This document shows positions 1 to 64,000 of a DNA stretch of 64,000 nucleotides, piece by piece (the first letter of the stretch is position 1; each line of letters starts with the position of its first letter). This DNA comes from Leucobacter sp. UT-8R-CII-1-4 (GTDB taxonomy: Bacteria > Actinomycetota > Actinomycetes > Actinomycetales > Microbacteriaceae): NCBI RefSeq assembly GCF_030010235.1, contig NZ_JASCRS010000004.1:186001-250000 (forward strand). The letters are read 5' to 3'. The notes under the pieces were generated by a model, which searched no databases, was not told where the DNA came from, and saw only the letters and a program-made list of their open reading frames with translations. Position numbers and translations under genes: made by a program.

Positions 1-2
1 TG

Positions 3-1040
3 ATTCCTCACTTCGAGACACTGCACAAGGAAGGCCAAGCCGGTCAGGCGAAGCTGACGCAGTACACGCGTTACCTTACGATCGCACTCGCAGTGCTGCA
101 GTCGACCGTTCTGATCACTGTTGCACGCTCGGGCATGCTGTTTGGCAGCTCGGCAAACCAGGCCTGCCAGAACCTTGTGTCGCAGGAATGGTGGGCGATC
201 ATCATCATGATCCTCACTTTGACCGCTGGCACTGGCCTCATCATGTGGTTCGGTGAGCTGATCACCGAGCGCGGTATCGGTAACGGTATGTCGCTCTTGA
301 TCTTCACCTCGATTGCTGCGCAGTTCCCGAACGCGCTCTGGACCATCAAGCTCTCGAAGGGCTGGGAAGTCTTCTTCTTCGTTATCGGCGTCGGTATCCT
401 CGTGATTGCTGCCGTGGTCTTCGTCGAGCAGTCACAGCGCCGCATCCCTGTGCAGTACGCGAAGCGTGTCGTTGGACGCCGCACCTACGGTGGCAGCAGC
501 ACCTACATTCCGATCAAGGTGAACATGGCGGGCGTTATCCCGGTTATCTTCGCCTCGGCAATTCTTTACCTGCCAATGCTTATTGCGCAGTTCAGCCAGA
601 CTCCTGACAAAGACGGCAATCTGCCGGGCTGGGTCGTTTGGATCTCGGCAAACCTCGTCCAGGGCGATCAGCCGGTCTACATGGCCGTCTTCTTCTTGCT
701 CTGCATCGGCTTCACCTTCTTCTACGTTCAGATCACCTTCAACCCTGAAGAGGTCGCAGACAACATGAAGAAGTACGGCGGATTCGTGCCAGGCATTCGT
801 GCTGGTCGACCAACCGCTGAATACCTCAACTACGTGCTGAACCGCATCACAAGTGCTGGTTCGCTGTACCTCGGTCTGATTGCTCTGCTGCCGCTGATCG
901 CGCTGGCATTCTTCGGCGCCAACTCGAACTTCCCATTCGGCGGCGCGTCGATCCTCATTATCGTGGGTGTCGGCCTGGAGACCGTCAAGCAGATCGACGC
1001 TCAGCTGCAGCAGCGTCATTACGAAGGGCTTCTTAAGTGA
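3..1040 (+). CDS. secY: Preprotein translocase subunit SecY (5' truncated by window)
   Basis: SecY is the pore-forming subunit of the SecYEG protein-export channel in the cytoplasmic membrane. The reading frame is open from base 3, so the N-terminal part lies outside the window; about 345 residues remain. The visible part has several hydrophobic segments, a cytoplasmic loop with the SecY-typical [10 protein letters not shown] stretch, and the C-terminal region with [15 protein letters not shown] and a YEGLLK end. The TGA stop overlaps the GTG start of adk (GTGA), the classic secY-adk coupling of the spc operon. No defect is seen. The family assignment is certain; only the start is missing. 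Confidence 0.98.
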
Positions 1041-1630
1041 GCGTAACCGCACAGACTCGTCTTCTCATCGTTGGCCCTCCAGGGGCTGGCAAAGGCACCC
1101 AGGCGTCACGAATCGCCGAGCGTTACGGAATTCCGTGGATCTCGACCGGTGATATCTTCCGCGCAAACATCAAGGCTGGTACCGACCTCGGCAAGCGCGT
1201 TTCGCAGTTGATCGAGGCTGGTCAGCTGGTGCCAGATGAGCTGACCAACGAGATTGTTGCGGATCGCCTCAAGCAGGAAGATGCCGCGAACGGTTTCTTG
1301 CTCGACGGTTACCCACGCACGGTGGATCAGGTGCACGCTCTCGATCGGGCGCTTGAGGCCGATGCGCGCGTGCTTGACGCCGTGGTGCTGCTTGAGGTTG
1401 ATACCGATGAGGTTGTCACTCGTCTGCTCGGCCGTGCTGAGGTTGAGGGTCGTGCCGATGACACTGAAGAGGTCATTCGTCACCGCCAGAACGTCTACCA
1501 GGAGCAGACGACCCCGCTGGTTGAGCTGTACACCACCCGTGATCTGCTGGTTACGGTTGATGGTCTTGGTGACGTCGAAGAGGTTACCTCGCGTATCTTC
1601 ACCGCGCTTGATACAAAGCTTGCCGGCTAG
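1037..1630 (+). CDS. adk: Adenylate kinase
   Basis: Adenylate kinase interconverts ATP plus AMP and two ADP in the cytosol. The 197-aa protein starts with a P-loop GPPGAGKGT at about residues 12-20, then the AMP-binding STGD(I)FR motif and the DGYPRT motif near residue 85. It is a short-form enzyme: the LID region lacks the zinc-finger insertion of long forms. The GTG start overlaps the secY stop, so translation is probably coupled. It lies between secY and map, as in most Actinobacteria. Confidence 0.97.
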
Positions 1631-1668
1631 TTCCGGTCTTTCCAACGTTCTATAGGAGCTGAATTTAC

Positions 1669-2508
1669 GTGAGTCGGGGTCTGCTGCGGCGTTCGATCTA
1701 CAAGTCACCCGCGCAACTGCGTCTCATGCAGGCGCCCGGGGATGCTGGTGCTGCTGCGCTTGCCGCTATGGCTGCGTCGGTTCGGCCCGGTATCACTCCG
1801 CTTGAGCTTGATGCCATCGCCGAGCAGGCAATTCGCCAGCTCGGCGGTGCACCCAACTTTATGTTGGAGCCTGGCTACCGTCACACGATTTGCGCCAATG
1901 TGAACGAGAACGTGGTGCACTCGATTCCGAGTGCCCGTCCGTTGGAGCCTGGCGACATTGTCTCGCTTGACGTTGGTGCCGTGATTCAGGGCTGGCACAG
2001 CGACACTGCGATCACTGTGGCTCTGCCAGATCCGGCTCGCCCTGAACTGACAGCTGCGAACGAAAAGCTTAACCTGGTAACAGAACAAGCGATGTGGCAC
2101 GGAATTGCTCGTCTCGCGAAGGCAAAGCACCTGAATGAGGTTGGCGAGGCCGTATCGGCTTATGTCAACGCAGAGAGCGATTTTAACGTTCTTGAAGACT
2201 ACATTGGGCACGGTATCGGGCGTCGTATGCACGAGGATCCGCCTGTGTTCAATGTGCCAACGCACCGTAAGGGTCCCGAGGTGAAACCCGGTCTTGTTGT
2301 TGCGATTGAGCCGATTATTTCGGCTGGCACGATCGACACTGTGATCGAAGACGACGACTGGACAGTCAGCATCGCAGATGGCTCGATGAGCGCGCAGTGG
2401 GAGCATACAGTAGCGGTGCACTCTGGAGGTATCTGGGTGCTTACCGCGCCGGACGGCGGCGCTGCAGGTCTCGCTCCGTTTGGCATTGTGCCAACCCCAA
2501 TCGCCTAA
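1669..2508 (+). CDS. map: Type I methionine aminopeptidase
   Basis: Removes the initiator methionine from nascent proteins. The 279-aa sequence has the pita-bread fold signatures: NENVVHSIPS, the metal ligand region SLDVGAVIQGWHSDTAITV, GHGIGRRMHEDPPV with its histidine, IEPIIS and a final WEHTVAV. A GTG start at 1669 follows an AGGAG ribosome-binding site with good spacing. It is co-directional with secY and adk, and a strong hairpin follows directly, so the transcript probably ends here rather than running on into infA as in many Actinobacteria. Confidence 0.96.
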   Translation: MSRGLLRRSIYKSPAQLRLMQAPGDAGAAALAAMAASVRPGITPLELDAIAEQAIRQLGGAPNFMLEPGYRHTICANVNENVVHSIPSARPLEPGDIVSLDVGAVIQGWHSDTAITVALPDPARPELTAANEKLNLVTEQAMWHGIARLAKAKHLNEVGEAVSAYVNAESDFNVLEDYIGHGIGRRMHEDPPVFNVPTHRKGPEVKPGLVVAIEPIISAGTIDTVIEDDDWTVSIADGSMSAQWEHTVAVHSGGIWVLTAPDGGAAGLAPFGIVPTPIA

Positions 2509-2522
2509 AGTAAACTTTCACA

Positions 2523-2562
2523 CAATAAACGACCGATCGATTCGTTGATCGGTCGTTTATTG
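2523..2562 (+). terminator. Hairpin terminator after map
   Basis: A perfect inverted repeat with 16-bp arms and an 8-nt loop lies 15 bases after the map stop. The right arm ends in TTTATTG, so it can act as a terminator of the secY-adk-map transcript even though the T-tract is short. Confidence 0.75.
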
Positions 2563-2651
2563 CGTGATTCGGCAGCTGAGCTGCAGCGTGTCAGCGCTGG
2601 CGCGGCGCTAACTTGAGATGGACTGTGTTTAATCTCAAGGAGCCAGCCAAT

Positions 2652-3539
2652 ATGAGTACCGAAGATCCTCGCCAACAGCAGCACACGGGTGCCAAAGGGC
2701 AGGAGAGTTCTGCGCGCAGCGATGATGGATTCTTCGGGCCAGACAGTGTTTCTTGGCGTGTGTTTGCCGATCCGGTTTCGAAGCTTGGCGGCATGGCCGC
2801 GCTTTTGTTGCAGGCGCTCAACCCGTACATGATGCGGCTCTTTTACAAAACCACGGGTTCGCACGATGATTCCGCTGGACGCGATGAGCGCACTGGCCGC
2901 TACTTCGAGACCGTTGTGTTTGGTGACAAAGCGCACGCTGAAGCGGCTGCTCAGTCGGTGCGGCGGATGCACGCGCACGCGGTGTGGGTTGACCCGCATA
3001 GCGGCCAGGAGATGCGAGCAGATAACCAGGATTGGCTTGCCTGGACGCACAATACTTTTGTGTATGCCTTGATTCAGGCTAGCAATGCTTTTGGCAACGA
3101 GTTGACCCTGGACGAAGCGAATCGGTTCATTGTGGAACAGGTAGAAGCTGCGCGTCTGATTGGGATCGAAGATCTTTCGGCGATCCCACGTTCTGTCTCT
3201 GAACTGGAGAAGTACATCGACGCCCAGCAAAGCTGGCTTTCGCTCACGGTCGAAGCCGCTGAAGTCACGCGTACGTTGCGGAAGCCGTCTTTTAGGGGCA
3301 ATCCGGTGAAGGTTTGGAGCATCATCATCGTGCAGGACGGTGTGCTCTCGCTGCTGCCTGATTGGGCGAGGCTGCTGTACGGAATCGAGGGGAGGCCGAT
3401 GAATTTGCGTTCTGCGGCGCGAACTACGCGGTGGCTGATGTCACTTGCGCGCAAGTCGCAGTCGTATGGAGAACTCATCGGAGCTGCCACGGCGCGGGTT
3501 GAGGATCACCCGTATCGCAAGGTGCGCAAAACGCGCTAG
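2652..3539 (+). CDS. MpaB/DUF2236-type oxygenase-like protein
   Basis: A 295-aa protein resembling the oxygenase MpaB / rubber-oxygenase (Lcp) catalytic-domain family, a helical, often haem-binding fold. Family-like features are an early SVSWRVFADPV segment, a DERTGRYFETVVFG stretch, HAVWVDP, and a WLAWTHNTFVYALI helix. The frame is open from 2613, but the ATG at 2652 is preferred because AAGGAG lies upstream of it. No signal peptide is seen, so it is probably cytosolic. The substrate is unknown. It appears monocistronic, between the map terminator and the divergent-looking leader of the next gene. Confidence 0.72.
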   Translation: MSTEDPRQQQHTGAKGQESSARSDDGFFGPDSVSWRVFADPVSKLGGMAALLLQALNPYMMRLFYKTTGSHDDSAGRDERTGRYFETVVFGDKAHAEAAAQSVRRMHAHAVWVDPHSGQEMRADNQDWLAWTHNTFVYALIQASNAFGNELTLDEANRFIVEQVEAARLIGIEDLSAIPRSVSELEKYIDAQQSWLSLTVEAAEVTRTLRKPSFRGNPVKVWSIIIVQDGVLSLLPDWARLLYGIEGRPMNLRSAARTTRWLMSLARKSQSYGELIGAATARVEDHPYRKVRKTR

Positions 3540-3671
3540 ACAGATTTGTTTGACGAGTGGCTTGAAAATAGGCGGCCGCGCAGATTACATTTACCACGAG
3601 GATCGCGCACAGTTGCGCGACGAGAACACTCGAGGGCAAGACTTCACGAATGCCCATGAACAGGGGTCAAC

Positions 3672-5300
3672 ATGCGCGCGAATCAAGAGCGCCAACGCTC
3701 GCGCGGGCTACTTGCCGGTGCACTCGTCACACTACTCGCAGCGAGTGTCACGATACTCAGTGGGGGCGCAGCTGCCGCAGATCAAGGCGACGGCGTTCAT
3801 ATTCCAGACTCAGTGCTTCGAAACTGCATTAGTGAATCGCTGAACCAAGACCCAACAGCCGAGATCACCGAGACACAGATGCGTCAGATCACCAATCTCA
3901 GCTGTTTCGCCCCGGGAATAAGTGATCTGAGTGGGCTTGAAACAGCGAAGTTTTTGAGCAGCTTTTTTGTATTCGGTGACGGCACGACTCATATAGACCT
4001 CACTCCACTAAAAGACTCAGTGATGCTGCAATCGCTCACGATTATTGGCTCCCAGATTGATGATCTTTCGCCATTGATTGCCCTGCCTGGAATCAAATCA
4101 ATAGATTTTGCAAAGAACCAAGTGAGTGACCTTTCCCCGATATCGAAGCTATATAGCTTGGAGCGGGTAAAGCTCGACTCGAACCAGCTCGTTGAACTCT
4201 CTGACCTCGTTGGCCTGCACAGATTGATCGAGCTGCAAGTGGCGGATAACCAGATTGCCGACCTCACGCCCGTCAGTCAATTGCCCAACCTGGAGTCACT
4301 GTGGATTGGATACAACCAGGTCAGTGACCTTTCACCGCTAGCACCGCTCGGCAATCTGCGACAGCTCGCAGTGGAATCCAATTCGATAGCTGGCTGGGAT
4401 ACACTCAAAAACTTCGATCTCCTCGAGTCTCTCGAGGCGAGCAATACCGGCATGAGCGACCTTAGCGTCTTGGAAGGACTCGGCAACTTGTTGAACCTCG
4501 GGCTACGGGGCAACGGTATTGAAGATGTGACGCCCCTTGCCGCACTGCAAAACTTGATGACAGTCAACCTCAACGAAAACCGGATCGCAGACGTCTCTGC
4601 GTTTGCAGGATTCTCTGGGTATTGGTTGAGCGTACGTGACCAGGTAATACAGCGTTCCGCCAAAGCTGGTGAGCCAACACAAAACCCAATTATTGGCTTT
4701 GACGGGCTCACAGTAGCCTCAAACTCGTTCTGGTTCGACGAAGCGAGCGACAGCTTCGTGTTCGAAACGCACGGCAAAGCGCAAACAGCTTGGAGTAGCC
4801 CCTCGGGAGACGGTACAGCAGACTATGGTGGCATCATCGAGTGGGCTGTGACGGGCACCCAAGTTATGCCAGAGACGCCAAGCATTACGCAAGCCACCAC
4901 GAACAAAGACGGCTCGGTAAACGACCCGGTACTGACATCTGTTGAGACAGCCGGGATCACGTACATCCTGTTTGGGATGGTTACTGCAGGCGAAACCGCG
5001 CGACTATACGCCTTCCCTCACGGCGGCTACTACATCGACGACTCCGCGCTGCCAGAAGGTTGGGCCTTTGACCCCGTGTTCAGCGCAGTCTATTTTGAGC
5101 TGGTATTTGACGAGGCGTCGCCCTACGTCGAGCCGACACTGCCGGTAACCCCGTCTGTGCCAAACGGGTCCACCGGTCTGGTTTCAACAGGTGCAGCTCG
5201 GTGGTACACGACAAGCATGCTCGCCTTAGCTTTGGTGTTTGCCAGTGCTGGATTCATAGGCCTGCGACATTCCCAGAAGCGCAAACGCAGCGATGGCTGA
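3672..5300 (+). CDS. Leucine-rich-repeat cell-wall protein with LVSTG anchor
   Basis: A 542-aa exported protein. Residues about 1-36 are a signal peptide (basic start, hydrophobic core, cut after GAAAA). Residues about 80-315 hold internalin-style LRR units of about 22 residues with the recurring N-x-IxDLSPL/LxxLxxL pattern. A beta-rich region follows. The C-terminus has LVSTG, a hydrophobic span and a KRKR tail, the layout of a sortase substrate although Pro is replaced by Val. Internalin-like LRRs usually bind proteins, and a surface adhesion role is inferred. The stop codon sits inside a hairpin shared with convergent katG. Confidence 0.82.
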   Translation: MRANQERQRSRGLLAGALVTLLAASVTILSGGAAAADQGDGVHIPDSVLRNCISESLNQDPTAEITETQMRQITNLSCFAPGISDLSGLETAKFLSSFFVFGDGTTHIDLTPLKDSVMLQSLTIIGSQIDDLSPLIALPGIKSIDFAKNQVSDLSPISKLYSLERVKLDSNQLVELSDLVGLHRLIELQVADNQIADLTPVSQLPNLESLWIGYNQVSDLSPLAPLGNLRQLAVESNSIAGWDTLKNFDLLESLEASNTGMSDLSVLEGLGNLLNLGLRGNGIEDVTPLAALQNLMTVNLNENRIADVSAFAGFSGYWLSVRDQVIQRSAKAGEPTQNPIIGFDGLTVASNSFWFDEASDSFVFETHGKAQTAWSSPSGDGTADYGGIIEWAVTGTQVMPETPSITQATTNKDGSVNDPVLTSVETAGITYILFGMVTAGETARLYAFPHGGYYIDDSALPEGWAFDPVFSAVYFELVFDEASPYVEPTLPVTPSVPNGSTGLVSTGAARWYTTSMLALALVFASAGFIGLRHSQKRKRSDG

Positions 5301-5328
5301 GAGCGGGGATCTCCGTACTCTCAGCCAT
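5293..5328. terminator. Bidirectional hairpin between LRR gene and katG
   Basis: An 11-bp perfect inverted repeat (ATGGCTGAGAG / CTCTCAGCCAT) overlaps the stop of the LRR gene and lies 5 bases from the katG stop. It can serve both convergent transcripts. Confidence 0.6.
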
Positions 5329-5333
5329 CATGG

Positions 5334-7550
5334 TTAGACCGTCAGATCAAAACGGTCGAGATTTGATACCTTCACCCAAGCTTTCACAAAATCGTGAGTG
5401 AAGGAATCAGCTGCATCATCACTCGCATACACCTCGGCCACGGCGCGCAGTTCGGAGTTTGAACCGAACACCAGATCGGCCCTGGTGCCGCGCCAATTGC
5501 GCTCGCCGCTGGCATCATCACTCGCTTCAAACGCGCGCGACCCCGGATCAAGCGGCGTCCAAGTGGTGTTCAGATCAAGAAGATTCACAAAAAAGTCGTT
5601 GCTCAGCACACCGGGACGATCGGTGAGCACACCGTAGTTTGAGCCGTCCCAATTGGCGCCGAGTACTCGCAAACCGCCAAGCAGCACGGTCATCTCGGGG
5701 GCCGAAAGTGTCAAGAGATTCGCTCGATCTATCAGCAAATGCTCTGCTGGGTAACCCAAGCCTCGTTCGCTCTCATAATTTCGGAATCCATCTGCTGCTG
5801 GTTCAAGATATCCGAACGACTCAACATCGGTCTGCTCCTGGCTCGCGTCTGTTCGACCAGGCGTGAACGGTACAGACACATCGACGCCTCCAGCCGCGGC
5901 TGCGCGGGCAACACCAACATTGCCGGCGAGCACAACCAGGTCGGCAAAAGAAACCTGAGAGTCAGCATCCTCTCGGGAGTTGAACTCAGTTTGAATCGCC
6001 TCAAGCTTGGCAATCACACCGACAAGCTTTTCTGGGCGGTTCACCTGCCAAGAGCGCTGCGGCTCGAGGCGAATTCTGCCGCCATTGGCACCGCCGCGTT
6101 TATCGCTACCGCGATAGGTCGACATTGCCGCCCACGCTGTTCCGACAAGCTCGGCAATGCTGAGTCCAGACTCGGCGATTCGCTGCTCAAGAAGAGCAAG
6201 ATCTTCGGGAGTGACTAGCGGGTAATCCCGCTCAGGAAGTGGGTCTTGCCAGAGCAAGTCTTCAGCAGGAACCTCAGCGCCAAGATATCGAGTTTTTGGG
6301 CCCAAGTCGCGGTGCGTGAGTTTAAACCAGGCGCGACTGTAGGCCTCCGTGAATGCCATCTGATCGTCTCGGAACCGGAGTGAGATTTCACGGTACGCGG
6401 GATCTTCGCGCAGCGACAGATCGGTGGTGAGCATACGGGGCTCACGGCGCTCGTGGCCCTGTGCCATCGGCACCATGTCCGATCCACCGCCATCTACTGG
6501 GCGCCAGTGAAAATGCCCGCCTTCGCCCGTGACCAGCTCCCACTCGTAACCGAACAGAATGTGCAAAAACTCGTTGTCCCACCGGGTCGGGTGATAAGTC
6601 CAGGTGACCTCGATACCCGAGCCGATGGTGTCGTTGCCGTGCCCGGTGCCAAAGTTGCTTTGCCAACCGAGTCCCTGCGCCGACATGGGAGCAGCCTCAG
6701 GTTCGGGCCCTACATGATCGTCAGCAGGAGCGGCACCATGAGTCTTGCCGAAGGTGTGACCGCCAGCGATGAGTGCCACGGTTTCTTCGTCGTTCATGCC
6801 CATGCGCTTGAAGGTCTCGCGGATTTCGTGCGCGGCGGCGAGTGGGTCTGGTGTGCCGCCGGGCCCTTCGGGGTTTACGTAAATGAGTCCCATCATCGTG
6901 GCAGCGAGTGGTTTTTGCAGACTCTTGCGGTGTGCTTCCCCAGCCAGGCGATCTTCGTCGCCCAACCAGGTGCGTTCTGATCCCCAGTAGACGTCGTCAT
7001 CTGGTTCCCACACGTCGGGGCGTCCTCCGGCAAAGCCAAAGGCTGGCATGCCCATCTCCTCGTGAGCCACGTTTCCGGCGAGAATCATGAGGTCACCCCA
7101 CGAGAGCGACTTGCCGTACTTCTTTTTCACCGGCCAAAGTAGGCGTCTGGCTTTGTCTAGACCGACGTTATCTGGCCAGCTATTGAGGGGCGCGAAACGC
7201 TGTTGCCCGGTGCCACCTCCGCCACGGCCATCAAACACGCGGTAGGTGCCTGCAGAATGCCAGGCCATTCGAATCATGAGCGGACCGTAATTGTTAAAGT
7301 CAGCGGGCCACCAAGGTTGGGAATTCACGAGCAGGCTGGCAATGTCGCGTTTCACTTCGTCGAGGTTGAGCGAGAGGAAAGCTGAACGGTAGTCAAAATC
7401 GACTCCCTGTGGATTCGCAACAGCGGAGTGTTTTGAGAGAATCTTGAGGTTTAGACGGTCTGGCCACCAATCAGAATTGTTTTGAGCGTGAGTTCTGGCT
7501 GCACTATTGCCGTTTTCGCCAAAAGTTACTGGGCATTTCGGGTCTGACAT
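5334..7550 (-). CDS. katG: Catalase-peroxidase KatG
   Basis: A bifunctional haem catalase/peroxidase that removes H2O2. The protein is 738 aa, the usual two-domain length. The distal Arg-Trp-His are in [11 protein letters not shown], the adduct Tyr is in YVNPEGPGG, the adduct Met is in the FKRMGMND region, and the proximal His is in [10 protein letters not shown]. The frame extends upstream to 7604, but the ATG at 7550 follows an AAGGAG site 7 nt away and begins MSDPKCPVT, the normal N-terminus. It is monocistronic, convergent with the LRR gene. A near-palindrome upstream may be a redox or Fur-type operator. Confidence 0.97.
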
Positions 7551-7596
7551 GTAGAGGCTCCTTACAAGCTGGTGGCTGGCGTGCTGCTTGCCTATC

Positions 7597-7612
7597 AAAT
7601 GCAATTGAATTT
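7597..7612. promoter_or_regulatory. Near-palindrome upstream of katG
   Basis: AAATGCAATTGAATTT is a 16-bp palindrome with one mismatched pair, about 47 bases upstream of the katG start. Actinobacterial katG genes are often controlled by FurA-type repressors that bind AT-rich palindromes. The assignment here rests on position and symmetry only. Confidence 0.3.
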
Positions 7613-7778
7613 CAGGTGACTGCGTTCTTGTCCACTAGGCGCCCCATTTGGGTACAAGCGTGAACAAAAATGCGTAGCTGGGTGGGGCGCTTAGGCATCA
7701 CTCGCAGTGAGCCTTTTGCTTTGAATCTTTGCCTGCGGAGAGTTTCAGGCTGGTAGCGCTCGCAATATGATCGAAGAC

Positions 7779-8861
7779 ATGTGCACAAGAGTTGTCTGGC
7801 CAGATGCGAACGGCGCGGTTCTCGTGGGTCGCAATATGGACTTTCGGATGGACCTACTGACTAACCTGTGGAAGTATCCGCGCGGCATGAAACGCACCGA
7901 CGGGGTGCACGGCAAACTGAATTGGACTTCGAAATACGGCAGCCTTGTCGCCACAGCCTTTGACCTGGTCGGCACTGACGGCATGAACGAAAAGGGTTTT
8001 GCGGGGCACATTCTTTGGCTCGCGGAGTCGGAATACGGAAAGCCTGACACTGATGCCACGCAACTGAGCCAGGCTGTCTGGCTGCAGTACTACCTCGATA
8101 ATTTTGCAACGGTTGAAGAGGCAGTGGAGTGGACCCGGCAATCTCAGGTGCAAATTGCGCAGCTATTTGACCCAACCGGCAATCTCGTGCCAACACTGCA
8201 CCTCGCGCTTGATGATGCCACTGGTGACTCGGCGATTATTGAATACACTGACGGCTTGCCAACGATTTACCACAGCCGCGACTACAAGGTAATGACCAAC
8301 TCGCCGACTTACGACCAGCAGCTTGAACTTGTGAAAGAGTTCGAGGGGCTCGGCGGTGAAAAACCATTACCCGGATCGACGCTCGCAACCGATCGCTTTG
8401 CGCGCGCCTCGTACTATGTGGAGCGCCAGGAGCAGCCGGCCACACAGCTTGCGGCGATTGCGGCAATGTTCAGCATTATTCGAAACGTGGCCCAGCCGTT
8501 CCGTACGCCGGATCCTGGAAAACCGGATGCTTCGCAGACGATTTGGCAGGTGGTGCTCGACCTCACAAATCGTCGCTACGTCTTCGAGTCGACCACCCGG
8601 CCCGGCATCGTCTGGGTAGACCTAGACGAACTCAGCTTTAGCGAGGGGTCGAAGGTGCTGCGACTTGATCTGGTCGGGCGCTTGGCGCTTGAGGGTGGCC
8701 TCGCTGGCAATGTCAGTCGAAGCTTTAGCGATGTCGGTGAGTTTGCGAGCGAGGTGCTTGCCACTGGACGCAAAGCGCTCGAATTTATTGCGACAAGGCA
8801 GGCGGAGTTTGCGGTTATTCAGCAAGCGGTGCAGTCTCTGGTCGGCAAGAAGCGTGAGTGA
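7779..8861 (+). CDS. Linear-amide C-N hydrolase (choloylglycine hydrolase / penicillin V acylase family)
   Basis: An Ntn-fold hydrolase that cleaves linear amide bonds such as bile-salt conjugates, penicillin V or acyl-homoserine lactones. The frame is open from 7767, but the second ATG (7779) is chosen because the family needs Cys right after Met1: it gives MCTRVVW, and after Met removal Cys1, Arg17 and Asp20 (in GRNMDF) fall at the conserved spacing. The mature enzyme is about 359 aa. No signal peptide is visible. Its stop overlaps the GTG start of the FUSC-like membrane gene, suggesting one operon. The substrate cannot be deduced. Confidence 0.85.
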   Translation: MCTRVVWPDANGAVLVGRNMDFRMDLLTNLWKYPRGMKRTDGVHGKLNWTSKYGSLVATAFDLVGTDGMNEKGFAGHILWLAESEYGKPDTDATQLSQAVWLQYYLDNFATVEEAVEWTRQSQVQIAQLFDPTGNLVPTLHLALDDATGDSAIIEYTDGLPTIYHSRDYKVMTNSPTYDQQLELVKEFEGLGGEKPLPGSTLATDRFARASYYVERQEQPATQLAAIAAMFSIIRNVAQPFRTPDPGKPDASQTIWQVVLDLTNRRYVFESTTRPGIVWVDLDELSFSEGSKVLRLDLVGRLALEGGLAGNVSRSFSDVGEFASEVLATGRKALEFIATRQAEFAVIQQAVQSLVGKKRE

Positions 8862-9883
8862 CTTTGGCGCGAAATAGCGAGGTTTCGAACGATCCCGCCT
8901 CACCGGGAGGTCGTTCACCAGTGAGTTGGAAGCTCAGTCCCAAGTCCATCGGATTTGCAGTGCTTCTTGTCGCAGTTGCTGGTTTTGTGCTTGGCATATG
9001 CAATGCGCTGATTGGCCCAAATACTGCTACCTCGGGCTATCTGACCATTCTCTTTTTGCTTTCGATCGTGCGAGGTCAGAGCTGGCGGGCTCGGGTGATA
9101 GCGGTTTCTTGGTCCTTGGCGGTTGCTCTGCTGGGCTTTTTTGCGAGCAGTATGGGCTTGCTGGCAGTTATGATCGCGCTCGTTGTTGTCTCGCTGGTGC
9201 AGGGCTTCACCATGCTTGGAGAGACCGCAATGCTCACCCGCTCACCGGTGAATCTTCTGGCCTTCGCCAATCTCTCGGAGGTCGGCGCCGAAATTTGGCA
9301 GGTCTTGCTGGGCTCGCTTATTGGCGCGGGTGTTGTGCTGGCGTTTGCCGCGCTGGCGCGGCAACGAGCGGCGGATCACAAAACATCGGTGCCAACTCGA
9401 GAACGCCTGGCGTATGGATTCGCTACGGCAATCGGTTCTCTCATGATCGTGCTTGGAGCAAAGGCGATCGGATTTCCATATGTGGGCTGGGCGCTTCTTT
9501 CGTTTTGCATCCTGCTTTCGGTGAGCGCTGATCAGCGAAAGAATCGCGGATATCTTCGGATCTTGGCTTCGGTGGGTGGTGCCATGCTCGCGGTGGGTCT
9601 TGCCGTGTTCCCAGCCCCCGTGCCAACGATCGCCGCTCTCGTGTGTTTGGTGCTCTGTGTTGCCTACATCAACTCTGGCAACTACGCCCTGTTCATTCTC
9701 TTTCTTACCCCGGCAATTCTGCTCACGACAGCATCTGAAGAATCGCTCATCACTTTGGGTGTTTACCGACTGGAAGCGACTCTCGCGGCTACTGTGTTAG
9801 CGCTTGCGAGCGCAGCAATTATTGAGACAGTTCTGCGGCGGCGTCAGCCGCTTGGCCCCGCGGTTCAGAACCCGGCAGCCTGA
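8858..9883 (+). CDS. FUSC-like integral membrane protein
   Basis: A 341-aa membrane protein with about ten hydrophobic segments arranged as two similar blocks separated by a polar stretch (residues about 160-185, RQRAADHKTSVPTRERLAYG). The pattern resembles FUSC/aromatic-acid-exporter-type proteins, in which the second half repeats the first. The GTG start overlaps the preceding hydrolase stop, so both are likely co-expressed. Export of a hydrolysis product or small organic acid is possible but inferred. Confidence 0.6.
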   Translation: MTLARNSEVSNDPASPGGRSPVSWKLSPKSIGFAVLLVAVAGFVLGICNALIGPNTATSGYLTILFLLSIVRGQSWRARVIAVSWSLAVALLGFFASSMGLLAVMIALVVVSLVQGFTMLGETAMLTRSPVNLLAFANLSEVGAEIWQVLLGSLIGAGVVLAFAALARQRAADHKTSVPTRERLAYGFATAIGSLMIVLGAKAIGFPYVGWALLSFCILLSVSADQRKNRGYLRILASVGGAMLAVGLAVFPAPVPTIAALVCLVLCVAYINSGNYALFILFLTPAILLTTASEESLITLGVYRLEATLAATVLALASAAIIETVLRRRQPLGPAVQNPAA

Positions 9884-9978
9884 GCTCTCAATCGTAAATG
9901 GTATGCCATTGTGCATGTGGCGAAAAAGTATTGCACAGCGGCACGTCCGCCCATTAATTTAGACACAAGACTAAAACA

Positions 9979-12513
9979 ATGGGGGAGTGCATGCGCAAGC
10001 GCATACGTGCATACTTGGCGATTGGTGCTGGCGCAGCACTCGCATTTACGGGGCTCGTGCCCGCAACTGTCGTGACGCAGGCAGTCGCCGCTGAACCGGC
10101 AACAATCGAAGTGCAGCGCTCGCTGCTTCCGGCTGGTACCACCTTTACCGTGACAGATCCGGGCGATACTGGAGCAGGTACCTTTGCCGAGGCGGTAGGT
10201 CTCGCCAATCTTGAGCCCGGACCGAGCACCATTGCGATCGCTGCCGGTGTTGAGGTAACCGTTACTCAGCCGCTTACCCTTGAGCAAAGCGTCACGATTA
10301 AGGGAAGTGGCGGACGCAGCATCATCAACTGGGCGCCCGCTCAAGACGACCTCGGCTATATGCTCGAGGGCGACAACGTGACCATGCAGGTGTTTGACGT
10401 TGAGTTCAAAGTCACAAAGCCATCGATGGATCCGATGATTCAGCTTTCGAGCGCGGTCGCCGAATACCCCCTCGTTTTCGAACGGGTCTGGATGACTAAT
10501 CTCAGCGAGGGCGGTGTGAACATTGAGTCTGCCTACGGCGGTGTGCTGATTGATCAGGTCACCGTCGCTGGATCGCCTTTCGGGAACGATTATTCCGAAG
10601 GCTCTGTTTTCAACATCAGCGATCTCAATCGCGGTCTCACGATGAAGAACTCCTCATTCAGTGAGACCCGTATGGCTGGCCTCATCGTGGTCAGTGCCGA
10701 GTTGGCGGCAGATGAGCAGATCCTGATTATTGACAACAACTTCTTTGATATCGATGCTCAGGAAGTTGAAGCCAGCGGTATTGTGCTTTCGATTGACTCG
10801 GTCGAAGCTGTTGCGAGTCCAGCGCGAGCCGCCGTGCATATTGCCCAAAATCAGATTGACGATATCAAGGGCCGCACACTCGCTGGCGTCTATCTCGGTT
10901 CGATTGAAGCTGGGATTATGTTTGCCAAAAACAGTGTGACGAATACCAATATCGAAGGAAACACACTCTCTGTCTCAGACGGAAACGGTGCGTTCGGCGA
11001 CAACAACGTCGCAGCCTGGATCGTTGGGAACACCTTCAACGCGAATACTGCTTCCGAAGGTTCGGTGCTGCGATTTGATGGCGTCACCGGAACTGTGCTG
11101 ATTGCAGACACTGACGTGATCGGTTCGGTCGTTTCCGAGACAGCTATCAACTTCGAAGGCCTTGAACATCAAGATGGCCCAAATGCGCTCTTGGTGAAGC
11201 TTGACGGAGTCACTGTTGACGGTGTTACCGGCTATGACGGAAACAGCATCGACTATGGCGTGTACGCTCAAGCGAATTACGGTGCATTTGAGATTGTGAA
11301 CAGCACGGTTTCGCGGGTGCAGGCTGCACTCGCGGCGCTCTCAATTTTTGAGAACAACTCGAGTATTCGGGTAAATGGATCTAGCTTCCTCGATAACTCA
11401 GCAATTGCTATGCACCTTGAACAGATTGACTTGGACTACGGCGAAAGCGTGAGCATCGAGGGATCCACCTTTGCGCGAAATGTGCCGCTTGCCGGCGCGA
11501 ATGCGAGCGACCTTGAAGTGAGCGTGACCGGCTCGGGCGAGGCAGACCATCAGTCACTGGTGATCCGAAATTCAACGTTTGATCGCCAAGACCGTCCGAG
11601 TGCTGCGCTTCCCTCGGTGCTGGGCATAACAAACGATGCCTTGGCACTTGTGGAGCACGTCACCATGGCCGGTGGCGCATATGTTCACGAGTGCAGCCCA
11701 TCTGGTTATCTGACCGTTCGTAATTCGGCGATCGCTGAGGTCTCGGCTCCCGTCATTGACCCTGTTGTCTGCACAGTTACGGGTGCAAACAACACCGTGG
11801 CTGTGCTCGGTGAACTTGATGCGGCCAGCACCGATGTGCTGCCAGTTGCAGACTGGAAACTTGGTGCGCTCGCGAACAACGGTGGTTTAACGCAGACGCT
11901 TTTGCCCGCCGATGATTCACCGCTTGTTGATACTGCGGCAATGGGTGATGTGCTTGTCGATCAGCGTGGGATCGCGCGCCCGCAGGGTGTTGCTCCTGAT
12001 CGTGGCGCGGTTGAGGTTGCGGCTGTTGTGCCTGTTGTTGATGCGGTTGTGATGGGGCCTGACGTGACGGTTCAGGCTGGTTCACCTGCTGTGTTGACGG
12101 TGAAGCGTCAGGGTGCTGGTGTTGGTGCGGTGTCTGCGGTGATTGAGTTGCAGGATGGTACTGCGAAAGATGGTGACGATTATTTCGCTGATCGTTTTGA
12201 GGTGAGTTGGGCTGACGGTGACACTGCCGACAAGACGATTCAGATTGAGACGATAAAGAACAAGGCGGGTAGTCGTAGTTTCACCGCAATGATCACTTCG
12301 GTGACGGGTGCTGATCTTGGTGCTCGAGATACTGCGACGGTGACGGTAACTCATGACGCTGTGGTGCCGGTGAAGCCGGTTGATCCAACGAAGCCGTTGG
12401 TGAATACCGGTGGTGAGGCGCCGTGGTCGCTTTGGGTGCTCGGTGGTGTGTTGCTTGTTGTTGGTGCGTTGGCGTTTCGTTCGAAGCGGCAGGGTGCTAC
12501 AAAAACCGAATAG
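9979..12513 (+). CDS. Beta-helix cell-wall protein with Calx-beta-like module and LVNTG anchor
   Basis: An 844-aa surface protein. An N-terminal signal peptide ends near AVAAEPA. Residues about 45-640 show the short-period V/I-rich pattern with repeated Asn (VRNSAI, IVNSTV, IRNSTF, MKNSSF) typical of right-handed parallel beta-helices. Residues about 680-795 resemble a Calx-beta module (DGTAKDGDDY, an aromatic WADGD turn). The C-terminus has LVNTGG, a hydrophobic span and RSKRQ, a sortase-type layout with Val for Pro. An alternative start at 9991 (MRKRIRAYL) is possible. A hairpin terminator follows. Carbohydrate binding or adhesion is inferred. Confidence 0.78.
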   Translation: MGECMRKRIRAYLAIGAGAALAFTGLVPATVVTQAVAAEPATIEVQRSLLPAGTTFTVTDPGDTGAGTFAEAVGLANLEPGPSTIAIAAGVEVTVTQPLTLEQSVTIKGSGGRSIINWAPAQDDLGYMLEGDNVTMQVFDVEFKVTKPSMDPMIQLSSAVAEYPLVFERVWMTNLSEGGVNIESAYGGVLIDQVTVAGSPFGNDYSEGSVFNISDLNRGLTMKNSSFSETRMAGLIVVSAELAADEQILIIDNNFFDIDAQEVEASGIVLSIDSVEAVASPARAAVHIAQNQIDDIKGRTLAGVYLGSIEAGIMFAKNSVTNTNIEGNTLSVSDGNGAFGDNNVAAWIVGNTFNANTASEGSVLRFDGVTGTVLIADTDVIGSVVSETAINFEGLEHQDGPNALLVKLDGVTVDGVTGYDGNSIDYGVYAQANYGAFEIVNSTVSRVQAALAALSIFENNSSIRVNGSSFLDNSAIAMHLEQIDLDYGESVSIEGSTFARNVPLAGANASDLEVSVTGSGEADHQSLVIRNSTFDRQDRPSAALPSVLGITNDALALVEHVTMAGGAYVHECSPSGYLTVRNSAIAEVSAPVIDPVVCTVTGANNTVAVLGELDAASTDVLPVADWKLGALANNGGLTQTLLPADDSPLVDTAAMGDVLVDQRGIARPQGVAPDRGAVEVAAVVPVVDAVVMGPDVTVQAGSPAVLTVKRQGAGVGAVSAVIELQDGTAKDGDDYFADRFEVSWADGDTADKTIQIETIKNKAGSRSFTAMITSVTGADLGARDTATVTVTHDAVVPVKPVDPTKPLVNTGGEAPWSLWVLGGVLLVVGALAFRSKRQGATKTE

Positions 12514-12545
12514 TCGAGCCAGTGAAAGCCCAAAGCTTTACAGCG

Positions 12546-12583
12546 CAAAACCCGGGTAGCTCGCACACGCTACCCGGGTTTTG
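12546..12583. terminator. Strong bidirectional terminator
   Basis: A 15-bp perfect inverted repeat (CAAAACCCGGGTAGC arms, 8-nt loop) sits between the convergent beta-helix gene and the ABC ATPase gene. A- and T-tracts on either flank allow termination in both directions. Confidence 0.85.
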
Positions 12584-12598
12584 TGTTGGCGAAAACGA

Positions 12599-13303
12599 CT
12601 ATGCGGCTACCGCATGCTCGACAATACGCCCGTCAACCACCGTGACGAGCTCATCGAGCAAGTCACGGTGCACGAGGTCGTGGGTGACCAGAAGAGTTGC
12701 AGTATCGCGCTCATGACTGAGCCGCGCAATCAGATCCATAATCTCGGCACCGCGCTCCTGATCGAGGGCGCTTGTCGGCTCATCAACAAGTAACACCTCG
12801 GGGTTGTGCACCAGACCACGCGCAATCGCGACTCGCTGACGTTGCCCACCAGAAAGCTGGTGAGGTCGCTTGTCGGCATGCTCGAAAAGACCGACCGCGC
12901 CAAGCAGCTCATCAACCCGGGACTCGATTTGTGCTCTGCGGGTGGCGCCCTGCCCGCCACCGAGCCGGGCCATAACCTGCAACTGTTCCCGTGCGGTCAG
13001 CGAGGGCAGCAGATTCGACTGCTGAAACACGATGCCGATGCGTTCTCGACGCAGCGTTGTGGCCTCGTCTTTCGACAGGTTAGCGGCATCGATCACGTTT
13101 GCACCTGTGCCGATACGAACACTGCCGGAGTCAGGCGTGATGAGTGTTGCGGCAACCGCGAGAATGCTCGACTTGCCTGAACCAGAGGGACCGGTGATTC
13201 CGGTGACCTTGCCGTTTTTGCCGATCAGGGTGACATCGTCGACCGCGGTAATGGTGCGGTCTCCGTCAGGAAAAGTGAGGGTGACGTTTTTTAGAGTAAT
13301 CAA
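12599..13303 (-). CDS. ABC transporter ATP-binding protein (MacB/LolD/FtsE type)
   Basis: The 234-aa ATPase of a MacB-type exporter. Walker A is GPSGSGKSS near residue 40, the signature is LSGGQRQRVAIA, Walker B is VLLVDEPTSALD, and the switch His is in LLVTHD. It overlaps the upstream permease gene by 4 bases (ATGA), so the two form a transporter. The divergent NarL-type two-component pair next door is the likely controller. Such pairs often export peptides or lipoproteins or provide antimicrobial resistance. Confidence 0.93.
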   Translation of the reverse strand: MITLKNVTLTFPDGDRTITAVDDVTLIGKNGKVTGITGPSGSGKSSILAVAATLITPDSGSVRIGTGANVIDAANLSKDEATTLRRERIGIVFQQSNLLPSLTAREQLQVMARLGGGQGATRRAQIESRVDELLGAVGLFEHADKRPHQLSGGQRQRVAIARGLVHNPEVLLVDEPTSALDQERGAEIMDLIARLSHERDTATLLVTHDLVHRDLLDELVTVVDGRIVEHAVAA

Positions 13304-14391
13304 CGGTTGCTCCCAAGGGCGGTGAGTGGGTCTGCTTTGGTAACTGAACGAAGGGCGAAGGCGGCACCGGCAAGACCGAGCAGGGCCATCACAATGGCCG
13401 GTGCCAGAGTGGTGAGCGGGCTGACCACAAACGGCAGCGCTTGACCGGCAAGTGCGCCAAGCCCCAGCACCGCGCCGAGACCGACTGTGATGCCGAGCAC
13501 AAGCACCACGAGCGCCTGCCCGAGCGAGTCTCGAACGAGAGAGCCAGTTGTGCTGCCGAGCGCCTTAAGCACCGCGATATCGCCAGCGCGCTGCATGGTC
13601 CACACGGTGAAGAAAGCGCCGATCACGAGCGCCGAAATGCCAAAGAGCATGCCGATCATGAGCCCGAGTGAACCGATTTCTGATTTGAATGCTTCAAGTG
13701 CGGTAAGACTCGCGAGTGTGCTTTTTGCTGAAGTATCTGTAGCTTCGCTAACCGCATTCCAATCTGGGGTGCCGGTGACCGCAAGCACTGTTGCTTCGCC
13801 GCTGCCACCGATACGAATGCTTGATTCGCTCCAAGCATCGAAACTCATCGCGATCACCGGGGTGTGACTGTACCAAAGGTCCTCGCCAATTGCCGAGACA
13901 GTGAACTCTTGACCAATAATCGTCACGGTGTCGCCGACGGTGACGTCAAGTTCTTTTGCGGCACCGGCCGAAAGACCAATCTCATCACTCTGTGTTGGGG
14001 TCAGCGCGAGAAGCGAGTTGTCTTGGTCGCTAGCGCTGCCCTTTGGCAAACCAAAAAGCGCAACACCCGTTGGATCGCCCGATGCGCCAGCGAGCGCCCG
14101 AGATTGGGCGATACCGATCGCCGACACATCGTCTACTCCAGCCGCCTGCTCCCAGTCAGAGACCGTTTGCTGATCCAGCGAAGAAGTTGCAAAACTTGGC
14201 GAACCGTTTTCTGGCTGCTGCAGGACCAAATGGCTGCCAGGTAGTTGCAAGACGGCCGAAATGTTCTGCGCGGCAAGCCCACCGGTCAGCCCGGAAAGAA
14301 AGCCTACGAGCAGGGTAATCAGCGCGACAACCGCGCCAATCAGCACAAATCGGCCACGGGCAAACCGCAATTCTCTCCACGCGACGAACAC
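13300..14391 (-). CDS. ABC transporter permease, FtsX/MacB type
   Basis: A permease of about 363 aa with one TM near the N-terminus (FVLIGAVVALITLLVGFLSG), a large extracytoplasmic MacB-like domain (about residues 40-245) and three C-terminal TMs, the FtsX-domain topology. The frame opens at 14412, but the GTG at 14391 follows GGAAAGG at good spacing and gives the natural start VFVAWRELRFARGR. It pairs with the overlapping ATPase gene. No membrane-fusion partner is encoded, as expected in a monoderm. Confidence 0.9.
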   Translation of the reverse strand: MFVAWRELRFARGRFVLIGAVVALITLLVGFLSGLTGGLAAQNISAVLQLPGSHLVLQQPENGSPSFATSSLDQQTVSDWEQAAGVDDVSAIGIAQSRALAGASGDPTGVALFGLPKGSASDQDNSLLALTPTQSDEIGLSAGAAKELDVTVGDTVTIIGQEFTVSAIGEDLWYSHTPVIAMSFDAWSESSIRIGGSGEATVLAVTGTPDWNAVSEATDTSAKSTLASLTALEAFKSEIGSLGLMIGMLFGISALVIGAFFTVWTMQRAGDIAVLKALGSTTGSLVRDSLGQALVVLVLGITVGLGAVLGLGALAGQALPFVVSPLTTLAPAIVMALLGLAGAAFALRSVTKADPLTALGSNR

Positions 14392-14537
14392 GATGAACCT
14401 TTCCGCAGGCACACTCTGTGCGAGCTACCTGATAACTCTCTCGCCGAGGGGTATGCCAGGGCATCGCCAATTCAGCGGCAATTGCAGTCAAACTTTTGGT
14501 TGATGGTGTTCTTGTGGTGCTCGCCTAGGCTGGAAAC

Positions 14538-15773
14538 GTGACCACACACTCGACACTTGCCCCGGTGTTTACCGGATTGCGCATTGGGCTGCATGCGCTG
14601 CTGCTCGGGCTCGCGGTGTTTGTGATGGTGCGCGCATATGTGGTGGCATCACCGATGGCCATGTGGGTGCTGATCGCTGGGCTCGCATTTGTTGCGGTGT
14701 ATTTGCTTGGGGCGTTTGCGGCCAGGGGTGCTAGCGGTGCTGGTGCTGGTGCTGGTGCTGGTGCTGGTGCTGGCGGTGCCATGCAAAAGCGCGGATTTGC
14801 CCTCGCCTGGATCACTCTGCTCACCCTGATCTGGGCGGTGCTCGTGTGGCTCAGCCCGGAGGGTGCGTACCTTGTTTTCCCACTCTTCTTTTTGTACCTG
14901 CACATTTTGCCCGAGGTAGGCGGAGTTGCCGCGATCTTGGTTTCGACCGCATTCGCGATCTGCGCACTGGGTCTGCACCTCGGCTTCGAGCTTGGCGGAG
15001 TGATCGGGCCACTCATCGGAGCCTGCGTGGCCCTGCTCATCGGATTCACCTATCGGGCACTACGCCGCGAAGCTGATGAACGCGAGAGATTGGTAGCAGA
15101 ACTGCTGCACACTCGAGCGGCGCTTGCAGCAACTGAGCGCGAGCAGGGGGCGCTGGCTGAGCGGGCGCGGCTCGCTCGCGAAATTCATGACACCGTCGCC
15201 CAGGGCCTATCTTCGATTCAAATGCTTTTGCGGGCGGCCGAACCAGACGCGGTAGAACCCGGGGCCGGCTATTTACGTTTGGCGCGCGAAACCGCGGCCG
15301 ACAGCCTGGCCGACACGAGGCAGATCATTCGCGAGCTCACACCAACCAGGCTCGATGATGGCCTGGCAGCAGCGCTCGGGCGTCTCGGCGAGGACCAAAC
15401 CGCGCGAACCGCGATACCCGTCACCGTACGTGCAGAAGATCTTGAACTGCCAATGGACGTACAGACCGCGCTCCTGCGGATCGCGCAGGGTGCGCTTTCG
15501 AACGCGATTCGGCACGCAGCAGCGAGCAACATCGATATTGAACTCACAGGTCTCGATCGTGCGGTGCTATTGGTCATTCGAGACGATGGAAAAGGTTTCG
15601 ACGCGACGCAGGCGGTCGCCGTTTCGCATGAGGCAGGATCGTTCGGATTGCAGGCAATGCAGGAACGGGTGCGCCAACTCGACGGCACCCTGACGATCGT
15701 CTCGAATGAGGGTGGCGGCACCGAGATTCGCGCGCAGCTGCCCCTGATCGAGGCAGACGAGGGAGCAGCATGA
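14538..15773 (+). CDS. NarL-family sensor histidine kinase with Gly-Ala repeat
   Basis: A 411-aa membrane kinase of the HisKA_3/DesK class. About five TM helices occupy residues 15-175, and a cytoplasmic helix leads to the phospho-acceptor His in REIHDTVAQGL. The ATPase has NAIRHA and DDGKGF motifs and a GSFGLQAMQERV G-box. A Gly-Ala run (residues about 67-78) between TM2 and TM3 is encoded by six perfect GGTGCT hexamers. The start is GTG. It overlaps its response regulator by 4 bases and diverges from the ABC exporter it probably controls. Confidence 0.92.
   Translation: MTTHSTLAPVFTGLRIGLHALLLGLAVFVMVRAYVVASPMAMWVLIAGLAFVAVYLLGAFAARGASGAGAGAGAGAGAGGAMQKRGFALAWITLLTLIWAVLVWLSPEGAYLVFPLFFLYLHILPEVGGVAAILVSTAFAICALGLHLGFELGGVIGPLIGACVALLIGFTYRALRREADERERLVAELLHTRAALAATEREQGALAERARLAREIHDTVAQGLSSIQMLLRAAEPDAVEPGAGYLRLARETAADSLADTRQIIRELTPTRLDDGLAAALGRLGEDQTARTAIPVTVRAEDLELPMDVQTALLRIAQGALSNAIRHAAASNIDIELTGLDRAVLLVIRDDGKGFDATQAVAVSHEAGSFGLQAMQERVRQLDGTLTIVSNEGGGTEIRAQLPLIEADEGAA
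14736..14771 (+). repeat. Hexanucleotide microsatellite (GGTGCT)6 inside kinase gene
   Basis: Six identical GGTGCT units encode (Gly-Ala)6 in a loop between membrane helices. Unit gain or loss would keep frame and change loop length. Confidence 0.85.
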
Positions 15774-16390
15774 TTCGAATTGTGTTGGCAGATGATCACC
15801 CGGTGGTACGCGCCGGGCTAAGAGCCATGCTCGCCACTGCGGGAGATCTTGAAGTGGTGGCCGAAGCGGCCACGCCAGATCAAGCGGTGGATCTGGCGGC
15901 CAATTTGCTGCCGGATCTGGTGCTCATGGACCTACAATTTGGCACCGAGCAAAGCGGTGCCGATGCAACCAGACTGATCCGAGCACTGCCGGAGCAACCT
16001 GCAGTGCTCGTGCTCACCAACTACGACACCGACGGCGATATTTTGAGTGCGGTTGAGGCAGGCGCGAGTGGCTACCTACTTAAAGACGCGCCGCCAGAAG
16101 AATTGATCGCAGCGATTCGTGCCGCAGCGGCGGGGGAGACTGCCCTCGCCCCCGCCATTGCTGGCCGGCTACTTGCCCGAATGCGCTCGCCACAGCCGGT
16201 GTTGAGCGCGCGTGAACTTGAGGTGCTGCAATTAGTGGCAGACGGCTCCTCAAACGGTGTGATTGCGAGCCGACTGCACATCAGTGATGCCACCGTGAAG
16301 TCGCATCTGGTGCATATTTACACCAAGCTCGAGGTGTCTTCGCGAACAGCAGCTGTTGCCAAGGCCCGTGAGCTCGGGGTGTTGCGCTAG
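15770..16390 (+). CDS. NarL/LuxR-type response regulator
   Basis: A 206-aa regulator. The receiver has acidic LADDHPVVRAG at the start, the phospho-acceptor Asp in LVLMDLQFG near residue 53 and the conserved Lys in YLLKDA. The C-terminal LuxR helix-turn-helix contains LSARELEVLQLVADG and ISDATVKSHLVHIYTKL. ATGA overlap with the kinase gene indicates coupled expression. It is convergent with the nitrilase gene, with only 3 bases between stops. Confidence 0.95.
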   Translation: MIRIVLADDHPVVRAGLRAMLATAGDLEVVAEAATPDQAVDLAANLLPDLVLMDLQFGTEQSGADATRLIRALPEQPAVLVLTNYDTDGDILSAVEAGASGYLLKDAPPEELIAAIRAAAAGETALAPAIAGRLLARMRSPQPVLSARELEVLQLVADGSSNGVIASRLHISDATVKSHLVHIYTKLEVSSRTAAVAKARELGVLR

Positions 16391-16393
16391 GTC

Positions 16394-17317
16394 TTAGGCG
16401 TCGAAGACCGTGCCTGACTTTGCTCGGGTATCGACACGAAGCTCGAACACGTCAGGGCGACCGTAGTGGCCTGTCACGTCGAGGTCGAAGTGCGCGCGTG
16501 TGCGATCGCTGAGGTCAATGTCTGCGTAGAGAATTGTTTCTTCCTCGTACACGGGCCCAGCCAAGACGTTTCCAAGCGGATCAATGATCACACTGCCGCC
16601 CCGAATTACCCAGTGCTCATTGCCGATCTGCGGAAGAAATTCAGTGCCCTCTGGGTAAGCCGATTTTGGTAGCGCCTGGCAGGCGGAGAGCACAAAGTTT
16701 CGACCCTCAAGAGCAATGTGAGTCATGCTCGACTGCCATGCCGGGCGGTCATCGACCGTTGGCGTGCAATACAGGTCGACGCCCTTTGCGTACATTGCCT
16801 GTCGCAGCATCGGCATGTAGTTTTCCCAGCAAATTGCCGTGCCCACCCTGCCAGCAGCGGTGTCCGCAGTGTGCAGAGTTGATCCATCGCCGAAGCCCCA
16901 AATCAATCGTTCGCTCGCAGTTGGCATCAGCTTGCGGTGGTTGCCGACCAGGCCTTGCTCTGGATCGATCAGCGCCGCTGTGCAGTAAAGCGTGTCGCCG
17001 TGGCGCTCAATAATGCCGATAACCGCGAACACCCCGGATTCTGCTGAGGCTACGCAGAGAGTTTCAATCTCGGGCCCGCTCAACGTAATGGCGCTGTCGA
17101 AATACTCGCGATACTCCTCTCGCCCAAGAGCAGTGCGTGTGCCAACCACGGTGTCGAAGCTTGCACCCTTGGGGTAGCCGCCGATAAAAGCTTCTGGGAA
17201 GACCGCGACCGTTGCGCCATTGGCACCGGCCTCACGAATCAACCGTTCTGCTTTTGCGATGGTTGCCGGCGTGCTTCCAACAACTGGGCTGGTCTGGACA
17301 ACAGCGACTTTACTCAT
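16394..17317 (-). CDS. Nitrilase
   Basis: A 307-aa carbon-nitrogen hydrolase of the nitrilase branch, converting nitriles to carboxylates and ammonia. The catalytic triad is visible: Glu in VFPEAFIGGYPKG, Lys in NHRKLMPT and Cys in AICWENYMP. The frame extends to 17416, but the ATG at 17317 follows AAGGAA and gives the standard MSKVAVVQTSPVVG start. It lies 55 bases downstream of an MHS-family transporter gene on the same strand, suggesting uptake and hydrolysis of one substrate under the divergent LysR regulator. Confidence 0.94.
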   Translation of the reverse strand: MSKVAVVQTSPVVGSTPATIAKAERLIREAGANGATVAVFPEAFIGGYPKGASFDTVVGTRTALGREEYREYFDSAITLSGPEIETLCVASAESGVFAVIGIIERHGDTLYCTAALIDPEQGLVGNHRKLMPTASERLIWGFGDGSTLHTADTAAGRVGTAICWENYMPMLRQAMYAKGVDLYCTPTVDDRPAWQSSMTHIALEGRNFVLSACQALPKSAYPEGTEFLPQIGNEHWVIRGGSVIIDPLGNVLAGPVYEEETILYADIDLSDRTRAHFDLDVTGHYGRPDVFELRVDTRAKSGTVFDA

Positions 17318-17372
17318 GTGTGAATTCCTTGCTGGTGGGTGCGGGATACGTGTGGTCTGCGGGAAATACCGC

Positions 17373-18713
17373 TTAGCCCTCGGTGATGTCGACGTCTTTT
17401 GTCTCCGGCAGCGCAAAGAACAGTGCGATACCGGCGATCGCGGCGACGGCGATCAGGTAGTAGGCAGGCGAAACGAGGTTGCCGGTTGCCTGGATCAGCG
17501 CGGCGGCGATGAGTGGGCCAGGGCCCGCGAGGATTGCATAGGCAACGTTGTGGCCGAGAGCTGCGCCAGTGCTGCGGCTTGAAGCGGGGAACACCTCAAC
17601 GAGCAGGGTGACAGCCATCACCCCGGCGCAGGTGACAAAAGTCGCCAGCACAATGAGGCCAAGCAGCACGAGTGCGAAGTTGCCGGTGTTCAGCAGCATA
17701 AAGATCGGAATACCCGAGAGAGTGATGCCTGCGGCGCCGACCAGAATGACCGGGCGGCGGCCAATACGATCGCTGATTCGGCCGATCAGCGGCTGAATCG
17801 CCACGTAGTAAGCGGTAGCAATTGAACACACCCAAAGCGCTTCGACCCGTGGCATGCCCACGGCGCCCGAGAGGTGATTGTTGGCGTAGGTGACGAAATA
17901 GTACAGGCTGACCCCAAAAAGTGCCGAAAACGCGAGCGAGATTGCAAATGCTTTGATCTTGCGTGAGCGTGAGGCAACCACTTGAATCTGCTGGGTGCGA
18001 CGCAGCTCGAGCTCTTTGAAAACGGGGGTGTCGTCGAGGTTTCGGCGAATGAAGATTGCAATAACCGCCATCAAAACCGAGGCGACAAATGGAATTCGCC
18101 AGCCCCAGCTGTGCAGTGCTTCTTCGCTCATCACATTGTTGAGCAGCGTCGCGGTGAGCGTGCCAACGAGGAAGGCCGCGCCTGCGGTGGCGGTCACGAG
18201 GCTTGCGTGAAGCCCACGGTGTCCCGCTGGGGCGCTTTCGCCAAGGTAGGTGGCGGCGCTTGACCACTCGCCGCCGACCATCATCCCCTGTACGCACCGC
18301 AGGGCGACGATCAGGATCGGTGCGGCGATGCCGATGGTGGCGTAGTTTGGCACAAGGCCAATCGCGGCGGTGGTGAGGCCCATGCCCATTACGGTGATCA
18401 CGAGTACGGCTTTTCGGCCGGCCCGATCGCCGATGGGGCCGAGCACAAGTGCGCCGAGAGGTCGGGCTACAAAGCCGACTGCGAACACCGCAAAGGCCGA
18501 GAGCATCTCGGTGGTGGGGTTACCACTTGGGAAGAATTGCGCACCGATAATTGCCGCAAAGTAGCCGTAAACCGCGAAGTCGAACCACTCCATAAAGTTG
18601 CCGACACCGATGGCGATTTGGCGCTTTCGAATGTCTGATCGGGCAAGCTCTGGCGCACTCGAAGATTGCTCACCCGGCGGTGTGGCATTTGAGGTGTTTG
18701 TTGCGGTTGTCAT
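17373..18713 (-). CDS. MHS-family (ProP/ShiA-like) metabolite:H+ symporter
   Basis: A 446-aa MFS transporter. It has the MHS opening GNFMEWFDFAVYGY, then FVARPLGALVLGPIGDRAGRK as loop 2-3 signature, and 12 predicted TM segments with a long central cytoplasmic loop. The ATG at 18713 with GGGAGA upstream is preferred to the 18779 frame start. MHS carriers import organic acids, betaines or aromatic acids. Operon position with nitrilase suggests a nitrile or related carboxylate. Confidence 0.9.
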   Translation of the reverse strand: MTTATNTSNATPPGEQSSSAPELARSDIRKRQIAIGVGNFMEWFDFAVYGYFAAIIGAQFFPSGNPTTEMLSAFAVFAVGFVARPLGALVLGPIGDRAGRKAVLVITVMGMGLTTAAIGLVPNYATIGIAAPILIVALRCVQGMMVGGEWSSAATYLGESAPAGHRGLHASLVTATAGAAFLVGTLTATLLNNVMSEEALHSWGWRIPFVASVLMAVIAIFIRRNLDDTPVFKELELRRTQQIQVVASRSRKIKAFAISLAFSALFGVSLYYFVTYANNHLSGAVGMPRVEALWVCSIATAYYVAIQPLIGRISDRIGRRPVILVGAAGITLSGIPIFMLLNTGNFALVLLGLIVLATFVTCAGVMAVTLLVEVFPASSRSTGAALGHNVAYAILAGPGPLIAAALIQATGNLVSPAYYLIAVAAIAGIALFFALPETKDVDITEG

Positions 18714-18766
18714 AAGTGTCTCCCTTGACGAAGCAGTACTACAGGCATCTTCTCGAACTCCCGCAC

Positions 18767-18781
18767 ATTTGAGAAACAAAT
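18767..18781. promoter_or_regulatory. LysR-type operator (T-N11-A palindrome)
   Basis: ATTTG-AGAAA-CAAAT is a perfect dyad matching the LysR T-N11-A rule. It lies 7 bases before the lysR start in the 75-bp divergent region shared with the MHS-nitrilase operon, the expected place for autoregulation and target control. Confidence 0.65.
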
Positions 18782-18788
18782 AGTTATT

Positions 18789-19733
18789 ATGAGCACTATG
18801 AACATAAGTGATTTACGTGGCACCGACTTGAACCTGCTGGTCGTGTTTCACTTACTCATGCAAGAACGCAATGTGACTCGTGCCGCCGCAAAGCTGCACC
18901 TCTCGCAGAGCGCGGTCAGCGCCGCGCTCTCGCGATTGCGCAGCATTGTGCAGGATCCGCTCTTTGAACGCGGCAAAACCGGCATGGAACCTACGGCCCG
19001 AGCCAAAGAACTAGCGGGGCCGATCGCGCTCTCGCTCGGCCATCTTGCGCGAACACTGCACCCCGAAGAAGCATTCAGCCCAAGCGACTCAACGAGAACG
19101 TTCCACCTGGCAATGTCTGACGACATCGAAGCAGTCATTGCGCCATGGTTGCTGCGCCGCAGCATTGAAGCCGATTGGCAGGTGAAATTTGCGTTTCACC
19201 AGACCAACTCGAGCAAATGGCACCAATCGCTCGAAGACGAGCGGATCGACCTCGTCCTTTGCGCGACCCCAGCCGAGGTGTCGTCGCAGTATCGGAGCAA
19301 AGCAATGTTCTCGGGCAGCTATTTGTGCGTGTATTCGGAATCGCAGCGGGGTGCGTCAGGACCGCTCAGCGAAGAAGAATTCAGAGAAGCCGTGCACCTC
19401 AGGGTTTCATTTGATGCACAACGTGGCTTTATCGACGAGTTACTTGAATCGGCCGGCGTGCAGCGCCGAGTGCCGCTCTCGATAAGCCACTTCGCGGGAA
19501 TCTCTACTGTGTTGCACGAGAACCCGGCGATTGTCACCCTGCCCGACTACGCGGCGAGAGCAATCGCATCGACTGCGGGCCTAACAACTTCGCCAGTGCC
19601 TCTGGCGGTGCCAACCTTCACAACATCGATGATCTGGCGCGTAGAAGCAAGCGCGAGCAACGATCGCTCTTGGCTGATGGAAGAACTACAGGCGTTTCAA
19701 GGAGCCGAACGCGTAAAAGCTGCCTCGGCCTAA
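18789..19733 (+). CDS. LysR-family transcriptional regulator
   Basis: A 314-aa LysR regulator. The N-terminal winged helix has LRGTDLNLLVVFHLLMQER and RAAAKLHLSQSAVSAALSRLR, followed by a periplasmic-binding-like effector domain. It is divergent from the MHS transporter and nitrilase genes with a palindromic LysR box between. No convincing Shine-Dalgarno precedes 18789; ATG at 18798 (MNISDLRG) is an equally good start. It most likely activates the transporter-nitrilase operon. Confidence 0.93.
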   Translation: MSTMNISDLRGTDLNLLVVFHLLMQERNVTRAAAKLHLSQSAVSAALSRLRSIVQDPLFERGKTGMEPTARAKELAGPIALSLGHLARTLHPEEAFSPSDSTRTFHLAMSDDIEAVIAPWLLRRSIEADWQVKFAFHQTNSSKWHQSLEDERIDLVLCATPAEVSSQYRSKAMFSGSYLCVYSESQRGASGPLSEEEFREAVHLRVSFDAQRGFIDELLESAGVQRRVPLSISHFAGISTVLHENPAIVTLPDYAARAIASTAGLTTSPVPLAVPTFTTSMIWRVEASASNDRSWLMEELQAFQGAERVKAASA

Positions 19734-19806
19734 CTCCGCGGAGCAGCAAAACATTCCTGTGAACAGTGACTAAGTTTCACAGCGAGGTGTAGTTTTGCTT
19801 GCCTAT

Positions 19807-19822
19807 GATTGAGGTATCAATC
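19807..19822. promoter_or_regulatory. Inverted repeat upstream of dehydrogenase gene
   Basis: GATTGA-GGTA-TCAATC is a perfect 6-bp dyad in the 247-bp gap before the dehydrogenase gene. A further half-site CGATTGAGTGAG occurs about 60 bases downstream. A regulator site is plausible; no matching regulator gene is adjacent. Confidence 0.3.
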
Positions 19823-19980
19823 GTGAGTGAATTGAACGGGCAAAACGGCGTCATCGCAGTGCCCATCGAATCGCCACGATTGAGTGAGAACCGATCCAGC
19901 GACTGACCAGCTGGTACTGAACTCACAAGGTTCAGTGGCCTCCGATCAGTCGTATCGTGAACTGAGAGGTTGAATCCATT

Positions 19981-21057
19981 ATGAAGGCAGCTCGTTACTA
20001 CGACCGCGGCGATATTCGTATCGAAAACATCGAACCACAGGCCCTCGAAGCCGGAACCGTGCGGGTAGACGTCGCATGGACAGGAATATGCGGCACCGAC
20101 CTGCACGAATATCTCGACGGCCCCATCTTTGTGCCAGCGCACGGACACCCACACCCAATCTCAGGTGAAGACGCACCGATTACGCTCGGCCACGAATTCT
20201 CTGGTGTCGTGTCAGAACTGGGCGAGGGCGTCACCGACCTCGCCGTCGGCGACCACGTCGTGATCGAACCGTACATTATTCGCGACAGCGTAGACACCGG
20301 CCCAGAGTCGAAGGACTACCACCTCTCGCCAGACATGAACTTCATCGGACTAGCGGGCCGCGGCGGCGGGCTCTCCGAGAACATTGTGGTGAAGAGTCGG
20401 TGGGTGCACAAGATCGATAAAGCGGTTCCACTCGACGAAGCCGCGCTAATCGAGCCACTATCAGTCGCGTACCACGCAGTGCAGCGCTCAGGCGTGGTTG
20501 CGGGCCAGACCGCAGTGGTAGGAGGAGCCGGACCAATCGGTCAACTGACCGCAGCCGTGCTGCACGCGCTCGGCGTGAAGGTAATCATCTCTGAGCTCTC
20601 GCCGCTGCGCCGCCAGAAAGCACTCGACGCTGGTGTTGCCGACGTGGCTCTCAACCCGGCAGAAGTGGACGTTGTTGCCGAGGTCAAAAAGCTCACCGAC
20701 GGTAAGGGCGCAGACGTTGCCTTTGAATGCACCTCGGTTCAGGTAGTATTTGACACCCTGATGGATGCGGTGCGACCCACCGGAGTGATCGTGGTTGTCT
20801 CGATCTGGGGCAAGCCCGCAACCTTCGACATGCACAAGCTTGTGATGCGAGAGCTTGATGTGCGCGGCACCATCGGGTACGTGAACTCGCACCCAGACAC
20901 CATTGCGCTCGTTGAATCCGGCAAGATCGATCTCAAGCCGTTTATCACCGGCAAGATTGCGCTCGAAGACCTGGTTGACAAGGGTTTCGACACCCTGATT
21001 AACCACAACGAGACCGCAGTGAAGATTCTCGTTTCGCCAAGCGGTAAGGGACTGTAA
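19981..21057 (+). CDS. Medium-chain alcohol dehydrogenase, 2,3-butanediol dehydrogenase-like
   Basis: A 358-aa zinc-dependent MDR enzyme closest in pattern to (R,R)-2,3-butanediol dehydrogenases. Catalytic-zinc ligands are Cys in GICGTDLHEY, and His-Glu in LGHEFSG. The NAD site is VVGGAGPIGQL. GLAGRGGGLSENIVV matches the family. The four-Cys structural-zinc loop of most MDRs is absent: the segment after EPYIIRDSVDTGPES has no Cys. A GAGAGG-like site precedes the ATG. Acetoin/butanediol interconversion is inferred. A terminator follows. Confidence 0.85.
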   Translation: MKAARYYDRGDIRIENIEPQALEAGTVRVDVAWTGICGTDLHEYLDGPIFVPAHGHPHPISGEDAPITLGHEFSGVVSELGEGVTDLAVGDHVVIEPYIIRDSVDTGPESKDYHLSPDMNFIGLAGRGGGLSENIVVKSRWVHKIDKAVPLDEAALIEPLSVAYHAVQRSGVVAGQTAVVGGAGPIGQLTAAVLHALGVKVIISELSPLRRQKALDAGVADVALNPAEVDVVAEVKKLTDGKGADVAFECTSVQVVFDTLMDAVRPTGVIVVVSIWGKPATFDMHKLVMRELDVRGTIGYVNSHPDTIALVESGKIDLKPFITGKIALEDLVDKGFDTLINHNETAVKILVSPSGKGL

Positions 21058-21089
21058 TGGTTGGGGCGTGAGCCCCTACCTGCGCGGCG

Positions 21090-21127
21090 CAAAGCCCCGG
21101 CAAGAGCACTAGCTCGTCGGGGCTTTG
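21090..21127 (+). terminator. Hairpin terminator after dehydrogenase gene
   Basis: CAAAGCCCCG and CGGGGCTTTG form a 10-bp stem about 30 bases after the stop; the flanking GCG/TGC can extend it. Confidence 0.7.
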
Positions 21128-21130
21128 TGC

Positions 21131-21438
21131 TGCCCGCGTGCCGCCCGCGTGCCGCGTGCGCGCGCCGAGTGGATACGTTGTCGTCGAATCGGTGTGAATC
21201 AGGGCGCCCCGGCGTATCCACTCAGCGACAACGTAGTCGCTCGGTGGTGGCGTATTCGCTTGGTGGCAACGTGTCCGCTTGGTGACGGCGCATTCGCTTG
21301 GTAGCGGTGTTTCTACTCGACGAATGGGGTTGGGTGCGGGCGATCCAGCGTTACCAAATTAGCAATTATGAATGCAGACCCCCATAAATAAACTAAGGTG
21401 GTGATGTTCGCCCGAATTCTGTTCGCAACCGGAGCCCC
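21131..21438. other. 308-bp gene-free region
   Basis: This stretch holds GC-rich GTGCCGC repeats at its left, the inverted and tandem 19-bp elements, and an AT-rich part (about 21,350-21,400) that probably carries the promoter of the MFS gene. No gene is seen. Confidence 0.6.
21216..21310 (+). repeat. Five degenerate 19-bp tandem repeats, intergenic
   Basis: Five consecutive 19-bp units occur between the dehydrogenase and MFS genes. The pattern is roughly ATTCGCTTGGTGGCAACGT; the first unit reads ATCCACTCAGCGACAACGT. A related copy in opposite orientation (GAGTGGATACGTTGTCG, near 21,168) lies just upstream, so the array is flanked by an inverted element. No coding potential is apparent. Confidence 0.75.
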
Positions 21439-22659
21439 ATGAAACAGCAAAACACCGCAGACCGCCCCCAGATTCCGCTGCTGCTTAGCGCGGTATTTCT
21501 CGCCTACCTGGCGCAGATGACGCTGAACCCGATCATCGCCCCGCTCGCGCGCGAGGTGGGCCTTGCCGAATGGCAGATCGGCGTCACTATCAGCGCGGCG
21601 GCAGTCATGGTCGTGCTTTCGAGTCAATTCTGGGGTCGACGTTCGCAATCGTGGGGGCGCAAGCCCGTGCTGATGGCCGCACTCGCGCTCGCCGCCATCA
21701 CCATGTCGCTTTTCGCGGTTGTTGCAGCGGCAGGAATGCGTGCGGCGCTTACCGGCGGTTCACTCTTTGCGCTCTTTTTGCTCCTACGTGGCATCGGTTT
21801 TGGCACCGCAATCGCCGCTGTGCCGCCAACGGCGCAGGCCTACATCGCCGACGTCACGAGCGATGAGGTGCAGCGCGTAAAAGGACTCGCCGGGGTCGGC
21901 GCGGTGCAAGGCATCGCCATGATGGCTGGCGCCGTGCTTGGCGGTGTGCTCGCGGGATTCGGCCTACTCACCCCACTTATTGTGGTGCCAGTGCTGCTGA
22001 TCGTCGGTTTTCTGCTCGTCGCATTTGGGCTGCGCCGAGAGCCGCGGCACGAACTCGTCACAAACCCGGTCAAGGTGAAGGCTAGCGACCCACGCGTCTG
22101 GCCTTTTTTGCTCGCGGGCTTTGGCATGCTGACCTCACTCGGCTGCATTCAAGTGATTGCCGGATTCATCGTGCAAGATCGCCTCATGCTCGATGCCAAA
22201 CTCACCGGCCTGGTCACCGGCGGAGTGCTGCTTGCGGCGGGAGTTGGCATGGTGCTGGCACAGACCATCATCGTGCCACGCAGTTCGTGGGGGCCACCGA
22301 AACTGCTGCGAGTGGGCGCGCTGACGGCACTGATCGGCTTTCTCGTACTGATCCCAAACGCCGGTGCGGCGCTACTGGTCTTCGCGATCTTCCTCATCGG
22401 ACTCGGACTCGGCATCGGGATGCCCGGCTACGCTGCTGGCCCCTCGCTACTGATGTCGCGAGAAGAGCAGGGCAGCCTCGCTGGGCTGATTGGCGCTACC
22501 AACGGGCTCACCTTTGTGGTCGCACCGACTCTGAGTACCGCACTCTACGGTTTTTGGCCGCCAGCCCCCGTGATCGTTGGCGCGATTGTGATGACCGCCG
22601 TGTTTGTGTTCGTGTTGTTGCACCCGAGATTTCGCAATCTGGCATCATTGCAGGAGTAA
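21439..22659 (+). CDS. MFS drug/metabolite exporter
   Basis: A 406-aa major facilitator with 12 predicted TM segments. Loop 2-3 has FWGRRSQSWGRKPVL (motif A variant of multidrug exporters), and the TM5 region VQGIAMMAGAVLGGVLAGFG resembles antiporter motif C. The TetR regulator gene follows on the same strand 21 bases later, the usual arrangement of a drug efflux pump with its own repressor. The substrate is unknown. Confidence 0.88.
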   Translation: MKQQNTADRPQIPLLLSAVFLAYLAQMTLNPIIAPLAREVGLAEWQIGVTISAAAVMVVLSSQFWGRRSQSWGRKPVLMAALALAAITMSLFAVVAAAGMRAALTGGSLFALFLLLRGIGFGTAIAAVPPTAQAYIADVTSDEVQRVKGLAGVGAVQGIAMMAGAVLGGVLAGFGLLTPLIVVPVLLIVGFLLVAFGLRREPRHELVTNPVKVKASDPRVWPFLLAGFGMLTSLGCIQVIAGFIVQDRLMLDAKLTGLVTGGVLLAAGVGMVLAQTIIVPRSSWGPPKLLRVGALTALIGFLVLIPNAGAALLVFAIFLIGLGLGIGMPGYAAGPSLLMSREEQGSLAGLIGATNGLTFVVAPTLSTALYGFWPPAPVIVGAIVMTAVFVFVLLHPRFRNLASLQE

Positions 22660-22680
22660 CGCAGATTGCTAGGGGGCGCT

Positions 22681-23340
22681 ATGGCAGAGCTTGCGCGACG
22701 GGGTCGCCCACCGCGGATCACGCGCGACGACATCGCCGCAGCCGTGCTCGAGGTGGGGTTTGCCCAGCTCACCTTTGCGGCAGTGCGTGAGCGTTTAAGC
22801 GTCGGCGAGAGTACGCTGTATCGGCACGCACCTGACCGTGATGAGCTGGTGCGAATCGGTCTTGATCGGGCGCTCGCCGAGGTGAGCTGGCCTAAGCTTG
22901 AGGGGCCCTGGCGGCCAATGCTTGAATCCTACGGTCACGCTGCTTGGCGCACGCTTGCGAAGTACCCCGGCTCGGCAACCGAGGTGGCGCGTGGGATCAT
23001 TCCTGCCTCAATGGTGACTCTCTTTGATAGTGTCTGTGCCGCACTCGTTGCAGCCGGGTTCACACCAGAGCATGCGGTGCTTGCTGGTGACCTTGTGTTT
23101 GACCTGGCCACCGATAACCGCCGCGGTGTTGAGCAGCTAGACGCTCTGGTGCCTGGGACCGGACCGAAGCGTGAACAGCTGAGTGGGCACTGGCCTGAGC
23201 AGCCTTTTGCAGGCCACTCTGCCGTGCGAGAGAGTGTGCGTGCGGTGATCTTGGCCGAACCCTTTGCGTGGTTTTCGACCAAGCTTCAGGTGGTGTTGAG
23301 CGGTATTGAGAGTTCGCTTGGGCCCGCGGCTCGGGTATGA
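22681..23340 (+). CDS. TetR-family regulator
   Basis: A 219-aa regulator. The N-terminal helix-turn-helix is ITRDDIAAAVLEVGF followed by RERLSVGESTLYRHAPDRDELV. The C-terminal ligand domain is about 150 aa. A TTG start at 22666 is in frame, but the ATG at 22681 has AGGGGGC in front. It is co-directional with the MFS gene and probably represses it in response to a substrate. Confidence 0.87.
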   Translation: MAELARRGRPPRITRDDIAAAVLEVGFAQLTFAAVRERLSVGESTLYRHAPDRDELVRIGLDRALAEVSWPKLEGPWRPMLESYGHAAWRTLAKYPGSATEVARGIIPASMVTLFDSVCAALVAAGFTPEHAVLAGDLVFDLATDNRRGVEQLDALVPGTGPKREQLSGHWPEQPFAGHSAVRESVRAVILAEPFAWFSTKLQVVLSGIESSLGPAARV

Positions 23341-23364
23341 GCTGAGAACGGGATCAGGCGACAC

Positions 23365-23405
23365 CCGCTGCGGGGTCAGCTCTATTTGAGCTGGCCCCGC
23401 AGCGG
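23365..23405. terminator. Hairpin terminator between convergent genes
   Basis: An 18-bp stem (CCGCTGCGGGGTCAGCTC with one G-T pair) and a TATTT loop lies between the TetR gene and the convergent aldehyde dehydrogenase gene. Confidence 0.75.
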
Positions 23406-23451
23406 TTGCCGCCTATCGCCTGGCTATTGTTTGGCTGCCGCTTAGCTGACG

Positions 23452-24816
23452 CTACTCGGCGAATACGTAGAGCTTCTTGTTCGCGAACTCTTCAAGAGCG
23501 TAGCGACCAAGCTCACGGCCAAAGCCGCTTCGTTTCACGCCGCCAAACGGCAGGTGCGGCGCGTCGAGTCCAACGCCATTGATGAACACCATGCCAACCT
23601 GCAGACGGTCGCCGATTGCGACAGCACGGTCTGTGTCTTGGCAAATCACAATCGAGCCGAGACCATACGGCGAGCTATTGGCCAGTTCGACTGCTTCATC
23701 TTCATCGGCCACCCGATACAAGACCGCTGCTGGACCGAAGAGCTCCTGGGTGTACACATCCATATCTGCGGTCACGTCGCTCAGTACAGTTGGCGGGAAG
23801 AACGCGCCGTCTGCCTCAGTCGAACCGATGTGGAGTTTTGCACCCTGTTCTACGGCCCGAGAAACCTGGCTGCTCAGAAGTTCAGCGGCACGAAGTGAAG
23901 AAAGCGGACCGATGTCCTTTCCGGTGTCGGAAGCCGGGCCTGAGGTGACAGCACCCATCGCCTGAACGAACTTCTCTGCAAACTCATCGTAGAAGCGATC
24001 AAGTATGACGATGCGCTTTGATCCGTTGCAGGCTTGGCCGCTGTTTTCGATGCGGCCGCTCACAGCCATTTCGACGGCTGCGTCGAGGTTCGCTGGATCC
24101 ACGACCATAAAGACGTCTGAACCACCGAGTTCGAGCACCACCTTTTTGAGGTGACGACCAGCGATTTCGGCGACGGCCGCACCGGCGCGCTCTGAGCCGG
24201 TCAATGACACGCCCTGTACGCGGGGATCTGCAATGACGCGTTCGATCTGTGAGTGCGCCGCACGAAGATTTACGTAGGATTCGCCAAAGCCAGCGTCTTT
24301 GTAAATCTGTTCAATCGCCTCAGCGGAACGTGGGCACTGCTCGGCGTGCTTCAGCAGAATTGTGTTGCCGAGGATGAGGTTTGGGGCGGCAAAGCGAGCC
24401 ACCTGGTAGTAGGGGAAGTTCCAAGGCATGATGCCGAGAATTACACCCAAACCAACCCGGCGGACGAAGGCGCGACCGCCACCCTCGTTGGGGATCTCTT
24501 CGTCAGCCAGGTGCTTCACTGCCTCGTCAGCGTAGTACTGGTAGATGGAGGCGCTGAACTCAACCTCGCCGCGGGACTGCTCAACCGGCTTTCCCATTTC
24601 CTGAGCGATAATCTCGGCCAGTTCGTCAGCGCGCTCAAGGTGTAGCTCTGCAACTCTTGCGATCATTGCGGCGCGCTCTGCGCGCTGAGCGGCGTTGGTT
24701 CCGTCGTAGGCATTACCCGCCGCAGTGATGGCTGCGGTGACCTCGACATCGGTTGCGGTTGGATAGGTGGCGACTGTTTCGCCGGTTGACGGATCAACTA
24801 CTTGATACTGCGACAT
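23452..24816 (-). CDS. Succinate-semialdehyde dehydrogenase
   Basis: A 454-aa NAD(P)-dependent aldehyde dehydrogenase of the SSADH branch. The catalytic Cys is in NSGQACNGSKR, the general-base Glu in VLELGGSD, with substrate/cofactor motifs MPWNFPYYQ and SLTGSERAG, and the PFGGVKRSGFGRE C-terminal signature. It oxidises succinic semialdehyde, the last step from putrescine/GABA to the TCA cycle. Its position beside a PuuR-like regulator and a polyamine importer fits that role. ATG follows AGGAGC. Confidence 0.92.
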   Translation of the reverse strand: MSQYQVVDPSTGETVATYPTATDVEVTAAITAAGNAYDGTNAAQRAERAAMIARVAELHLERADELAEIIAQEMGKPVEQSRGEVEFSASIYQYYADEAVKHLADEEIPNEGGGRAFVRRVGLGVILGIMPWNFPYYQVARFAAPNLILGNTILLKHAEQCPRSAEAIEQIYKDAGFGESYVNLRAAHSQIERVIADPRVQGVSLTGSERAGAAVAEIAGRHLKKVVLELGGSDVFMVVDPANLDAAVEMAVSGRIENSGQACNGSKRIVILDRFYDEFAEKFVQAMGAVTSGPASDTGKDIGPLSSLRAAELLSSQVSRAVEQGAKLHIGSTEADGAFFPPTVLSDVTADMDVYTQELFGPAAVLYRVADEDEAVELANSSPYGLGSIVICQDTDRAVAIGDRLQVGMVFINGVGLDAPHLPFGGVKRSGFGRELGRYALEEFANKKLYVFAE

Positions 24817-24849
24817 TGCGGAATGCTCCTGTAGTGGCGGGGTGGGTTT

Positions 24850-24868
24850 TTGGCGCAGGGCGCGCCAA
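24850..24868. promoter_or_regulatory. Dyad upstream of SSADH gene
   Basis: TTGGCGC-AGGGC-GCGCCAA is a 7-bp inverted repeat 34 bases before the SSADH start, a possible operator. It differs from the dyad in front of the transport operon. Confidence 0.3.
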
Positions 24869-24938
24869 ATCTTGCCAGGGCGCCTGCCGGCGACGTGGCT
24901 TCTGCCTTAGCGAAGGCGAGAAAGCTGTAGGTGTAGCC

Positions 24939-25670
24939 CTATTGGGCGTTAGCTAGTTCGTGAGGATGCGCGGTTTCGCTTTGAGTGCTGTTGCTCTTGC
25001 CGCTGCTCGGTACTGGAGTTGAGCTTGTGGTTGGTGGACTCGTCACCCACATCACTTCGGCGATAGAGGAACCGATGTTTTCTACCCGGTGGGGTACTGA
25101 ACTGAGGTATTCGATGCTGTCGTGGGCATCCATGACATATTTGTGGTCGCCCAGTTCGAGCAAGATCTTCCCCGAAAGCACAATGAGGAACTCTTGTGAT
25201 TTTCCGTGCACATAGGGATCTTGGCCGGTGGCGCCGCCTGATTCGAATCTGCCGACGTAAATCTCTACGTGCTGCACGGGTGGCTGCGCGATCACGAATT
25301 TTTCTGAACCGGAAGACAGCGGGGTCGACGGGCGCTGTGATGCCCGGAGTACTCCGTGGGTGTGGCGGGGATTGGACTCCAAAAGATCAGCTACTGGAAC
25401 CCCGAGCGCGCTGGCGATTTTGCGTAGCGAGGCAACACTCGCGTTTGTGAGACCGCGCTCAAGCTGGCTTAAAAAACTGGGGCTCACCCCAGCGGCTGCT
25501 GCGATCTCTCTGAGTGTGGCGCCACGTAACTTGCGTGCCTGCGAAATTCGCGAACCCACTTCGTACCCTGCGTCCATGCTGTTCCTCTCCGAGCCGTGTT
25601 GCTGCGCCGCTACTGCGTCATCTTTGTGCAGTGAGCGCAGCACATCTGCCTGTTCAGTGGTTGACGTCAC
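24939..25670 (-). CDS. XRE-cupin regulator, PuuR-like
   Basis: A 243-aa regulator. The XRE helix-turn-helix (residues about 38-98) contains RISQARKLRGATLREIAAAAGVS split by FLSQLERGLTNASVASLRKIA. A C-terminal cupin (about 125-205) has HGKSQEFLIVLSGK. This is the architecture of PuuR, the putrescine-utilisation repressor. The tail is Ser/Thr-rich. It is divergent from the polyamine transport operon, whose promoter holds a perfect dyad, and lies upstream of the SSADH gene. Polyamine-responsive repression is inferred. Confidence 0.88.
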   Translation of the reverse strand: MTSTTEQADVLRSLHKDDAVAAQQHGSERNSMDAGYEVGSRISQARKLRGATLREIAAAAGVSPSFLSQLERGLTNASVASLRKIASALGVPVADLLESNPRHTHGVLRASQRPSTPLSSGSEKFVIAQPPVQHVEIYVGRFESGGATGQDPYVHGKSQEFLIVLSGKILLELGDHKYVMDAHDSIEYLSSVPHRVENIGSSIAEVMWVTSPPTTSSTPVPSSGKSNSTQSETAHPHELANAQ

Positions 25671-25807
25671 TGTACAAGCTTCTGTGCTCGCGTTTGTTGG
25701 AATGTGATTATTTCTAACAGAAAACTCCTGATTTCACGGGAGTTCTTGAGCTAATTGTTCCCAAGTTGCCATAAAAACCGATTCAACACAAGAATCAAAA
25801 TTTTATC

Positions 25808-25834
25808 TTGACTGAACATTTTGTTCAGTATAGT
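25808..25834 (+). promoter_or_regulatory. Promoter with overlapping operator for polyamine transport operon
   Basis: TTGACT (25808-25813) and TATAGT (25829-25834) form a short-spaced (15 bp) -35/-10 pair. The perfect dyad CTGAACA-TTT-TGTTCAG (25812-25828) fills the spacer, so a bound repressor would block polymerase. The divergent PuuR-like regulator is the natural candidate. Confidence 0.6.
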
Positions 25835-25884
25835 TTGAACTCAACCCTCTGAGAACGCGGGGTTACTGGACAAAGGAGTTACAG

Positions 25885-26985
25885 GTGAAACGCATTACAC
25901 AGAGCGCAGCTGTCGTCTCCCTCGCTGTGGTCCTCGCGGCGTGCAGCGGGGGAAACACAGGGGCGGCACCGGAGGATAGGGACTTCGGCACACCACAGGC
26001 AGGCGTAGTGAAGCCAGGCATTCTTGATGGAGTGACCATGGCAATCGCTGATTCTGGCGGTATTTCGCAAGAAGGCCGTACCGAAGCAGTTTGGGAACCG
26101 TTCATGGAGGAATCCGGCGCCGAGGTGGTGCAGGACTCATTCGAAGCAGCAAAACTTAAAGCAATGGTTGAGTCAGGCAACGTCACCTGGGACATTGCGA
26201 ATACAACCGTGCTTGATGCCGGCCAATACTGCGGTGAACTGTACGAAAAGCTCGACTATTCGATGATCGATATTTCGAAGGTCCCAGAAGGCACTATTAC
26301 CAACGACTGCATGGTGCCGACAATTAGCTACGGCTTCATCGTCGCCTACAACACAGACGCCTTCGGTCAGAACGCACCCAATAGCGCGGCAGACTTCTTC
26401 GACACAGAGAAGTTCCCCGGTAAGCGCGCGATCGGACTGAGCACATACGCAGAGCCACAGGTACTGGAATTCGCTTTGCTCGCTGAGGGCAAGGGCGAGG
26501 ACCAGCGAACCGTAGCTGATATCGATGCAGCCATCGCAAAGTACAAGTCACTTGGCAACGACCTCATCACCTGGACTACGGGTGCAGAGTCGCAGCAGCA
26601 GCTTGAAAGCGGCGAAGTAGTGATGAGTCTGGTTTGGAGTTCGCGCGGATTCGGTGCGACTGATGCCGGAGCACCAATTGCACCGATGTGGGGCGACTGG
26701 ATCCTCGGCGTTGATGCACTCACAGTGCCAAAGGGAGCAAAAGACCCAGAAGCAGCATTCGCGGGTCTCAACTTCTTCCTCGGCGAGCAGCAGCAGACCA
26801 AGGCAGCAGAGCTCACCTCATTCGCGCCAGTAAATGTTGATTCAAAGCCAGAACTCTCTGACACAGCGAAGATGTGGTTCATCAACGACCACCTCGACAC
26901 CGGAAAAACGATTGACATGCAATTCTGGACAGAGAACTACTCCGACCTAGAGGGCGCCTGGACGAAGTGGGCATCAGGCTCCTAA
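25885..26985 (+). CDS. Polyamine-type ABC transporter substrate-binding lipoprotein
   Basis: A 366-aa extracytoplasmic binding protein with a lipoprotein signal (LAAC near residue 20) followed by a PotD/PotF-like fold: a VEPFMEESG-like early segment (WEPFMEESGAEVV), WDIANTTVLD, ISYGFIVAYNTDAF and a C-terminal SDTAKMWFINDHL. AAGGAG precedes GTG at 25885. First gene of a four-gene ABC operon; captures spermidine/putrescine-like compounds at the membrane surface. Substrate is inferred from family and context. Confidence 0.88.
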   Translation: MKRITQSAAVVSLAVVLAACSGGNTGAAPEDRDFGTPQAGVVKPGILDGVTMAIADSGGISQEGRTEAVWEPFMEESGAEVVQDSFEAAKLKAMVESGNVTWDIANTTVLDAGQYCGELYEKLDYSMIDISKVPEGTITNDCMVPTISYGFIVAYNTDAFGQNAPNSAADFFDTEKFPGKRAIGLSTYAEPQVLEFALLAEGKGEDQRTVADIDAAIAKYKSLGNDLITWTTGAESQQQLESGEVVMSLVWSSRGFGATDAGAPIAPMWGDWILGVDALTVPKGAKDPEAAFAGLNFFLGEQQQTKAAELTSFAPVNVDSKPELSDTAKMWFINDHLDTGKTIDMQFWTENYSDLEGAWTKWASGS

Positions 26986-26993
26986 GGAGCACT

Positions 26994-27875
26994 GTGCTTC
27001 TTGGTGCAACTATGTCACTCTCGAACGAGCTAAAGCGTGGCCCGGTATTTCGCCGGGCCACGCCCCTCTTGCTGGTGCCCGGCCTACTCGTAGTCACCTG
27101 CTTCTTCCTTGTCCCCATCATTGTCGTCGCCTGGCGGAGCATCTCTGATCCAGAAATCGGACTCAGCAACTATGCCTGGCTCGCGGAGAACGAAGTTTTT
27201 CTGCAGGTTCTAATTCGAACCTTTTTGGTTTCGAGCGTCGTCACCGCCGCCTGTGTGCTGATTGCGTACCCATACGCGTACTTGATGACCATCGTCGGTG
27301 GAACGATGCAGAAGCTCTTGCTGCTGTTTGTATTGATGCCACTTTGGACGAGCATCCTGGTACGAACGCTCGCCTGGATGGTGCTGCTGCAAGACTCAGG
27401 GCCAATTAACGACGTGCTTGAGTTTGTCGGAATTGGGCGACAGCCACTGATCCGGACGACCTTTGGTGTTGGTCTCGGCATGCTGCAGGTGCTTCTTCCA
27501 TTTATGGTGCTGCCTCTCTACTCAGCAATGCTTGGCATTGATACCCGATTGGTGCCTGCTGCACGGAGCCTTGGAGCCCACCCGGTAACCGCATTCTTTA
27601 AGGTTTACCTGCCGCTTTCATTGCCCGGAGTTGCTAGCGGAGCTACCACCGTATTCATTCTTGGTCTCGGCTTCTACATTGTGCCGGCGCTGCTCGGATC
27701 GCCGCAGACGACAATGCTTTCCGCTTTGATTTATCAGCAATTTTCGGCGTTCTTGGATTGGGGCCACGGCTCTGCCATGGGAATCGCGCTGTTGTTGCTC
27801 ACAGCGGTGCTGCTCGGTGTGCTGCAACTCATCACTGGAAGCGCTCGCCGTCGTGCCGCTAGGGGGAAGAAGTGA
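26994..27875 (+). CDS. Polyamine ABC transporter permease (PotB-like)
   Basis: A binding-protein-dependent transport permease, about 293 aa, six TM segments, with the EAA-type loop SLGAHPVTAFFKVYLPLSLPG. The GTG at 26994 has AAGGAG 4 bases upstream; ATG at 27012 (MSLSNELKRG) is the alternative. It begins just after the binding-protein stop and overlaps the second permease gene by 4 bases. Confidence 0.9.
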   Translation: MLLGATMSLSNELKRGPVFRRATPLLLVPGLLVVTCFFLVPIIVVAWRSISDPEIGLSNYAWLAENEVFLQVLIRTFLVSSVVTAACVLIAYPYAYLMTIVGGTMQKLLLLFVLMPLWTSILVRTLAWMVLLQDSGPINDVLEFVGIGRQPLIRTTFGVGLGMLQVLLPFMVLPLYSAMLGIDTRLVPAARSLGAHPVTAFFKVYLPLSLPGVASGATTVFILGLGFYIVPALLGSPQTTMLSALIYQQFSAFLDWGHGSAMGIALLLLTAVLLGVLQLITGSARRRAARGKK

Positions 27876-28663
27876 AACTCAAGATTGCGCTTTCGGTTTT
27901 TGCCGTCATCGTTGTGGTCTGGTTGGTCGCCCCGACACTGGTAATCATTCCGATTTCTTTTACCGATCAGGCCTCATTCAATTTCCCGCCAAAGGGCTGG
28001 TCGCTGCGCTGGTATGAAAACTTTTTCACCGACAAGGGTTGGCTGAAGTCATTCTGGGCCTCGGCGCAGGTGGCGGTAGTCACCTCGATCGTTGCCACGA
28101 TTGCGGGTGTTTGTGCAGCACTTGGCCTGGTGAAAATGAAGCCGAAGTGGGCCGCTGCGGTGCAGCAGTACTTTATGCTGCCGCTGCTGGTTCCAGGCAT
28201 TGTGATCGCCATTGGGCTCTACGCAATTTTTCTCAACACGGGCTTGCTTGGCACGCTGCCGGGCTTCGTGCTTGCGCACACGGTTGTTTCACTTCCGCTA
28301 GTGCTCACAAATGTGTTGGCGAGTCTTCGCGGTGTCGACGGCCGGTTATCAGATGCGGCGGCGAGCCTCGGCGCAAACCGATGGGATACCTTCCGACTGG
28401 TGACGTTGCCGCTGATCGCCCCGGGCGTGCTGTCTGGTGCGCTGCTGGCATTCGTGACCTCGTTTGATGAGGTTATCTTGTCGCTCTTCATCCAGACCCC
28501 TTACCTACAAACCATGCCGGTGAAGATCTTCCGCTCTGTCACGAAAGACACTGACCCAACCGTTGCTGCAGTCTCCGTCATGGTGATGCTGGTATCGGTC
28601 ACGATCATGCTGCTTGCGCAGTTTTCCGGGCGGGGTAGCCGAGGGGCGGCGGTCTCTCGATGA
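27872..28663 (+). CDS. Polyamine ABC transporter permease (PotC-like)
   Basis: The second permease subunit, 263 aa, with six TM segments and the EAA loop SLGANRWDTFRLVTLPLIAPG. GTG start overlaps the first permease stop. TSFDEVILSLFI near the C-terminus is typical of PotC/YdcV. Confidence 0.92.
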   Translation: MKLKIALSVFAVIVVVWLVAPTLVIIPISFTDQASFNFPPKGWSLRWYENFFTDKGWLKSFWASAQVAVVTSIVATIAGVCAALGLVKMKPKWAAAVQQYFMLPLLVPGIVIAIGLYAIFLNTGLLGTLPGFVLAHTVVSLPLVLTNVLASLRGVDGRLSDAAASLGANRWDTFRLVTLPLIAPGVLSGALLAFVTSFDEVILSLFIQTPYLQTMPVKIFRSVTKDTDPTVAAVSVMVMLVSVTIMLLAQFSGRGSRGAAVSR

Positions 28664-28713
28664 ACGACACCGCACTCGCAGATTCCGTCTCGAAGAACAG
28701 AGGAGACTTCAAC

Positions 28714-29856
28714 ATGACACAGGCAGTATTTTCAAACGCTGAGCCGGTTTCGCCCAACTCTTCGAACGTTGGCGTGCGACTCACCGATGTCACTAAACGC
28801 TATGGGGACAAGGCGGTAGTCGACAACATCAGTATCGACATCAATCGGGGTGAGTTTGTTACTTTTCTTGGACCAAGCGGATCAGGAAAAACAACCACTC
28901 TGAGCATGATCGCTGGCTTTACGCAGGTGACTGAGGGGCAAATCGAGATACATGACCGCTCCGTTGCAACTGTGCCTCCGCACAAACGCGACATCGGGAT
29001 GGTCTTTCAGAACTACGCGTTGTTCCCGCACCGAACGGTAGCTGGAAACGTGGCGTTCCCGCTTGAGCGCCGAAGAATTGCAAAACCAGAGCGTAAGCGC
29101 ATGGTCGATGAAGCGCTTGAAATGGTGCATATGACGGAGTACGCGGATCGCTCTCCCAAGGAACTCAGCGGTGGTCAGCAGCAGCGAGTCGCACTCGCTC
29201 GTGCTCTCGTCTACAACCCTGCAGTGCTACTGATGGATGAGCCTCTGGGTGCTTTGGATAAAAAACTGCGTGATTGGCTGCAAAGCGAGATCAAGCGTAT
29301 TCACCTTGAAGTGAAGTCGACCTTTTTGTACGTTACTCACGATCAAGAAGAAGCGCTCTCGCTCTCTGATCGAATCGCCGTGTTTAACAACGGAAAAATT
29401 GAGCAGCTCGGTACGCCACAGGAGCTGTACCAGGCTCCAAAGACCCTGTTTGTTGGCACCTTCGTTGGGGACTCCACTCTTGTACGAGGTGCAGGTTTTG
29501 CTGCGACCAACGGGTTCTCGTCGGGTACCGCATTCGGAAAGGCCGTGGCCGGGAAGGGGAGCTTGGCTGGGGATCAGGGAGCGGTATTGATCAGACCGGA
29601 GAAGCTGCAGCTGCGCCCCGTGGAATCGTCAATTGCAAATGGCGACTGCGCGATCTCCGTGATCGTACGCACTGCTACTTATCTCGGTAATGCTTGGAGG
29701 TATGAGCTGATTCTTCCTGATGGCAGCGCGGGCATGGCGAAATCGGAATACGAGGTAGTTCAAGCAGTCGCGGGTCAGGCAATGCTTGCCACCTGGCGTC
29801 CGGAAGATGCTGTCGTGCTCGAAGACGACGGTAGCGCCGGTGAGTTTCTCACCTAA
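28714..29856 (+). CDS. Polyamine ABC transporter ATPase (PotA-like)
   Basis: A 380-aa ATPase. Walker A is GPSGSGKTT, the Q-loop is FQNYALFPH, the signature is LSGGQQQRVALA, Walker B is VLLMDEPLGALD, and the switch His is in YVTHDQEEAL. A C-terminal TOBE-type domain follows residue about 260. The frame is open from the overlapping ATG at 28660, but ATG 28714 has AGAGGAG with 8-nt spacing and gives the usual domain start. It powers the importer encoded upstream. Confidence 0.93.
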   Translation: MTQAVFSNAEPVSPNSSNVGVRLTDVTKRYGDKAVVDNISIDINRGEFVTFLGPSGSGKTTTLSMIAGFTQVTEGQIEIHDRSVATVPPHKRDIGMVFQNYALFPHRTVAGNVAFPLERRRIAKPERKRMVDEALEMVHMTEYADRSPKELSGGQQQRVALARALVYNPAVLLMDEPLGALDKKLRDWLQSEIKRIHLEVKSTFLYVTHDQEEALSLSDRIAVFNNGKIEQLGTPQELYQAPKTLFVGTFVGDSTLVRGAGFAATNGFSSGTAFGKAVAGKGSLAGDQGAVLIRPEKLQLRPVESSIANGDCAISVIVRTATYLGNAWRYELILPDGSAGMAKSEYEVVQAVAGQAMLATWRPEDAVVLEDDGSAGEFLT

Positions 29857-29920
29857 GTATTGAACGCCTAAACGTTCTGGCGGGCACGCCGATCTTGCGG
29901 AGAAAGAAAAAGAGGATCCA

Positions 29921-31198
29921 ATGAAGGAAACCGCCTACTGGCTGGACACGGCAAACCCGAGCGTGCCAACTCCTGATGTCGCTGACTCTGCGGCTGTTGA
30001 TGTGATCGTGGTGGGGGCAGGGCTCACCGGCATGTCTTGCGCCTATCATTTGGCTCAACGCGGAGCGAGTGTGCGGGTCCTTGAATCGCACACCATCGGC
30101 TGGGGAGCCTCGGGGCGCAACGGGGGAATGGCCACAACTGGTTTGTCAATTTCGCTGAGAAAAGCCGTGCAGCGATTTGGAGCAGATCGGGCCGTTGCTA
30201 TGCGCCAGCGCTACAACGATGCCATCGACCTGATTGAGCAGATTTCGATTGATGAGGGCGGTGACGCAGAGTTTCGTCGGGCTGGACTGCTGAATCTTGC
30301 GGCTCGCCAGAGTCACCTCGACGGCTATCAACGAGAAGCCGAATTGATCAGTGAACTTACCGGGTATGAAGCTCACTACCTCGACCAGGCAGGCGTGCGT
30401 GAAGAGATTGGGGCTGACCGCTACTTTGGTGGCATGCTCGATCCGCTGGGAGCGAGTGTGCACCCTGCGAAGTTTTTGTCGATACTCGCAAATGGAGCGG
30501 TCTCGCGAGGTGCGCGGATCCATGAAAACACACCGGTTACCAAAGTGGAACGCACCTCGAACGGTGGCCACCGAGTGCACACTTCGAGTGGCACGTTTGA
30601 ATCTGCGCAATTGGTTGTCGCAACGGGGGCATATTCTAAGAAACCGTTTTCTTGGTTGCAGCGCCGCTTCGCGCCTGTCGGAAGCTTCGTGATTGTTACC
30701 GAACCCTTGGGGGCAGAGCTTGCTGCGTCATTGCTGCCAAATCGCAGGGTGTGTTCGGACAGCAAGGAGCTGTTGAACTACTTCAGACTCACCGAAGATA
30801 ATCGTCTGGCATTTGGCGGTCGAGCACGGTTCTTGAGCCGCGACGTTGCAGCTGACCGCAAGAGCGGTGAAATCTTGCAACGTGAAATGGTTGAACTCTT
30901 TCCGCAGTTGCGTGATGTTTCTGTTGAATACGCTTGGGGCGGGCTGGTTGACATCAGCCTCGACCGGATGGTTCACTCTGGTCAGCGTGACGGCTATTGG
31001 TTCTCGCAGGGGTACACGGGCCACGGCGTTCAGATGGCCACTTACATGGGAAAGATCCTCGCCGGTAATGTGAGCGGGGATCGCGATAACCCTTGGGCCG
31101 AGCTACCTCATCCTGCGATTCCGGGGCATGTGGGCTGGCCCTGGTTTGTGCCGGTGGCTGGGATCTATTATGCGGCTCTTGATCGGTTCTCAAAGTGA
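29921..31198 (+). CDS. FAD-dependent amine oxidase, gamma-glutamylputrescine oxidase (PuuB)-like
   Basis: A 425-aa DAO-family flavoprotein. The FAD-binding motif is VIVVGAGLTGMSCAYHLAQRG (residues about 28-48), followed by GWGASGRNGG. The C-terminal YTGHGVQMATYMGKILAG region matches PuuB/OrdL oxidases. It oxidises an amine such as gamma-glutamylputrescine or a free diamine to an aldehyde plus H2O2. It lies 64 bases after the polyamine ATPase and overlaps the decarboxylase gene by 4 bases. No glutamate-putrescine ligase (puuA) gene is in the window, so the exact substrate stays open. Confidence 0.88.
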   Translation: MKETAYWLDTANPSVPTPDVADSAAVDVIVVGAGLTGMSCAYHLAQRGASVRVLESHTIGWGASGRNGGMATTGLSISLRKAVQRFGADRAVAMRQRYNDAIDLIEQISIDEGGDAEFRRAGLLNLAARQSHLDGYQREAELISELTGYEAHYLDQAGVREEIGADRYFGGMLDPLGASVHPAKFLSILANGAVSRGARIHENTPVTKVERTSNGGHRVHTSSGTFESAQLVVATGAYSKKPFSWLQRRFAPVGSFVIVTEPLGAELAASLLPNRRVCSDSKELLNYFRLTEDNRLAFGGRARFLSRDVAADRKSGEILQREMVELFPQLRDVSVEYAWGGLVDISLDRMVHSGQRDGYWFSQGYTGHGVQMATYMGKILAGNVSGDRDNPWAELPHPAIPGHVGWPWFVPVAGIYYAALDRFSK

Positions 31199-32712
31199 GC
31201 CGTTCACTCACCGGGCAACGTGCGGCACCATACGCCGAAGCGCTGCAGGCGCACCGTGATCGAAACGGTTTGCCGTTTATGATTCCCGGTCACTCTGCGG
31301 GGCAGTCGGGTGGTTCTGAGCGACTAAGCGATTTTTTGGGTGAGCGAGCGCTGAGACTTGATATCCCACAGTTGGTAGAAGGTATTGATCTTGGGCCAGG
31401 GAACGCGTTTTCGCGGGCCCGGACACTTGCCGCTGCGGCTTGGGACGCGAGGACCACCTGGTTTCTTACCAATGGAGCCTCTCAGGGAAACCGCATGGCT
31501 GTGCAAGCGTTGCGCATGCTTGGCGAGCGAATTCTCGTGCAACGCAGCTGCCACTCGAGTGTCTATGACGGCTTGGTGATGTCTGGGGCGGAACCCAGCT
31601 ACCTTTTCCCTGTCACCGACGCTGAGCACGGTATCGCGCACGGTGTCACTGCAGCTGAGGTCGAACGCGAGCTTGCCGAGGCTGCGGCCAAGGGCGATCC
31701 GTATTCAGGTTTAGTGATTGTCTCGCCCAGTTACTTTGGGGTCGTTGCTGACATTCCCGCTATTGCAGAGAGCTGCCACCGGCACGGCGCCGCTCTGGTG
31801 GTTGACGCGTCTTGGGGTGCGCATTTTGGGTTCCATTCTGAGCTGCCCGAATCGCCAACACGGCAGGGTGCCGATGTTGTACTCTCGAGCATTCATAAGC
31901 TCGGCGGCAGCCTCACTCAGACTGCTTTTCTGCACCTTTGCGAGGGGCCGTTCGCAGGGAAACTTGAACCGGCGCTTGAGGCTGCGTACCGCCTCACTGA
32001 GTCGACGAGTCTGAACTCGCTGCTGCTCGCTTCGCTCGATATTGCAAGGTCAGAACTTGCCACTGAGGGTGACGCACTGGCAGCTTCGCTCGCCGCTGCT
32101 CGTGAACTTCGCAGCCTGGTCGACCGTACACCGGGGTTGAGGATCGCTGAGCCGGACTTTTTGAGGAGCGCAGGGGCGACGGAGATTGATCCGCTGCATG
32201 TTTCTATCGATGTGCGTGGCCTTGGGGTTTCGGGTCCCGAGATGAAAACTCGCCTTGCGCGAGCGGCAGCGCCGGTGTTTGTCGAGATTGCTTCGCCGAC
32301 AGTGATTGTCGCGCTTATTGGGCCGCGGAGTTCTCCCGATGTCTCGGGGCTGGTGGCGGCGTTGGTTCGAGCTGGCGAAACAGGCGCTGGCTCGAACCGG
32401 GACTCTGCTGAGTCTGAGCTTGTCAAAAGAATTGCTGCGCCGCGCCCGGGGCGTGGCGCGTTGACCCCGCGGGAGGCCTATCTCGCGCCGAGCGAGTCGG
32501 TGCGAGCAGCTGAAGCAGTGGGGCGGGTTGCAGCGACGATGTTGGCGGCATACCCGCCGGGTATCCCGAACGTGGTTCCGGGTGAGGTGCTCACCGAAGA
32601 TACTCTTGCCTATTTGGCCGATATTTCGACGCTGCCAAGCGCGTATGTGCGTGGCGCTGAAGACCCTCGGTTTGACAGGGTGCGCGTGCTTATCGACCAG
32701 ACCATCAGCTAG
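31195..32712 (+). CDS. Orn/Lys/Arg decarboxylase family PLP enzyme
   Basis: A 505-aa fold-type I PLP enzyme of the basic amino-acid decarboxylase family. Early GLPFMIPGHSAG, FLTNGASQGNR, the Asp in LVVDASWGAHF and the Schiff-base Lys in SSIHKLGGSLTQT are visible. A C-terminal domain (about 400-500) contains GALTPREAYL and AAYPPGIPNVVPGE. It makes putrescine, cadaverine or agmatine. GTG start overlaps the oxidase stop. A biosynthetic decarboxylase inside a catabolic operon is unusual and may route arginine/ornithine/lysine into the same pathway. It overlaps the convergent next gene by 8 bases. Confidence 0.88.
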   Translation: MSRSLTGQRAAPYAEALQAHRDRNGLPFMIPGHSAGQSGGSERLSDFLGERALRLDIPQLVEGIDLGPGNAFSRARTLAAAAWDARTTWFLTNGASQGNRMAVQALRMLGERILVQRSCHSSVYDGLVMSGAEPSYLFPVTDAEHGIAHGVTAAEVERELAEAAAKGDPYSGLVIVSPSYFGVVADIPAIAESCHRHGAALVVDASWGAHFGFHSELPESPTRQGADVVLSSIHKLGGSLTQTAFLHLCEGPFAGKLEPALEAAYRLTESTSLNSLLLASLDIARSELATEGDALAASLAAARELRSLVDRTPGLRIAEPDFLRSAGATEIDPLHVSIDVRGLGVSGPEMKTRLARAAAPVFVEIASPTVIVALIGPRSSPDVSGLVAALVRAGETGAGSNRDSAESELVKRIAAPRPGRGALTPREAYLAPSESVRAAEAVGRVAATMLAAYPPGIPNVVPGEVLTEDTLAYLADISTLPSAYVRGAEDPRFDRVRVLIDQTIS

Positions 32713-33730
32713 TTCGTTGCAGGGTAGCCCGGAGTCGACTAGCCGCTTCTTCGGCCGTGCAAAGATCGGCCATCGTGACGGTGCCTGTTGCCTCGTCTCG
32801 TTGGCTGCGCGCAAATGCTCGCTCTGCGGCGAAAGCTGCGAGTACCCCGGTCGCGTGTGACTGGCCGTGGCCTTCGGCGGCGATGGTCTCCCCGGTTCTG
32901 CGGTTTGCTGCGAAGATGCGCCAGTCTTCTGAACCGATTGGTGGCACCGCGTTCATGAGGCTGGCGAGGCGTGGCATTCGTGCGAGTAATGCGAGCGAGG
33001 TGGTCATGCTTGCGCTGCTGAGGGCCAGGTAGCTGCGTATGAGGGTGCCATTTTTGGCGCCGAGGATCACCTGGTCTGGAAAATCCGCGCGCAGGTGGGT
33101 GCGCGATCGTCCGGCGAGGCCGGGTAGTTTTTTTGATTCCCGGAAGTTGAGCACCTTCGCGGGTGCTTCTACCGGTTGGTAGATCGCTGCGCCGATGAGT
33201 GATTCGGTCCATTCCATTGCGGCGGCTCCGTGTTTTTCACCTGATCCGAGAGTCACGCCGAGGTCAAGGTTGTCGCCGGGTCTTGAATCGAGAGCTGCGA
33301 GTAGGATCGTGCTCAGTCCGGGGGCGATACCGGCGCCGAGCACGAGCGAGTGCTGTGGGCGGCTCTCGTGAGTTCTCTCGCTGACTGCTTTTTCGAGGGC
33401 GTCAAGGTAGCGCCCGGTGGCTGAGATCTCGATGAATGGCGCGCGCACTGCGAGTTCGGCGAGTTCGATGTCTTCGCGGCCGGAAGCGTTTACGATGACA
33501 TCGCCTTTGTGAAGCTCGGCGAGCAGCGTTTCACGACCCGTTGCTGTTGATATGTCTGCCTGCAGTTCGTTTTCTTTGCCGCGGCCAACGCTCACGGTTT
33601 GGTGATTTTGGTGTTTGAGTTCGGCGACCGTTTCGCGACCAACCGCGCCTCGTGCTCCGAGTACGAGTGCGCGCATTCGCGGCTGCTCGGGGGAGCTGGA
33701 TGGGCCTGTTCCGGTTGGGTTGGACGGCAT
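32705..33730 (-). CDS. Saccharopine dehydrogenase-like NAD(P)-binding protein
   Basis: A 341-aa protein with a Rossmann start (MRALVLGARGAVGRETVAEL at about residue 20) and SGREDIELAELA, PFIEISATGRY and VLGAGIAPGLSTILL, typical of saccharopine-dehydrogenase-like proteins. The frame runs to 33847, but the ATG at 33730 has GGAG upstream and lies beside the divergent TetR gene. The substrate is unknown; amino-acid or polyamine-derived imine chemistry is inferred from the neighbourhood. Confidence 0.78.
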   Translation of the reverse strand: MPSNPTGTGPSSSPEQPRMRALVLGARGAVGRETVAELKHQNHQTVSVGRGKENELQADISTATGRETLLAELHKGDVIVNASGREDIELAELAVRAPFIEISATGRYLDALEKAVSERTHESRPQHSLVLGAGIAPGLSTILLAALDSRPGDNLDLGVTLGSGEKHGAAAMEWTESLIGAAIYQPVEAPAKVLNFRESKKLPGLAGRSRTHLRADFPDQVILGAKNGTLIRSYLALSSASMTTSLALLARMPRLASLMNAVPPIGSEDWRIFAANRRTGETIAAEGHGQSHATGVLAAFAAERAFARSQRDEATGTVTMADLCTAEEAASRLRATLQRTS

Positions 33731-33740
33731 ATGAAAATCT

Positions 33741-33803
33741 CCAAACGTTTGGTTGCAAATGGAGCGTATCGATCCAGCGCATAAATTGCAACTGTTTGGT
33801 TGG
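33741..33803. promoter_or_regulatory. Paired operator sites between divergent genes
   Basis: CCAAACGTTTGG (33741-33752) is a perfect 12-bp palindrome followed by TTGCAA. TTGCAACTGTTTGGTTGG (33786-33803) repeats its elements in the opposite order. Both lie in the 92-bp gap between the saccharopine-dehydrogenase-like gene and the TetR gene, so they are probable sites for that TetR protein. Confidence 0.6.
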
Positions 33804-33822
33804 GATTTGCTAGGCTTGCCGC

Positions 33823-34407
33823 ATGGCCTGGGACACCGACACCACAAAGCGCAAACTACTTGAAGCGGGAGTGCGTCAATTTGCCGCCGCAGGTTTCGCT
33901 GGCGCTCGAATGGAAACGATCGGTGCCGATGCCGGCGTCAACAAAGAGCGCATCTATCGCTACTTTGGCGACAAGCGCGCCTTCTTCGGTGCCGTGCTCG
34001 AGCACGAACTGACCGCCCTGCTCGATCAAATTGTGTTCAAGGGATCCGGCCCCGAAAGCATCGCCGGATTCATGACGCAGCTACTCGACCGCTGCGAAGA
34101 ACGACCCGAACTTTCGAGATTGCTTGTATGGGAAAGCCTGGAACTCGATGAACCAGTAGCACTCGAATCACGCAAACTCGGTTGCGAAAGCAAGGTATGC
34201 GGGGTGCAATCAGCGCTGCCAAATCTCGACCAAACGAAAGCCGAACAACTGCTCTTCAGCCTGATCGCGCTCGCCGTCGGCTGGTGTGAACTGCGTCACC
34301 TCGCCAGTTCAATCATGAGCACACCAATGAGCCTCGACGAGCAGCGTGCAACCATTATTGAGCACGCAAGAGCCCTCGCCTCAACAAATTCACCGAGTCA
34401 CTGCTGA
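33823..34407 (+). CDS. TetR-family regulator
   Basis: A 194-aa regulator with helix-turn-helix KLLEAGVRQFAAAGFAGARM then IGADAGVNKERIYRYFGDKRAFF. The C-terminal domain (about 70-190) resembles TetR ligand domains with two Cys. It diverges from the saccharopine-dehydrogenase-like gene and probably represses it from the palindromes between them. It overlaps the convergent histidine kinase gene by 10 bases. Confidence 0.88.
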   Translation: MAWDTDTTKRKLLEAGVRQFAAAGFAGARMETIGADAGVNKERIYRYFGDKRAFFGAVLEHELTALLDQIVFKGSGPESIAGFMTQLLDRCEERPELSRLLVWESLELDEPVALESRKLGCESKVCGVQSALPNLDQTKAEQLLFSLIALAVGWCELRHLASSIMSTPMSLDEQRATIIEHARALASTNSPSHC

Positions 34408-36143
34408 GGCAGCAGAATCCTGAACTCAGCACCCTCGCCAACCTTGCTGACAACACTCATCTCGCCGCCGTGAGCCTGAACGATCGCTCGAGTGATGTTG
34501 AGACCGAGCCCCACACCGGGTACCGCATTGAGCGTCGCCGTTGAGGCCCGGAAAAAACGAGTAAAGAGCTTCTCTTGCTCGTCCTCGGGGATCCCCATAC
34601 CGGTATCTGCCACACTCAGCAGAATTCCCTGCGGTGTCTGCACCGCTCGAGCCGTCACCGTGCCACCACGCGGAGTGAACTTGAGCGCGTTTGAGAGCAG
34701 ATTATCGACCGCTTGACCAAGACGACCGGCATCACCACTAAACGGAATCTCGGCAACTGGCAGCTCAGCCTGCAACTCGATCCCGTTCTGTTCAGCCTGG
34801 ATTCGCGCAGAGGCAACAGAATTTCGAACGACGGACGCAAGATCCATCTCGCTTCGGTCAATCGAAAAATGCCCGGACTCAACCTTTGCGGTGAAAAGAA
34901 GATCGCCGACAAGCTGCAACAGCCTGCGCGCGTTTCGATCAATAACCTCGACAAAGCCGAGCTGTTCCTCAGTCAGCGGATACTCGGTGTCGCTCTGCAA
35001 AAGGTCAAGAAAACCAACAATCGAGCTGAGCGGCGTGCGCAGCTCATGCGAGATCATGCCGACAAACTCATCCTTCATGCGGGCGATCTCCGCAGCGCGT
35101 GTTTCGTCGCTGAGCACCAGAAGATACCCGATCGACTCGCCCGCTCCATTGCGTCTTATCGAAGCGGTGAGGCGAGCTGGAAAACTGAAACCAGTGGCAG
35201 GCAATGCGTCAATGTTCACATCAACGTCAACACCAGAATCGACCACCGCAAAAAGCCCGCGCAAGCCGGCTTCGCCATCGACCCTTTCATCAGCTATCGC
35301 GTTCGCAATCGCAGCCGGAGTGAAAAAACGCTCCATGTTTACGCCATCAAGAGCCGCAGACTCAGAAAGACCCAGCAAGCGGCCGGCCCCTGTGTTCCAA
35401 GCAACCACCTGACCGTCAGTGTCGGTCGCAATCACGGCCTGAGCAGTAATCGAAGCCCAAAGACTGTCATACGATTCGAGAAGTGCGCGGTATTGCTGCT
35501 CTGATTCAGTGAGACGAGCAACCATCCGCTCGTTTTCGCGCAGTGCCGCCGTGCGCTGTTCAACCAGCTCTTTTGCCCGACACAGTTGCAGCCGCTGTTG
35601 CCTTGAAAGCTCGTTCACCACCGCCGCGACCGCAGCGAAAACCAGCGGCGTGATAACCCCGCGAAGCCAGTCGACCGAGTTGCTCGGTGGATTCGCAAAA
35701 TAGGGCATCAGCATAGCGATAGAGGTAAGTCCGCCAACCGTGAACACGTGGCGCAACCCCGGTGAAGCTGCCAGCCACACCGCTGGCAGAAGCACAAGAG
35801 ACCCAAAGAGCGACGAAGTGCCACCGGTGCCCGCGCGAAAAAGTCCGAGCGCAAGAATGTCGATCATCGGAATGGCAAGCACACGCCAATCCACATCGTC
35901 GCACTTGTTCAAAAATGCTGCCGCGATTGTTGCAAGCACAATTGCAGACACAGAGACGACAACGGCAGGCATGTTGGTAACCGCGATGCCGGGTGAAGCG
36001 AGCACCAGTGCGGCAGCGACGAGTACCGCCAGCAGCGTGGGAGACTGCTTCAGCAGCGGGCTCGGATCATTAATCCTTCGATACCAACCGGCCGAGACAG
36101 TGTTTGAACCGTTCAAACGGCTCGGCGCTTGGGCCTTGCTCAT
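34398..36143 (-). CDS. PAS-domain sensor histidine kinase
   Basis: A 581-aa membrane kinase. Residues about 38-180 are six to seven hydrophobic segments forming a membrane sensor, then a short coiled linker (about 185-215), a PAS domain (about 225-345, with VIATDTDGQVVAWNTGAGRLLG) and a HisKA domain with MISHELRTPLSSIVGFLDLL. The HATPase has NLLSNALKFTPRGG, VADTGMGIPE and VGLGLNI. It is the last gene of a seven-gene overlapping operon and overlaps the receiver gene by 4 bases. Its partners in the operon are two receivers without DNA-binding domains. Confidence 0.93.
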   Translation of the reverse strand: MSKAQAPSRLNGSNTVSAGWYRRINDPSPLLKQSPTLLAVLVAAALVLASPGIAVTNMPAVVVSVSAIVLATIAAAFLNKCDDVDWRVLAIPMIDILALGLFRAGTGGTSSLFGSLVLLPAVWLAASPGLRHVFTVGGLTSIAMLMPYFANPPSNSVDWLRGVITPLVFAAVAAVVNELSRQQRLQLCRAKELVEQRTAALRENERMVARLTESEQQYRALLESYDSLWASITAQAVIATDTDGQVVAWNTGAGRLLGLSESAALDGVNMERFFTPAAIANAIADERVDGEAGLRGLFAVVDSGVDVDVNIDALPATGFSFPARLTASIRRNGAGESIGYLLVLSDETRAAEIARMKDEFVGMISHELRTPLSSIVGFLDLLQSDTEYPLTEEQLGFVEVIDRNARRLLQLVGDLLFTAKVESGHFSIDRSEMDLASVVRNSVASARIQAEQNGIELQAELPVAEIPFSGDAGRLGQAVDNLLSNALKFTPRGGTVTARAVQTPQGILLSVADTGMGIPEDEQEKLFTRFFRASTATLNAVPGVGLGLNITRAIVQAHGGEMSVVSKVGEGAEFRILLPQQ

Positions 36144-36487
36144 TGCGCCATCCGTACGAGCATGTCGTGCACCTGTGAGCCGCGAACCGGTTTCGGTAGG
36201 GCAGCATCGGCTTCAGGATACTCGGACTCATCAAGCACCGAGCTGATCACAATGCGGCACTCGGGCACCCGCTCGCGTAACTGGCGGGCACACTCGGAAC
36301 CTGAGATACCCGGCAGCAGCAGATCTATCACCGCCAGCGAAGGGGTGAAACTGCTGAGCGAAGCGATCGCCGACTCGCCATCGAGCGCACCGAACACATC
36401 AAAACCCTCACGATTGAGTAGAAACCGCAAAAGCTCTAACTGGTCAGCGCTGTCCTCTACAACGAGGGCGCGTGGGCGCCCGCTCAT
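36140..36487 (-). CDS. Stand-alone receiver (CheY-like) domain protein
   Basis: A 115-aa receiver only. Acidic residues are in ALVVEDSADQLELL, the phospho-acceptor Asp in LAVIDLLLPG and the conserved Lys in ALPKPV. There is no output domain. The frame opens at 36532, but the ATG at 36487 overlaps the preceding small gene's stop and starts MSGRPRALVVEDS. Overlap with the kinase gene makes it the direct phosphoryl partner, probably a relay or allosteric switch. Confidence 0.9.
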   Translation of the reverse strand: MSGRPRALVVEDSADQLELLRFLLNREGFDVFGALDGESAIASLSSFTPSLAVIDLLLPGISGSECARQLRERVPECRIVISSVLDESEYPEADAALPKPVRGSQVHDMLVRMAQ

Positions 36488-36633
36488 CGCACCAGCAATT
36501 CGCGTACGATCGCGAGGGCAATAACCACACACAGGGCAATAAGCGCCTGCGGAATCAGACGTCGCTCAGCACGCGCGTCGTCTTCTATCTCACGAGTGTA
36601 TTTTCGAGAAGTGTTCGGTGATCCATCGTTCAC
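36484..36633 (-). CDS. Small single-TM protein
   Basis: A 49-aa protein starting at GTG 36633, which overlaps the glycosyltransferase stop (GTGA) and has GGAAGGG 7 nt upstream. A charged N-terminus (RKYTREIEDDARAERR) precedes one TM helix, LIPQALIALCVVIALAIV, and an RELLVR tail. It looks like a small membrane partner of the glycosyltransferase or kinase. No known family is recognised. Confidence 0.6.
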   Translation of the reverse strand: MNDGSPNTSRKYTREIEDDARAERRLIPQALIALCVVIALAIVRELLVR

Positions 36634-38123
36634 GAGACAACCCTTCCAACCTTTTCGGTTTTCACCCACGACGCGTCTGCGCGTCGCCACTCTTTGATGT
36701 ACGAATCAACTGTGATCGCGCAGAGCAGTGAGCCATAGCCGAATATGTAAAGCATAAGCCCGGCAAAAAACTTGCCGCCGGGGAGACGTTCGACGTAGCG
36801 CGCAAGCCACGCACCCGCCATCGATACCGGCCCCCAAAGATACAAGCAGGCGAGCACAATAAATCGCCCATCGGCATTCAACTCGACGCCAAACGCTGAA
36901 ACCGAGATGACCTCTGGCAGCTGCGGAAAAAGCGCTGCAGACATTAATAGCCAGGCGCCCACACCGGGGAAGAGCAGCGCTTCACGCCAAGACTGCCTGC
37001 CGATCCTCGGATCCAATTGCACGGAAAAGACCATCAGGTAGACGTAAACGCACACCGTGAATATCCACATGAAACGGAAAGTCACCTCAGCGATATCGCT
37101 GTGCAGAATGAGCAGCGTCATGAGCGCAGCAGAAGCGAGCAACATAAACGCAGGCAGCAGCAACACACTGAACCAGATCAGCCCGAAAGAAACGCTGCCA
37201 AGTCGGTGCTCCCGGCTGGGCCGAAACCACAGGTGCTTGTAGATAGAGGTGAGCTGCACGTTTCCACGGGCCCAGCGCAGCCGCTGTTTCCAGAGACTGT
37301 CGATCGTGCGAGGCTCCTCGGCAAGCACCACCGCGTAGGGCTCAAACACCATTCGGCGGCCCTTGATCTGACCCTCGAAAGTCGTCATCGTGTCTTCAGC
37401 GAGAGTGCCGGTGGGAATTCTCCCGCCGATGGCCTCAAGATTTGCGCGCGAGTGCAACTGAGCACCGCCGGCAAGGCAGGCGATCGCGCCCTGAACGTTT
37501 TGAGCGCGACGTGCCGCCAACTGCGAGACAACGTATTCAATCGCAATAAAACGAGTGAGGTAGTTGCGGTCTTCGCTGCCCTCGGCGATGTAAGCGGTGA
37601 CCGCCCCCACCTTCTCATCGGCGAGATGGCGGGCGAGTTTGCGTAGCGAATCATGCGCGAAGATAACATCAGCATCCATAATCAGCACGGCTTCTGCCCA
37701 ATCATCGGCAAGAATGCGTGAGATGCCATGGTTCAGAGTGTGTGCCTTGCCCTCGCCGCCAACTTCACGTCGCAAATGCACCACACGCCCCGGGTGATTT
37801 GCGGCACGCTCAAGCACCACATCAGGGGTGTTATCGGTCGAAGCGTCGTCGACCACAAATATGCGCAATTGATCTTCTGGGTAATCAAGCGCGAGTAGGC
37901 GATCAATCGAGGCGCCAATAACAAGACCCTCGTTCCAAGCTGGCACCACAACCGCGACTTTAGGGGTGAACGGCTGCGCCTGACGAAAGTGATTACGAAA
38001 CGCGTGCAGCGGCAGCACCAGAAACTGAAAGGCCGAAGTGAGCACCGGAGTCATGCCGAGAAACACGCAGATCAGCAGTAGCACGATGACGACAATGTCG
38101 AATGCTGAGAGCTCGGGAGTCAT
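36630..38123 (-). CDS. Membrane glycosyltransferase, family 2 (processive type)
   Basis: A 497-aa GT2 enzyme. One TM at the N-terminus is followed by the catalytic domain with VVVPAWNEG, VVDDAST, MDADV, a TLAEDTMTT acid motif and QRLRWARG (Q-x-x-RW), the signature of processive beta-glycosyltransferases such as cellulose, chitin or poly-GlcNAc synthases. Five or so TMs follow. Together with the PIG-L-type deacetylase encoded two genes upstream it suggests an amino-sugar-containing glycan. It overlaps both neighbours by 4 bases. Confidence 0.9.
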   Translation of the reverse strand: MTPELSAFDIVVIVLLLICVFLGMTPVLTSAFQFLVLPLHAFRNHFRQAQPFTPKVAVVVPAWNEGLVIGASIDRLLALDYPEDQLRIFVVDDASTDNTPDVVLERAANHPGRVVHLRREVGGEGKAHTLNHGISRILADDWAEAVLIMDADVIFAHDSLRKLARHLADEKVGAVTAYIAEGSEDRNYLTRFIAIEYVVSQLAARRAQNVQGAIACLAGGAQLHSRANLEAIGGRIPTGTLAEDTMTTFEGQIKGRRMVFEPYAVVLAEEPRTIDSLWKQRLRWARGNVQLTSIYKHLWFRPSREHRLGSVSFGLIWFSVLLLPAFMLLASAALMTLLILHSDIAEVTFRFMWIFTVCVYVYLMVFSVQLDPRIGRQSWREALLFPGVGAWLLMSAALFPQLPEVISVSAFGVELNADGRFIVLACLYLWGPVSMAGAWLARYVERLPGGKFFAGLMLYIFGYGSLLCAITVDSYIKEWRRADASWVKTEKVGRVVS

Positions 38124-38833
38124 GGCAACACTTCGATCGTTTTGAGCAGATCGGCGACACGTGAGTATCTGCCGACATTATTCGCGTTGTGGCTGTCTGT
38201 TGCCGCGACGAGAGTCACGCCAGCGGCGATGGCGGCATTGAGAGCCGAAGTTTCAGGGCATCCCCATTTCTCGTTCACCTCAACCGAAGTGTTGCTCCGC
38301 GCAACAGCTTCCGCCCAGGCAGCGAGACGCTCGGAGCCGAGCATTTCTTCGCTCAAACCGATCTTGGGCAGTAGCGAAAAGCAGTGCGCAAGCTGGTTTC
38401 CTGGGTGCCGCTCGATAGTCGCGATCAGCGCCTGCACGTAGCAATCGAGTACATCGCTGGTTGCCCACCCGTTTGCAATACGTTGGCGCACCTCAGTGGG
38501 GCCAATGGGGCCCTCTGGTGCGGGAAACTGATGATCGGCAATCAGAATTGTCTGCACCGCTGAAGGCAGCACGGGAATGTCGAGTGATCCAGCGTGATCT
38601 AGAATTTTCGCCTCGACACCGTTCAGAACCGTAAGCCCGTCAGGAATTTCCAGGCGCTGGATCGCCGACACGAACTCAGGCACCCAGGCGGTATCGCGGC
38701 GCACATGGTCGACCAGGCGAAGCTCGGTGAGCCCGATTGCGTGTGCGGCAGCCACATTCTCGGCGAGCGAAGAGACTGCGTCGTCAGAGAAGGTGGAGTG
38801 GACGTGGTGGTCGCCCCGAAGCAGCGCGTGCAT
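38120..38833 (-). CDS. PHP-domain metal-dependent phosphoesterase
   Basis: A 237-aa PHP protein. Metal ligands are in GDHHVHSTFSDDA at the start, LRLVDHVR, NGVEAKILD, and ATDSHNANNVGRYSRV at the end. The length fits histidinol-phosphatase-like PHP proteins rather than DNA polymerase PHP. It probably hydrolyses a phosphoester within the pathway. It is coupled by overlaps on both sides. Confidence 0.87.
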   Translation of the reverse strand: MHALLRGDHHVHSTFSDDAVSSLAENVAAAHAIGLTELRLVDHVRRDTAWVPEFVSAIQRLEIPDGLTVLNGVEAKILDHAGSLDIPVLPSAVQTILIADHQFPAPEGPIGPTEVRQRIANGWATSDVLDCYVQALIATIERHPGNQLAHCFSLLPKIGLSEEMLGSERLAAWAEAVARSNTSVEVNEKWGCPETSALNAAIAAGVTLVAATDSHNANNVGRYSRVADLLKTIEVLP

Positions 38834-39819
38834 CAGTCGTCCTGGTGCGCCGCGTGCTCAGAAACGAGCACTTCGGCAGGGTCGATGAAGACGTCTTCCA
38901 GAAAACGAACCGTTGCAAGTTCGCGAAATTCAAGTCGCTCAGGCATCGACTTGCCAAGAAACAGATCCACGACGAGTGAGGGAATGTCGACGCCTGCCGC
39001 AATCGTGAGGGGGAGCGCGCCAGGAAAACGCGGGTTCACTTCAAGCAGCACGGCTTTGCCCTGGCGGTTGCGGCGAAGCTGCACATTTGCGACTCCGACA
39101 AGGCCGATAGCCTCAGCGATTCTCGTCGCAGCTTCTTCGAGCTCGGGGTCGTGCACAGTTCGACCTGCGATCGACACCCCAGAATCAACGCGGGTGCGGG
39201 TGCGTGGAACCGCAGCGATGACATGCTGGGTGGTGTCAGAGATCACATCAACCGAGTACTCTTCACCGGGCAGAAGATCCTGCACAATGAGGTCTTCGTC
39301 AAGGGGAAGAGCTTCGAGCGCGGCACGATCTGGCACGACTCGAACGCCTCGACTGCCGGCACCTCGGCGAGGCTTTGCGAACACCGGGAACTCCCAATCG
39401 ACCCTATTCGCGTCTGCGCCCGCTGCCTCGGTGCGCGGCACCAAACCGGTTGATTCGCATTGCCGGGCAAGGCTCAGCTTGTCGAGCGCGTAGTTCAACG
39501 TGTCCGCACAGGGCGCTGCCAAAACCGCTGGGGCGAGTTCTTCGCGCCGCTCGGAAAGAGTGATCAGCTCAACATCAACCGTTGAAATAACAAGGTCGAG
39601 ACTGTCTGCTTCGACGAGCGCCGCAAGCGCCGGCACAAAATCGCTACCGGCCCCTGGCGGAACAATGCGGCGCTGTGCCGCTGGCACCAAATACAAGCCG
39701 CTCGCCCAGCCATCCATGTCGGCGGCAAACACTGTGAGGTCTGCTCTGCGAAGCAGCGAGCGGATCACAGCGACTCCGGCGGCTCCGCCCGCTCCGGTGA
39801 CCAAAACGTTGATCGACAT
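38833..39819 (-). CDS. ATP-grasp ligase (CarB-like)
   Basis: A 328-aa ATP-grasp enzyme. A pre-ATP-grasp Rossmann-like part starts VLVTGAGGAAGVAVIRSLLRR. The ATP-grasp core has DKLSLARQCESTGL, FPVFAKPRRGAGSRGV (ATP-binding Lys and Gly-loop), VQDLLPGEEYSVDV and the metal ligands in LLEVNPRFPG. Such ligases join a carboxylate to an amine or thiol. The substrate is unknown. ATG start overlaps the RR-PIG-L stop by one base. Confidence 0.88.
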   Translation of the reverse strand: MSINVLVTGAGGAAGVAVIRSLLRRADLTVFAADMDGWASGLYLVPAAQRRIVPPGAGSDFVPALAALVEADSLDLVISTVDVELITLSERREELAPAVLAAPCADTLNYALDKLSLARQCESTGLVPRTEAAGADANRVDWEFPVFAKPRRGAGSRGVRVVPDRAALEALPLDEDLIVQDLLPGEEYSVDVISDTTQHVIAAVPRTRTRVDSGVSIAGRTVHDPELEEAATRIAEAIGLVGVANVQLRRNRQGKAVLLEVNPRFPGALPLTIAAGVDIPSLVVDLFLGKSMPERLEFRELATVRFLEDVFIDPAEVLVSEHAAHQDD

Positions 39820-40889
39820 TAGGCGTCCTTTTCGGCGAGGCGGTCGGCGTAAACAAGACCAGAAGTTTCTCGCAAGATTTCAAGTGGTTCTACCGCCGTG
39901 CCACCACCAAAACGTGACCAGTAGCGGGCTGTTGCAGTGATGAAATCGGGGGAGAGGTAATCACGTGTCGCAGTCTGCGACTGATAGCAGCGCAAGAGCT
40001 CAAGTTTCTGCTCAAGAAAGTCTTCGATACGCACAAAACGCGTCGGCCGAAAATCGATGGTTGCCGATGGGCTCTGGTAGCAAGCAACAGTGCCAACGTG
40101 GCGGGTGGCTACACTCGTTGCCTCGCTTACGGCACGGTGATCCTGGTGCCGGTCATGAATGCTGTGTGTGTACACGATCGAGGGTTTCACCTCGGCCACT
40201 ACCTCTTCAATGAGTCGCACGGTTGCGCCGCCACCTGAAATTTCAGTGTCGACAAGATCTTTCAAAAAGAGTCGTGCACCAAGAAGCTCAGCTGCAGCCA
40301 GTGACTCATTTTGCCTATTGTCGGCATTGCCTCCGCGCGAACCTCGCGACATGGTGAGTATGGTGACCTCATCGCCCGCGTGGGCATGTGCGGCAAGCAA
40401 ACCGCCAACACCGATCTCGACGTCGTCGGGGTGTGCGCCGACGGCCAACACTGTTTCGCCTTTGCCCCGCTGCTGTGCCCGGCTCGCTTTGGCTCGGCGG
40501 CGACTTTCTTCGGTGAGGTGAAGCACGGTTTCTACGACTTTGGCGTTGTCGAGCGGTTTTTGTAGAAACTCGTCGGCTTGCGCGCGCAGTGCTGAAACGG
40601 CGTGCTCAACCGAAACGTGCGCCGTCATCACAATGACGCCAACATCTGGGGTGCGCTGGCGTAGCTCGGAAAGTAGTTCAATACCGTTGAGTCCGGGCAT
40701 CTCAATGTCGGTCACGACCACGTCAGGATTGAAATCGGTGGCCGCAGCGAGCGCCGAGACGCCGTTGTTTGCAACCTCAACCTCGGCACCTGCCCGACGC
40801 TCAAGCAATACCTTCACCAGCAGCGCGAGATCGGGATCGTCGTCAACCACCAGTACGCGAGGCGCAGCGGAGTGAGCTAAGGGGGGCAT
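39819..40889 (-). CDS. Response-regulator receiver fused to PIG-L deacetylase
   Basis: A 356-aa fusion. Residues 1-125 are a receiver with Asp16/Asp17, phospho-acceptor Asp61 in VVTDIEMPG and Lys111. After a basic linker (about 130-143), residues 145-350 are a LmbE/PIG-L N-deacetylase with the zinc motif GAHPDD (151-156), and HDRHQDHRAVSEA with further ligands. PIG-L enzymes deacetylate GlcNAc-containing substrates, as MshB or BshB do. Fusion implies phosphorylation-controlled deacetylation. AGGAG lies 6 nt before ATG. It is the first gene of the seven-gene operon. Confidence 0.9.
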   Translation of the reverse strand: MPPLAHSAAPRVLVVDDDPDLALLVKVLLERRAGAEVEVANNGVSALAAATDFNPDVVVTDIEMPGLNGIELLSELRQRTPDVGVIVMTAHVSVEHAVSALRAQADEFLQKPLDNAKVVETVLHLTEESRRRAKASRAQQRGKGETVLAVGAHPDDVEIGVGGLLAAHAHAGDEVTILTMSRGSRGGNADNRQNESLAAAELLGARLFLKDLVDTEISGGGATVRLIEEVVAEVKPSIVYTHSIHDRHQDHRAVSEATSVATRHVGTVACYQSPSATIDFRPTRFVRIEDFLEQKLELLRCYQSQTATRDYLSPDFITATARYWSRFGGGTAVEPLEILRETSGLVYADRLAEKDA

Positions 40890-41047
40890 GCGGGGCTCCT
40901 AGGGCACGAATGCAGGTGCGATTGGAATCTTGATAATTCCAGACTTTACCGCACAGTGGCGGGAAATTTCAGCCGCGTTTTGTGTCTCCGCGAGAGCTTG
41001 AGCCCGCAGTAATTTTGTTCGATTTGAAACCGGTGACTTCTTGGCTT

Positions 41048-41626
41048 CTAACGGTCTGCCGAGTTGGTGCTGCCGTGAATCAGTTGGAAGTGCATTTTTG
41101 TGAGTACATCGATCCAATTGCGAATTGAGATGATCCTGCCTTGGTGCAGTGTTTCGGTCAGCAGTCGGGCGCGGCGTTGGGACTCGGTCGGCTCGGGGTG
41201 ATCAATGACCACAGTCGGTTGCGCTGTGAGTAGCTCTAGTTGTGAATTGCGAAATGCCACTTCAGTTTCAAGCGTGCGGAGCGCCGTGTGCGGTGCAAAT
41301 GCTGCTGCCGCAAGCATGCGCAATGAGAATGTCGTTTTTTCGACCCGCGGGGTTGGTGAGTACGGCTTTTCGAACCAGTTGCGCAACTCTGACTCTCCGC
41401 TGCTTGAGATTCGAAGACGGCGAGCGTCTGGGTATTCAGTCGTGTCCTCGAGTTCGGTGCAGATCAGACCCTCGTCGAGCATTTCGGTCAAGCGTTTCAG
41501 CAATACCGTGACATCGGGTGAATCGATGGCGAGCGGTCCCTCTACGTCAAGCAACAGGATGAGGTCTCGGATTCGAGGGGTGTACATCTCTACGAGCAGC
41601 AGAATTAACGCGGTAAGCCGATCCAT
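41048..41626 (-). CDS. PadR-like winged-helix regulator
   Basis: A 192-aa protein. The first 75 residues fit a PadR winged helix: ALILLLVEMYTPRIRDLILLL, LLKRLTEMLDEGLI and a wing strand RRLRISSSGESELRNWF. A helical C-terminal domain follows. Its target may be the adjacent operons. It is monocistronic. Confidence 0.6.
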   Translation of the reverse strand: MDRLTALILLLVEMYTPRIRDLILLLDVEGPLAIDSPDVTVLLKRLTEMLDEGLICTELEDTTEYPDARRLRISSSGESELRNWFEKPYSPTPRVEKTTFSLRMLAAAAFAPHTALRTLETEVAFRNSQLELLTAQPTVVIDHPEPTESQRRARLLTETLHQGRIISIRNWIDVLTKMHFQLIHGSTNSADR

Positions 41627-41834
41627 TTACGATTCCACCCCTGCTTTTGAAGCTTTTCAATCAGGTAACAAATATATGCGTCAATGATTGTTTGAATTGT
41701 TACCCTACTCGTGTTCGCGAGTTGAGGGACTGCCGTCGTTCTCGGGAAGTGTAGCCCGACGGCAGCCCAGCGCCTTGGCGCATCGGCAGGGCCAGTACGT
41801 CATGGAAACCACGCACGCTGACTTTCTGCCAAGC

Positions 41835-41875
41835 GTTCCACCCTCCTGAGCTTTGGGGGGAAAGTTGGGTGGAAC
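41835..41875. other. Hairpin GTTCCACCC / GGGTGGAAC
   Basis: A perfect 9-bp stem with a 23-nt G-rich loop, in the gene-poor region. It could be a terminator fragment or part of a small RNA; there is no T-tract. Confidence 0.4.
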
Positions 41876-42221
41876 ATGAGAGAGCCTAAGCACAGAACGG
41901 GCCTCAAAACGGGGAGTGAGGCGATTGCGTGCGAGAACTGCGTGCTCTACGTGTGGGCAAGAGGTTGTTCAGAGGGTGGTGGGCGTGTGCGGGATGGGTT
42001 GTCTCGAATGTTGCCTTGCTCTGCGTGAGAAAACACGTGGTCGAGGGGGTTTTTGGTGTTCTCGCCACCGATCCAGGTGGGTCGACTGCTCGCATGTGGG
42101 TACTCGCACCGAAGAAGGGGTAAGTGCACGCTGAAGTTGTTGAACCCTGCACTTAATTCATGCAACTGTGCACGCTTGAAGTGTTGCGCCACTCGGAAGA
42201 ACGCCCGAGGAGTTTTCAGAC

Positions 42222-42326
42222 ATGGTGCTGATGCCTATTGTGAAACTCAGCTTGGCCACGACGAGCCCGCTGATACCGCATTATGCGTATGCAGCCTGGT
42301 GTTTTTCGCCTTCGGTCAGGGCGTGA
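42222..42326 (+). CDS. Candidate 34-aa peptide upstream of DUF5819 gene
   Basis: ATG follows GAGGAG at 9-nt spacing. The peptide starts MVLMPIVKLSLATTSPLIP and ends FSPSVRA, with a hydrophobic first half and one Cys. It precedes the DUF5819-HTTM pair by 49 bases. It may be a leader or a small product handled by that pair; nothing else supports it. Confidence 0.25.
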   Translation: MVLMPIVKLSLATTSPLIPHYAYAAWCFSPSVRA

Positions 42327-42375
42327 CGTCTAGCAACGCCGCGCAGCCCCTGGAAACGGAACATGCGGAGGAATC

Positions 42376-43134
42376 TTGGAACGGCGAAAACGACCGCTTG
42401 CGGCGCGAATCGGGCTCACGGTAGTTGCCCTCTTCACCGGATGGCACATTTTTGCCTCATTCCTATGGATCTCACCGCCGAGCGAGTTACGCACTGTCGT
42501 GCCGGGAAATCTGCTCTCCGAGTACATGCTTCCTTGGTATGGGCAAAGCTGGAGCGTGTTTGCGCCCGCGCCAATCAACGGTGACTACCTCTTCAAAGTG
42601 AGGGCGCACATTGAAAAAGATGGCGAATTCGAAATGACCGAGTGGGTTGATGCAACCGCGGCAGAACTTTCACTTGCCCGCTATAACGTCTTCCCGCCAC
42701 GCGCCGCTGGCCTTGCCTCGCAGCTCGCATCGAACTTCAAAGGTGCACATGCTGCGCTCAACGATGAACAAAAAGAAATCGTAAAGCTTGGATATTACAA
42801 GGGCGATGACTGGCTAGGCAGAATGCAGTTCTCGCTCGATGAGGCTGCCGAAGAGGACAGCCCGGTGGCGACGTATATTGCGCAAGAACGCTACGCATCG
42901 GCGTATGCGGCACAGGTTGCTCGCGCAGTTTGGGGAGATTCAGTCGTCACCGTGCAATTTCAAGTGAGTCGGCAAAATGTCATTCCTTTTGCTCAGCGCC
43001 ACGACCCCGACGCAGAACGTCCAGCCGAACAAATCGTCGAGACAGGTTGGCGGGGCATGCTCGAACTGCAGAACCAATCTCAAGAGGCATTCGCGCGCAC
43101 TTTTAACGATGCCTTGAGGAGGTCTGGCCAGTGA
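42376..43134 (+). CDS. DUF5819-family membrane-anchored protein (SdpA-like)
   Basis: A 252-aa protein with one N-terminal TM (LTVVALFTGWHIFASFLWI) and an extracytoplasmic domain with LPWYGQSWSVFAPAPINGDYLFKVRA, a family hallmark. TTG start at 42376 follows GGAGGAA. It overlaps the HTTM gene by 4 bases. The DUF5819-HTTM pair parallels SdpA-SdpB, which mature a toxic peptide in Bacillus. No SdpC-like toxin gene is evident here. Confidence 0.8.
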   Translation: MERRKRPLAARIGLTVVALFTGWHIFASFLWISPPSELRTVVPGNLLSEYMLPWYGQSWSVFAPAPINGDYLFKVRAHIEKDGEFEMTEWVDATAAELSLARYNVFPPRAAGLASQLASNFKGAHAALNDEQKEIVKLGYYKGDDWLGRMQFSLDEAAEEDSPVATYIAQERYASAYAAQVARAVWGDSVVTVQFQVSRQNVIPFAQRHDPDAERPAEQIVETGWRGMLELQNQSQEAFARTFNDALRRSGQ

Positions 43135-44261
43135 ACACGTCCATAGGTCTGAAGGACCCTGATGAAACCCAAAACATCGAGGAAGACTCGCAAACATCAG
43201 TAAACAGCCTGCTCCGAGCGATATCTGTGTTTCTCGCGGGAATCTGGCGCTCAACAGTGCACACCGTTGACCGAATGGTTTCATTCGTCGAAAGCTGGGC
43301 CCTCGACGCAAAACATGCGCTCTACGGCACAGCGGTCGTGCGGATCTTGCTCGGTGTGACGTTACTCGGCAGCGCGCTGTCCGAATTTGGAACACGCAAC
43401 TACACGTGGGGACCCGGCGCAGCCTGGACAGGTCAGCTGCAATACCCATCGAGTAGTTTCTCAACGATGTGGCCATTTTCGTTGGTGCGTGAAGCTGCTC
43501 GAACGGAACTCGGCATCACACTAGTGCTGCTTGCCCTGATCGTTTGTTCAACGCTGTTCATTGTCGGCTACCGCACAAGGCTCGTCATGATTCCATTGTT
43601 TGTACTCTGGGTGGGCTTCGTGAACATCAACCTTTATGTGCAAAACCAAAGCGATAATCTCACCAGAATCGTGTTCATCGCATTACTTTTTAGTGGAATC
43701 TCCGAACGCTGGTCACTCGACGCAATACGCAGATCAAGAACTGCGCACCTGCGCACGGGTAAATTGCGCAGTCTCTGGAACTTTCAGCCGGTACTTCCTA
43801 GTTGGATGACGAATCTTGCCCACAATTCTGCGGTTGTGGTGATCGGTGTTCAGATCTGTTTCGTTTACGCCTCGGGTGGGCTATTCAAAGCTGGCGGCGA
43901 GCCATGGCAAGAAGGCATTGCCATTTACGCACCACTGCACACCATGGAATTCGGAACGTGGCCGGCGCTCAGCAATCTCGTTACTTTCTGGGGGCCCGTG
44001 GTTGCGATAGGCACCATAGGTACAGTACTCGTGCAGACAGCCTTTCCAATGATGTTGTTGCATCGCTTCACTCGTGTGCTCGCTTTGATCATCATTATGG
44101 GTTTCCACGCGGCTATCGGGCTGCTCATGGGATTGCCCTGGTTCTCACTCGGCATGATCGCCCTCGACGCAATTTTTATTAGCGATCGAACTTGGAGCGG
44201 GCTTGAGCAGCGCTGGCATCGCGCCCGCGGAAGAGAGGTTTCGACCCCCTCGATTGCGTGA
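43131..44261 (+). CDS. HTTM-domain membrane protein (SdpB-like)
   Basis: A 376-aa polytopic protein with a horizontally transferred transmembrane (HTTM) domain, related to vitamin-K-dependent gamma-carboxylase and SdpB. It has a cytosolic N-tail of about 65 aa, six to eight TMs, RILLGVTLLGSALSEF, ICFVYASGGLFKAGGEPWQEG (a family-typical segment) and GFHAAIGLLMGLPWFSLGM. GTG start overlaps the DUF5819 stop. Probably forms a complex with its partner. Confidence 0.85.
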   Translation: MNTSIGLKDPDETQNIEEDSQTSVNSLLRAISVFLAGIWRSTVHTVDRMVSFVESWALDAKHALYGTAVVRILLGVTLLGSALSEFGTRNYTWGPGAAWTGQLQYPSSSFSTMWPFSLVREAARTELGITLVLLALIVCSTLFIVGYRTRLVMIPLFVLWVGFVNINLYVQNQSDNLTRIVFIALLFSGISERWSLDAIRRSRTAHLRTGKLRSLWNFQPVLPSWMTNLAHNSAVVVIGVQICFVYASGGLFKAGGEPWQEGIAIYAPLHTMEFGTWPALSNLVTFWGPVVAIGTIGTVLVQTAFPMMLLHRFTRVLALIIIMGFHAAIGLLMGLPWFSLGMIALDAIFISDRTWSGLEQRWHRARGREVSTPSIA

Positions 44262-44456
44262 TCTGAGCACATCCTTCGCCGAATGGCTGATCTTAAGTTG
44301 ACGAATTACTCGTTGAGTTCCCTCCTATTGGGTGATGATGCTTCTGCAGTGCCGCCACCTGAAGGTCTGTGAAATGCAGAACTGACTTTGGGAGGGATGC
44401 CCAAACTGACTGCGTGGCTGCCTGAACATGAAGACCAGATAAGGAAAACGGGGAAC

Positions 44457-47081
44457 ATGAACAGCTTGGAACAGCCAAGAGCGACTGCTCTGCAGCGCAT
44501 CGTAAAAATGCTTGAACTCGGGCATGACATCGATCTTGTTGCGAAGCGGGGAATCGGCTTAAGCACGATGCTCAAACGCGTAGCGTTAGAGCTCGAAGAG
44601 CGAGAATGGCGGGTCGTTCGAATCAAGGGTGTGCTCTCATTGCGCCCGCACGCGCTCGCCGCCCTGCACGCGGCCGAAATCGGGATCGCGGCAGACGGCA
44701 GAGCCACCGGTATTGCCGGGGTCGTGCACTCACTCCGGTCGCTGGCCTCAGTAGGTCCGCTCGCGCTCCTTGTCGATGATTGGCACGACCTGGACGAAGT
44801 GTCTTGGGGAGTCATCGAAACCGTAAAAGCCCGATCCTCGATTTCGGTGGTGGTGGGCCGCCGCCCGACTGACAGTTTTATGCAAACCCCGACCGGGCTT
44901 GAAGGGTCATCTGCGAGGTCGAGTTTTGTGGTGCAACTGCACCCGATGGGTTTCTCTGAAATGACTGTGGCGGTCGAGGAGCGACTGGGGGGAGCGCTCG
45001 ACTATGCCTCTGCGAGCAGGCTCTTTGTCTATAGCGGTGGTGTGCCTGCGCTGGTCTTCGGTGTGCTTGAAGGCCTGCTCATGGCAGACCGCATCACAAA
45101 ACGAAACGCCGTTTGGGAACTAGAGACGCAATTGTGGCATTCCGCATTAAGCGGAGTGGTCGCAAGCATGCTTGAGGGAATTAGCGACGAGGATCGCGAA
45201 GCGCTGATGATGCTGAGCGCGGAGCGCAGTCTTGAACTTTTTGCGGCAGAACAACTAGTTGGTGCCTCTCGCTTGAATCGACTCGCGAATGCGGGGTTCA
45301 TGGCATTCTATGAACTCGATGGAGAATCCTGTACAGCGGTTTCGCCACCAATTCTTGTTGATTATTTCCACGATCGTAGTGCAACGAGTTCACTACCGGG
45401 CGCCCCAATGGATCGCGTGAGTTTGCTGAGCCGTGAGTTCGATCTTAACCTCCGCAAAAACGATCGAGACCTCAGCAAGATTGGTGAGAGTGATGCGATA
45501 TTCCTGCGGGCAATGGGCGAGCAAGTCGAACGAAAGATAGCAAAACGTCGTGCGCTTTGGGCCGCGGATGCGAACCCTTTGCACGCCGTGAAGCTAGCGC
45601 GGGATCTCTCAAAACTGCCAGGAACCGAGGCCGAACTCAGCCAAATTCTAAACACCGATTTTTCGGGCATGAAAGAAGACTTTGCGCTCGCGATTGTTGC
45701 CTATTGCCGGCTTCGACTCGAGATCGCGCAAGGAAAAGAGGTGAGGCAAGCTCTCGAGTCTGCCACCGGGCCCGAGTCGCAGCTCAGCCCAGTGGGTGCG
45801 CAATTTGTTCGACTCACGGCATCTCTTGAGTGCGGTGGAGCGCGGCAAGAAGATGATCTGCATCAAGAGAGTTCGGATTTTGCTCCGCTCATGCAGACCC
45901 GACTCATGCTGAACGAACGATTCCTTGGGGAGGTCTGGTACGGACATATTTTGCACGCCAGAACTCTTAGCCAAAAGATCTCACGCGTCAACGCCGCGGG
46001 CAGTAGCAACTACGCAATTACCAGTGCGCTGCTGCTCTGCTTTGAAGGAGACCTGATTGCTGCCGAAGAACAGGCGCGTAGATCCGTGGACACTGCACGT
46101 TCACGACTAGACCTTGACGCCTTGCACACTGCTTACTATGTGCTCATCCTTGTGCTGACACTACGTGGTCGTTATGACGATATTCCCCTGCTGTTTTGCG
46201 GTATTAGCGCCCTAAGTAGTTTGCGAACTTATCAGGCACAGTCTCATGCAGACTCACTCAATCTTGTCGCCCTAGCGTTCGTGCGATCAGGTGATTTGGA
46301 GCGAGGGATCGCGATCGCCGACAGGGTGAAGTTTGTTGACTACCTTTCGCCAGATCGGCCCGGGCTCGGCCAAGTGCTACTCGAAACTCAGATCGCTATT
46401 GCGAGAGGTCAGCATGAGAACGGCGACTTGCTCTGGGCAAGCGCTCAAGCGGGCTGGCAACAGGGACGACGGGTTGCTGCCGTGCTGCACGGCCTGGCAG
46501 CGATAGAGATCGAGCCATCTGACGAGCGTTTTGAACGAGTTGAAATGTGGCTTGATCACGTTGATAGCCCGCTTCTGCACACCCAGTTTGCGCTCGCTAT
46601 TGCGATTCGAGATGAAGATCCTTTGGCTATTGCGTCAGTAGCCGAAAAGCTTGCAAAAAATGGCGAAGACGGAAACGCACTGTATGCGTGGCGTCGCGCA
46701 GCTGAAATTGCAGAATCAACGGGTGAGTTGGCGCTCAAACATCGATGTTTGGATCGATACGAGGCGTGTCGACAGGCTTCGGGTACGGCGAGTGTTGATG
46801 AACGCAGATTCTCCCAGAACTATCTCCGACTTACCTCTCGCGAGGCTGAGATCGTTTCGGCAGTGGTGGCTGGTCTAAACAACGGCGAGGTTGCGAGCAA
46901 GCTCGGAATGAGCATTCGGACGGTTGAGAGCCATCTCAACCGGATCCTGCGCAAAGCTGAAGCTGAACAGCGAAGTGATCTTGCTGGATTTGTGCCGGTA
47001 TTGCAAGGCCGACGCAACGGAAGAAAGTCTCTCGAGGGAGACGAAGACCCCACAAGAGAAGAAACTTCTACTCGCGCGTAA
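44457..47081 (+). CDS. Large LuxR-family regulator with degenerate P-loop
   Basis: An 874-aa STAND/LAL-type regulator. The N-terminal NTPase has a degraded Walker A, AKRGIGLST (residues 29-37, no Lys), and a Walker B-like LALLVDDWHDLD. The middle 450 aa is helical and TPR-like (long runs such as EEQARRSVDTARSRL). The C-terminal LuxR HTH is LTSREAEIVSAVVAGLNNG then MSIRTVESHLNRILRKA. The start at ATG 44457 is chosen over 44388 because a GGGGA stretch lies before it. The repeat surface-protein gene immediately follows, a likely target. Confidence 0.85.
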   Translation: MNSLEQPRATALQRIVKMLELGHDIDLVAKRGIGLSTMLKRVALELEEREWRVVRIKGVLSLRPHALAALHAAEIGIAADGRATGIAGVVHSLRSLASVGPLALLVDDWHDLDEVSWGVIETVKARSSISVVVGRRPTDSFMQTPTGLEGSSARSSFVVQLHPMGFSEMTVAVEERLGGALDYASASRLFVYSGGVPALVFGVLEGLLMADRITKRNAVWELETQLWHSALSGVVASMLEGISDEDREALMMLSAERSLELFAAEQLVGASRLNRLANAGFMAFYELDGESCTAVSPPILVDYFHDRSATSSLPGAPMDRVSLLSREFDLNLRKNDRDLSKIGESDAIFLRAMGEQVERKIAKRRALWAADANPLHAVKLARDLSKLPGTEAELSQILNTDFSGMKEDFALAIVAYCRLRLEIAQGKEVRQALESATGPESQLSPVGAQFVRLTASLECGGARQEDDLHQESSDFAPLMQTRLMLNERFLGEVWYGHILHARTLSQKISRVNAAGSSNYAITSALLLCFEGDLIAAEEQARRSVDTARSRLDLDALHTAYYVLILVLTLRGRYDDIPLLFCGISALSSLRTYQAQSHADSLNLVALAFVRSGDLERGIAIADRVKFVDYLSPDRPGLGQVLLETQIAIARGQHENGDLLWASAQAGWQQGRRVAAVLHGLAAIEIEPSDERFERVEMWLDHVDSPLLHTQFALAIAIRDEDPLAIASVAEKLAKNGEDGNALYAWRRAAEIAESTGELALKHRCLDRYEACRQASGTASVDERRFSQNYLRLTSREAEIVSAVVAGLNNGEVASKLGMSIRTVESHLNRILRKAEAEQRSDLAGFVPVLQGRRNGRKSLEGDEDPTREETSTRA

Positions 47082-47203
47082 TACGAACTCGGATCTCCAG
47101 TCTCTCTATGTGAGGGCAGCCGCGCGCCATTGGCATGCAGCTCCGCTCGAAGGTGCTTCATTCTGAGGCGCTACCCACTTCGAATGAATAAATGAGGAGA
47201 AGC

Positions 47204-49966
47204 ATGAGTTCAGCTTTTCGGGCAAAACGCCCACAGTCTGAGGCGCCGTCGCGCGTCGGGCGCCGCCTTGCGGCTTCCGGCGTAGTCGCCTCCGTCGTCG
47301 CTGCGAGCTTGATCGGCGGCGGTGCTGCGGCCCAGGCCGCACCGATCGAGGGCGAATTCAGTGGTCACGTACGTGCGTATGGCGCGTTCGCGGCTGCTGA
47401 TCTTGTCGGATTTATTAACGCACGCGCGAATATTGCTGAGTCGATTTCGGTGGCCGATAGCCAGGGACTTGCCCACTACGGGCAGCTCGGTGCATTCGAC
47501 TTCGGTATCCCCAACAGCATTATCAATAACCCGGACGCTCGTTCGTACGCACGCGCAACGCCACTCGGTATTGGTGCAATGGGTATCCCAGTTCAGCCGG
47601 TGAAGGCCGAATCTGTCTCTCTCACAAACGTCGAGGGACAGACTGCAGTCCAGAACTTTGGCAAAGTCGATCTTTCGCCGCTTGCGAAGATCGATGCGCT
47701 GACTGGCACCGCAAGCAGCTCTTGGGCACCCGTGGTGGCTGCCGGATCTGGCACCCTCGCAAGTGTGAACCAGACCACGCTTGATCTGGAAGTACTGACG
47801 AAGTTGCCGCTGCTTCCTTCGATGCTGCAGCCAATGCTTCCGCTTGCGGGCGCGAAGCTCGGCAAAACTGCGGGATCAGTTGACCTGGTTGCTGATGACG
47901 CTTGCGTCGGCGGCACCGCAGTTGCTGCGAGTTCGAAGTGGCAGTTTGGTGAAGCTACCGTGCTGGGCAACACGCTTCGTGTGTCTTGGGGCGCTGGTGA
48001 AGATCCAAACCAGTGGCCTGAGATGACCGCAGTTGCGAATGGACAGCCTGGTGGCGCGAAGCTTGTTGTGAGCGAGATGCCTGACATGACTGTTTCTGCA
48101 ATTGGTGGAGCACTCAGCGTCAGCCTGCATCCAGGAATGAGCATCGAGCTCGACAAAATCCTGCCAAAGGCCATCAACGCGATCTTGACCGGTGAGATCT
48201 CCTACGGAGGCATCACCAACAAGGTAGAGGCTCAAGACGGCACGAGTGCTTCAGGCACTATGAACGGTCTGACCCTCGACGCTTCGCTGCTCAAGCTGCC
48301 ATTGATTGGTGCGCTCGGCAATGTTGAGTTTGGCGTCATGAAGACCGATGTTGCAGCGCACATCTCAGAGGGCGGCATTTCTTGCGACCCAGAGAGCAAC
48401 GTGAATGCGTCTGCGTCTGCTTCTGCTTCGGCAAACGCTGACAGCGAGGCAAACGCGGCCGCTGAGGCTGCAGCGCAGGCTGCAGCTGATGCGAATGGCA
48501 ACGACGTAGCTTCGGCAGCTGGCGATGCAACTGCGAAGGCTGCAGCGCAGGCTGCTGCCAAGACTGAAGCTTCGGCTGAGGCTTCGAAGAACGCTGAGGG
48601 TTCGGCGCAGGCCGCGGCAAAGGCATCGTCGAACGCGAATGCTGAGGCTTCGGCAGCGGCAAACGGCAACGCTTCGGCAGCTTCTCAGGCAGCTGCTGAC
48701 GCAGATTCGTCTTCGGATGCATCAACCAATGCAGCCGCTGACGCAGCAAGCGATGGTGATAAGTCGACTGAGGGTGACAAGTCAACTGAAGGCGATAAGT
48801 CGACCGATGGTGACAAGTCGACTGAGGGCGATAAGTCGACCGAAGGCGATAAGTCAACTGAGGGTGATAAGTCGACCGATGGTGATAAGTCAACTGAAGG
48901 TGACAAGTCAACTGAGGGTGATAAGTCGACCGATGGTGATAAGTCAACTGAAGGTGACAAGTCAACTGAGGGTGATAAGTCGACCGATGGCGATAAGTCA
49001 ACCGAGGGTGACAAGTCGACTGAGGGCGATGCAAACGGCAACCTGAACGCTTCTGCGTCTGCTTCTGCTTCGGCAAAGGCCGACAGTAAGGCAAACGCGG
49101 CCGCTGAGGCTGCAGCGCAGGCTGCAGCTGATGCGAATGGCAACGACGTAGCTTCGGCAGCTGGCGATGCAACTGCGAAGGCTGCAGCGCAGGCTGCTGC
49201 CAAGACTGAAGCTTCGGCTGAGGCTTCGAAGGACGCTGAGGGCTCGGCGCAGGCCGCGGCAAAGGCATCGTCGAACGCGAATGCTGAGGCTTCGGCAGCG
49301 GCAAACGGCAACGCTTCGGCAGCTTCTCAGGCAGCTGCTGACGCAGACGCATCGTCGAACGCATCGGGTGAGGCCGCTGCAGACGCAGATGCTGCAACCG
49401 AGGGTGATAAGTCGACCGAGGGTGACAAGTCAACTGAGGGTGATAAGTCGACCGAGGGTGATAAGTCGACCGAGGGTGATAAGTCGACCGATGGTGACAA
49501 GTCGACTGAGGGCGATAAGTCAACTGAGGGTGACAAGTCAACTGAGGGCGATAAGTCGACCGATGGTGACAAGTCGACCGAGGGCGATAAGTCAACTGAG
49601 GGTGATAAGTCGACTGAGGGTGACAAGGCAACTGAGGGTGATAAGTCGACCGAGGGTGACAAGTCGACCGAGGGCGATAAGTCAACCGAGGGCGATAAGT
49701 CAACCGAGGGCGATAAGTCGACCAATGGCGACAAGTCGACCAATGGTGACAAGTCAACCCAGGCGAGTGCCGCAGCGAATGCTTCGGCAAAGGCACAGGG
49801 AACTGCCAACGCAAACGCAAGCGGCAACACCAACGGCACCAACCTGCCAAACACCGGTAGTGACAACGCTGGACTCCTTTGGGGTGCTGCGATTGCACTG
49901 TTGCTCGGCGCATCTGCCGCGGGTATTTCGGTGATTCGTCGCCGCACCGCTGGTAGCGCTGAATAA
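47204..49966 (+). CDS. Ala-rich, GDKSTx-repeat LPNTG surface protein
   Basis: A 920-aa cell-wall protein. A long signal peptide (about residues 1-44, RRLAASGVVASVVAASLIGGG core) precedes an N-terminal domain of about 355 aa. Then come two 99-aa Ala/Asn/Ser-rich blocks, each followed by hexapeptide repeats GDKSTE/D (15 copies, then 20). The C-terminus is NLPNTGSDNAG, a TM and RRRTAG, a standard sortase signal. ATG at 47204 with GAGGAG is preferred to 47192. The Ala-rich blocks should be helical and the charged repeats extended, like a stalk. A shared N-terminal domain family is not recognised. Confidence 0.88.
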   Translation: MSSAFRAKRPQSEAPSRVGRRLAASGVVASVVAASLIGGGAAAQAAPIEGEFSGHVRAYGAFAAADLVGFINARANIAESISVADSQGLAHYGQLGAFDFGIPNSIINNPDARSYARATPLGIGAMGIPVQPVKAESVSLTNVEGQTAVQNFGKVDLSPLAKIDALTGTASSSWAPVVAAGSGTLASVNQTTLDLEVLTKLPLLPSMLQPMLPLAGAKLGKTAGSVDLVADDACVGGTAVAASSKWQFGEATVLGNTLRVSWGAGEDPNQWPEMTAVANGQPGGAKLVVSEMPDMTVSAIGGALSVSLHPGMSIELDKILPKAINAILTGEISYGGITNKVEAQDGTSASGTMNGLTLDASLLKLPLIGALGNVEFGVMKTDVAAHISEGGISCDPESNVNASASASASANADSEANAAAEAAAQAAADANGNDVASAAGDATAKAAAQAAAKTEASAEASKNAEGSAQAAAKASSNANAEASAAANGNASAASQAAADADSSSDASTNAAADAASDGDKSTEGDKSTEGDKSTDGDKSTEGDKSTEGDKSTEGDKSTDGDKSTEGDKSTEGDKSTDGDKSTEGDKSTEGDKSTDGDKSTEGDKSTEGDANGNLNASASASASAKADSKANAAAEAAAQAAADANGNDVASAAGDATAKAAAQAAAKTEASAEASKDAEGSAQAAAKASSNANAEASAAANGNASAASQAAADADASSNASGEAAADADAATEGDKSTEGDKSTEGDKSTEGDKSTEGDKSTDGDKSTEGDKSTEGDKSTEGDKSTDGDKSTEGDKSTEGDKSTEGDKATEGDKSTEGDKSTEGDKSTEGDKSTEGDKSTNGDKSTNGDKSTQASAAANASAKAQGTANANASGNTNGTNLPNTGSDNAGLLWGAAIALLLGASAAGISVIRRRTAGSAE
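48409..49347 (+). repeat. Intragenic 642-bp-offset duplication of Ala-rich block
   Basis: A 297-bp block at 48409-48705 recurs at 49051-49347, offset 642 bp, almost identical (a few substitutions such as AAC/GAC in the ASKN/DAEG part). The second copy shows a recent tandem duplication of block plus repeat run. Confidence 0.9.
48755..49024 (+). repeat. 15 tandem 18-bp repeats (GDKSTx)
   Basis: Fifteen in-frame copies of an 18-bp unit of the type GGTGATAAGTCGACTGAG. Variation is mostly synonymous (GAT/GAC, TCG/TCA, ACT/ACC) plus Glu/Asp at position 6. Confidence 0.95.
49403..49762 (+). repeat. 20 tandem 18-bp repeats (GDKSTx)
   Basis: Twenty copies of the same unit; one GDKATE variant and terminal Asn and Gln variants near the end. 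Confidence 0.95.
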
Positions 49967-49972
49967 GTAATC

Positions 49973-50014
49973 AGCGGCTGAGAGCACAAAGCCTGCTCTG
50001 CGCTCTCAGCCGCT
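49973..50014 (+). terminator. Hairpin after surface-protein gene
   Basis: AGCGGCTGAGAGC / GCTCTCAGCCGCT, a 13-bp stem starting 7 bases after the stop. Confidence 0.7.
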
Positions 50015-50015
50015 C

Positions 50016-50045
50016 GGTGGGTTCGGTGGAAACACCGAACCCACC
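50016..50045. terminator. Second hairpin (GGTGGGTTCGGTG, GAAA loop)
   Basis: A 13-bp perfect stem closed by a GAAA tetraloop directly follows the first hairpin. It is probably a tandem terminator or a leader element of the next lipoprotein gene. Confidence 0.55.
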
Positions 50046-50082
50046 ACACCTGTCCCATGACGGGTAACCGAACACGGTTCTC

Positions 50083-50109
50083 CTCAAATACACACGACGG
50101 GTATTTGAG
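50083..50109. promoter_or_regulatory. Inverted repeat before lipoprotein gene
   Basis: CTCAAATAC / GTATTTGAG, 9-bp arms with a 9-nt spacer, 20 bases upstream of the lipoprotein start. It could be an operator. Confidence 0.4.
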
Positions 50110-50128
50110 TTCTGAGGAAGGAACACCC

Positions 50129-50692
50129 TTGTTAGCAAAACGCTCGAAAATGACCATGCTGTGTGCAATCGCCTTGGTGGCGGTACTGGGGGCGAGCGGC
50201 TGTACCACGAGCGATGAAGCGGAGAAGAACCCTTCAGCTACAACGTCGAAAGAGCAGGAAGAAGCACAGTCTCGGCAGGCTGCCCAAGACGAGATTCTCG
50301 CTGAGATTGATGGCTTTGACTTTTCGAAAGCGACAAACGAGTGCGCGCTTTTTGAAGATATGCGCAGCCTCAACGTGCTGACCGGTCAGCTTGAGCCGGC
50401 GAGCGTCGAGAAAGATTTGTCTGGCCGCCTCACTCAGACCCAGGTTATTTTCACTAAGCTCGCAGAGCTCTCTGAACAGCCAGCAGAAGTGAAAACATGG
50501 CAAAAAATCGTAGACACCTCAAAACAAGCCAATGAAGTGCTCGGCTCTTATGGCGGCGCAATCGCAAACGATGAAGTATTAACTGCCCTCGGTGAACTCG
50601 CACTCGCCTATGAAGAGGCTGCGGATCAGCACGGCCAAGCAATTGAATCACGCTGCAGTGTGTCTCCGGATGAGATCTTTGTCGGTGGCTAA
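50129..50692 (+). CDS. Lipoprotein, unknown function
   Basis: A 187-aa lipoprotein. A TTG start is chosen at 50129 because AGGAAGGAA precedes it. The signal peptide has the core LCAIALVAVLGASG with Cys at GASGC. The mature part is helical and acidic, with a C-terminal Cys. It overlaps the next lipoprotein gene. No family is recognised. Confidence 0.7.
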   Translation: MLAKRSKMTMLCAIALVAVLGASGCTTSDEAEKNPSATTSKEQEEAQSRQAAQDEILAEIDGFDFSKATNECALFEDMRSLNVLTGQLEPASVEKDLSGRLTQTQVIFTKLAELSEQPAEVKTWQKIVDTSKQANEVLGSYGGAIANDEVLTALGELALAYEEAADQHGQAIESRCSVSPDEIFVGG

Positions 50693-51464
50693 CCGAGGTT
50701 GGCGTTCCACGGTCGCAGGCCTACTCGGTTTTGTGCTGCTTGGCGGTCTGCTGACAGGCTGCACAGTCGACAACCCGACTGAAGCGACAGCAGACGCTGC
50801 CGAGAACGAAGTAAGCAGCAAGGATCAGTTCACCCAACCCGATAGCACTACGCTTGCGCAGTACCGAGACGCGCGGGCGGCGATTCTCAACCAGCAGGGG
50901 ATTCAGACGCAACTTGAGGTCGCGCAAGACGGAAAACCGGCACTCTCTGGGGTGGTGCAGGTCAGCGGAGACCTGCTTTCGTGGCACGGTCAGTTTCTGC
51001 TGGGTGCGTTCCCTATTGAGATCGTACGAATTGGCGACACCGCTTGGATATCTGCACCAAGAGAGTATTGGCTTTCTTACGGGGTCCCGGAGGTGCAAGC
51101 CAACGAGATTGGCTCAAAATTTGCCGTGTTCTCTGGTGAGCAGGCGAGTGCCCTGATTAGTTTTGCCGATATGACGGTATTTCTGCAATCGCTCGGGTCG
51201 AGCATCTTGCTGAATGATCCCACAATGATTGATTCTGGAGACCACGCGGGAGCGTTGAGTGTAACCGTCGAGGGGGCCCAGCAGCGCTTTCAGCTCTCTG
51301 ATTCGGTACCCTGGTTCGACTCGGTGCAGGCAGATCTCGGTGAAGGCGTGCTGAGCGTGGTGACGCTGAGCCCCATGCAAGAGGCGCCAATTATCAGCAC
51401 TCCAACGAGTGCTGAAGTTTTTTCCCAGCAGCTGGAGCTTGGACGGATGTCGAACAACAGCTAG
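50670..51464 (+). CDS. Lipoprotein, unknown function (LppX/LprG-like length)
   Basis: A 264-aa lipoprotein with the signal STVAGLLGFVLLGGLLTGC. The mature domain has the alternating hydrophobic pattern of an open beta-sheet (SGVVQVSGDLLSWHGQFLL, VRIGDTAWISAPREYW), similar in style to LppX/LprAFG lipid carriers, but this is only a resemblance. The start is uncertain: ATG 50670 or GTG 50685. It overlaps the previous gene. Confidence 0.65.
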   Translation: MRSLSVANRGWRSTVAGLLGFVLLGGLLTGCTVDNPTEATADAAENEVSSKDQFTQPDSTTLAQYRDARAAILNQQGIQTQLEVAQDGKPALSGVVQVSGDLLSWHGQFLLGAFPIEIVRIGDTAWISAPREYWLSYGVPEVQANEIGSKFAVFSGEQASALISFADMTVFLQSLGSSILLNDPTMIDSGDHAGALSVTVEGAQQRFQLSDSVPWFDSVQADLGEGVLSVVTLSPMQEAPIISTPTSAEVFSQQLELGRMSNNS

Positions 51465-52222
51465 CGGCTCGACCGAACTCGTTCGAGCAGAGTGCGTGCT
51501 TCGTGCAGTGCTAGCGCACATGAGCTGCATGACTCTGCTTGTGCGAGCAATCGGGTGTGTGCTCTACCGCGAAGGGTTTCGCGATGAAAAGCTACAGCAG
51601 CGACTGCTACCCAGTCATGCTCTGGGGAGCAAATCAAACGCTCCCGCAATTTGTATTCAACCCAGGCGTTGCGCAGCCCGGCACGTGCTCGAAACGCAAG
51701 TGCCGCGACCGCGTTTGGCTGTAACCCGAGTCGCAGTGCCAGCTCTTGGCCGTGCAACTCTTCAACCTCGCAGAGCCAGAGCACATTTCGCCAACGTTCT
51801 GGCAGAGACTCGAAAGCTTGAACTACCGCGCTGTGCGGGTGTTCAGTGAATTGGGCGACGCTCAACTGTTCTGTCTCGGGAAGGTCCTCCGCAAACCCAA
51901 ATGGAACCTCTCGGTGCGTTCTCGTGAAGTCATAGACGGCGTGGCGAACCGCTGTAAGTAAGTAGGCGCGAAATGTGTCGACTGGGCCACTACCTCGCAT
52001 GATTGTTTCGTGAACCCGAATGAATGTCTGCGAGGTGAGATCTTCGGCTTCGTGACGTGACATTGCACGCCGCGCGGTGAGTAAAGCTGCTGAATAATGA
52101 CGCCGCCAGAGCTCGGCCCACGCTTCGCTTGACCCAGCACGAACTTCGCACAAAAGGGCAGCATCGCTTCGGCTCGTCGAGGGAGCCGAGGAGGGAGCGG
52201 AAATGCTACTAAGAAGGGCCAC
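51461..52222 (-). CDS. ECF sigma factor with Cys-containing C-terminal extension
   Basis: A 253-aa sigma-70 family ECF factor. Region 2 (residues about 20-90) has AWAELWRRHYSAALLTARRAM and EDLTSQTFIRVHETIM. Region 4 (about 130-185) has LPERWRNVLWLCEVEELHGQELALRLGL. The extension of about 60 aa ends AESCSSCALALHEA, like the zinc-binding anti-sigma (ZAS) Cys pair, but His is not at the usual spacing. Such a tail may self-regulate the factor. GTG start. It is convergent with the lipoprotein gene. Confidence 0.85.
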   Translation of the reverse strand: MALLSSISAPSSAPSTSRSDAALLCEVRAGSSEAWAELWRRHYSAALLTARRAMSRHEAEDLTSQTFIRVHETIMRGSGPVDTFRAYLLTAVRHAVYDFTRTHREVPFGFAEDLPETEQLSVAQFTEHPHSAVVQAFESLPERWRNVLWLCEVEELHGQELALRLGLQPNAVAALAFRARAGLRNAWVEYKLRERLICSPEHDWVAVAAVAFHRETLRGRAHTRLLAQAESCSSCALALHEARTLLERVRSSR

Positions 52223-52536
52223 ACCCCCAGCTTCAACGCCTGAAACACCTGTTCATTGGGCAGAATGAATCTTCCGAGTTGAACGTGATGTATTCGGTGC
52301 GAATCGTGATCAATTGGGTGCGGAACAAGCACACCTCGGTGCGGACACAGGAAAGTGTTGGGTCTGCTGTGTGGTTTTCTTCGGCGCTCGAAAACGCCAG
52401 TATTCGGCCAGTTTCTGGCCGACCGGCGGGGGCGGACCAGCCGGGTAGCGGATACCCCCGCTAGCTCGCCTTGCGCATGCTGGAATCGGCAGCACTATAG
52501 GGTGCCGCCGATTGTTTGTGATCGTGAGGTAGCTGG
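52223..52536. other. 314-bp divergent intergenic region
   Basis: Carries the promoters of the sigma-factor gene (leftward) and the RND gene (rightward). No gene, hairpin or clear operator is seen. Region 52,430-52,500 is GC-rich. Confidence 0.5.
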
Positions 52537-55500
52537 GTGTTTTTGACGCGATTGAGTTTGGCGAATCGTTTGTTGGTGGGGCTGGTGACAGCCGCAATCG
52601 CAACGCTGGGTGTGTTCGCGGCCGGTGCGCTTAAACAAGAGATGATGCCGCCTACGAGCATCCCCGCGGCCTACGTCTCGGTGCAGCTTGAGGGTGTTGC
52701 TCCTGAGGAGATGAGCCGGACAGTCACGGAGCCGCTTGAGTCGGCGCTGCAGACTGTTGCTGGCGTGAAAACTGTGACTTCGACCACCTCAACCGGATCT
52801 TCAGACGTGATGGTTGAGTGGGCATTCGAGGGTGATAGTGAAGCGACGCTGCAGGCCGTGAAACAAGCTGCCGAGGGCATGAAATCTTCGTTCCCAAGCA
52901 CGGCGAGACTTGAAGTTTTCTCGGGCAGCAATAAAGAGGCTCCCTCTATCCAAATCAGCGCGGGCAGCACAGGCAACCAAGACACCTTCTCTACCGCACT
53001 CGCTCAAAAGGTCGCGCCGACGCTCAAGACCATCCCCGGGGTGCAAAAAGTTGAAGTTGGCGGTCGCGAAGAGCAGCGCATCGCGATTGATTTACGCCCG
53101 GCAGACGTCGCCCGGCTGAAGGTTGATCCAACGCAAATCACTCAAGTGTTTGAGGCTCAGGGAGCGGTGCTGCCAGCGGGACAGGCGCCAACGGCGAATG
53201 GGTCGAGTTCGATCACGGTCGGCACCTCAATTACTACCCTTGAAGAGCTGCAAAACTTGCCCGTACCCGCCGAAAACGGCCTGGTGCTGCTCAAAGAGTT
53301 CGCTGATGTAAAAGCCGAAAAGTTGCCGGTCGGCAGTATCTCCCGAGTGAACGGTAAACCGTCGCTTACCCTCTCGGTGACCGCAGCGCAGGGCGCCAAC
53401 ATTGTGCAGATTTCGAATGCCGTCTCAGAAAAGCTAGCCGAGCTTGCACCCGGGCTCAAAGCAGAATTTGTGACGCTTTTTGATCCGGCGCCCTACATCG
53501 AACAGTCTGTGCACGATCTCTCTGTTGAGGGCGGACTTGGGTTGCTTTTTGCGATCTTGGTGGTCCTTGTGTTTTTGGCCTCGTGGCGATCAACAATTAT
53601 TGCCGCGGTTTCCATTCCGCTCTCACTACTGATCAGCATGATCGGCCTGCTTTGGTCAGGGAACACCCTGAACATGTTGACGCTCGGTGCCCTCACGATC
53701 GCAATCGGGCGGGTGGTTGACGACTCGATTGTGGTGATCGAGAACATTAACCGACGGGCAGTTGTCGACGGCATCACTGTGCCTGGAATTATTGCATCGG
53801 TGAGGCAGGTTGCGGGTGCAATCACAGCCTCAACCCTCACCACTGTTGCGGTGTTTTTGCCGATTATCTTTGTGACCGGGCCGACAGGGCAACTGTTCCG
53901 GCCGTTCGCTGTGACCGTTTCGGTAGCGCTGATGGCTTCACTTCTGGTGGCGCTCACGATCGTGCCGGTGATGGCGTATTGGTTCCTCCGCAGAGGCCCG
54001 CGGAAAGCCCCGGCGAATGCTGAAGCAGGGGCGGGTGATGCAGCCGTGAGCGGGGCAGTCGCTACCGAGGGCGCGGACCCCACCGCTGTCAGCGCGCATC
54101 GAGACGCCGACGAAATTCAACTCCCAGAAGACAAACTGCAACGCGCGATCATGCCGAAGCTACGCGCGACCTGGCGACGCCCGGCGATTACCGTGACCGC
54201 CTCCGTGCTGCTACTTGCGATCACGCTCGGCCTGACCTCAGTGATTCAGACTGACTTTATTGGTTCGTCTGGCAACGAGAGTCTTGAACTCATTCAGACC
54301 CCGGGCGGCGGTGCGGCTGCCGAGAACACCGAAGAAAAGATCGGGGGAGCGCCAAGTGCAAACGCACAGAGCGCAGCCACTGCAACACCGGCACCTTTGA
54401 AAGCAGCGGATCTGATCGCCGCTGCCGAGCCGGTCGAAAAGGCAACACTTAAAGTCGACGGAGTGAAAGACGTAATCGTCTCGATCCCACTCGGCAACGA
54501 CGAGACGGCTGGGCCACCCACCATTTCGTATTCAATGATGCTTGAATCGGGTGCTGACTCAGAAGAGGTTGCTACTCGGGTTCAAGCCGTGCTCGACAAG
54601 ATGAAAAAGCCCGGAGAATTTCAGCTACTTACCAAAGACGCATTCGCCGGCGGTGGTGGTGGCGGTGGTGGTGGCGCCATCGATCTGCAGATCCAGGGCA
54701 ACGATCCTGCGGCACTAAAAGCTGCCAGCGAATTGCTTGAAACGAAACTCGGTAAAGCGAAGGGCGTGCAGTCGGTACGCAGCGAACTCTCGGGTGAGCA
54801 AAGCGTGGTTCGGATCAAACTTGATGAGGCCCGAGCAGCGAAGCTTGGTTTTGACCGGGCCGGTGTCGCCAAAGCAATTCAGGAAGCAATGGACGGCACC
54901 CAAATCGGTCAACTGATGTTCGAGGGCGAATCGCGTTCGATTCTGATGCGAACCCCGGGCACCCAGCGCACTGCCGACCAAGTGGGCAGCATCGTGCTGC
55001 CTGTCACGTCGCAGCAAACAGCCGAAGCCCAAAAAGTTGCCTCAGACGCGCTGCAGGCCAAGGCCCAGCAGGAAGCCGACAGTGCCAAGGCGCGCGGTGA
55101 AGCTGAGATGGCAAAACAGATCAGCGATGCACAAGCGCAACGCAAAGAAGCCGTCGCGAGTCTGGGGCAACTGCGAGAACAGCTCACCGCATTGATGAAG
55201 AAGCCGCTTGTTCCGATTCCAAAACCAGACGAACCAGATGATTTGGAACGCGCCGAGAATGAGCGCGCCGAGCAGATCGCTGCGTTGCAGGGAGCTATCT
55301 CGGGTGCCGAGGCGAGCATCACTGCGGCAGACGAGCAGGTGAATCAATTGCGCCAATCGCAGGTCGAGCAGGCGAATCAGCTCGTTGAACAACAAAAAGC
55401 TGAAGCCGAACAAAAAGCCGTGCAAGAGATTCGTGGCACGGGCCTGAAAATCAGTGATATTGCCGCGGTTGAAGACGAACTGGTGCCGCCAATGATTATT

Positions 55501-56193
55501 CGCGCGGAGGGCGAGCGCAAAGTGTCGCTCACGGTGATGCCCAAGAAGGGAAAACTGGGTCAGGCAAATGCCTCGGTGCAGGCAGCTATCGCAGGCACCG
55601 AGCTGCCGGCCGGTGTGACCTTCAACGTTGGCGGCGCGAGCCAGCAGCAAGACGAAGCGTTCGGGCAGCTGGGCATTGCAATGCTGGTTGCGATCATGCT
55701 GGTGCTGATCGTGATGATCGCGACTTTCAAAAACTTCAGGCAACCTCTGGTGCTTTTGGTGTCGATACCGTTTGCGGCAACCGGCGCGATTCTTGGGCTA
55801 TTGATCACCGGCACACCTATGGGTTTGCCCGCCCTGATTGGTTTGCTCATGCTGGTAGGCATTGTCGTAACGAACGCGATCGTGCTGATGGACCTGATCA
55901 ATAAATTACGAGCAGATGGAGTACCGCTTCGCGAAGCGGTGGATCACGGCACGAGGCTCAGGCTGCGCCCGATCTTGATGACGGCAGCTGCGACGATCTT
56001 CGCGCTGGTTCCGATGTCGCTTGGCTTGACCGGTGGTGGAGCGTTCATCTCGAAGCCGCTCGCGATTGTGGTCATCGGTGGCTTGATTTCATCAACCCTG
56101 CTGACGCTCGTACTCGTGCCGATCATCTATTCAGCGATGGAGCGCCGCCGCGAGGCACGGCTCGCCCGTCGTGAGGCGCTGCTTGAGATGTAG
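52537..56193 (+). CDS. RND efflux transporter (HAE1/SwrC-like) with inserted coiled coil
   Basis: A 1218-aa AcrB-type transporter. TM1 is at about residues 10-30, TM2-6 start near 328, and TM4 has the proton-relay pair in RVVDDSIVVIENI (about 390). A charged, Ala-rich cytoplasmic loop is at 495-550. The second half has a Gly-rich run (about 707-715) and then about residues 826-968 an Ala/Gln/Glu-rich coiled-coil hairpin inserted in the porter domain before GLKISDIAAVED. TM8-12 end the protein. GTG start follows GTGAGG. No membrane-fusion protein gene is adjacent. A terminator follows. Confidence 0.92.
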   Translation: MFLTRLSLANRLLVGLVTAAIATLGVFAAGALKQEMMPPTSIPAAYVSVQLEGVAPEEMSRTVTEPLESALQTVAGVKTVTSTTSTGSSDVMVEWAFEGDSEATLQAVKQAAEGMKSSFPSTARLEVFSGSNKEAPSIQISAGSTGNQDTFSTALAQKVAPTLKTIPGVQKVEVGGREEQRIAIDLRPADVARLKVDPTQITQVFEAQGAVLPAGQAPTANGSSSITVGTSITTLEELQNLPVPAENGLVLLKEFADVKAEKLPVGSISRVNGKPSLTLSVTAAQGANIVQISNAVSEKLAELAPGLKAEFVTLFDPAPYIEQSVHDLSVEGGLGLLFAILVVLVFLASWRSTIIAAVSIPLSLLISMIGLLWSGNTLNMLTLGALTIAIGRVVDDSIVVIENINRRAVVDGITVPGIIASVRQVAGAITASTLTTVAVFLPIIFVTGPTGQLFRPFAVTVSVALMASLLVALTIVPVMAYWFLRRGPRKAPANAEAGAGDAAVSGAVATEGADPTAVSAHRDADEIQLPEDKLQRAIMPKLRATWRRPAITVTASVLLLAITLGLTSVIQTDFIGSSGNESLELIQTPGGGAAAENTEEKIGGAPSANAQSAATATPAPLKAADLIAAAEPVEKATLKVDGVKDVIVSIPLGNDETAGPPTISYSMMLESGADSEEVATRVQAVLDKMKKPGEFQLLTKDAFAGGGGGGGGGAIDLQIQGNDPAALKAASELLETKLGKAKGVQSVRSELSGEQSVVRIKLDEARAAKLGFDRAGVAKAIQEAMDGTQIGQLMFEGESRSILMRTPGTQRTADQVGSIVLPVTSQQTAEAQKVASDALQAKAQQEADSAKARGEAEMAKQISDAQAQRKEAVASLGQLREQLTALMKKPLVPIPKPDEPDDLERAENERAEQIAALQGAISGAEASITAADEQVNQLRQSQVEQANQLVEQQKAEAEQKAVQEIRGTGLKISDIAAVEDELVPPMIIRAEGERKVSLTVMPKKGKLGQANASVQAAIAGTELPAGVTFNVGGASQQQDEAFGQLGIAMLVAIMLVLIVMIATFKNFRQPLVLLVSIPFAATGAILGLLITGTPMGLPALIGLLMLVGIVVTNAIVLMDLINKLRADGVPLREAVDHGTRLRLRPILMTAAATIFALVPMSLGLTGGGAFISKPLAIVVIGGLISSTLLTLVLVPIIYSAMERRREARLARREALLEM

Positions 56194-56224
56194 GTGAGGT
56201 GAACGGGAAACCGGAAGCCGCGAT

Positions 56225-56260
56225 AGTGCCGGGTCGAGACTTACGTTTCGACCCGGCACT
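56225..56260. terminator. Terminator between RND and kinase genes
   Basis: AGTGCCGGGTCGA / TCGACCCGGCACT, a 13-bp stem with 10-nt loop followed by GCTTTTG. It sits between convergent genes. Confidence 0.85.
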
Positions 56261-56276
56261 GCTTTTGTTCGCAGTG

Positions 56277-57365
56277 CTAATCCTGAGGAAGCGTGAGCGT
56301 AAGCGTAAATCCACCGTCACTCGTCGCTTCTTCGCTGAGCGTGCCGCCAAGCAACTCGGCACGTTCGCGGAGACCAACCAGGCCGTGCCCCGAAGCAGGC
56401 AATTGCATCGACGGTGCGGTGGCCGCGGTGTTGTGCACGGTGACTGAGAGGTCGTTACGAATGCTGTGCGCGGTAATTGTTGCGGTTGCGCCCGGCGCAT
56501 GCTTGCGAATGTTCGTCAGGGCCTCTTGCACTGTGCGGTAGATTGCTCGCTGCACGCTTGCGGGCAGGTCGGCGGGAAGATCCAGCGTAGTTGTTGATGG
56601 GATGCCTGACGCAGCGATCAGTTCTGGCAAATCGGCGATGGTTGGTTGCGGGGCGATCTGGCTGAGCTCGCCACCCGAGTCGCGTAACACCGTCACCATT
56701 TGGCGCAGCTCATCGAGAGTTTTCGTGGCGAGGGATCGAATAGTGCGTGCCGTGGTTTTTGTGTCGGGGTCGATGCTGCCCACCTGCAGCGCTCCAGCTT
56801 GCACCGCGATCAAGCTGACCTGATGCGAGACCACGTCGTGCATCTCGCGCGCGATCCTTGCCCGCTCAGTCGCCAAAATCTCTTCCTCTGCGTAGCGCCG
56901 TTCGCTCTCACGTGCCTCTTCAAGCTCCTTGAGCCTCGCCGTCAGCTCGCGTCGGGTGCGTACCAGCAGGCCGAGCGCGATGGGGGCCGCAGTGGTCATC
57001 ACGGCGAAAATGATCGAGAAAATGGCAGATCCACCGTCGATCCAGCCCCACCAGGTGACCGAAGTTCCAGCGAAAATAGCGACACCCGCGAGCAGCACTG
57101 CCCAGCGGCGGCGCTCGGCAACCGCAACAGAATAGAGCGCGACCAGGCCCGTGATCGAAGACGACGAGGTGATCAGCGCCGGAATCGCGAGCAGCAGCGA
57201 AAGCCAAGGCCAGCGGCGCCTGAAAAACAAACCAAGCGGGCCCGCAATCGCCATAGTTATTTCGAACGGGGTCGGCTCGTAAAGATAAAAGAAACTGTCA
57301 AACAGCGCGATTGCCACGATCGCGCTATCAAGCAGGGCAGGTGGGATTCGTTTGAGCGGGTTCAT
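56277..57365 (-). CDS. NarL-family histidine kinase (DesK-like)
   Basis: A 362-aa kinase with about five N-terminal TMs (to residue about 135), a helical linker, the His in REMHDVVSHQVSLIAVQAG, and an ATPase part with NIRKHAPG and GHGLVGLRERAELLGG. It overlaps the response regulator gene by 4 bases. As the neighbour of the RND gene it may control efflux. Confidence 0.92.
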   Translation of the reverse strand: MNPLKRIPPALLDSAIVAIALFDSFFYLYEPTPFEITMAIAGPLGLFFRRRWPWLSLLLAIPALITSSSSITGLVALYSVAVAERRRWAVLLAGVAIFAGTSVTWWGWIDGGSAIFSIIFAVMTTAAPIALGLLVRTRRELTARLKELEEARESERRYAEEEILATERARIAREMHDVVSHQVSLIAVQAGALQVGSIDPDTKTTARTIRSLATKTLDELRQMVTVLRDSGGELSQIAPQPTIADLPELIAASGIPSTTTLDLPADLPASVQRAIYRTVQEALTNIRKHAPGATATITAHSIRNDLSVTVHNTAATAPSMQLPASGHGLVGLRERAELLGGTLSEEATSDGGFTLTLTLPQD

Positions 57366-58087
57366 GCGCTGTGATCTGCTGACGCGGTGAGGCCCGCACG
57401 TTCGGCGATGAGCGCTGCCTGTAGTCGTGTGGTGACTTCAAGTTTCGCGAGGAGCGCGCTGACATGATCTTTGATGGTGCCAACGCTCAGATGGAGTTTG
57501 AGGCCGATTTCAGCGTTTGAAAGCCCGGTGGCCAGAAGCGCGAGCACCTGGCGTTCGCGTTCGGTAAGTCGGGCGATGAGTGACTTTGCTTTGTTGTAGC
57601 TGTTGTTGTGCTCGCTACTTTTACTGGTGGCGTTGCTGCTGCCTGATGCGGTGCTTGCGTTGCCTGTCGTGATGCCGAGGAAACTATTGATTACTGTTTT
57701 CGAAACCTGCGGCGACAGGACGATACCGCCAGCCGCGAGCGAACGGATGAGCGTTGGTAACTGTTCCGGATCGGTGTCTTTCACCAGGAACCCGGCGGCC
57801 CCCGCGCTGAGCGCCTGTGCAATGTAATCGTCGGAATCGAAGGTAGTGAGAATCGCGACCACCGGGGGAGTCGGCATCTCACGAATATCGGCGAGCACAT
57901 CGAGTCCACTGCGGCCAGGCATCCGAATGTCGAGCAGCACCACATCAGGTTCTTCACGCTGGATCACGTCAATCGCCTCAGGGCCATCGACAGCGGCGGC
58001 CACTTCGATATCGTCAGCCGCACCAAGGATGAGGCGAAAGCCAGAACGCACGAGCGCCTCATCATCGACAATCACTACTCGGATCAC
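57362..58087 (-). CDS. NarL/LuxR-type response regulator
   Basis: A 241-aa regulator with acidic VIVDDEALVRSG, phospho-acceptor Asp in VVLLDIRMPG, and the LuxR HTH LTERERQVLALLATGLSNAEIG plus VGTIKDHVSALLAKL. The linker is unusually long and Ser/Asn-rich (about residues 140-165, ASTASGSSNATSKSSEHNN). First gene of the pair. Confidence 0.94.
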   Translation of the reverse strand: MIRVVIVDDEALVRSGFRLILGAADDIEVAAAVDGPEAIDVIQREEPDVVLLDIRMPGRSGLDVLADIREMPTPPVVAILTTFDSDDYIAQALSAGAAGFLVKDTDPEQLPTLIRSLAAGGIVLSPQVSKTVINSFLGITTGNASTASGSSNATSKSSEHNNSYNKAKSLIARLTERERQVLALLATGLSNAEIGLKLHLSVGTIKDHVSALLAKLEVTTRLQAALIAERAGLTASADHSA

Positions 58088-58179
58088 GCTGTTCCCTCCG
58101 CCGCTCCAGCAACTTGCACACCAGTCTCAAATCAACGATACGGGGCGCGGGTGTGCGCAGCACGAGAAAGCAGTGAAGT

Positions 58180-58262
58180 ATGGCCGGGTGGCGGGGTGAA
58201 AGCGGTCGGGTGGTGGGTGGTAGGTGGTGGCGCGAAGTTGGGGGAGGTGGATTGCGGGTGTG
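58180..58262 (+). other. G-rich block, possible G-quadruplex
   Basis: The plus strand has runs GGG-TGGC-GGGG and GGG-TGGT-GGG within about 35 bases, four G-tracts of three or more, and further GGTGG repeats. It may fold as a G4 near the regulator promoter. Confidence 0.35.
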
Positions 58263-58372
58263 CTGGGTAGGGTGACCTGTTTTCACGGCTTCTTCTTAGT
58301 AGGCGCGACGAAGCGCGGCGTCTTTCGCAGCGTAAAGGTACCTGCTTGCAGTTGCGGTTCTGTTCTCCGGAA

Positions 58373-58412
58373 CAGTGAAGGGGACCGACATGAATGTCGG
58401 TCCCCTTCACTG
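58373..58412 (-). terminator. Perfect 19-bp hairpin after tRNA-Pro 3' end
   Basis: Arms of 19 bp (CAGTGAAGGGGACCGACAT and complement) with a GA loop. On the minus strand it directly follows the tRNA 3' end, where a tRNA terminator is expected. Confidence 0.75.
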
Positions 58413-58417
58413 AACTG

Positions 58418-58459
58418 TCGGGTTGACAGGATTTGAACCTGCGACCCCTTGACCCCCAG
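58418..58459 (-). tRNA. tRNA-Pro(GGG) 3'-half fragment (attachment-site scar)
   Basis: Read on the minus strand, 42 bases match tRNA-Pro from the anticodon loop (CTGGGGG, anticodon GGG) through the anticodon 3' stem TCAAG, a variable GGGTC, the T arm with GGTTCAAATCC and the acceptor 3' strand ending CCCGA. The sequence to the right (5' side of the tRNA) does not continue as a tRNA: no D arm is present. This is the form left by site-specific integration at a tRNA 3' end, with the intact gene expected at the far end of the island. Confidence 0.85.
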
Positions 58460-58943
58460 GCAGACGGATCGGGCTCCGAACCCGCGTTTTCGGAGGTTTC
58501 GGTGGCTCATACATTGCACAGCGCGTCACAGATTACATGCGGTCCAGGGATGTTGGCCACCAAATTGGCCCACTAGATTCGTAACCACCGCACTGCTCCA
58601 GAAGCCAGTTTCTGACGAGTTAACGGCGACTGAGTCGCCCCCCCCGGAGGGGCGCAGATAGAGCTAGCCTGCGCGATCAGGGTCGGCTCGACTGCCTTCT
58701 GCCGCGGCCTGCGTTAGCTGTCGTCGAGCGATAGCAGGACGATCGAGAGGGCAGAGCATGCCATCATGATGCCCCTGGCCCGCAGCTTGACGTCGGACCC
58801 AATCCGGCGAGCGTAGATGGGGAACGGTCGACCGATTCCGGACCCTCCTACGACACCAATTAATAATAGTTTAATATCAATAAACTATTTAAGTGATATG
58901 CTTGATTTATGGACAACAATTTCACTGCGTGCTGGAGTCGGCG
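58460..58943. other. Gene-free left margin of the island
   Basis: About 480 bp with no supported gene. It starts at the attachment scar and ends in an AT-rich segment before the kinase gene that holds a perfect dyad and probably the promoter. No integrase is seen at this end. Confidence 0.6.
58865..58889. promoter_or_regulatory. Operator-like dyad before the HTH-kinase gene
   Basis: AATAGTTTA-ATATCAA-TAAACTATT, perfect 9-bp arms and 7-bp spacer, in an AT-rich island 55 bases before the kinase start. The kinase N-terminus has a helix-turn-helix-like segment, so autoregulation is possible. Confidence 0.55.
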
Positions 58944-60491
58944 ATGAGGCTCGGCGGCCTGAGTGAGGTAGCAGAGGAACTGGGGGTGACCCCCCAGCGA
59001 ATCGCCGCACTGCGGCAACGACCCGACTTTCCGGATGCTATCGGGGAGATTGCTCAGGGGCCGATCTGGGATCTAGATGTCGTCAACGCCTGGAATGGGT
59101 CGGGCCTTCGTCAGAGAAAAGCCGGACGCCCGAAGTCTGACCTGACTGTCAGGACCCTGGGTGGCCGGTTCATCCTTGAGCTTCCAGCGATCGGAAGCGG
59201 CGGGTTCGCCGACGTCTTCCGGGCAACCGACCGGAAGACAGGCAACCTCGTCGCCGTCAAGGTGCTGCGGGATACAGCCACCGTGGATGCGGAAGTGATC
59301 AGCCGCTTCAAGCGAGAACTGCGGATATTGGAAGGGCTGGCTCACCCCAACGTGATTCCCGTGATCGCGCAAGGCGAGACCGACGAGCAAGACGTCTGGT
59401 ATGCAATGCCCCTAGCGCAGGGCAGTTTGGCTGACTTCATCAGAAAGGTCGATAGCAACCCGCCACTGATCGTGGACATCATGCGTCAGATCTGCACTGG
59501 ACTTATGTACATCCATGGGAACGGGGTCTACCACCGGGACCTGAAGCCCGCGAACGTGCTGCGACTCGAGAGCGGCGAGTGGGCGGTGTCCGATTTTGGC
59601 CTCGCAGTCGAGGCGGAACGAAATACAGCCCCACTCACATCCACGCTTCGTGCTGGTATGGGCTCCTGGGTATACGCAGCGCCGGAGCAGTGGGCCCGGG
59701 CACGCAGTGCCGACCACCTTTCCGACGTCTACAGCCTCGGTAAGATCCTGCAGGAACTCGTGACCCAGGACTACCCAGTCAATACGGAGATGACGGCGGG
59801 CCCTTTGCGCCCGGTCGTAGAACGCGCCACCGCAAACAACCCCGCTGGCCGATACGCCTCAGTCTCGGAGTTTCTCGAAGCGCTCGAGCGTTCCCTCGGC
59901 GCTCGCCAGGAGCACGAGAGCTGGGAATCTCGCGAACAGACAGCAGAACGACTCCGCGATCGAATGCTGAGCCCCTCAACGACACCGGCCGATCTGATCG
60001 AAATGTTTGAGTGGGCCACTCTTCTCGACGAATCTGACGAGGATGATATGAAGGCGCTCAGCCGGGTCCTGCCATGGTGTACCTCGTCGTCCATCGAGTT
60101 CCTCTGGGACCGCGAGCGAGGCGCGTTCCGCCGTCTGTTCGAGCGGTTCACCGACTACGTCAAGCGCACGGGCTTCTCGTTCGAGTACTGCGATGTGCTT
60201 GCGAACTTCATGCAGCGTGTCGTCGATACCATCGGCGACTCTAGCATTCTGCGCATGGCGGTCGCCGCGCTCGCCATCCTCGGCCCGGGCCACGGTCGTT
60301 GGCATGTGCGGGATGTGTTGGTCTCGGTACTGCAGGACGTCAAGTCGGAAGAGATGTCGATGGCTGCTCTCGAGGGGTTGCGATCGGTGAGCCGCAGCCA
60401 GGTCGCCTGGTCCATCACCGACTTTACCGTTCGCACGCTACCGCCGGCGATCCGGGTCGGTATCTCGGACTGGATAGGCGAGGCCAGCTGA
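58944..60491 (+). CDS. Ser/Thr protein kinase with N-terminal DNA-binding-like domain
   Basis: A 515-aa cytosolic Hanks-type kinase. Residues about 1-62 resemble a MerR/AlpA-type helix-turn-helix (LSEVAEELGVTPQRIAALRQRPDFPDAIG). The kinase domain has GSGGFADVF (84-92), Lys106 in AVKVL, HRDLKPAN (197-204) and DFG (217-219), so it is probably active. The C-terminal 180 residues are helical and unassigned; there is no TM. ATG 58944 with GGAG is preferred to a GTG at 58893. Its stop is followed by the peptide and helicase genes. Role in defence signalling is inferred. Confidence 0.88.
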   Translation: MRLGGLSEVAEELGVTPQRIAALRQRPDFPDAIGEIAQGPIWDLDVVNAWNGSGLRQRKAGRPKSDLTVRTLGGRFILELPAIGSGGFADVFRATDRKTGNLVAVKVLRDTATVDAEVISRFKRELRILEGLAHPNVIPVIAQGETDEQDVWYAMPLAQGSLADFIRKVDSNPPLIVDIMRQICTGLMYIHGNGVYHRDLKPANVLRLESGEWAVSDFGLAVEAERNTAPLTSTLRAGMGSWVYAAPEQWARARSADHLSDVYSLGKILQELVTQDYPVNTEMTAGPLRPVVERATANNPAGRYASVSEFLEALERSLGARQEHESWESREQTAERLRDRMLSPSTTPADLIEMFEWATLLDESDEDDMKALSRVLPWCTSSSIEFLWDRERGAFRRLFERFTDYVKRTGFSFEYCDVLANFMQRVVDTIGDSSILRMAVAALAILGPGHGRWHVRDVLVSVLQDVKSEEMSMAALEGLRSVSRSQVAWSITDFTVRTLPPAIRVGISDWIGEAS

Positions 60492-60527
60492 TGTCCCTTT
60501 CCCTCTTCAAGAAAGGAGGCGAATGAC

Positions 60528-60647
60528 ATGCCAAAGGGAAGAACGGCCGCGTCACGCGGCCGTGTGTCCCGAGACGGCGGTGGTTCACAACGAAGAAGAG
60601 CTGAGCAGCTAAGGCTTCGTGTGAGCCAAGCGGAGCCGCCTTGGTAG
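60528..60647 (+). CDS. Small basic 39-aa protein
   Basis: ATG lies 8 nt after AAAGGAGG, the best ribosome-binding site in the island. The product begins MPKGRTAASRGRVSRDGGG and ends AEQLRLRVSQAEPPW; it has 9 Arg and 1 Lys. Basic, Gly/Arg-rich: nucleic-acid binding is possible. It sits between kinase and helicase and overlaps the earliest possible start of the helicase frame. No homologue is recognised. Confidence 0.5.
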   Translation: MPKGRTAASRGRVSRDGGGSQRRRAEQLRLRVSQAEPPW

Positions 60648-60703
60648 GCGGTCCCATTCCCAGCATAAACACCAACCCGTTACCATCATGTTCGGAGAAG
60701 TAC

Positions 60704-62488
60704 GTGAAGACCGACCAGTACGTCGTGGCGCAACCCACGATTGCCGCCAACCCGGAGTTGCGGGAACCGCAGATCCTCGCCTTTGAAGCGATCGAGAAGC
60801 ACGACTTTAACGCTGTCGACGCCCGCGAGGTTTCGGTCGTCCTGCCAGTGGGGTGCGGCAAGTCCGGGCTCCTTGCCCTTGCCCCCTTCGCGACGAAGGC
60901 AAGGCGCGCTCTGCTTGTCGCGCCGAACCTGAAGATCGCCGACCAGTTACTGGGCGATCTCACCCCGAGCAACCCGAAGTACTTCTATACCAAGCGAAAG
61001 GTCCTCGATCACGAGCCCTTCCCTGAGCCTGCAGAGATCCGCGGAACGTCTAGCAACATCGGCGACCTCGAGGAAGCCGACATTGTCGTCACGAACATTC
61101 AGCAGCTGCAGCGCGACAACAACAAGTGGCTCGGCAAGCTCCCCAGCGACTTCTTCGACTTGATCCTCTTCGACGAGGGCCACCACAACGTCGCCGAGAG
61201 CTGGGACGCGTTGCGACGTAAGTTCCCAGACGCGCGGATCTTGAATGTAAGCGCGACCCCGGCCCGCGCAGACGGAAAAGTAATGACCGGCCAAGTCATC
61301 TACAGCTACCCAATTTCCAAGGCCGTCGAAAAGGGGTACATCAAGCGCATCAACGGATACCGCCTCAACCCGACTACACTGCACTACGTTCGCCATGAGG
61401 GAGGCACCGAAGTCGAGGTCTCTCTGAATGAAGTGCGCCGTCTCGGCGAGGAGGACGCCGGCTTCCGACGCAGCATCGTCAGCTCCGAGGCCACCCTCAC
61501 CACGATCGCCGAAGCATCCATCCGCAAGCTTCAGGAGATGCGGGAGTCCACCGGCCAGCCCCGCCTAAAGATCATCGCCTCCGCTCTCAACATGGAGCAC
61601 TGCAAGCAGGTCGTCGCAAAGTACCGCGAACTGGGAATGCGTGCCGACTTCGTCCATAGCCTGCTCGCGGAGAAGGCGAACGGGCGCATCCACGAAAAGC
61701 TCGAGAACCACGAACTGGACGTTATCGTGCAGGTTCGGAAGCTCGGCGAAGGCTTCGATCACCCCTATCTCAGCGTCGCTGCGGTATTCAGCATCTTCAG
61801 CAACCTCGGGCCGTTCATGCAGTTCGTCGGCCGCATCATGCGCACGATCCCCGGCGTGGACGCCTTCGACCCCGTCAACGACGGAGTCGTGGTCTTCCAC
61901 GTCGGAGGGAACATCACCGGCGTCTGGACAGACTTCCAGGAGTTCGCGGAGGCTGACCAGGTCTTCTTCGCGAACCTGATCGACGAGAACCTGGTGGAAC
62001 CCACCACAACCCGTGAGCCCGGCACGGGAGGCAACGGCGGAGGCAGCAACCTTCCGGTAATCACCGCACAGGACGACGTACTGCTGGAGAATCTCACTCT
62101 CCTCACTGCCGACCCCAAGATCGCGGAGGCCCTCGCGGTTCTGAAGGATGCAGGCATCAGCACTGGAGAGCAGTTCGACCGGTTGCAGCGGATCACCCCA
62201 ACTAAGCAGGCATCCCGCAAGGCCAAGCGGGCGCTGCTCGACGAGCTTGTGAAGACCGCAGTCGGCCGGTTCCTCGCCAAGCACAACCTCAAGCACGCCG
62301 GCCGCGACTTCGACAAGACCCGTGAAAATTTTAAGGTTGCGAAGTCCGCCATCGACCTTCGCATCAAAAAGACGGTCCCCAGCGGCGCGAGCACCCGCAG
62401 CGAATACTCGACCGCGGATCTGGACCATCTCATCAAGGAACTACCGAATATCATCGGCCATGTTGAAGAGGAGTTGCGTCGTGGGTAG
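60704..62488 (+). CDS. SF2 helicase (DEAH-type, restriction-helicase-like)
   Basis: A 594-aa protein of the COG1061/type III restriction-helicase group. Walker A PVGCGKS (48-54), DEGH (157-160), motif III SAT (183-185), and motif VI QFVGRIMRT (373-381) are intact. The C-terminal 200 aa after a Gly-rich linker (about 448-456) is helical and unassigned; no nuclease motif is seen. GTG 60704 has GGAG nearby; a TTG at 60641 is also in frame. It overlaps the next gene. Helicases of this group occur in many phage-defence systems. Confidence 0.87.
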   Translation: MKTDQYVVAQPTIAANPELREPQILAFEAIEKHDFNAVDAREVSVVLPVGCGKSGLLALAPFATKARRALLVAPNLKIADQLLGDLTPSNPKYFYTKRKVLDHEPFPEPAEIRGTSSNIGDLEEADIVVTNIQQLQRDNNKWLGKLPSDFFDLILFDEGHHNVAESWDALRRKFPDARILNVSATPARADGKVMTGQVIYSYPISKAVEKGYIKRINGYRLNPTTLHYVRHEGGTEVEVSLNEVRRLGEEDAGFRRSIVSSEATLTTIAEASIRKLQEMRESTGQPRLKIIASALNMEHCKQVVAKYRELGMRADFVHSLLAEKANGRIHEKLENHELDVIVQVRKLGEGFDHPYLSVAAVFSIFSNLGPFMQFVGRIMRTIPGVDAFDPVNDGVVVFHVGGNITGVWTDFQEFAEADQVFFANLIDENLVEPTTTREPGTGGNGGGSNLPVITAQDDVLLENLTLLTADPKIAEALAVLKDAGISTGEQFDRLQRITPTKQASRKAKRALLDELVKTAVGRFLAKHNLKHAGRDFDKTRENFKVAKSAIDLRIKKTVPSGASTRSEYSTADLDHLIKELPNIIGHVEEELRRG

Positions 62489-62708
62489 CCAACGCTCATT
62501 GTTGAGGTCCCTCTCCGTGGACACTGCGAAACGAAAGCACTACTGCAAAGCCAACAAGAGACACGTGCTCGAAAAGGGGCAACGAATTCTGGTGGTCAAA
62601 ATCGACAGGGACCGCTTCCACTACTGCTTTGACTGTGCACTGAAGTTTGTCACTACCGCTCGATCGGGTCTTGACGCGCTCGAGACCGAACTACGGTCTG
62701 ATCCCTGA
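62481..62708 (+). CDS. Small Cys-rich protein, probable zinc finger
   Basis: A 75-aa protein starting at GTG 62481, inside the helicase stop region, with GAGGAG 7 nt upstream. It has KHYC...HYCFDC, three Cys plus nearby His, spaced like a zinc knuckle, and KIDRDR between. It is translationally coupled to the helicase and probably acts with it. Confidence 0.65.
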   Translation: MGSQRSLLRSLSVDTAKRKHYCKANKRHVLEKGQRILVVKIDRDRFHYCFDCALKFVTTARSGLDALETELRSDP

Positions 62709-62824
62709 CAATCCAGACGCGCCCCAGCCAAGTGGGCTGTCCTCGGCCCCGACGAGGATCCGAAGCCTATGGCCCGGCGAGTCGTGCACGCCGCACGGTC
62801 AGCTCCGACAGAATAGGTTCATGG

Positions 62825-62844
62825 CTCTCGCAAAGATGCGAGAG
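62825..62844 (+). promoter_or_regulatory. Leader hairpin before kinase-PurZ gene
   Basis: CTCTCGCA-AAGA-TGCGAGAG is a perfect 8-bp stem with tetraloop, 18 bases before the ATG and 3 bases before the GGAAAGGAAG ribosome-binding site. It could modulate translation or mark a separate transcript start. Confidence 0.4.
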
Positions 62845-62862
62845 TGGGAAAGGAAGTACACC

Positions 62863-64000
62863 ATGGCGACCGTCGTTGCTCTCTCCGGATCTGTCGCGTC
62901 CGGGAAGACTACTCTCGCTAAGGCTCTGGAAGAACGTTGGGGCGGGGTGATCATTTCCACTCGGGAGGTGCTGGCCAAGCGCGCCTCTGAGCGGCGAGTG
63001 AGCTTGACAAACAGAAGAGACTTTCAGGAGTTCGGGGATTTACTGGACCGGGAAACGGGAGGTTCATGGGTGGCTGAAGCCTCCCATGCCAGCAAAGACA
63101 CTGTCGAAAGCCTCATAATTATCGACGCAGTTCGAATTGAGCAGCAAGTTAGCGCACTAAGGGAGATCTTTGGGAGATCTCTAGTTCATGTGCATCTCGA
63201 GACCAGTAGCCGCGAAGAACTCGCCAATCGATATCGCAAGCGGCGAGGATCGAACGCGTACTTCGAAGAGCTTGGGAGCTACGAAGAAGTTCTTGAGAAC
63301 GAAACCGAAGCTCTCATTGCGAATCTCGGCATGCACGCCGATGTGGTTATTGACACTTTGCGCAACACGGAGAAAGATCTTCTAGTTCGTTGCGAAGCTC
63401 GACTAGGCCTCCTCCCCTCCCTTACAGACCCGCTGGCGGATGTGCTCGTTGGTGGGCAGTACGGTTCAGAGGGCAAGGGGAACGTTTCCTACTATTTGGC
63501 GCCGGAATACCATTCACTCATACGGGTGGGTGGCCCAAACGCCGGGCATAAAGTCTGGCACGACGGAAAATCGTACACCCATCGCTCGCTTCCCTCGGGG
63601 GCCTTATCGAACCCTCACGCAGACCTTATCATCGGGCCCGGCGCTGTTCTCAACCTTTCGGTTCTTCAGAATGAACTGCAAGAGACAGGTGTAGATCCCG
63701 GCAGAGTTAAGATCGACCCTCAGGTAATGGTCATAACGGATGAGGACATAGCCGCAGAGAAGGACCTTCGTCGTGCGATCCAATCCACGGGGCAAGGAGC
63801 AGGAGCCGCTGCAGCCCGAAGAATCACTGGCAGAGGAGAACCTAGAGCACAATTAGCCAAGGACCTTCCCGAGTTTGCGAGCTTTCTTCATCCCACTGCG
63901 GATCTTCTTCACGAAGCGTTCAAACAGGGCAACCGCGTCTTAGTGGAAGGCACCCAAGGAACAGGCCTCAGCCTCTACCATGGGACATACCCCTACGTTA
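62863..64000 (+). CDS. P-loop nucleotide kinase fused to PurZ/PurA-like adenylosuccinate synthetase (3' cut by window)
   Basis: At least 379 aa, open to the last base. Residues 1-180 are a P-loop nucleoside-monophosphate-kinase-like domain with Walker A SGSVASGKTT and a LID-like basic segment (ELANRYRKRRGSN). From residue 193 the protein is adenylosuccinate-synthetase-like: GGQYGSEGKG (197-206), NAGHK with His229 (PurA His41), PSGALSNPH, STGQG (308-312) and EGTQGTGLSLYHGTYPYV near the end. PurA uses Asp in GDEGKG; here it is Ser202, and STGQG replaces the PurA TTGRG, both as in phage PurZ, which makes 2-amino-adenine precursor from dGMP. ATG follows GGAAAGGAAG. Confidence 0.85.
   Translation, partial: MATVVALSGSVASGKTTLAKALEERWGGVIISTREVLAKRASERRVSLTNRRDFQEFGDLLDRETGGSWVAEASHASKDTVESLIIIDAVRIEQQVSALREIFGRSLVHVHLETSSREELANRYRKRRGSNAYFEELGSYEEVLENETEALIANLGMHADVVIDTLRNTEKDLLVRCEARLGLLPSLTDPLADVLVGGQYGSEGKGNVSYYLAPEYHSLIRVGGPNAGHKVWHDGKSYTHRSLPSGALSNPHADLIIGPGAVLNLSVLQNELQETGVDPGRVKIDPQVMVITDEDIAAEKDLRRAIQSTGQGAGAAAARRITGRGEPRAQLAKDLPEFASFLHPTADLLHEAFKQGNRVLVEGTQGTGLSLYHGTYPYV

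Follow-up and report, generated by a model that had tools for sequence, protein, structure and literature searches.

A kinase-synthetase fusion gene on a mobile island

The stretch of DNA analysed here, referred to as the window, comprises 64,000 nucleotides of a contig of Leucobacter sp. UT-8R-CII-1-4. The gene under study begins close to its right end, occupies positions 62863-64482 on the + strand (L004:8864-10483; window position = L004 position + 53999), runs 482 bases past the window end and encodes a protein of 539 aa. Its start at 62863, first proposed in a sequence-only reading, was borne out by an ATG that follows a GGAAAGGA-type ribosome site. The same reading had described the product as a nucleotide kinase and a PurZ-like synthetase in one protein, and Pfam profiles indeed found both domains: Adenylsucc_synt scored 173.6 bits (cut-off 27) and AAA_18 scored 29.4 bits, which is exactly its cut-off. 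The P-loop, adenylate-kinase-like kinase domain with the AAA_18 match takes up the N-terminal residues 1-182 (62863..63408, + strand), and the PurA/PurZ-fold synthetase domain takes up residues 193-539 (63439-64000 in the window and on to window-equivalent 64482, + strand).

To compare the protein with its relatives, we used a set of 120 listed homologues out of 6192 matches, the window's own protein being among the 120. Alignments to the listed homologues span 90-100% of the query, and 119 of these proteins retain Ser202, which argues that the fusion is more than a chance joining. In the window's family the fusion occurs in 2 of 80 species, its own species counted, a rarity such as accessory genes show, and the same genome encodes a separate, full PurA elsewhere (592 bits). 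Judged by record titles, fusion loci are found in Actinomycetota, Pseudomonadota, Bacteroidota, Planctomycetota, Acidobacteriota and Verrucomicrobiota, as well as in Chloroflexota, Myxococcota, Synergistaceae, Gemmatimonadetes and archaea. One archaeal contig (L025, 10001-15363, genome G005) carries two fusion genes facing each other, together with DUF7002 and a peptidase/macrodomain gene.

The proposed location of the gene in a bacterial island was confirmed, since an 11.1-kb segment is bounded by perfect 45-bp direct repeats and has an integrase at its right end (window-equivalent 68221-69375, + strand). The left repeat, likely attL, lies at 58417..58461 and the right one at window-equivalent 69504-69548 (L004:15505-15549). 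To our eye, the repeat presumably has a tRNA-like look; at the island ends, ARAGORN found no tRNA and Rfam gave only miRNA models far below gathering scores. From left to right, the island holds a Ser/Thr protein kinase gene (58893..60491, + strand; Pkinase 135.5 bits, PADLOC PD-T4-6 175.5 bits), which is probably an independent defence gene, an SF2/ResIII-type helicase gene whose start codon is uncertain (60641..62488, + strand; ResIII 82.9 bits) and, directly after it, a gene for a 75-aa Cys-containing small protein (62481..62708, + strand). The fusion gene is followed, just past the window end, by DUF7002, a predicted DarT-like ADP-ribosyltransferase (64494-65135, L004:10495-11136, + strand), then by a gene of the PRA-PH family by Pfam, hereafter MazG-type (65186-65722, L004:11187-11723, − strand), and by an AbiE pair (window-equivalent 66444-67840, − strand). 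The region is a defence neighbourhood, for immediately beyond the island lie QatD and a gene matched as PDC-S39, a candidate for defence (window-equivalent 69813-72583, L004:15814-18584).

Ser202 and the placement of the synthetase domain

In the GSEGKG motif of the synthetase domain, Ser202 (codon 63466..63468, + strand) occupies the position of PurA's catalytic Asp, as had been read from the sequence. Among the 120 listed homologues residue 202 is Ser in 119 and Asn in one. At the pocket residues that PMC8342488 names for S-2L PurZ, we compared 25 fusions with nine phage enzymes, with a rhizobial enzyme that stands alone, and with 13 PurA, one of which is an archaeal short form. At the catalytic place all 25 fusions, all nine phage enzymes and the rhizobial enzyme have Ser, whereas all 13 PurA have Asp. 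At residue 480 the fusion shares the Phe of PurZ in place of the Lys of PurA, and the PIRV...SG loop resembles that of the ten PurZ-type enzymes (nine phage and one rhizobial), unlike that of the genome's own PurA. Most pocket residues (N226, A227, T309, Q365, R413 and V414) do not separate PurA from PurZ, so the argument depends chiefly on Ser202. The STGQG motif was correctly located at 308-312, but it is less diagnostic than Ser202, since the archaeal short PurA with a catalytic Asp also has Ser there. Asp482, at a site which we take to be the GTP-recognising position of PurA (PurA Asp333), is as in PurA and PurZ0, versus Asn or Gln in PurZ, and is kept in 120/120 listed homologues. Arg324, near the uncertainly aligned site of S-2L Arg146, is kept in 117/120.

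Curated profiles place the predicted synthetase between families. PRK04293, the archaeal short PurA profile, gave the highest score among them (295.5 bits, cut-off 368), followed by the PurZ profile NF038379 (204.4 bits, cut-off 300) and the purA profile (197 bits, cut-off 395.55); the phage family phrog_1211 scored 227.1 bits. That archaeal PurA scores above PurZ, with neither reaching its cut-off, speaks against the PurZ reading. A firm place inside bacterial PurA with an Asp elsewhere, named beforehand as a refuting result, was sought without success, as the scores stay below the PurA cut-offs and the site is Ser. The predicted model of the fusion (pLDDT 84.5; loops 367-381 and 417-420 are weak) has as its best Foldseek match the archaeal PurA of Pyrococcus solved with IMP (5k7x, E 4.1e-30) and as its second structural match the phage enzyme 6fko (E 1.5e-23).

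A tree was built from 48 sequences with a single archaeal short PurA; four of the 17 PurA loci (L100-L102, L122), in which no start motif was found, were dropped. The fusions form one clade (UFBoot 100%) between PurA and phage PurZ/PurZ0, and the split that unites them with PurA has a support of 98. Given this split, a root on PurA makes the fusions the first branch of the Ser-bearing group, and only with that root are they sister to the PurZ-type group. A survey of viruses, PMC12884076, reports Ser for 147 PurZ sequences of phages and places near them four sequences from archaea in which the residue is Ser or Gly. The sequence-only reading had taken the substrate to be a guanine nucleotide rather than IMP. 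Ser202, the tree and the gene context favour a guanine nucleotide, and a preference for deoxynucleotides is proposed for the predicted enzyme.

Conserved residues of the kinase domain

The nearest solved fold of the kinase domain is 3lw7, an adenylate-kinase-related structure (Foldseek E 2.3e-6). Walker A is kept in 119/120 listed homologues, and D88, R91, Q95 and R123 in 120/120. The idea that the fused kinase would act on a product of the pathway fits this conservation, which includes a D-x-x-R-x-x-x-Q motif in all 120, presumably of the adenylate-kinase kind. In adenylate kinases, AMP is bound by an Arg and a Gln from a motif of this type, and an adenine-like monophosphate such as dZMP is therefore a plausible substrate of the domain. 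A further likeness is to the kinase-like region of anti-phage dCTP deaminase (PADLOC dCTPase, E 7.4e-6; NF041025, E 1.7e-4).

DUF7002 is the near-constant partner of the fusion

To find what accompanies the fusion, we examined 84 loci: the window's own, four plasmid loci taken from eight plasmid records with 80% coverage, and 79 distinct loci from the best 80 of 285 genome-contig relatives. The profiles used for counting were built partly from the same loci (DUF7002 38 rows, peptidase/macrodomain 26, MazG 11, HD 5, PurB 4), and a match of those rows is therefore built in. A DUF7002 gene accompanies the fusion in 83 of the 84 loci; in the exception (L070) the contig stops 38 bases past the match. 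In 73 of the 84 it shares the strand of the fusion and is directly downstream, a term defined here by stop-to-stop frames within -150 to +300 bases; L051, which has no single-frame fusion, was counted as a locus and not as adjacent. The island kinase and helicase, which had been mentioned as the setting of the fusion, turned out to be inconstant companions. Relatives of the helicase occur in 3/83 other loci at E <= 1e-3 (strong in L022 and L076, weak in L075 with E 4.8e-5) and relatives of the Ser/Thr kinase in 2/83. In L022, L076 and the window (60641-62708), the helicase is followed by a small Cys protein, perhaps as a separate defence pair.

The predicted structure of DUF7002 has the DarT-type ADP-ribosyltransferase fold, the first seven rows of the VIA search all being DarT, and its residues H15, R55 and E187 are invariant. 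By sequence the likeness to DarT is weak (PADLOC DarT, E 0.016; alignment profile to 8baq, E 0.043), no curated DarT profile matched, and Pfam recognised no separate sensor domain in it. Among 149 genomes of the order, five others have DUF7002, all of them without the fusion, and two of these five copies are whole and free of stops. A strict tie of DUF7002 to the fusion was thus rejected, because the converse of the pairing fails: DUF7002 has a life of its own outside the cassette. Fusion-less copies were seen in other actinobacteria (L214, L215, L216 and L217), with no recognisable neighbours in the three loci read.

A protein that joins an M78 peptidase to a macrodomain is present in 64 of the 84 loci, and its two-domain frame is directly upstream of the fusion in 57. 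The macrodomain protein is absent from the window's locus and from the four plasmid loci, which are rhizobial; a search of the window's whole genome, run without a positive control, found none either, and no substitute was recognised at the window's locus. A MazG-type hydrolase gene occurs in 15/84 loci, the window's included, and in eight of the 20 macrodomain-less loci, the window's again among them. An HD hydrolase gene, DatZ-like by hhalign (95.7%, E 9.9e-9), was found in 4/84. MazZ had been reported missing, which holds inside the window, but the MazG/PRA-PH gene lies 0.7 kb past the fusion gene. Its likeness to three phage MazZ proteins (hhalign 69.6%, E 4.2e-5) is too weak for us to call it MazZ.

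Other nucleotide genes recur less often. Extra kinase clusters are near the fusion in six and three loci (nine together), and a PurB gene in only 5/84. All four cassette PurB proteins scanned score above the purB cut-off, and each of the four genomes with a cassette PurB that were checked has exactly one other PurB above cut-off. With one to three members of each neighbour cluster scanned, no Z-selective polymerase was found among the recurring neighbours; defence genes among those scanned were GajA (L008, L018 and L054), type I R-M genes (L011) and HmaA (L023). The 17 PurA loci that served as control showed no kinase domain, DUF7002 or macrodomain, a weak control because these loci are only 2.3-4.3 kb long. 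On a Sinorhizobium medicae plasmid (L098, 5290-9931), a lone Ser-type synthetase without kinase domain has as neighbours an HD-type gene and two genes of 340 aa and 443 aa; the group may be a sister system.

Fusions on phage contigs

The fusion had been read as lying outside a phage context. This stands for many cellular genomes but is not general, since 10 of the best 80 IMG/VR contigs (of 225 relatives) carry a whole fusion, two of them (L131 and L134) being identical. In 218 phage records with a match, none spans 80% of the fusion protein. Three of the ten whole-fusion contigs have DUF7002, and two of those three also have the peptidase/macrodomain protein; in the other seven (L126, L128, L129, L131, L133, L134 and L178) DUF7002 is absent from the stretch examined.

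Several fusions on the DUF7002-less contigs sit in replication modules: the fusion of L131 is flanked by genes for DnaB helicase, primase and family A polymerase, and L178 and L126 have theirs beside DNA polymerases. In L133 a DUF4406/deoxyribosyltransferase-like gene adjoins the fusion. As PMC12884076 describes PurZ0 phages that use NDT- and Dut-like enzymes, phages with the fusion may be Z-DNA users as well, and we regard the viral contigs that lack DUF7002 as candidate Z-genome phages of a new type. The best stretch of likeness between these phage polymerases and DpoZ, 28% over 204 residues, was unconvincing, and the gene after the fusion in L129 gave no match as MazZ (19.7%). Two arrangements were seen besides. 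In L165 (IMG/VR, 5920-8019), successive genes encode PurZ, a stand-alone kinase and a dUTPase-family protein, an arrangement that looks like a split fusion; the last of these genes, like the deoxyribosyltransferase-like gene of L133, recalls the enzymes of PurZ0 phages. L130 (IMG/VR, 5950-8209) has two tandem kinase-domain frames, of which the second is the fusion.

A possible pathway to Z-deoxynucleotides and its alternatives

Z is 2-aminoadenine, and its synthesis is known as a phage trick. The reading that we prefer, although we put it at a little under an even chance, is that of a mobile cassette in which Z-deoxynucleotide synthesis by the PurZ-kinase fusion is combined with a DarT-like ADP-ribosyltransferase, likely against phage. 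Every reaction and the defence role in it are inferred from what was observed, namely sequence, conservation, neighbourhoods and model-to-structure matches. That the fusion and DUF7002 likely form one anti-phage system follows from their pairing in 83/84 loci. A MazG-type or HD hydrolase would supply dGMP, which the synthetase domain would join with aspartate to give dSMP. Fumarate would then be removed by a PurB, encoded by the host or, in some loci, by the cassette itself, to yield dZMP, and the fused adenylate-kinase-like domain would convert this to dZDP. The host's Ndk would complete the route to dZTP. The role of toxin would fall to DUF7002, which would attach ADP-ribose to a base; the M78-peptidase/macrodomain protein, where present, as it is in most loci, would detect infection and remove the ADP-ribose. 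The two halves could be joined by 'mark and strike', in which Z that enters replicating phage DNA offers the ADP-ribosyltransferase a 2-amino group. This target is suggested by DarT1, which modifies the amino group of guanine according to PMC11543638. The link between Z and the toxin is the weakest step, and we consider it doubtful.

Other explanations account for parts of these data. Since the kinase domain is like that of anti-phage dCTP deaminase, an enzyme that drains dCTP, and a MazG-type gene, a potential dGTP breaker, is near the fusion in 15/84 loci, the cassette might instead drain dGTP/dGMP into dSMP and starve phage DNA synthesis, with the kinase-like domain as a regulator. We think this unlikely, as the active-site residues of the kinase are kept, the further PurB or kinases of some loci argue that the product is carried forward, and the ADP-ribosyltransferase is left unexplained. 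The near-constant pairing with one effector-like gene (83/84 loci) would be explained if Z or a succino-nucleotide were an infection signal that switches on the DarT-like or the peptidase/macrodomain protein. Other systems are known in which metabolic enzymes make nucleotide messengers, and the lack of a Z-selective polymerase among the recurring neighbours also fits a signal. However, no separate sensor domain was recognised in DUF7002, and for the seven of ten whole-fusion phage contigs without DUF7002 in the stretch examined a building block is the simpler product, so that we give a signal only a small chance.

Two further readings change the substrate or the target. The synthetase could be an ordinary paralogue of the archaeal type that still uses IMP while the DUF7002 toxin does the real work, as the top curated profile (archaeal PurA), the top structural match (5k7x) and Asp482, kept in 120/120 listed homologues, would suggest. 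The general base Asp is nevertheless Ser in 119/120 listed homologues, the genome already has a full PurA (592 bits) and the tree, if rooted on PurA, puts the fusions with the Ser group; we therefore hold an IMP enzyme to be rather improbable. Alternatively, the cell's own DNA might carry Z and the DarT-like enzyme attack Z-less DNA, a form of restriction-modification by ADP-ribosylation. Expression of purZ, mazZ and datZ puts Z into the DNA of E. coli, as stated in PMC8342488, yet such marking would require constant expression, no Z-selective polymerase recurs in the cassettes and the DatZ-like HD gene is confined to 4/84 loci, which makes it very improbable.

In the open PMC literature we found no description of the fusion, DUF7002 or the cassette. 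The cassette is real, widely conserved and apparently undescribed; its components are of known kinds, and there is a fair chance that it represents a new kind of immunity. That a PurZ-like enzyme is widespread in cells, paired in 83/84 loci with a predicted ADP-ribosyltransferase and at times with an additional PurB, suggests that Z-type nucleotides are also made by cells, probably in conflicts. The origin of phage PurZ, the function of DUF7002 and the notion of immunity through changed DNA letters can thereby be put to the test.

Comparison with known systems

The cassette shares features with several known systems. In anti-phage dCTP deaminase as in the fusion, an enzyme that alters nucleotides is preceded by a P-loop kinase-like domain, and these two domains are related, but the enzyme of the fusion is a synthetase in place of a deaminase and would act on a purine in place of a pyrimidine; Pfam gave no deaminase match, and the PADLOC dCTPase model matches residues 3-168 only. 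With DarTG toxin-antitoxin systems the cassette has in common the predicted DarT-like fold of DUF7002 and, in 64/84 loci, a macrodomain. It differs from them in that the macrodomain is fused to an M78 peptidase and nucleotide enzymes are added, and the window's locus is macrodomain-less.

The archaeal short adenylosuccinate synthetase (PRK04293; Pyrococcus 5k7x and 2d7u) is alike in its short form of the fold and gives the top profile score, whereas the fusion scores below that cut-off and is set apart by the change of Asp to Ser, by Phe480 for Lys, by the kinase domain and by the cassette context. With phage PurZ/PurZ0 and the phage Z clusters (purZ, mazZ, datZ, dutZ and dmtZ), the fusion shares the synthetase fold, the Ser site and the PIRV-SG loop, and in some loci MazG- or HD-type hydrolases nearby. 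Unlike PurZ itself, it stays below the PurZ profile cut-off and has Asp482, as PurZ0 and PurA do. What distinguishes it from both PurZ and PurZ0 is its kinase domain, its many cellular hosts and its near-constant partner DUF7002.
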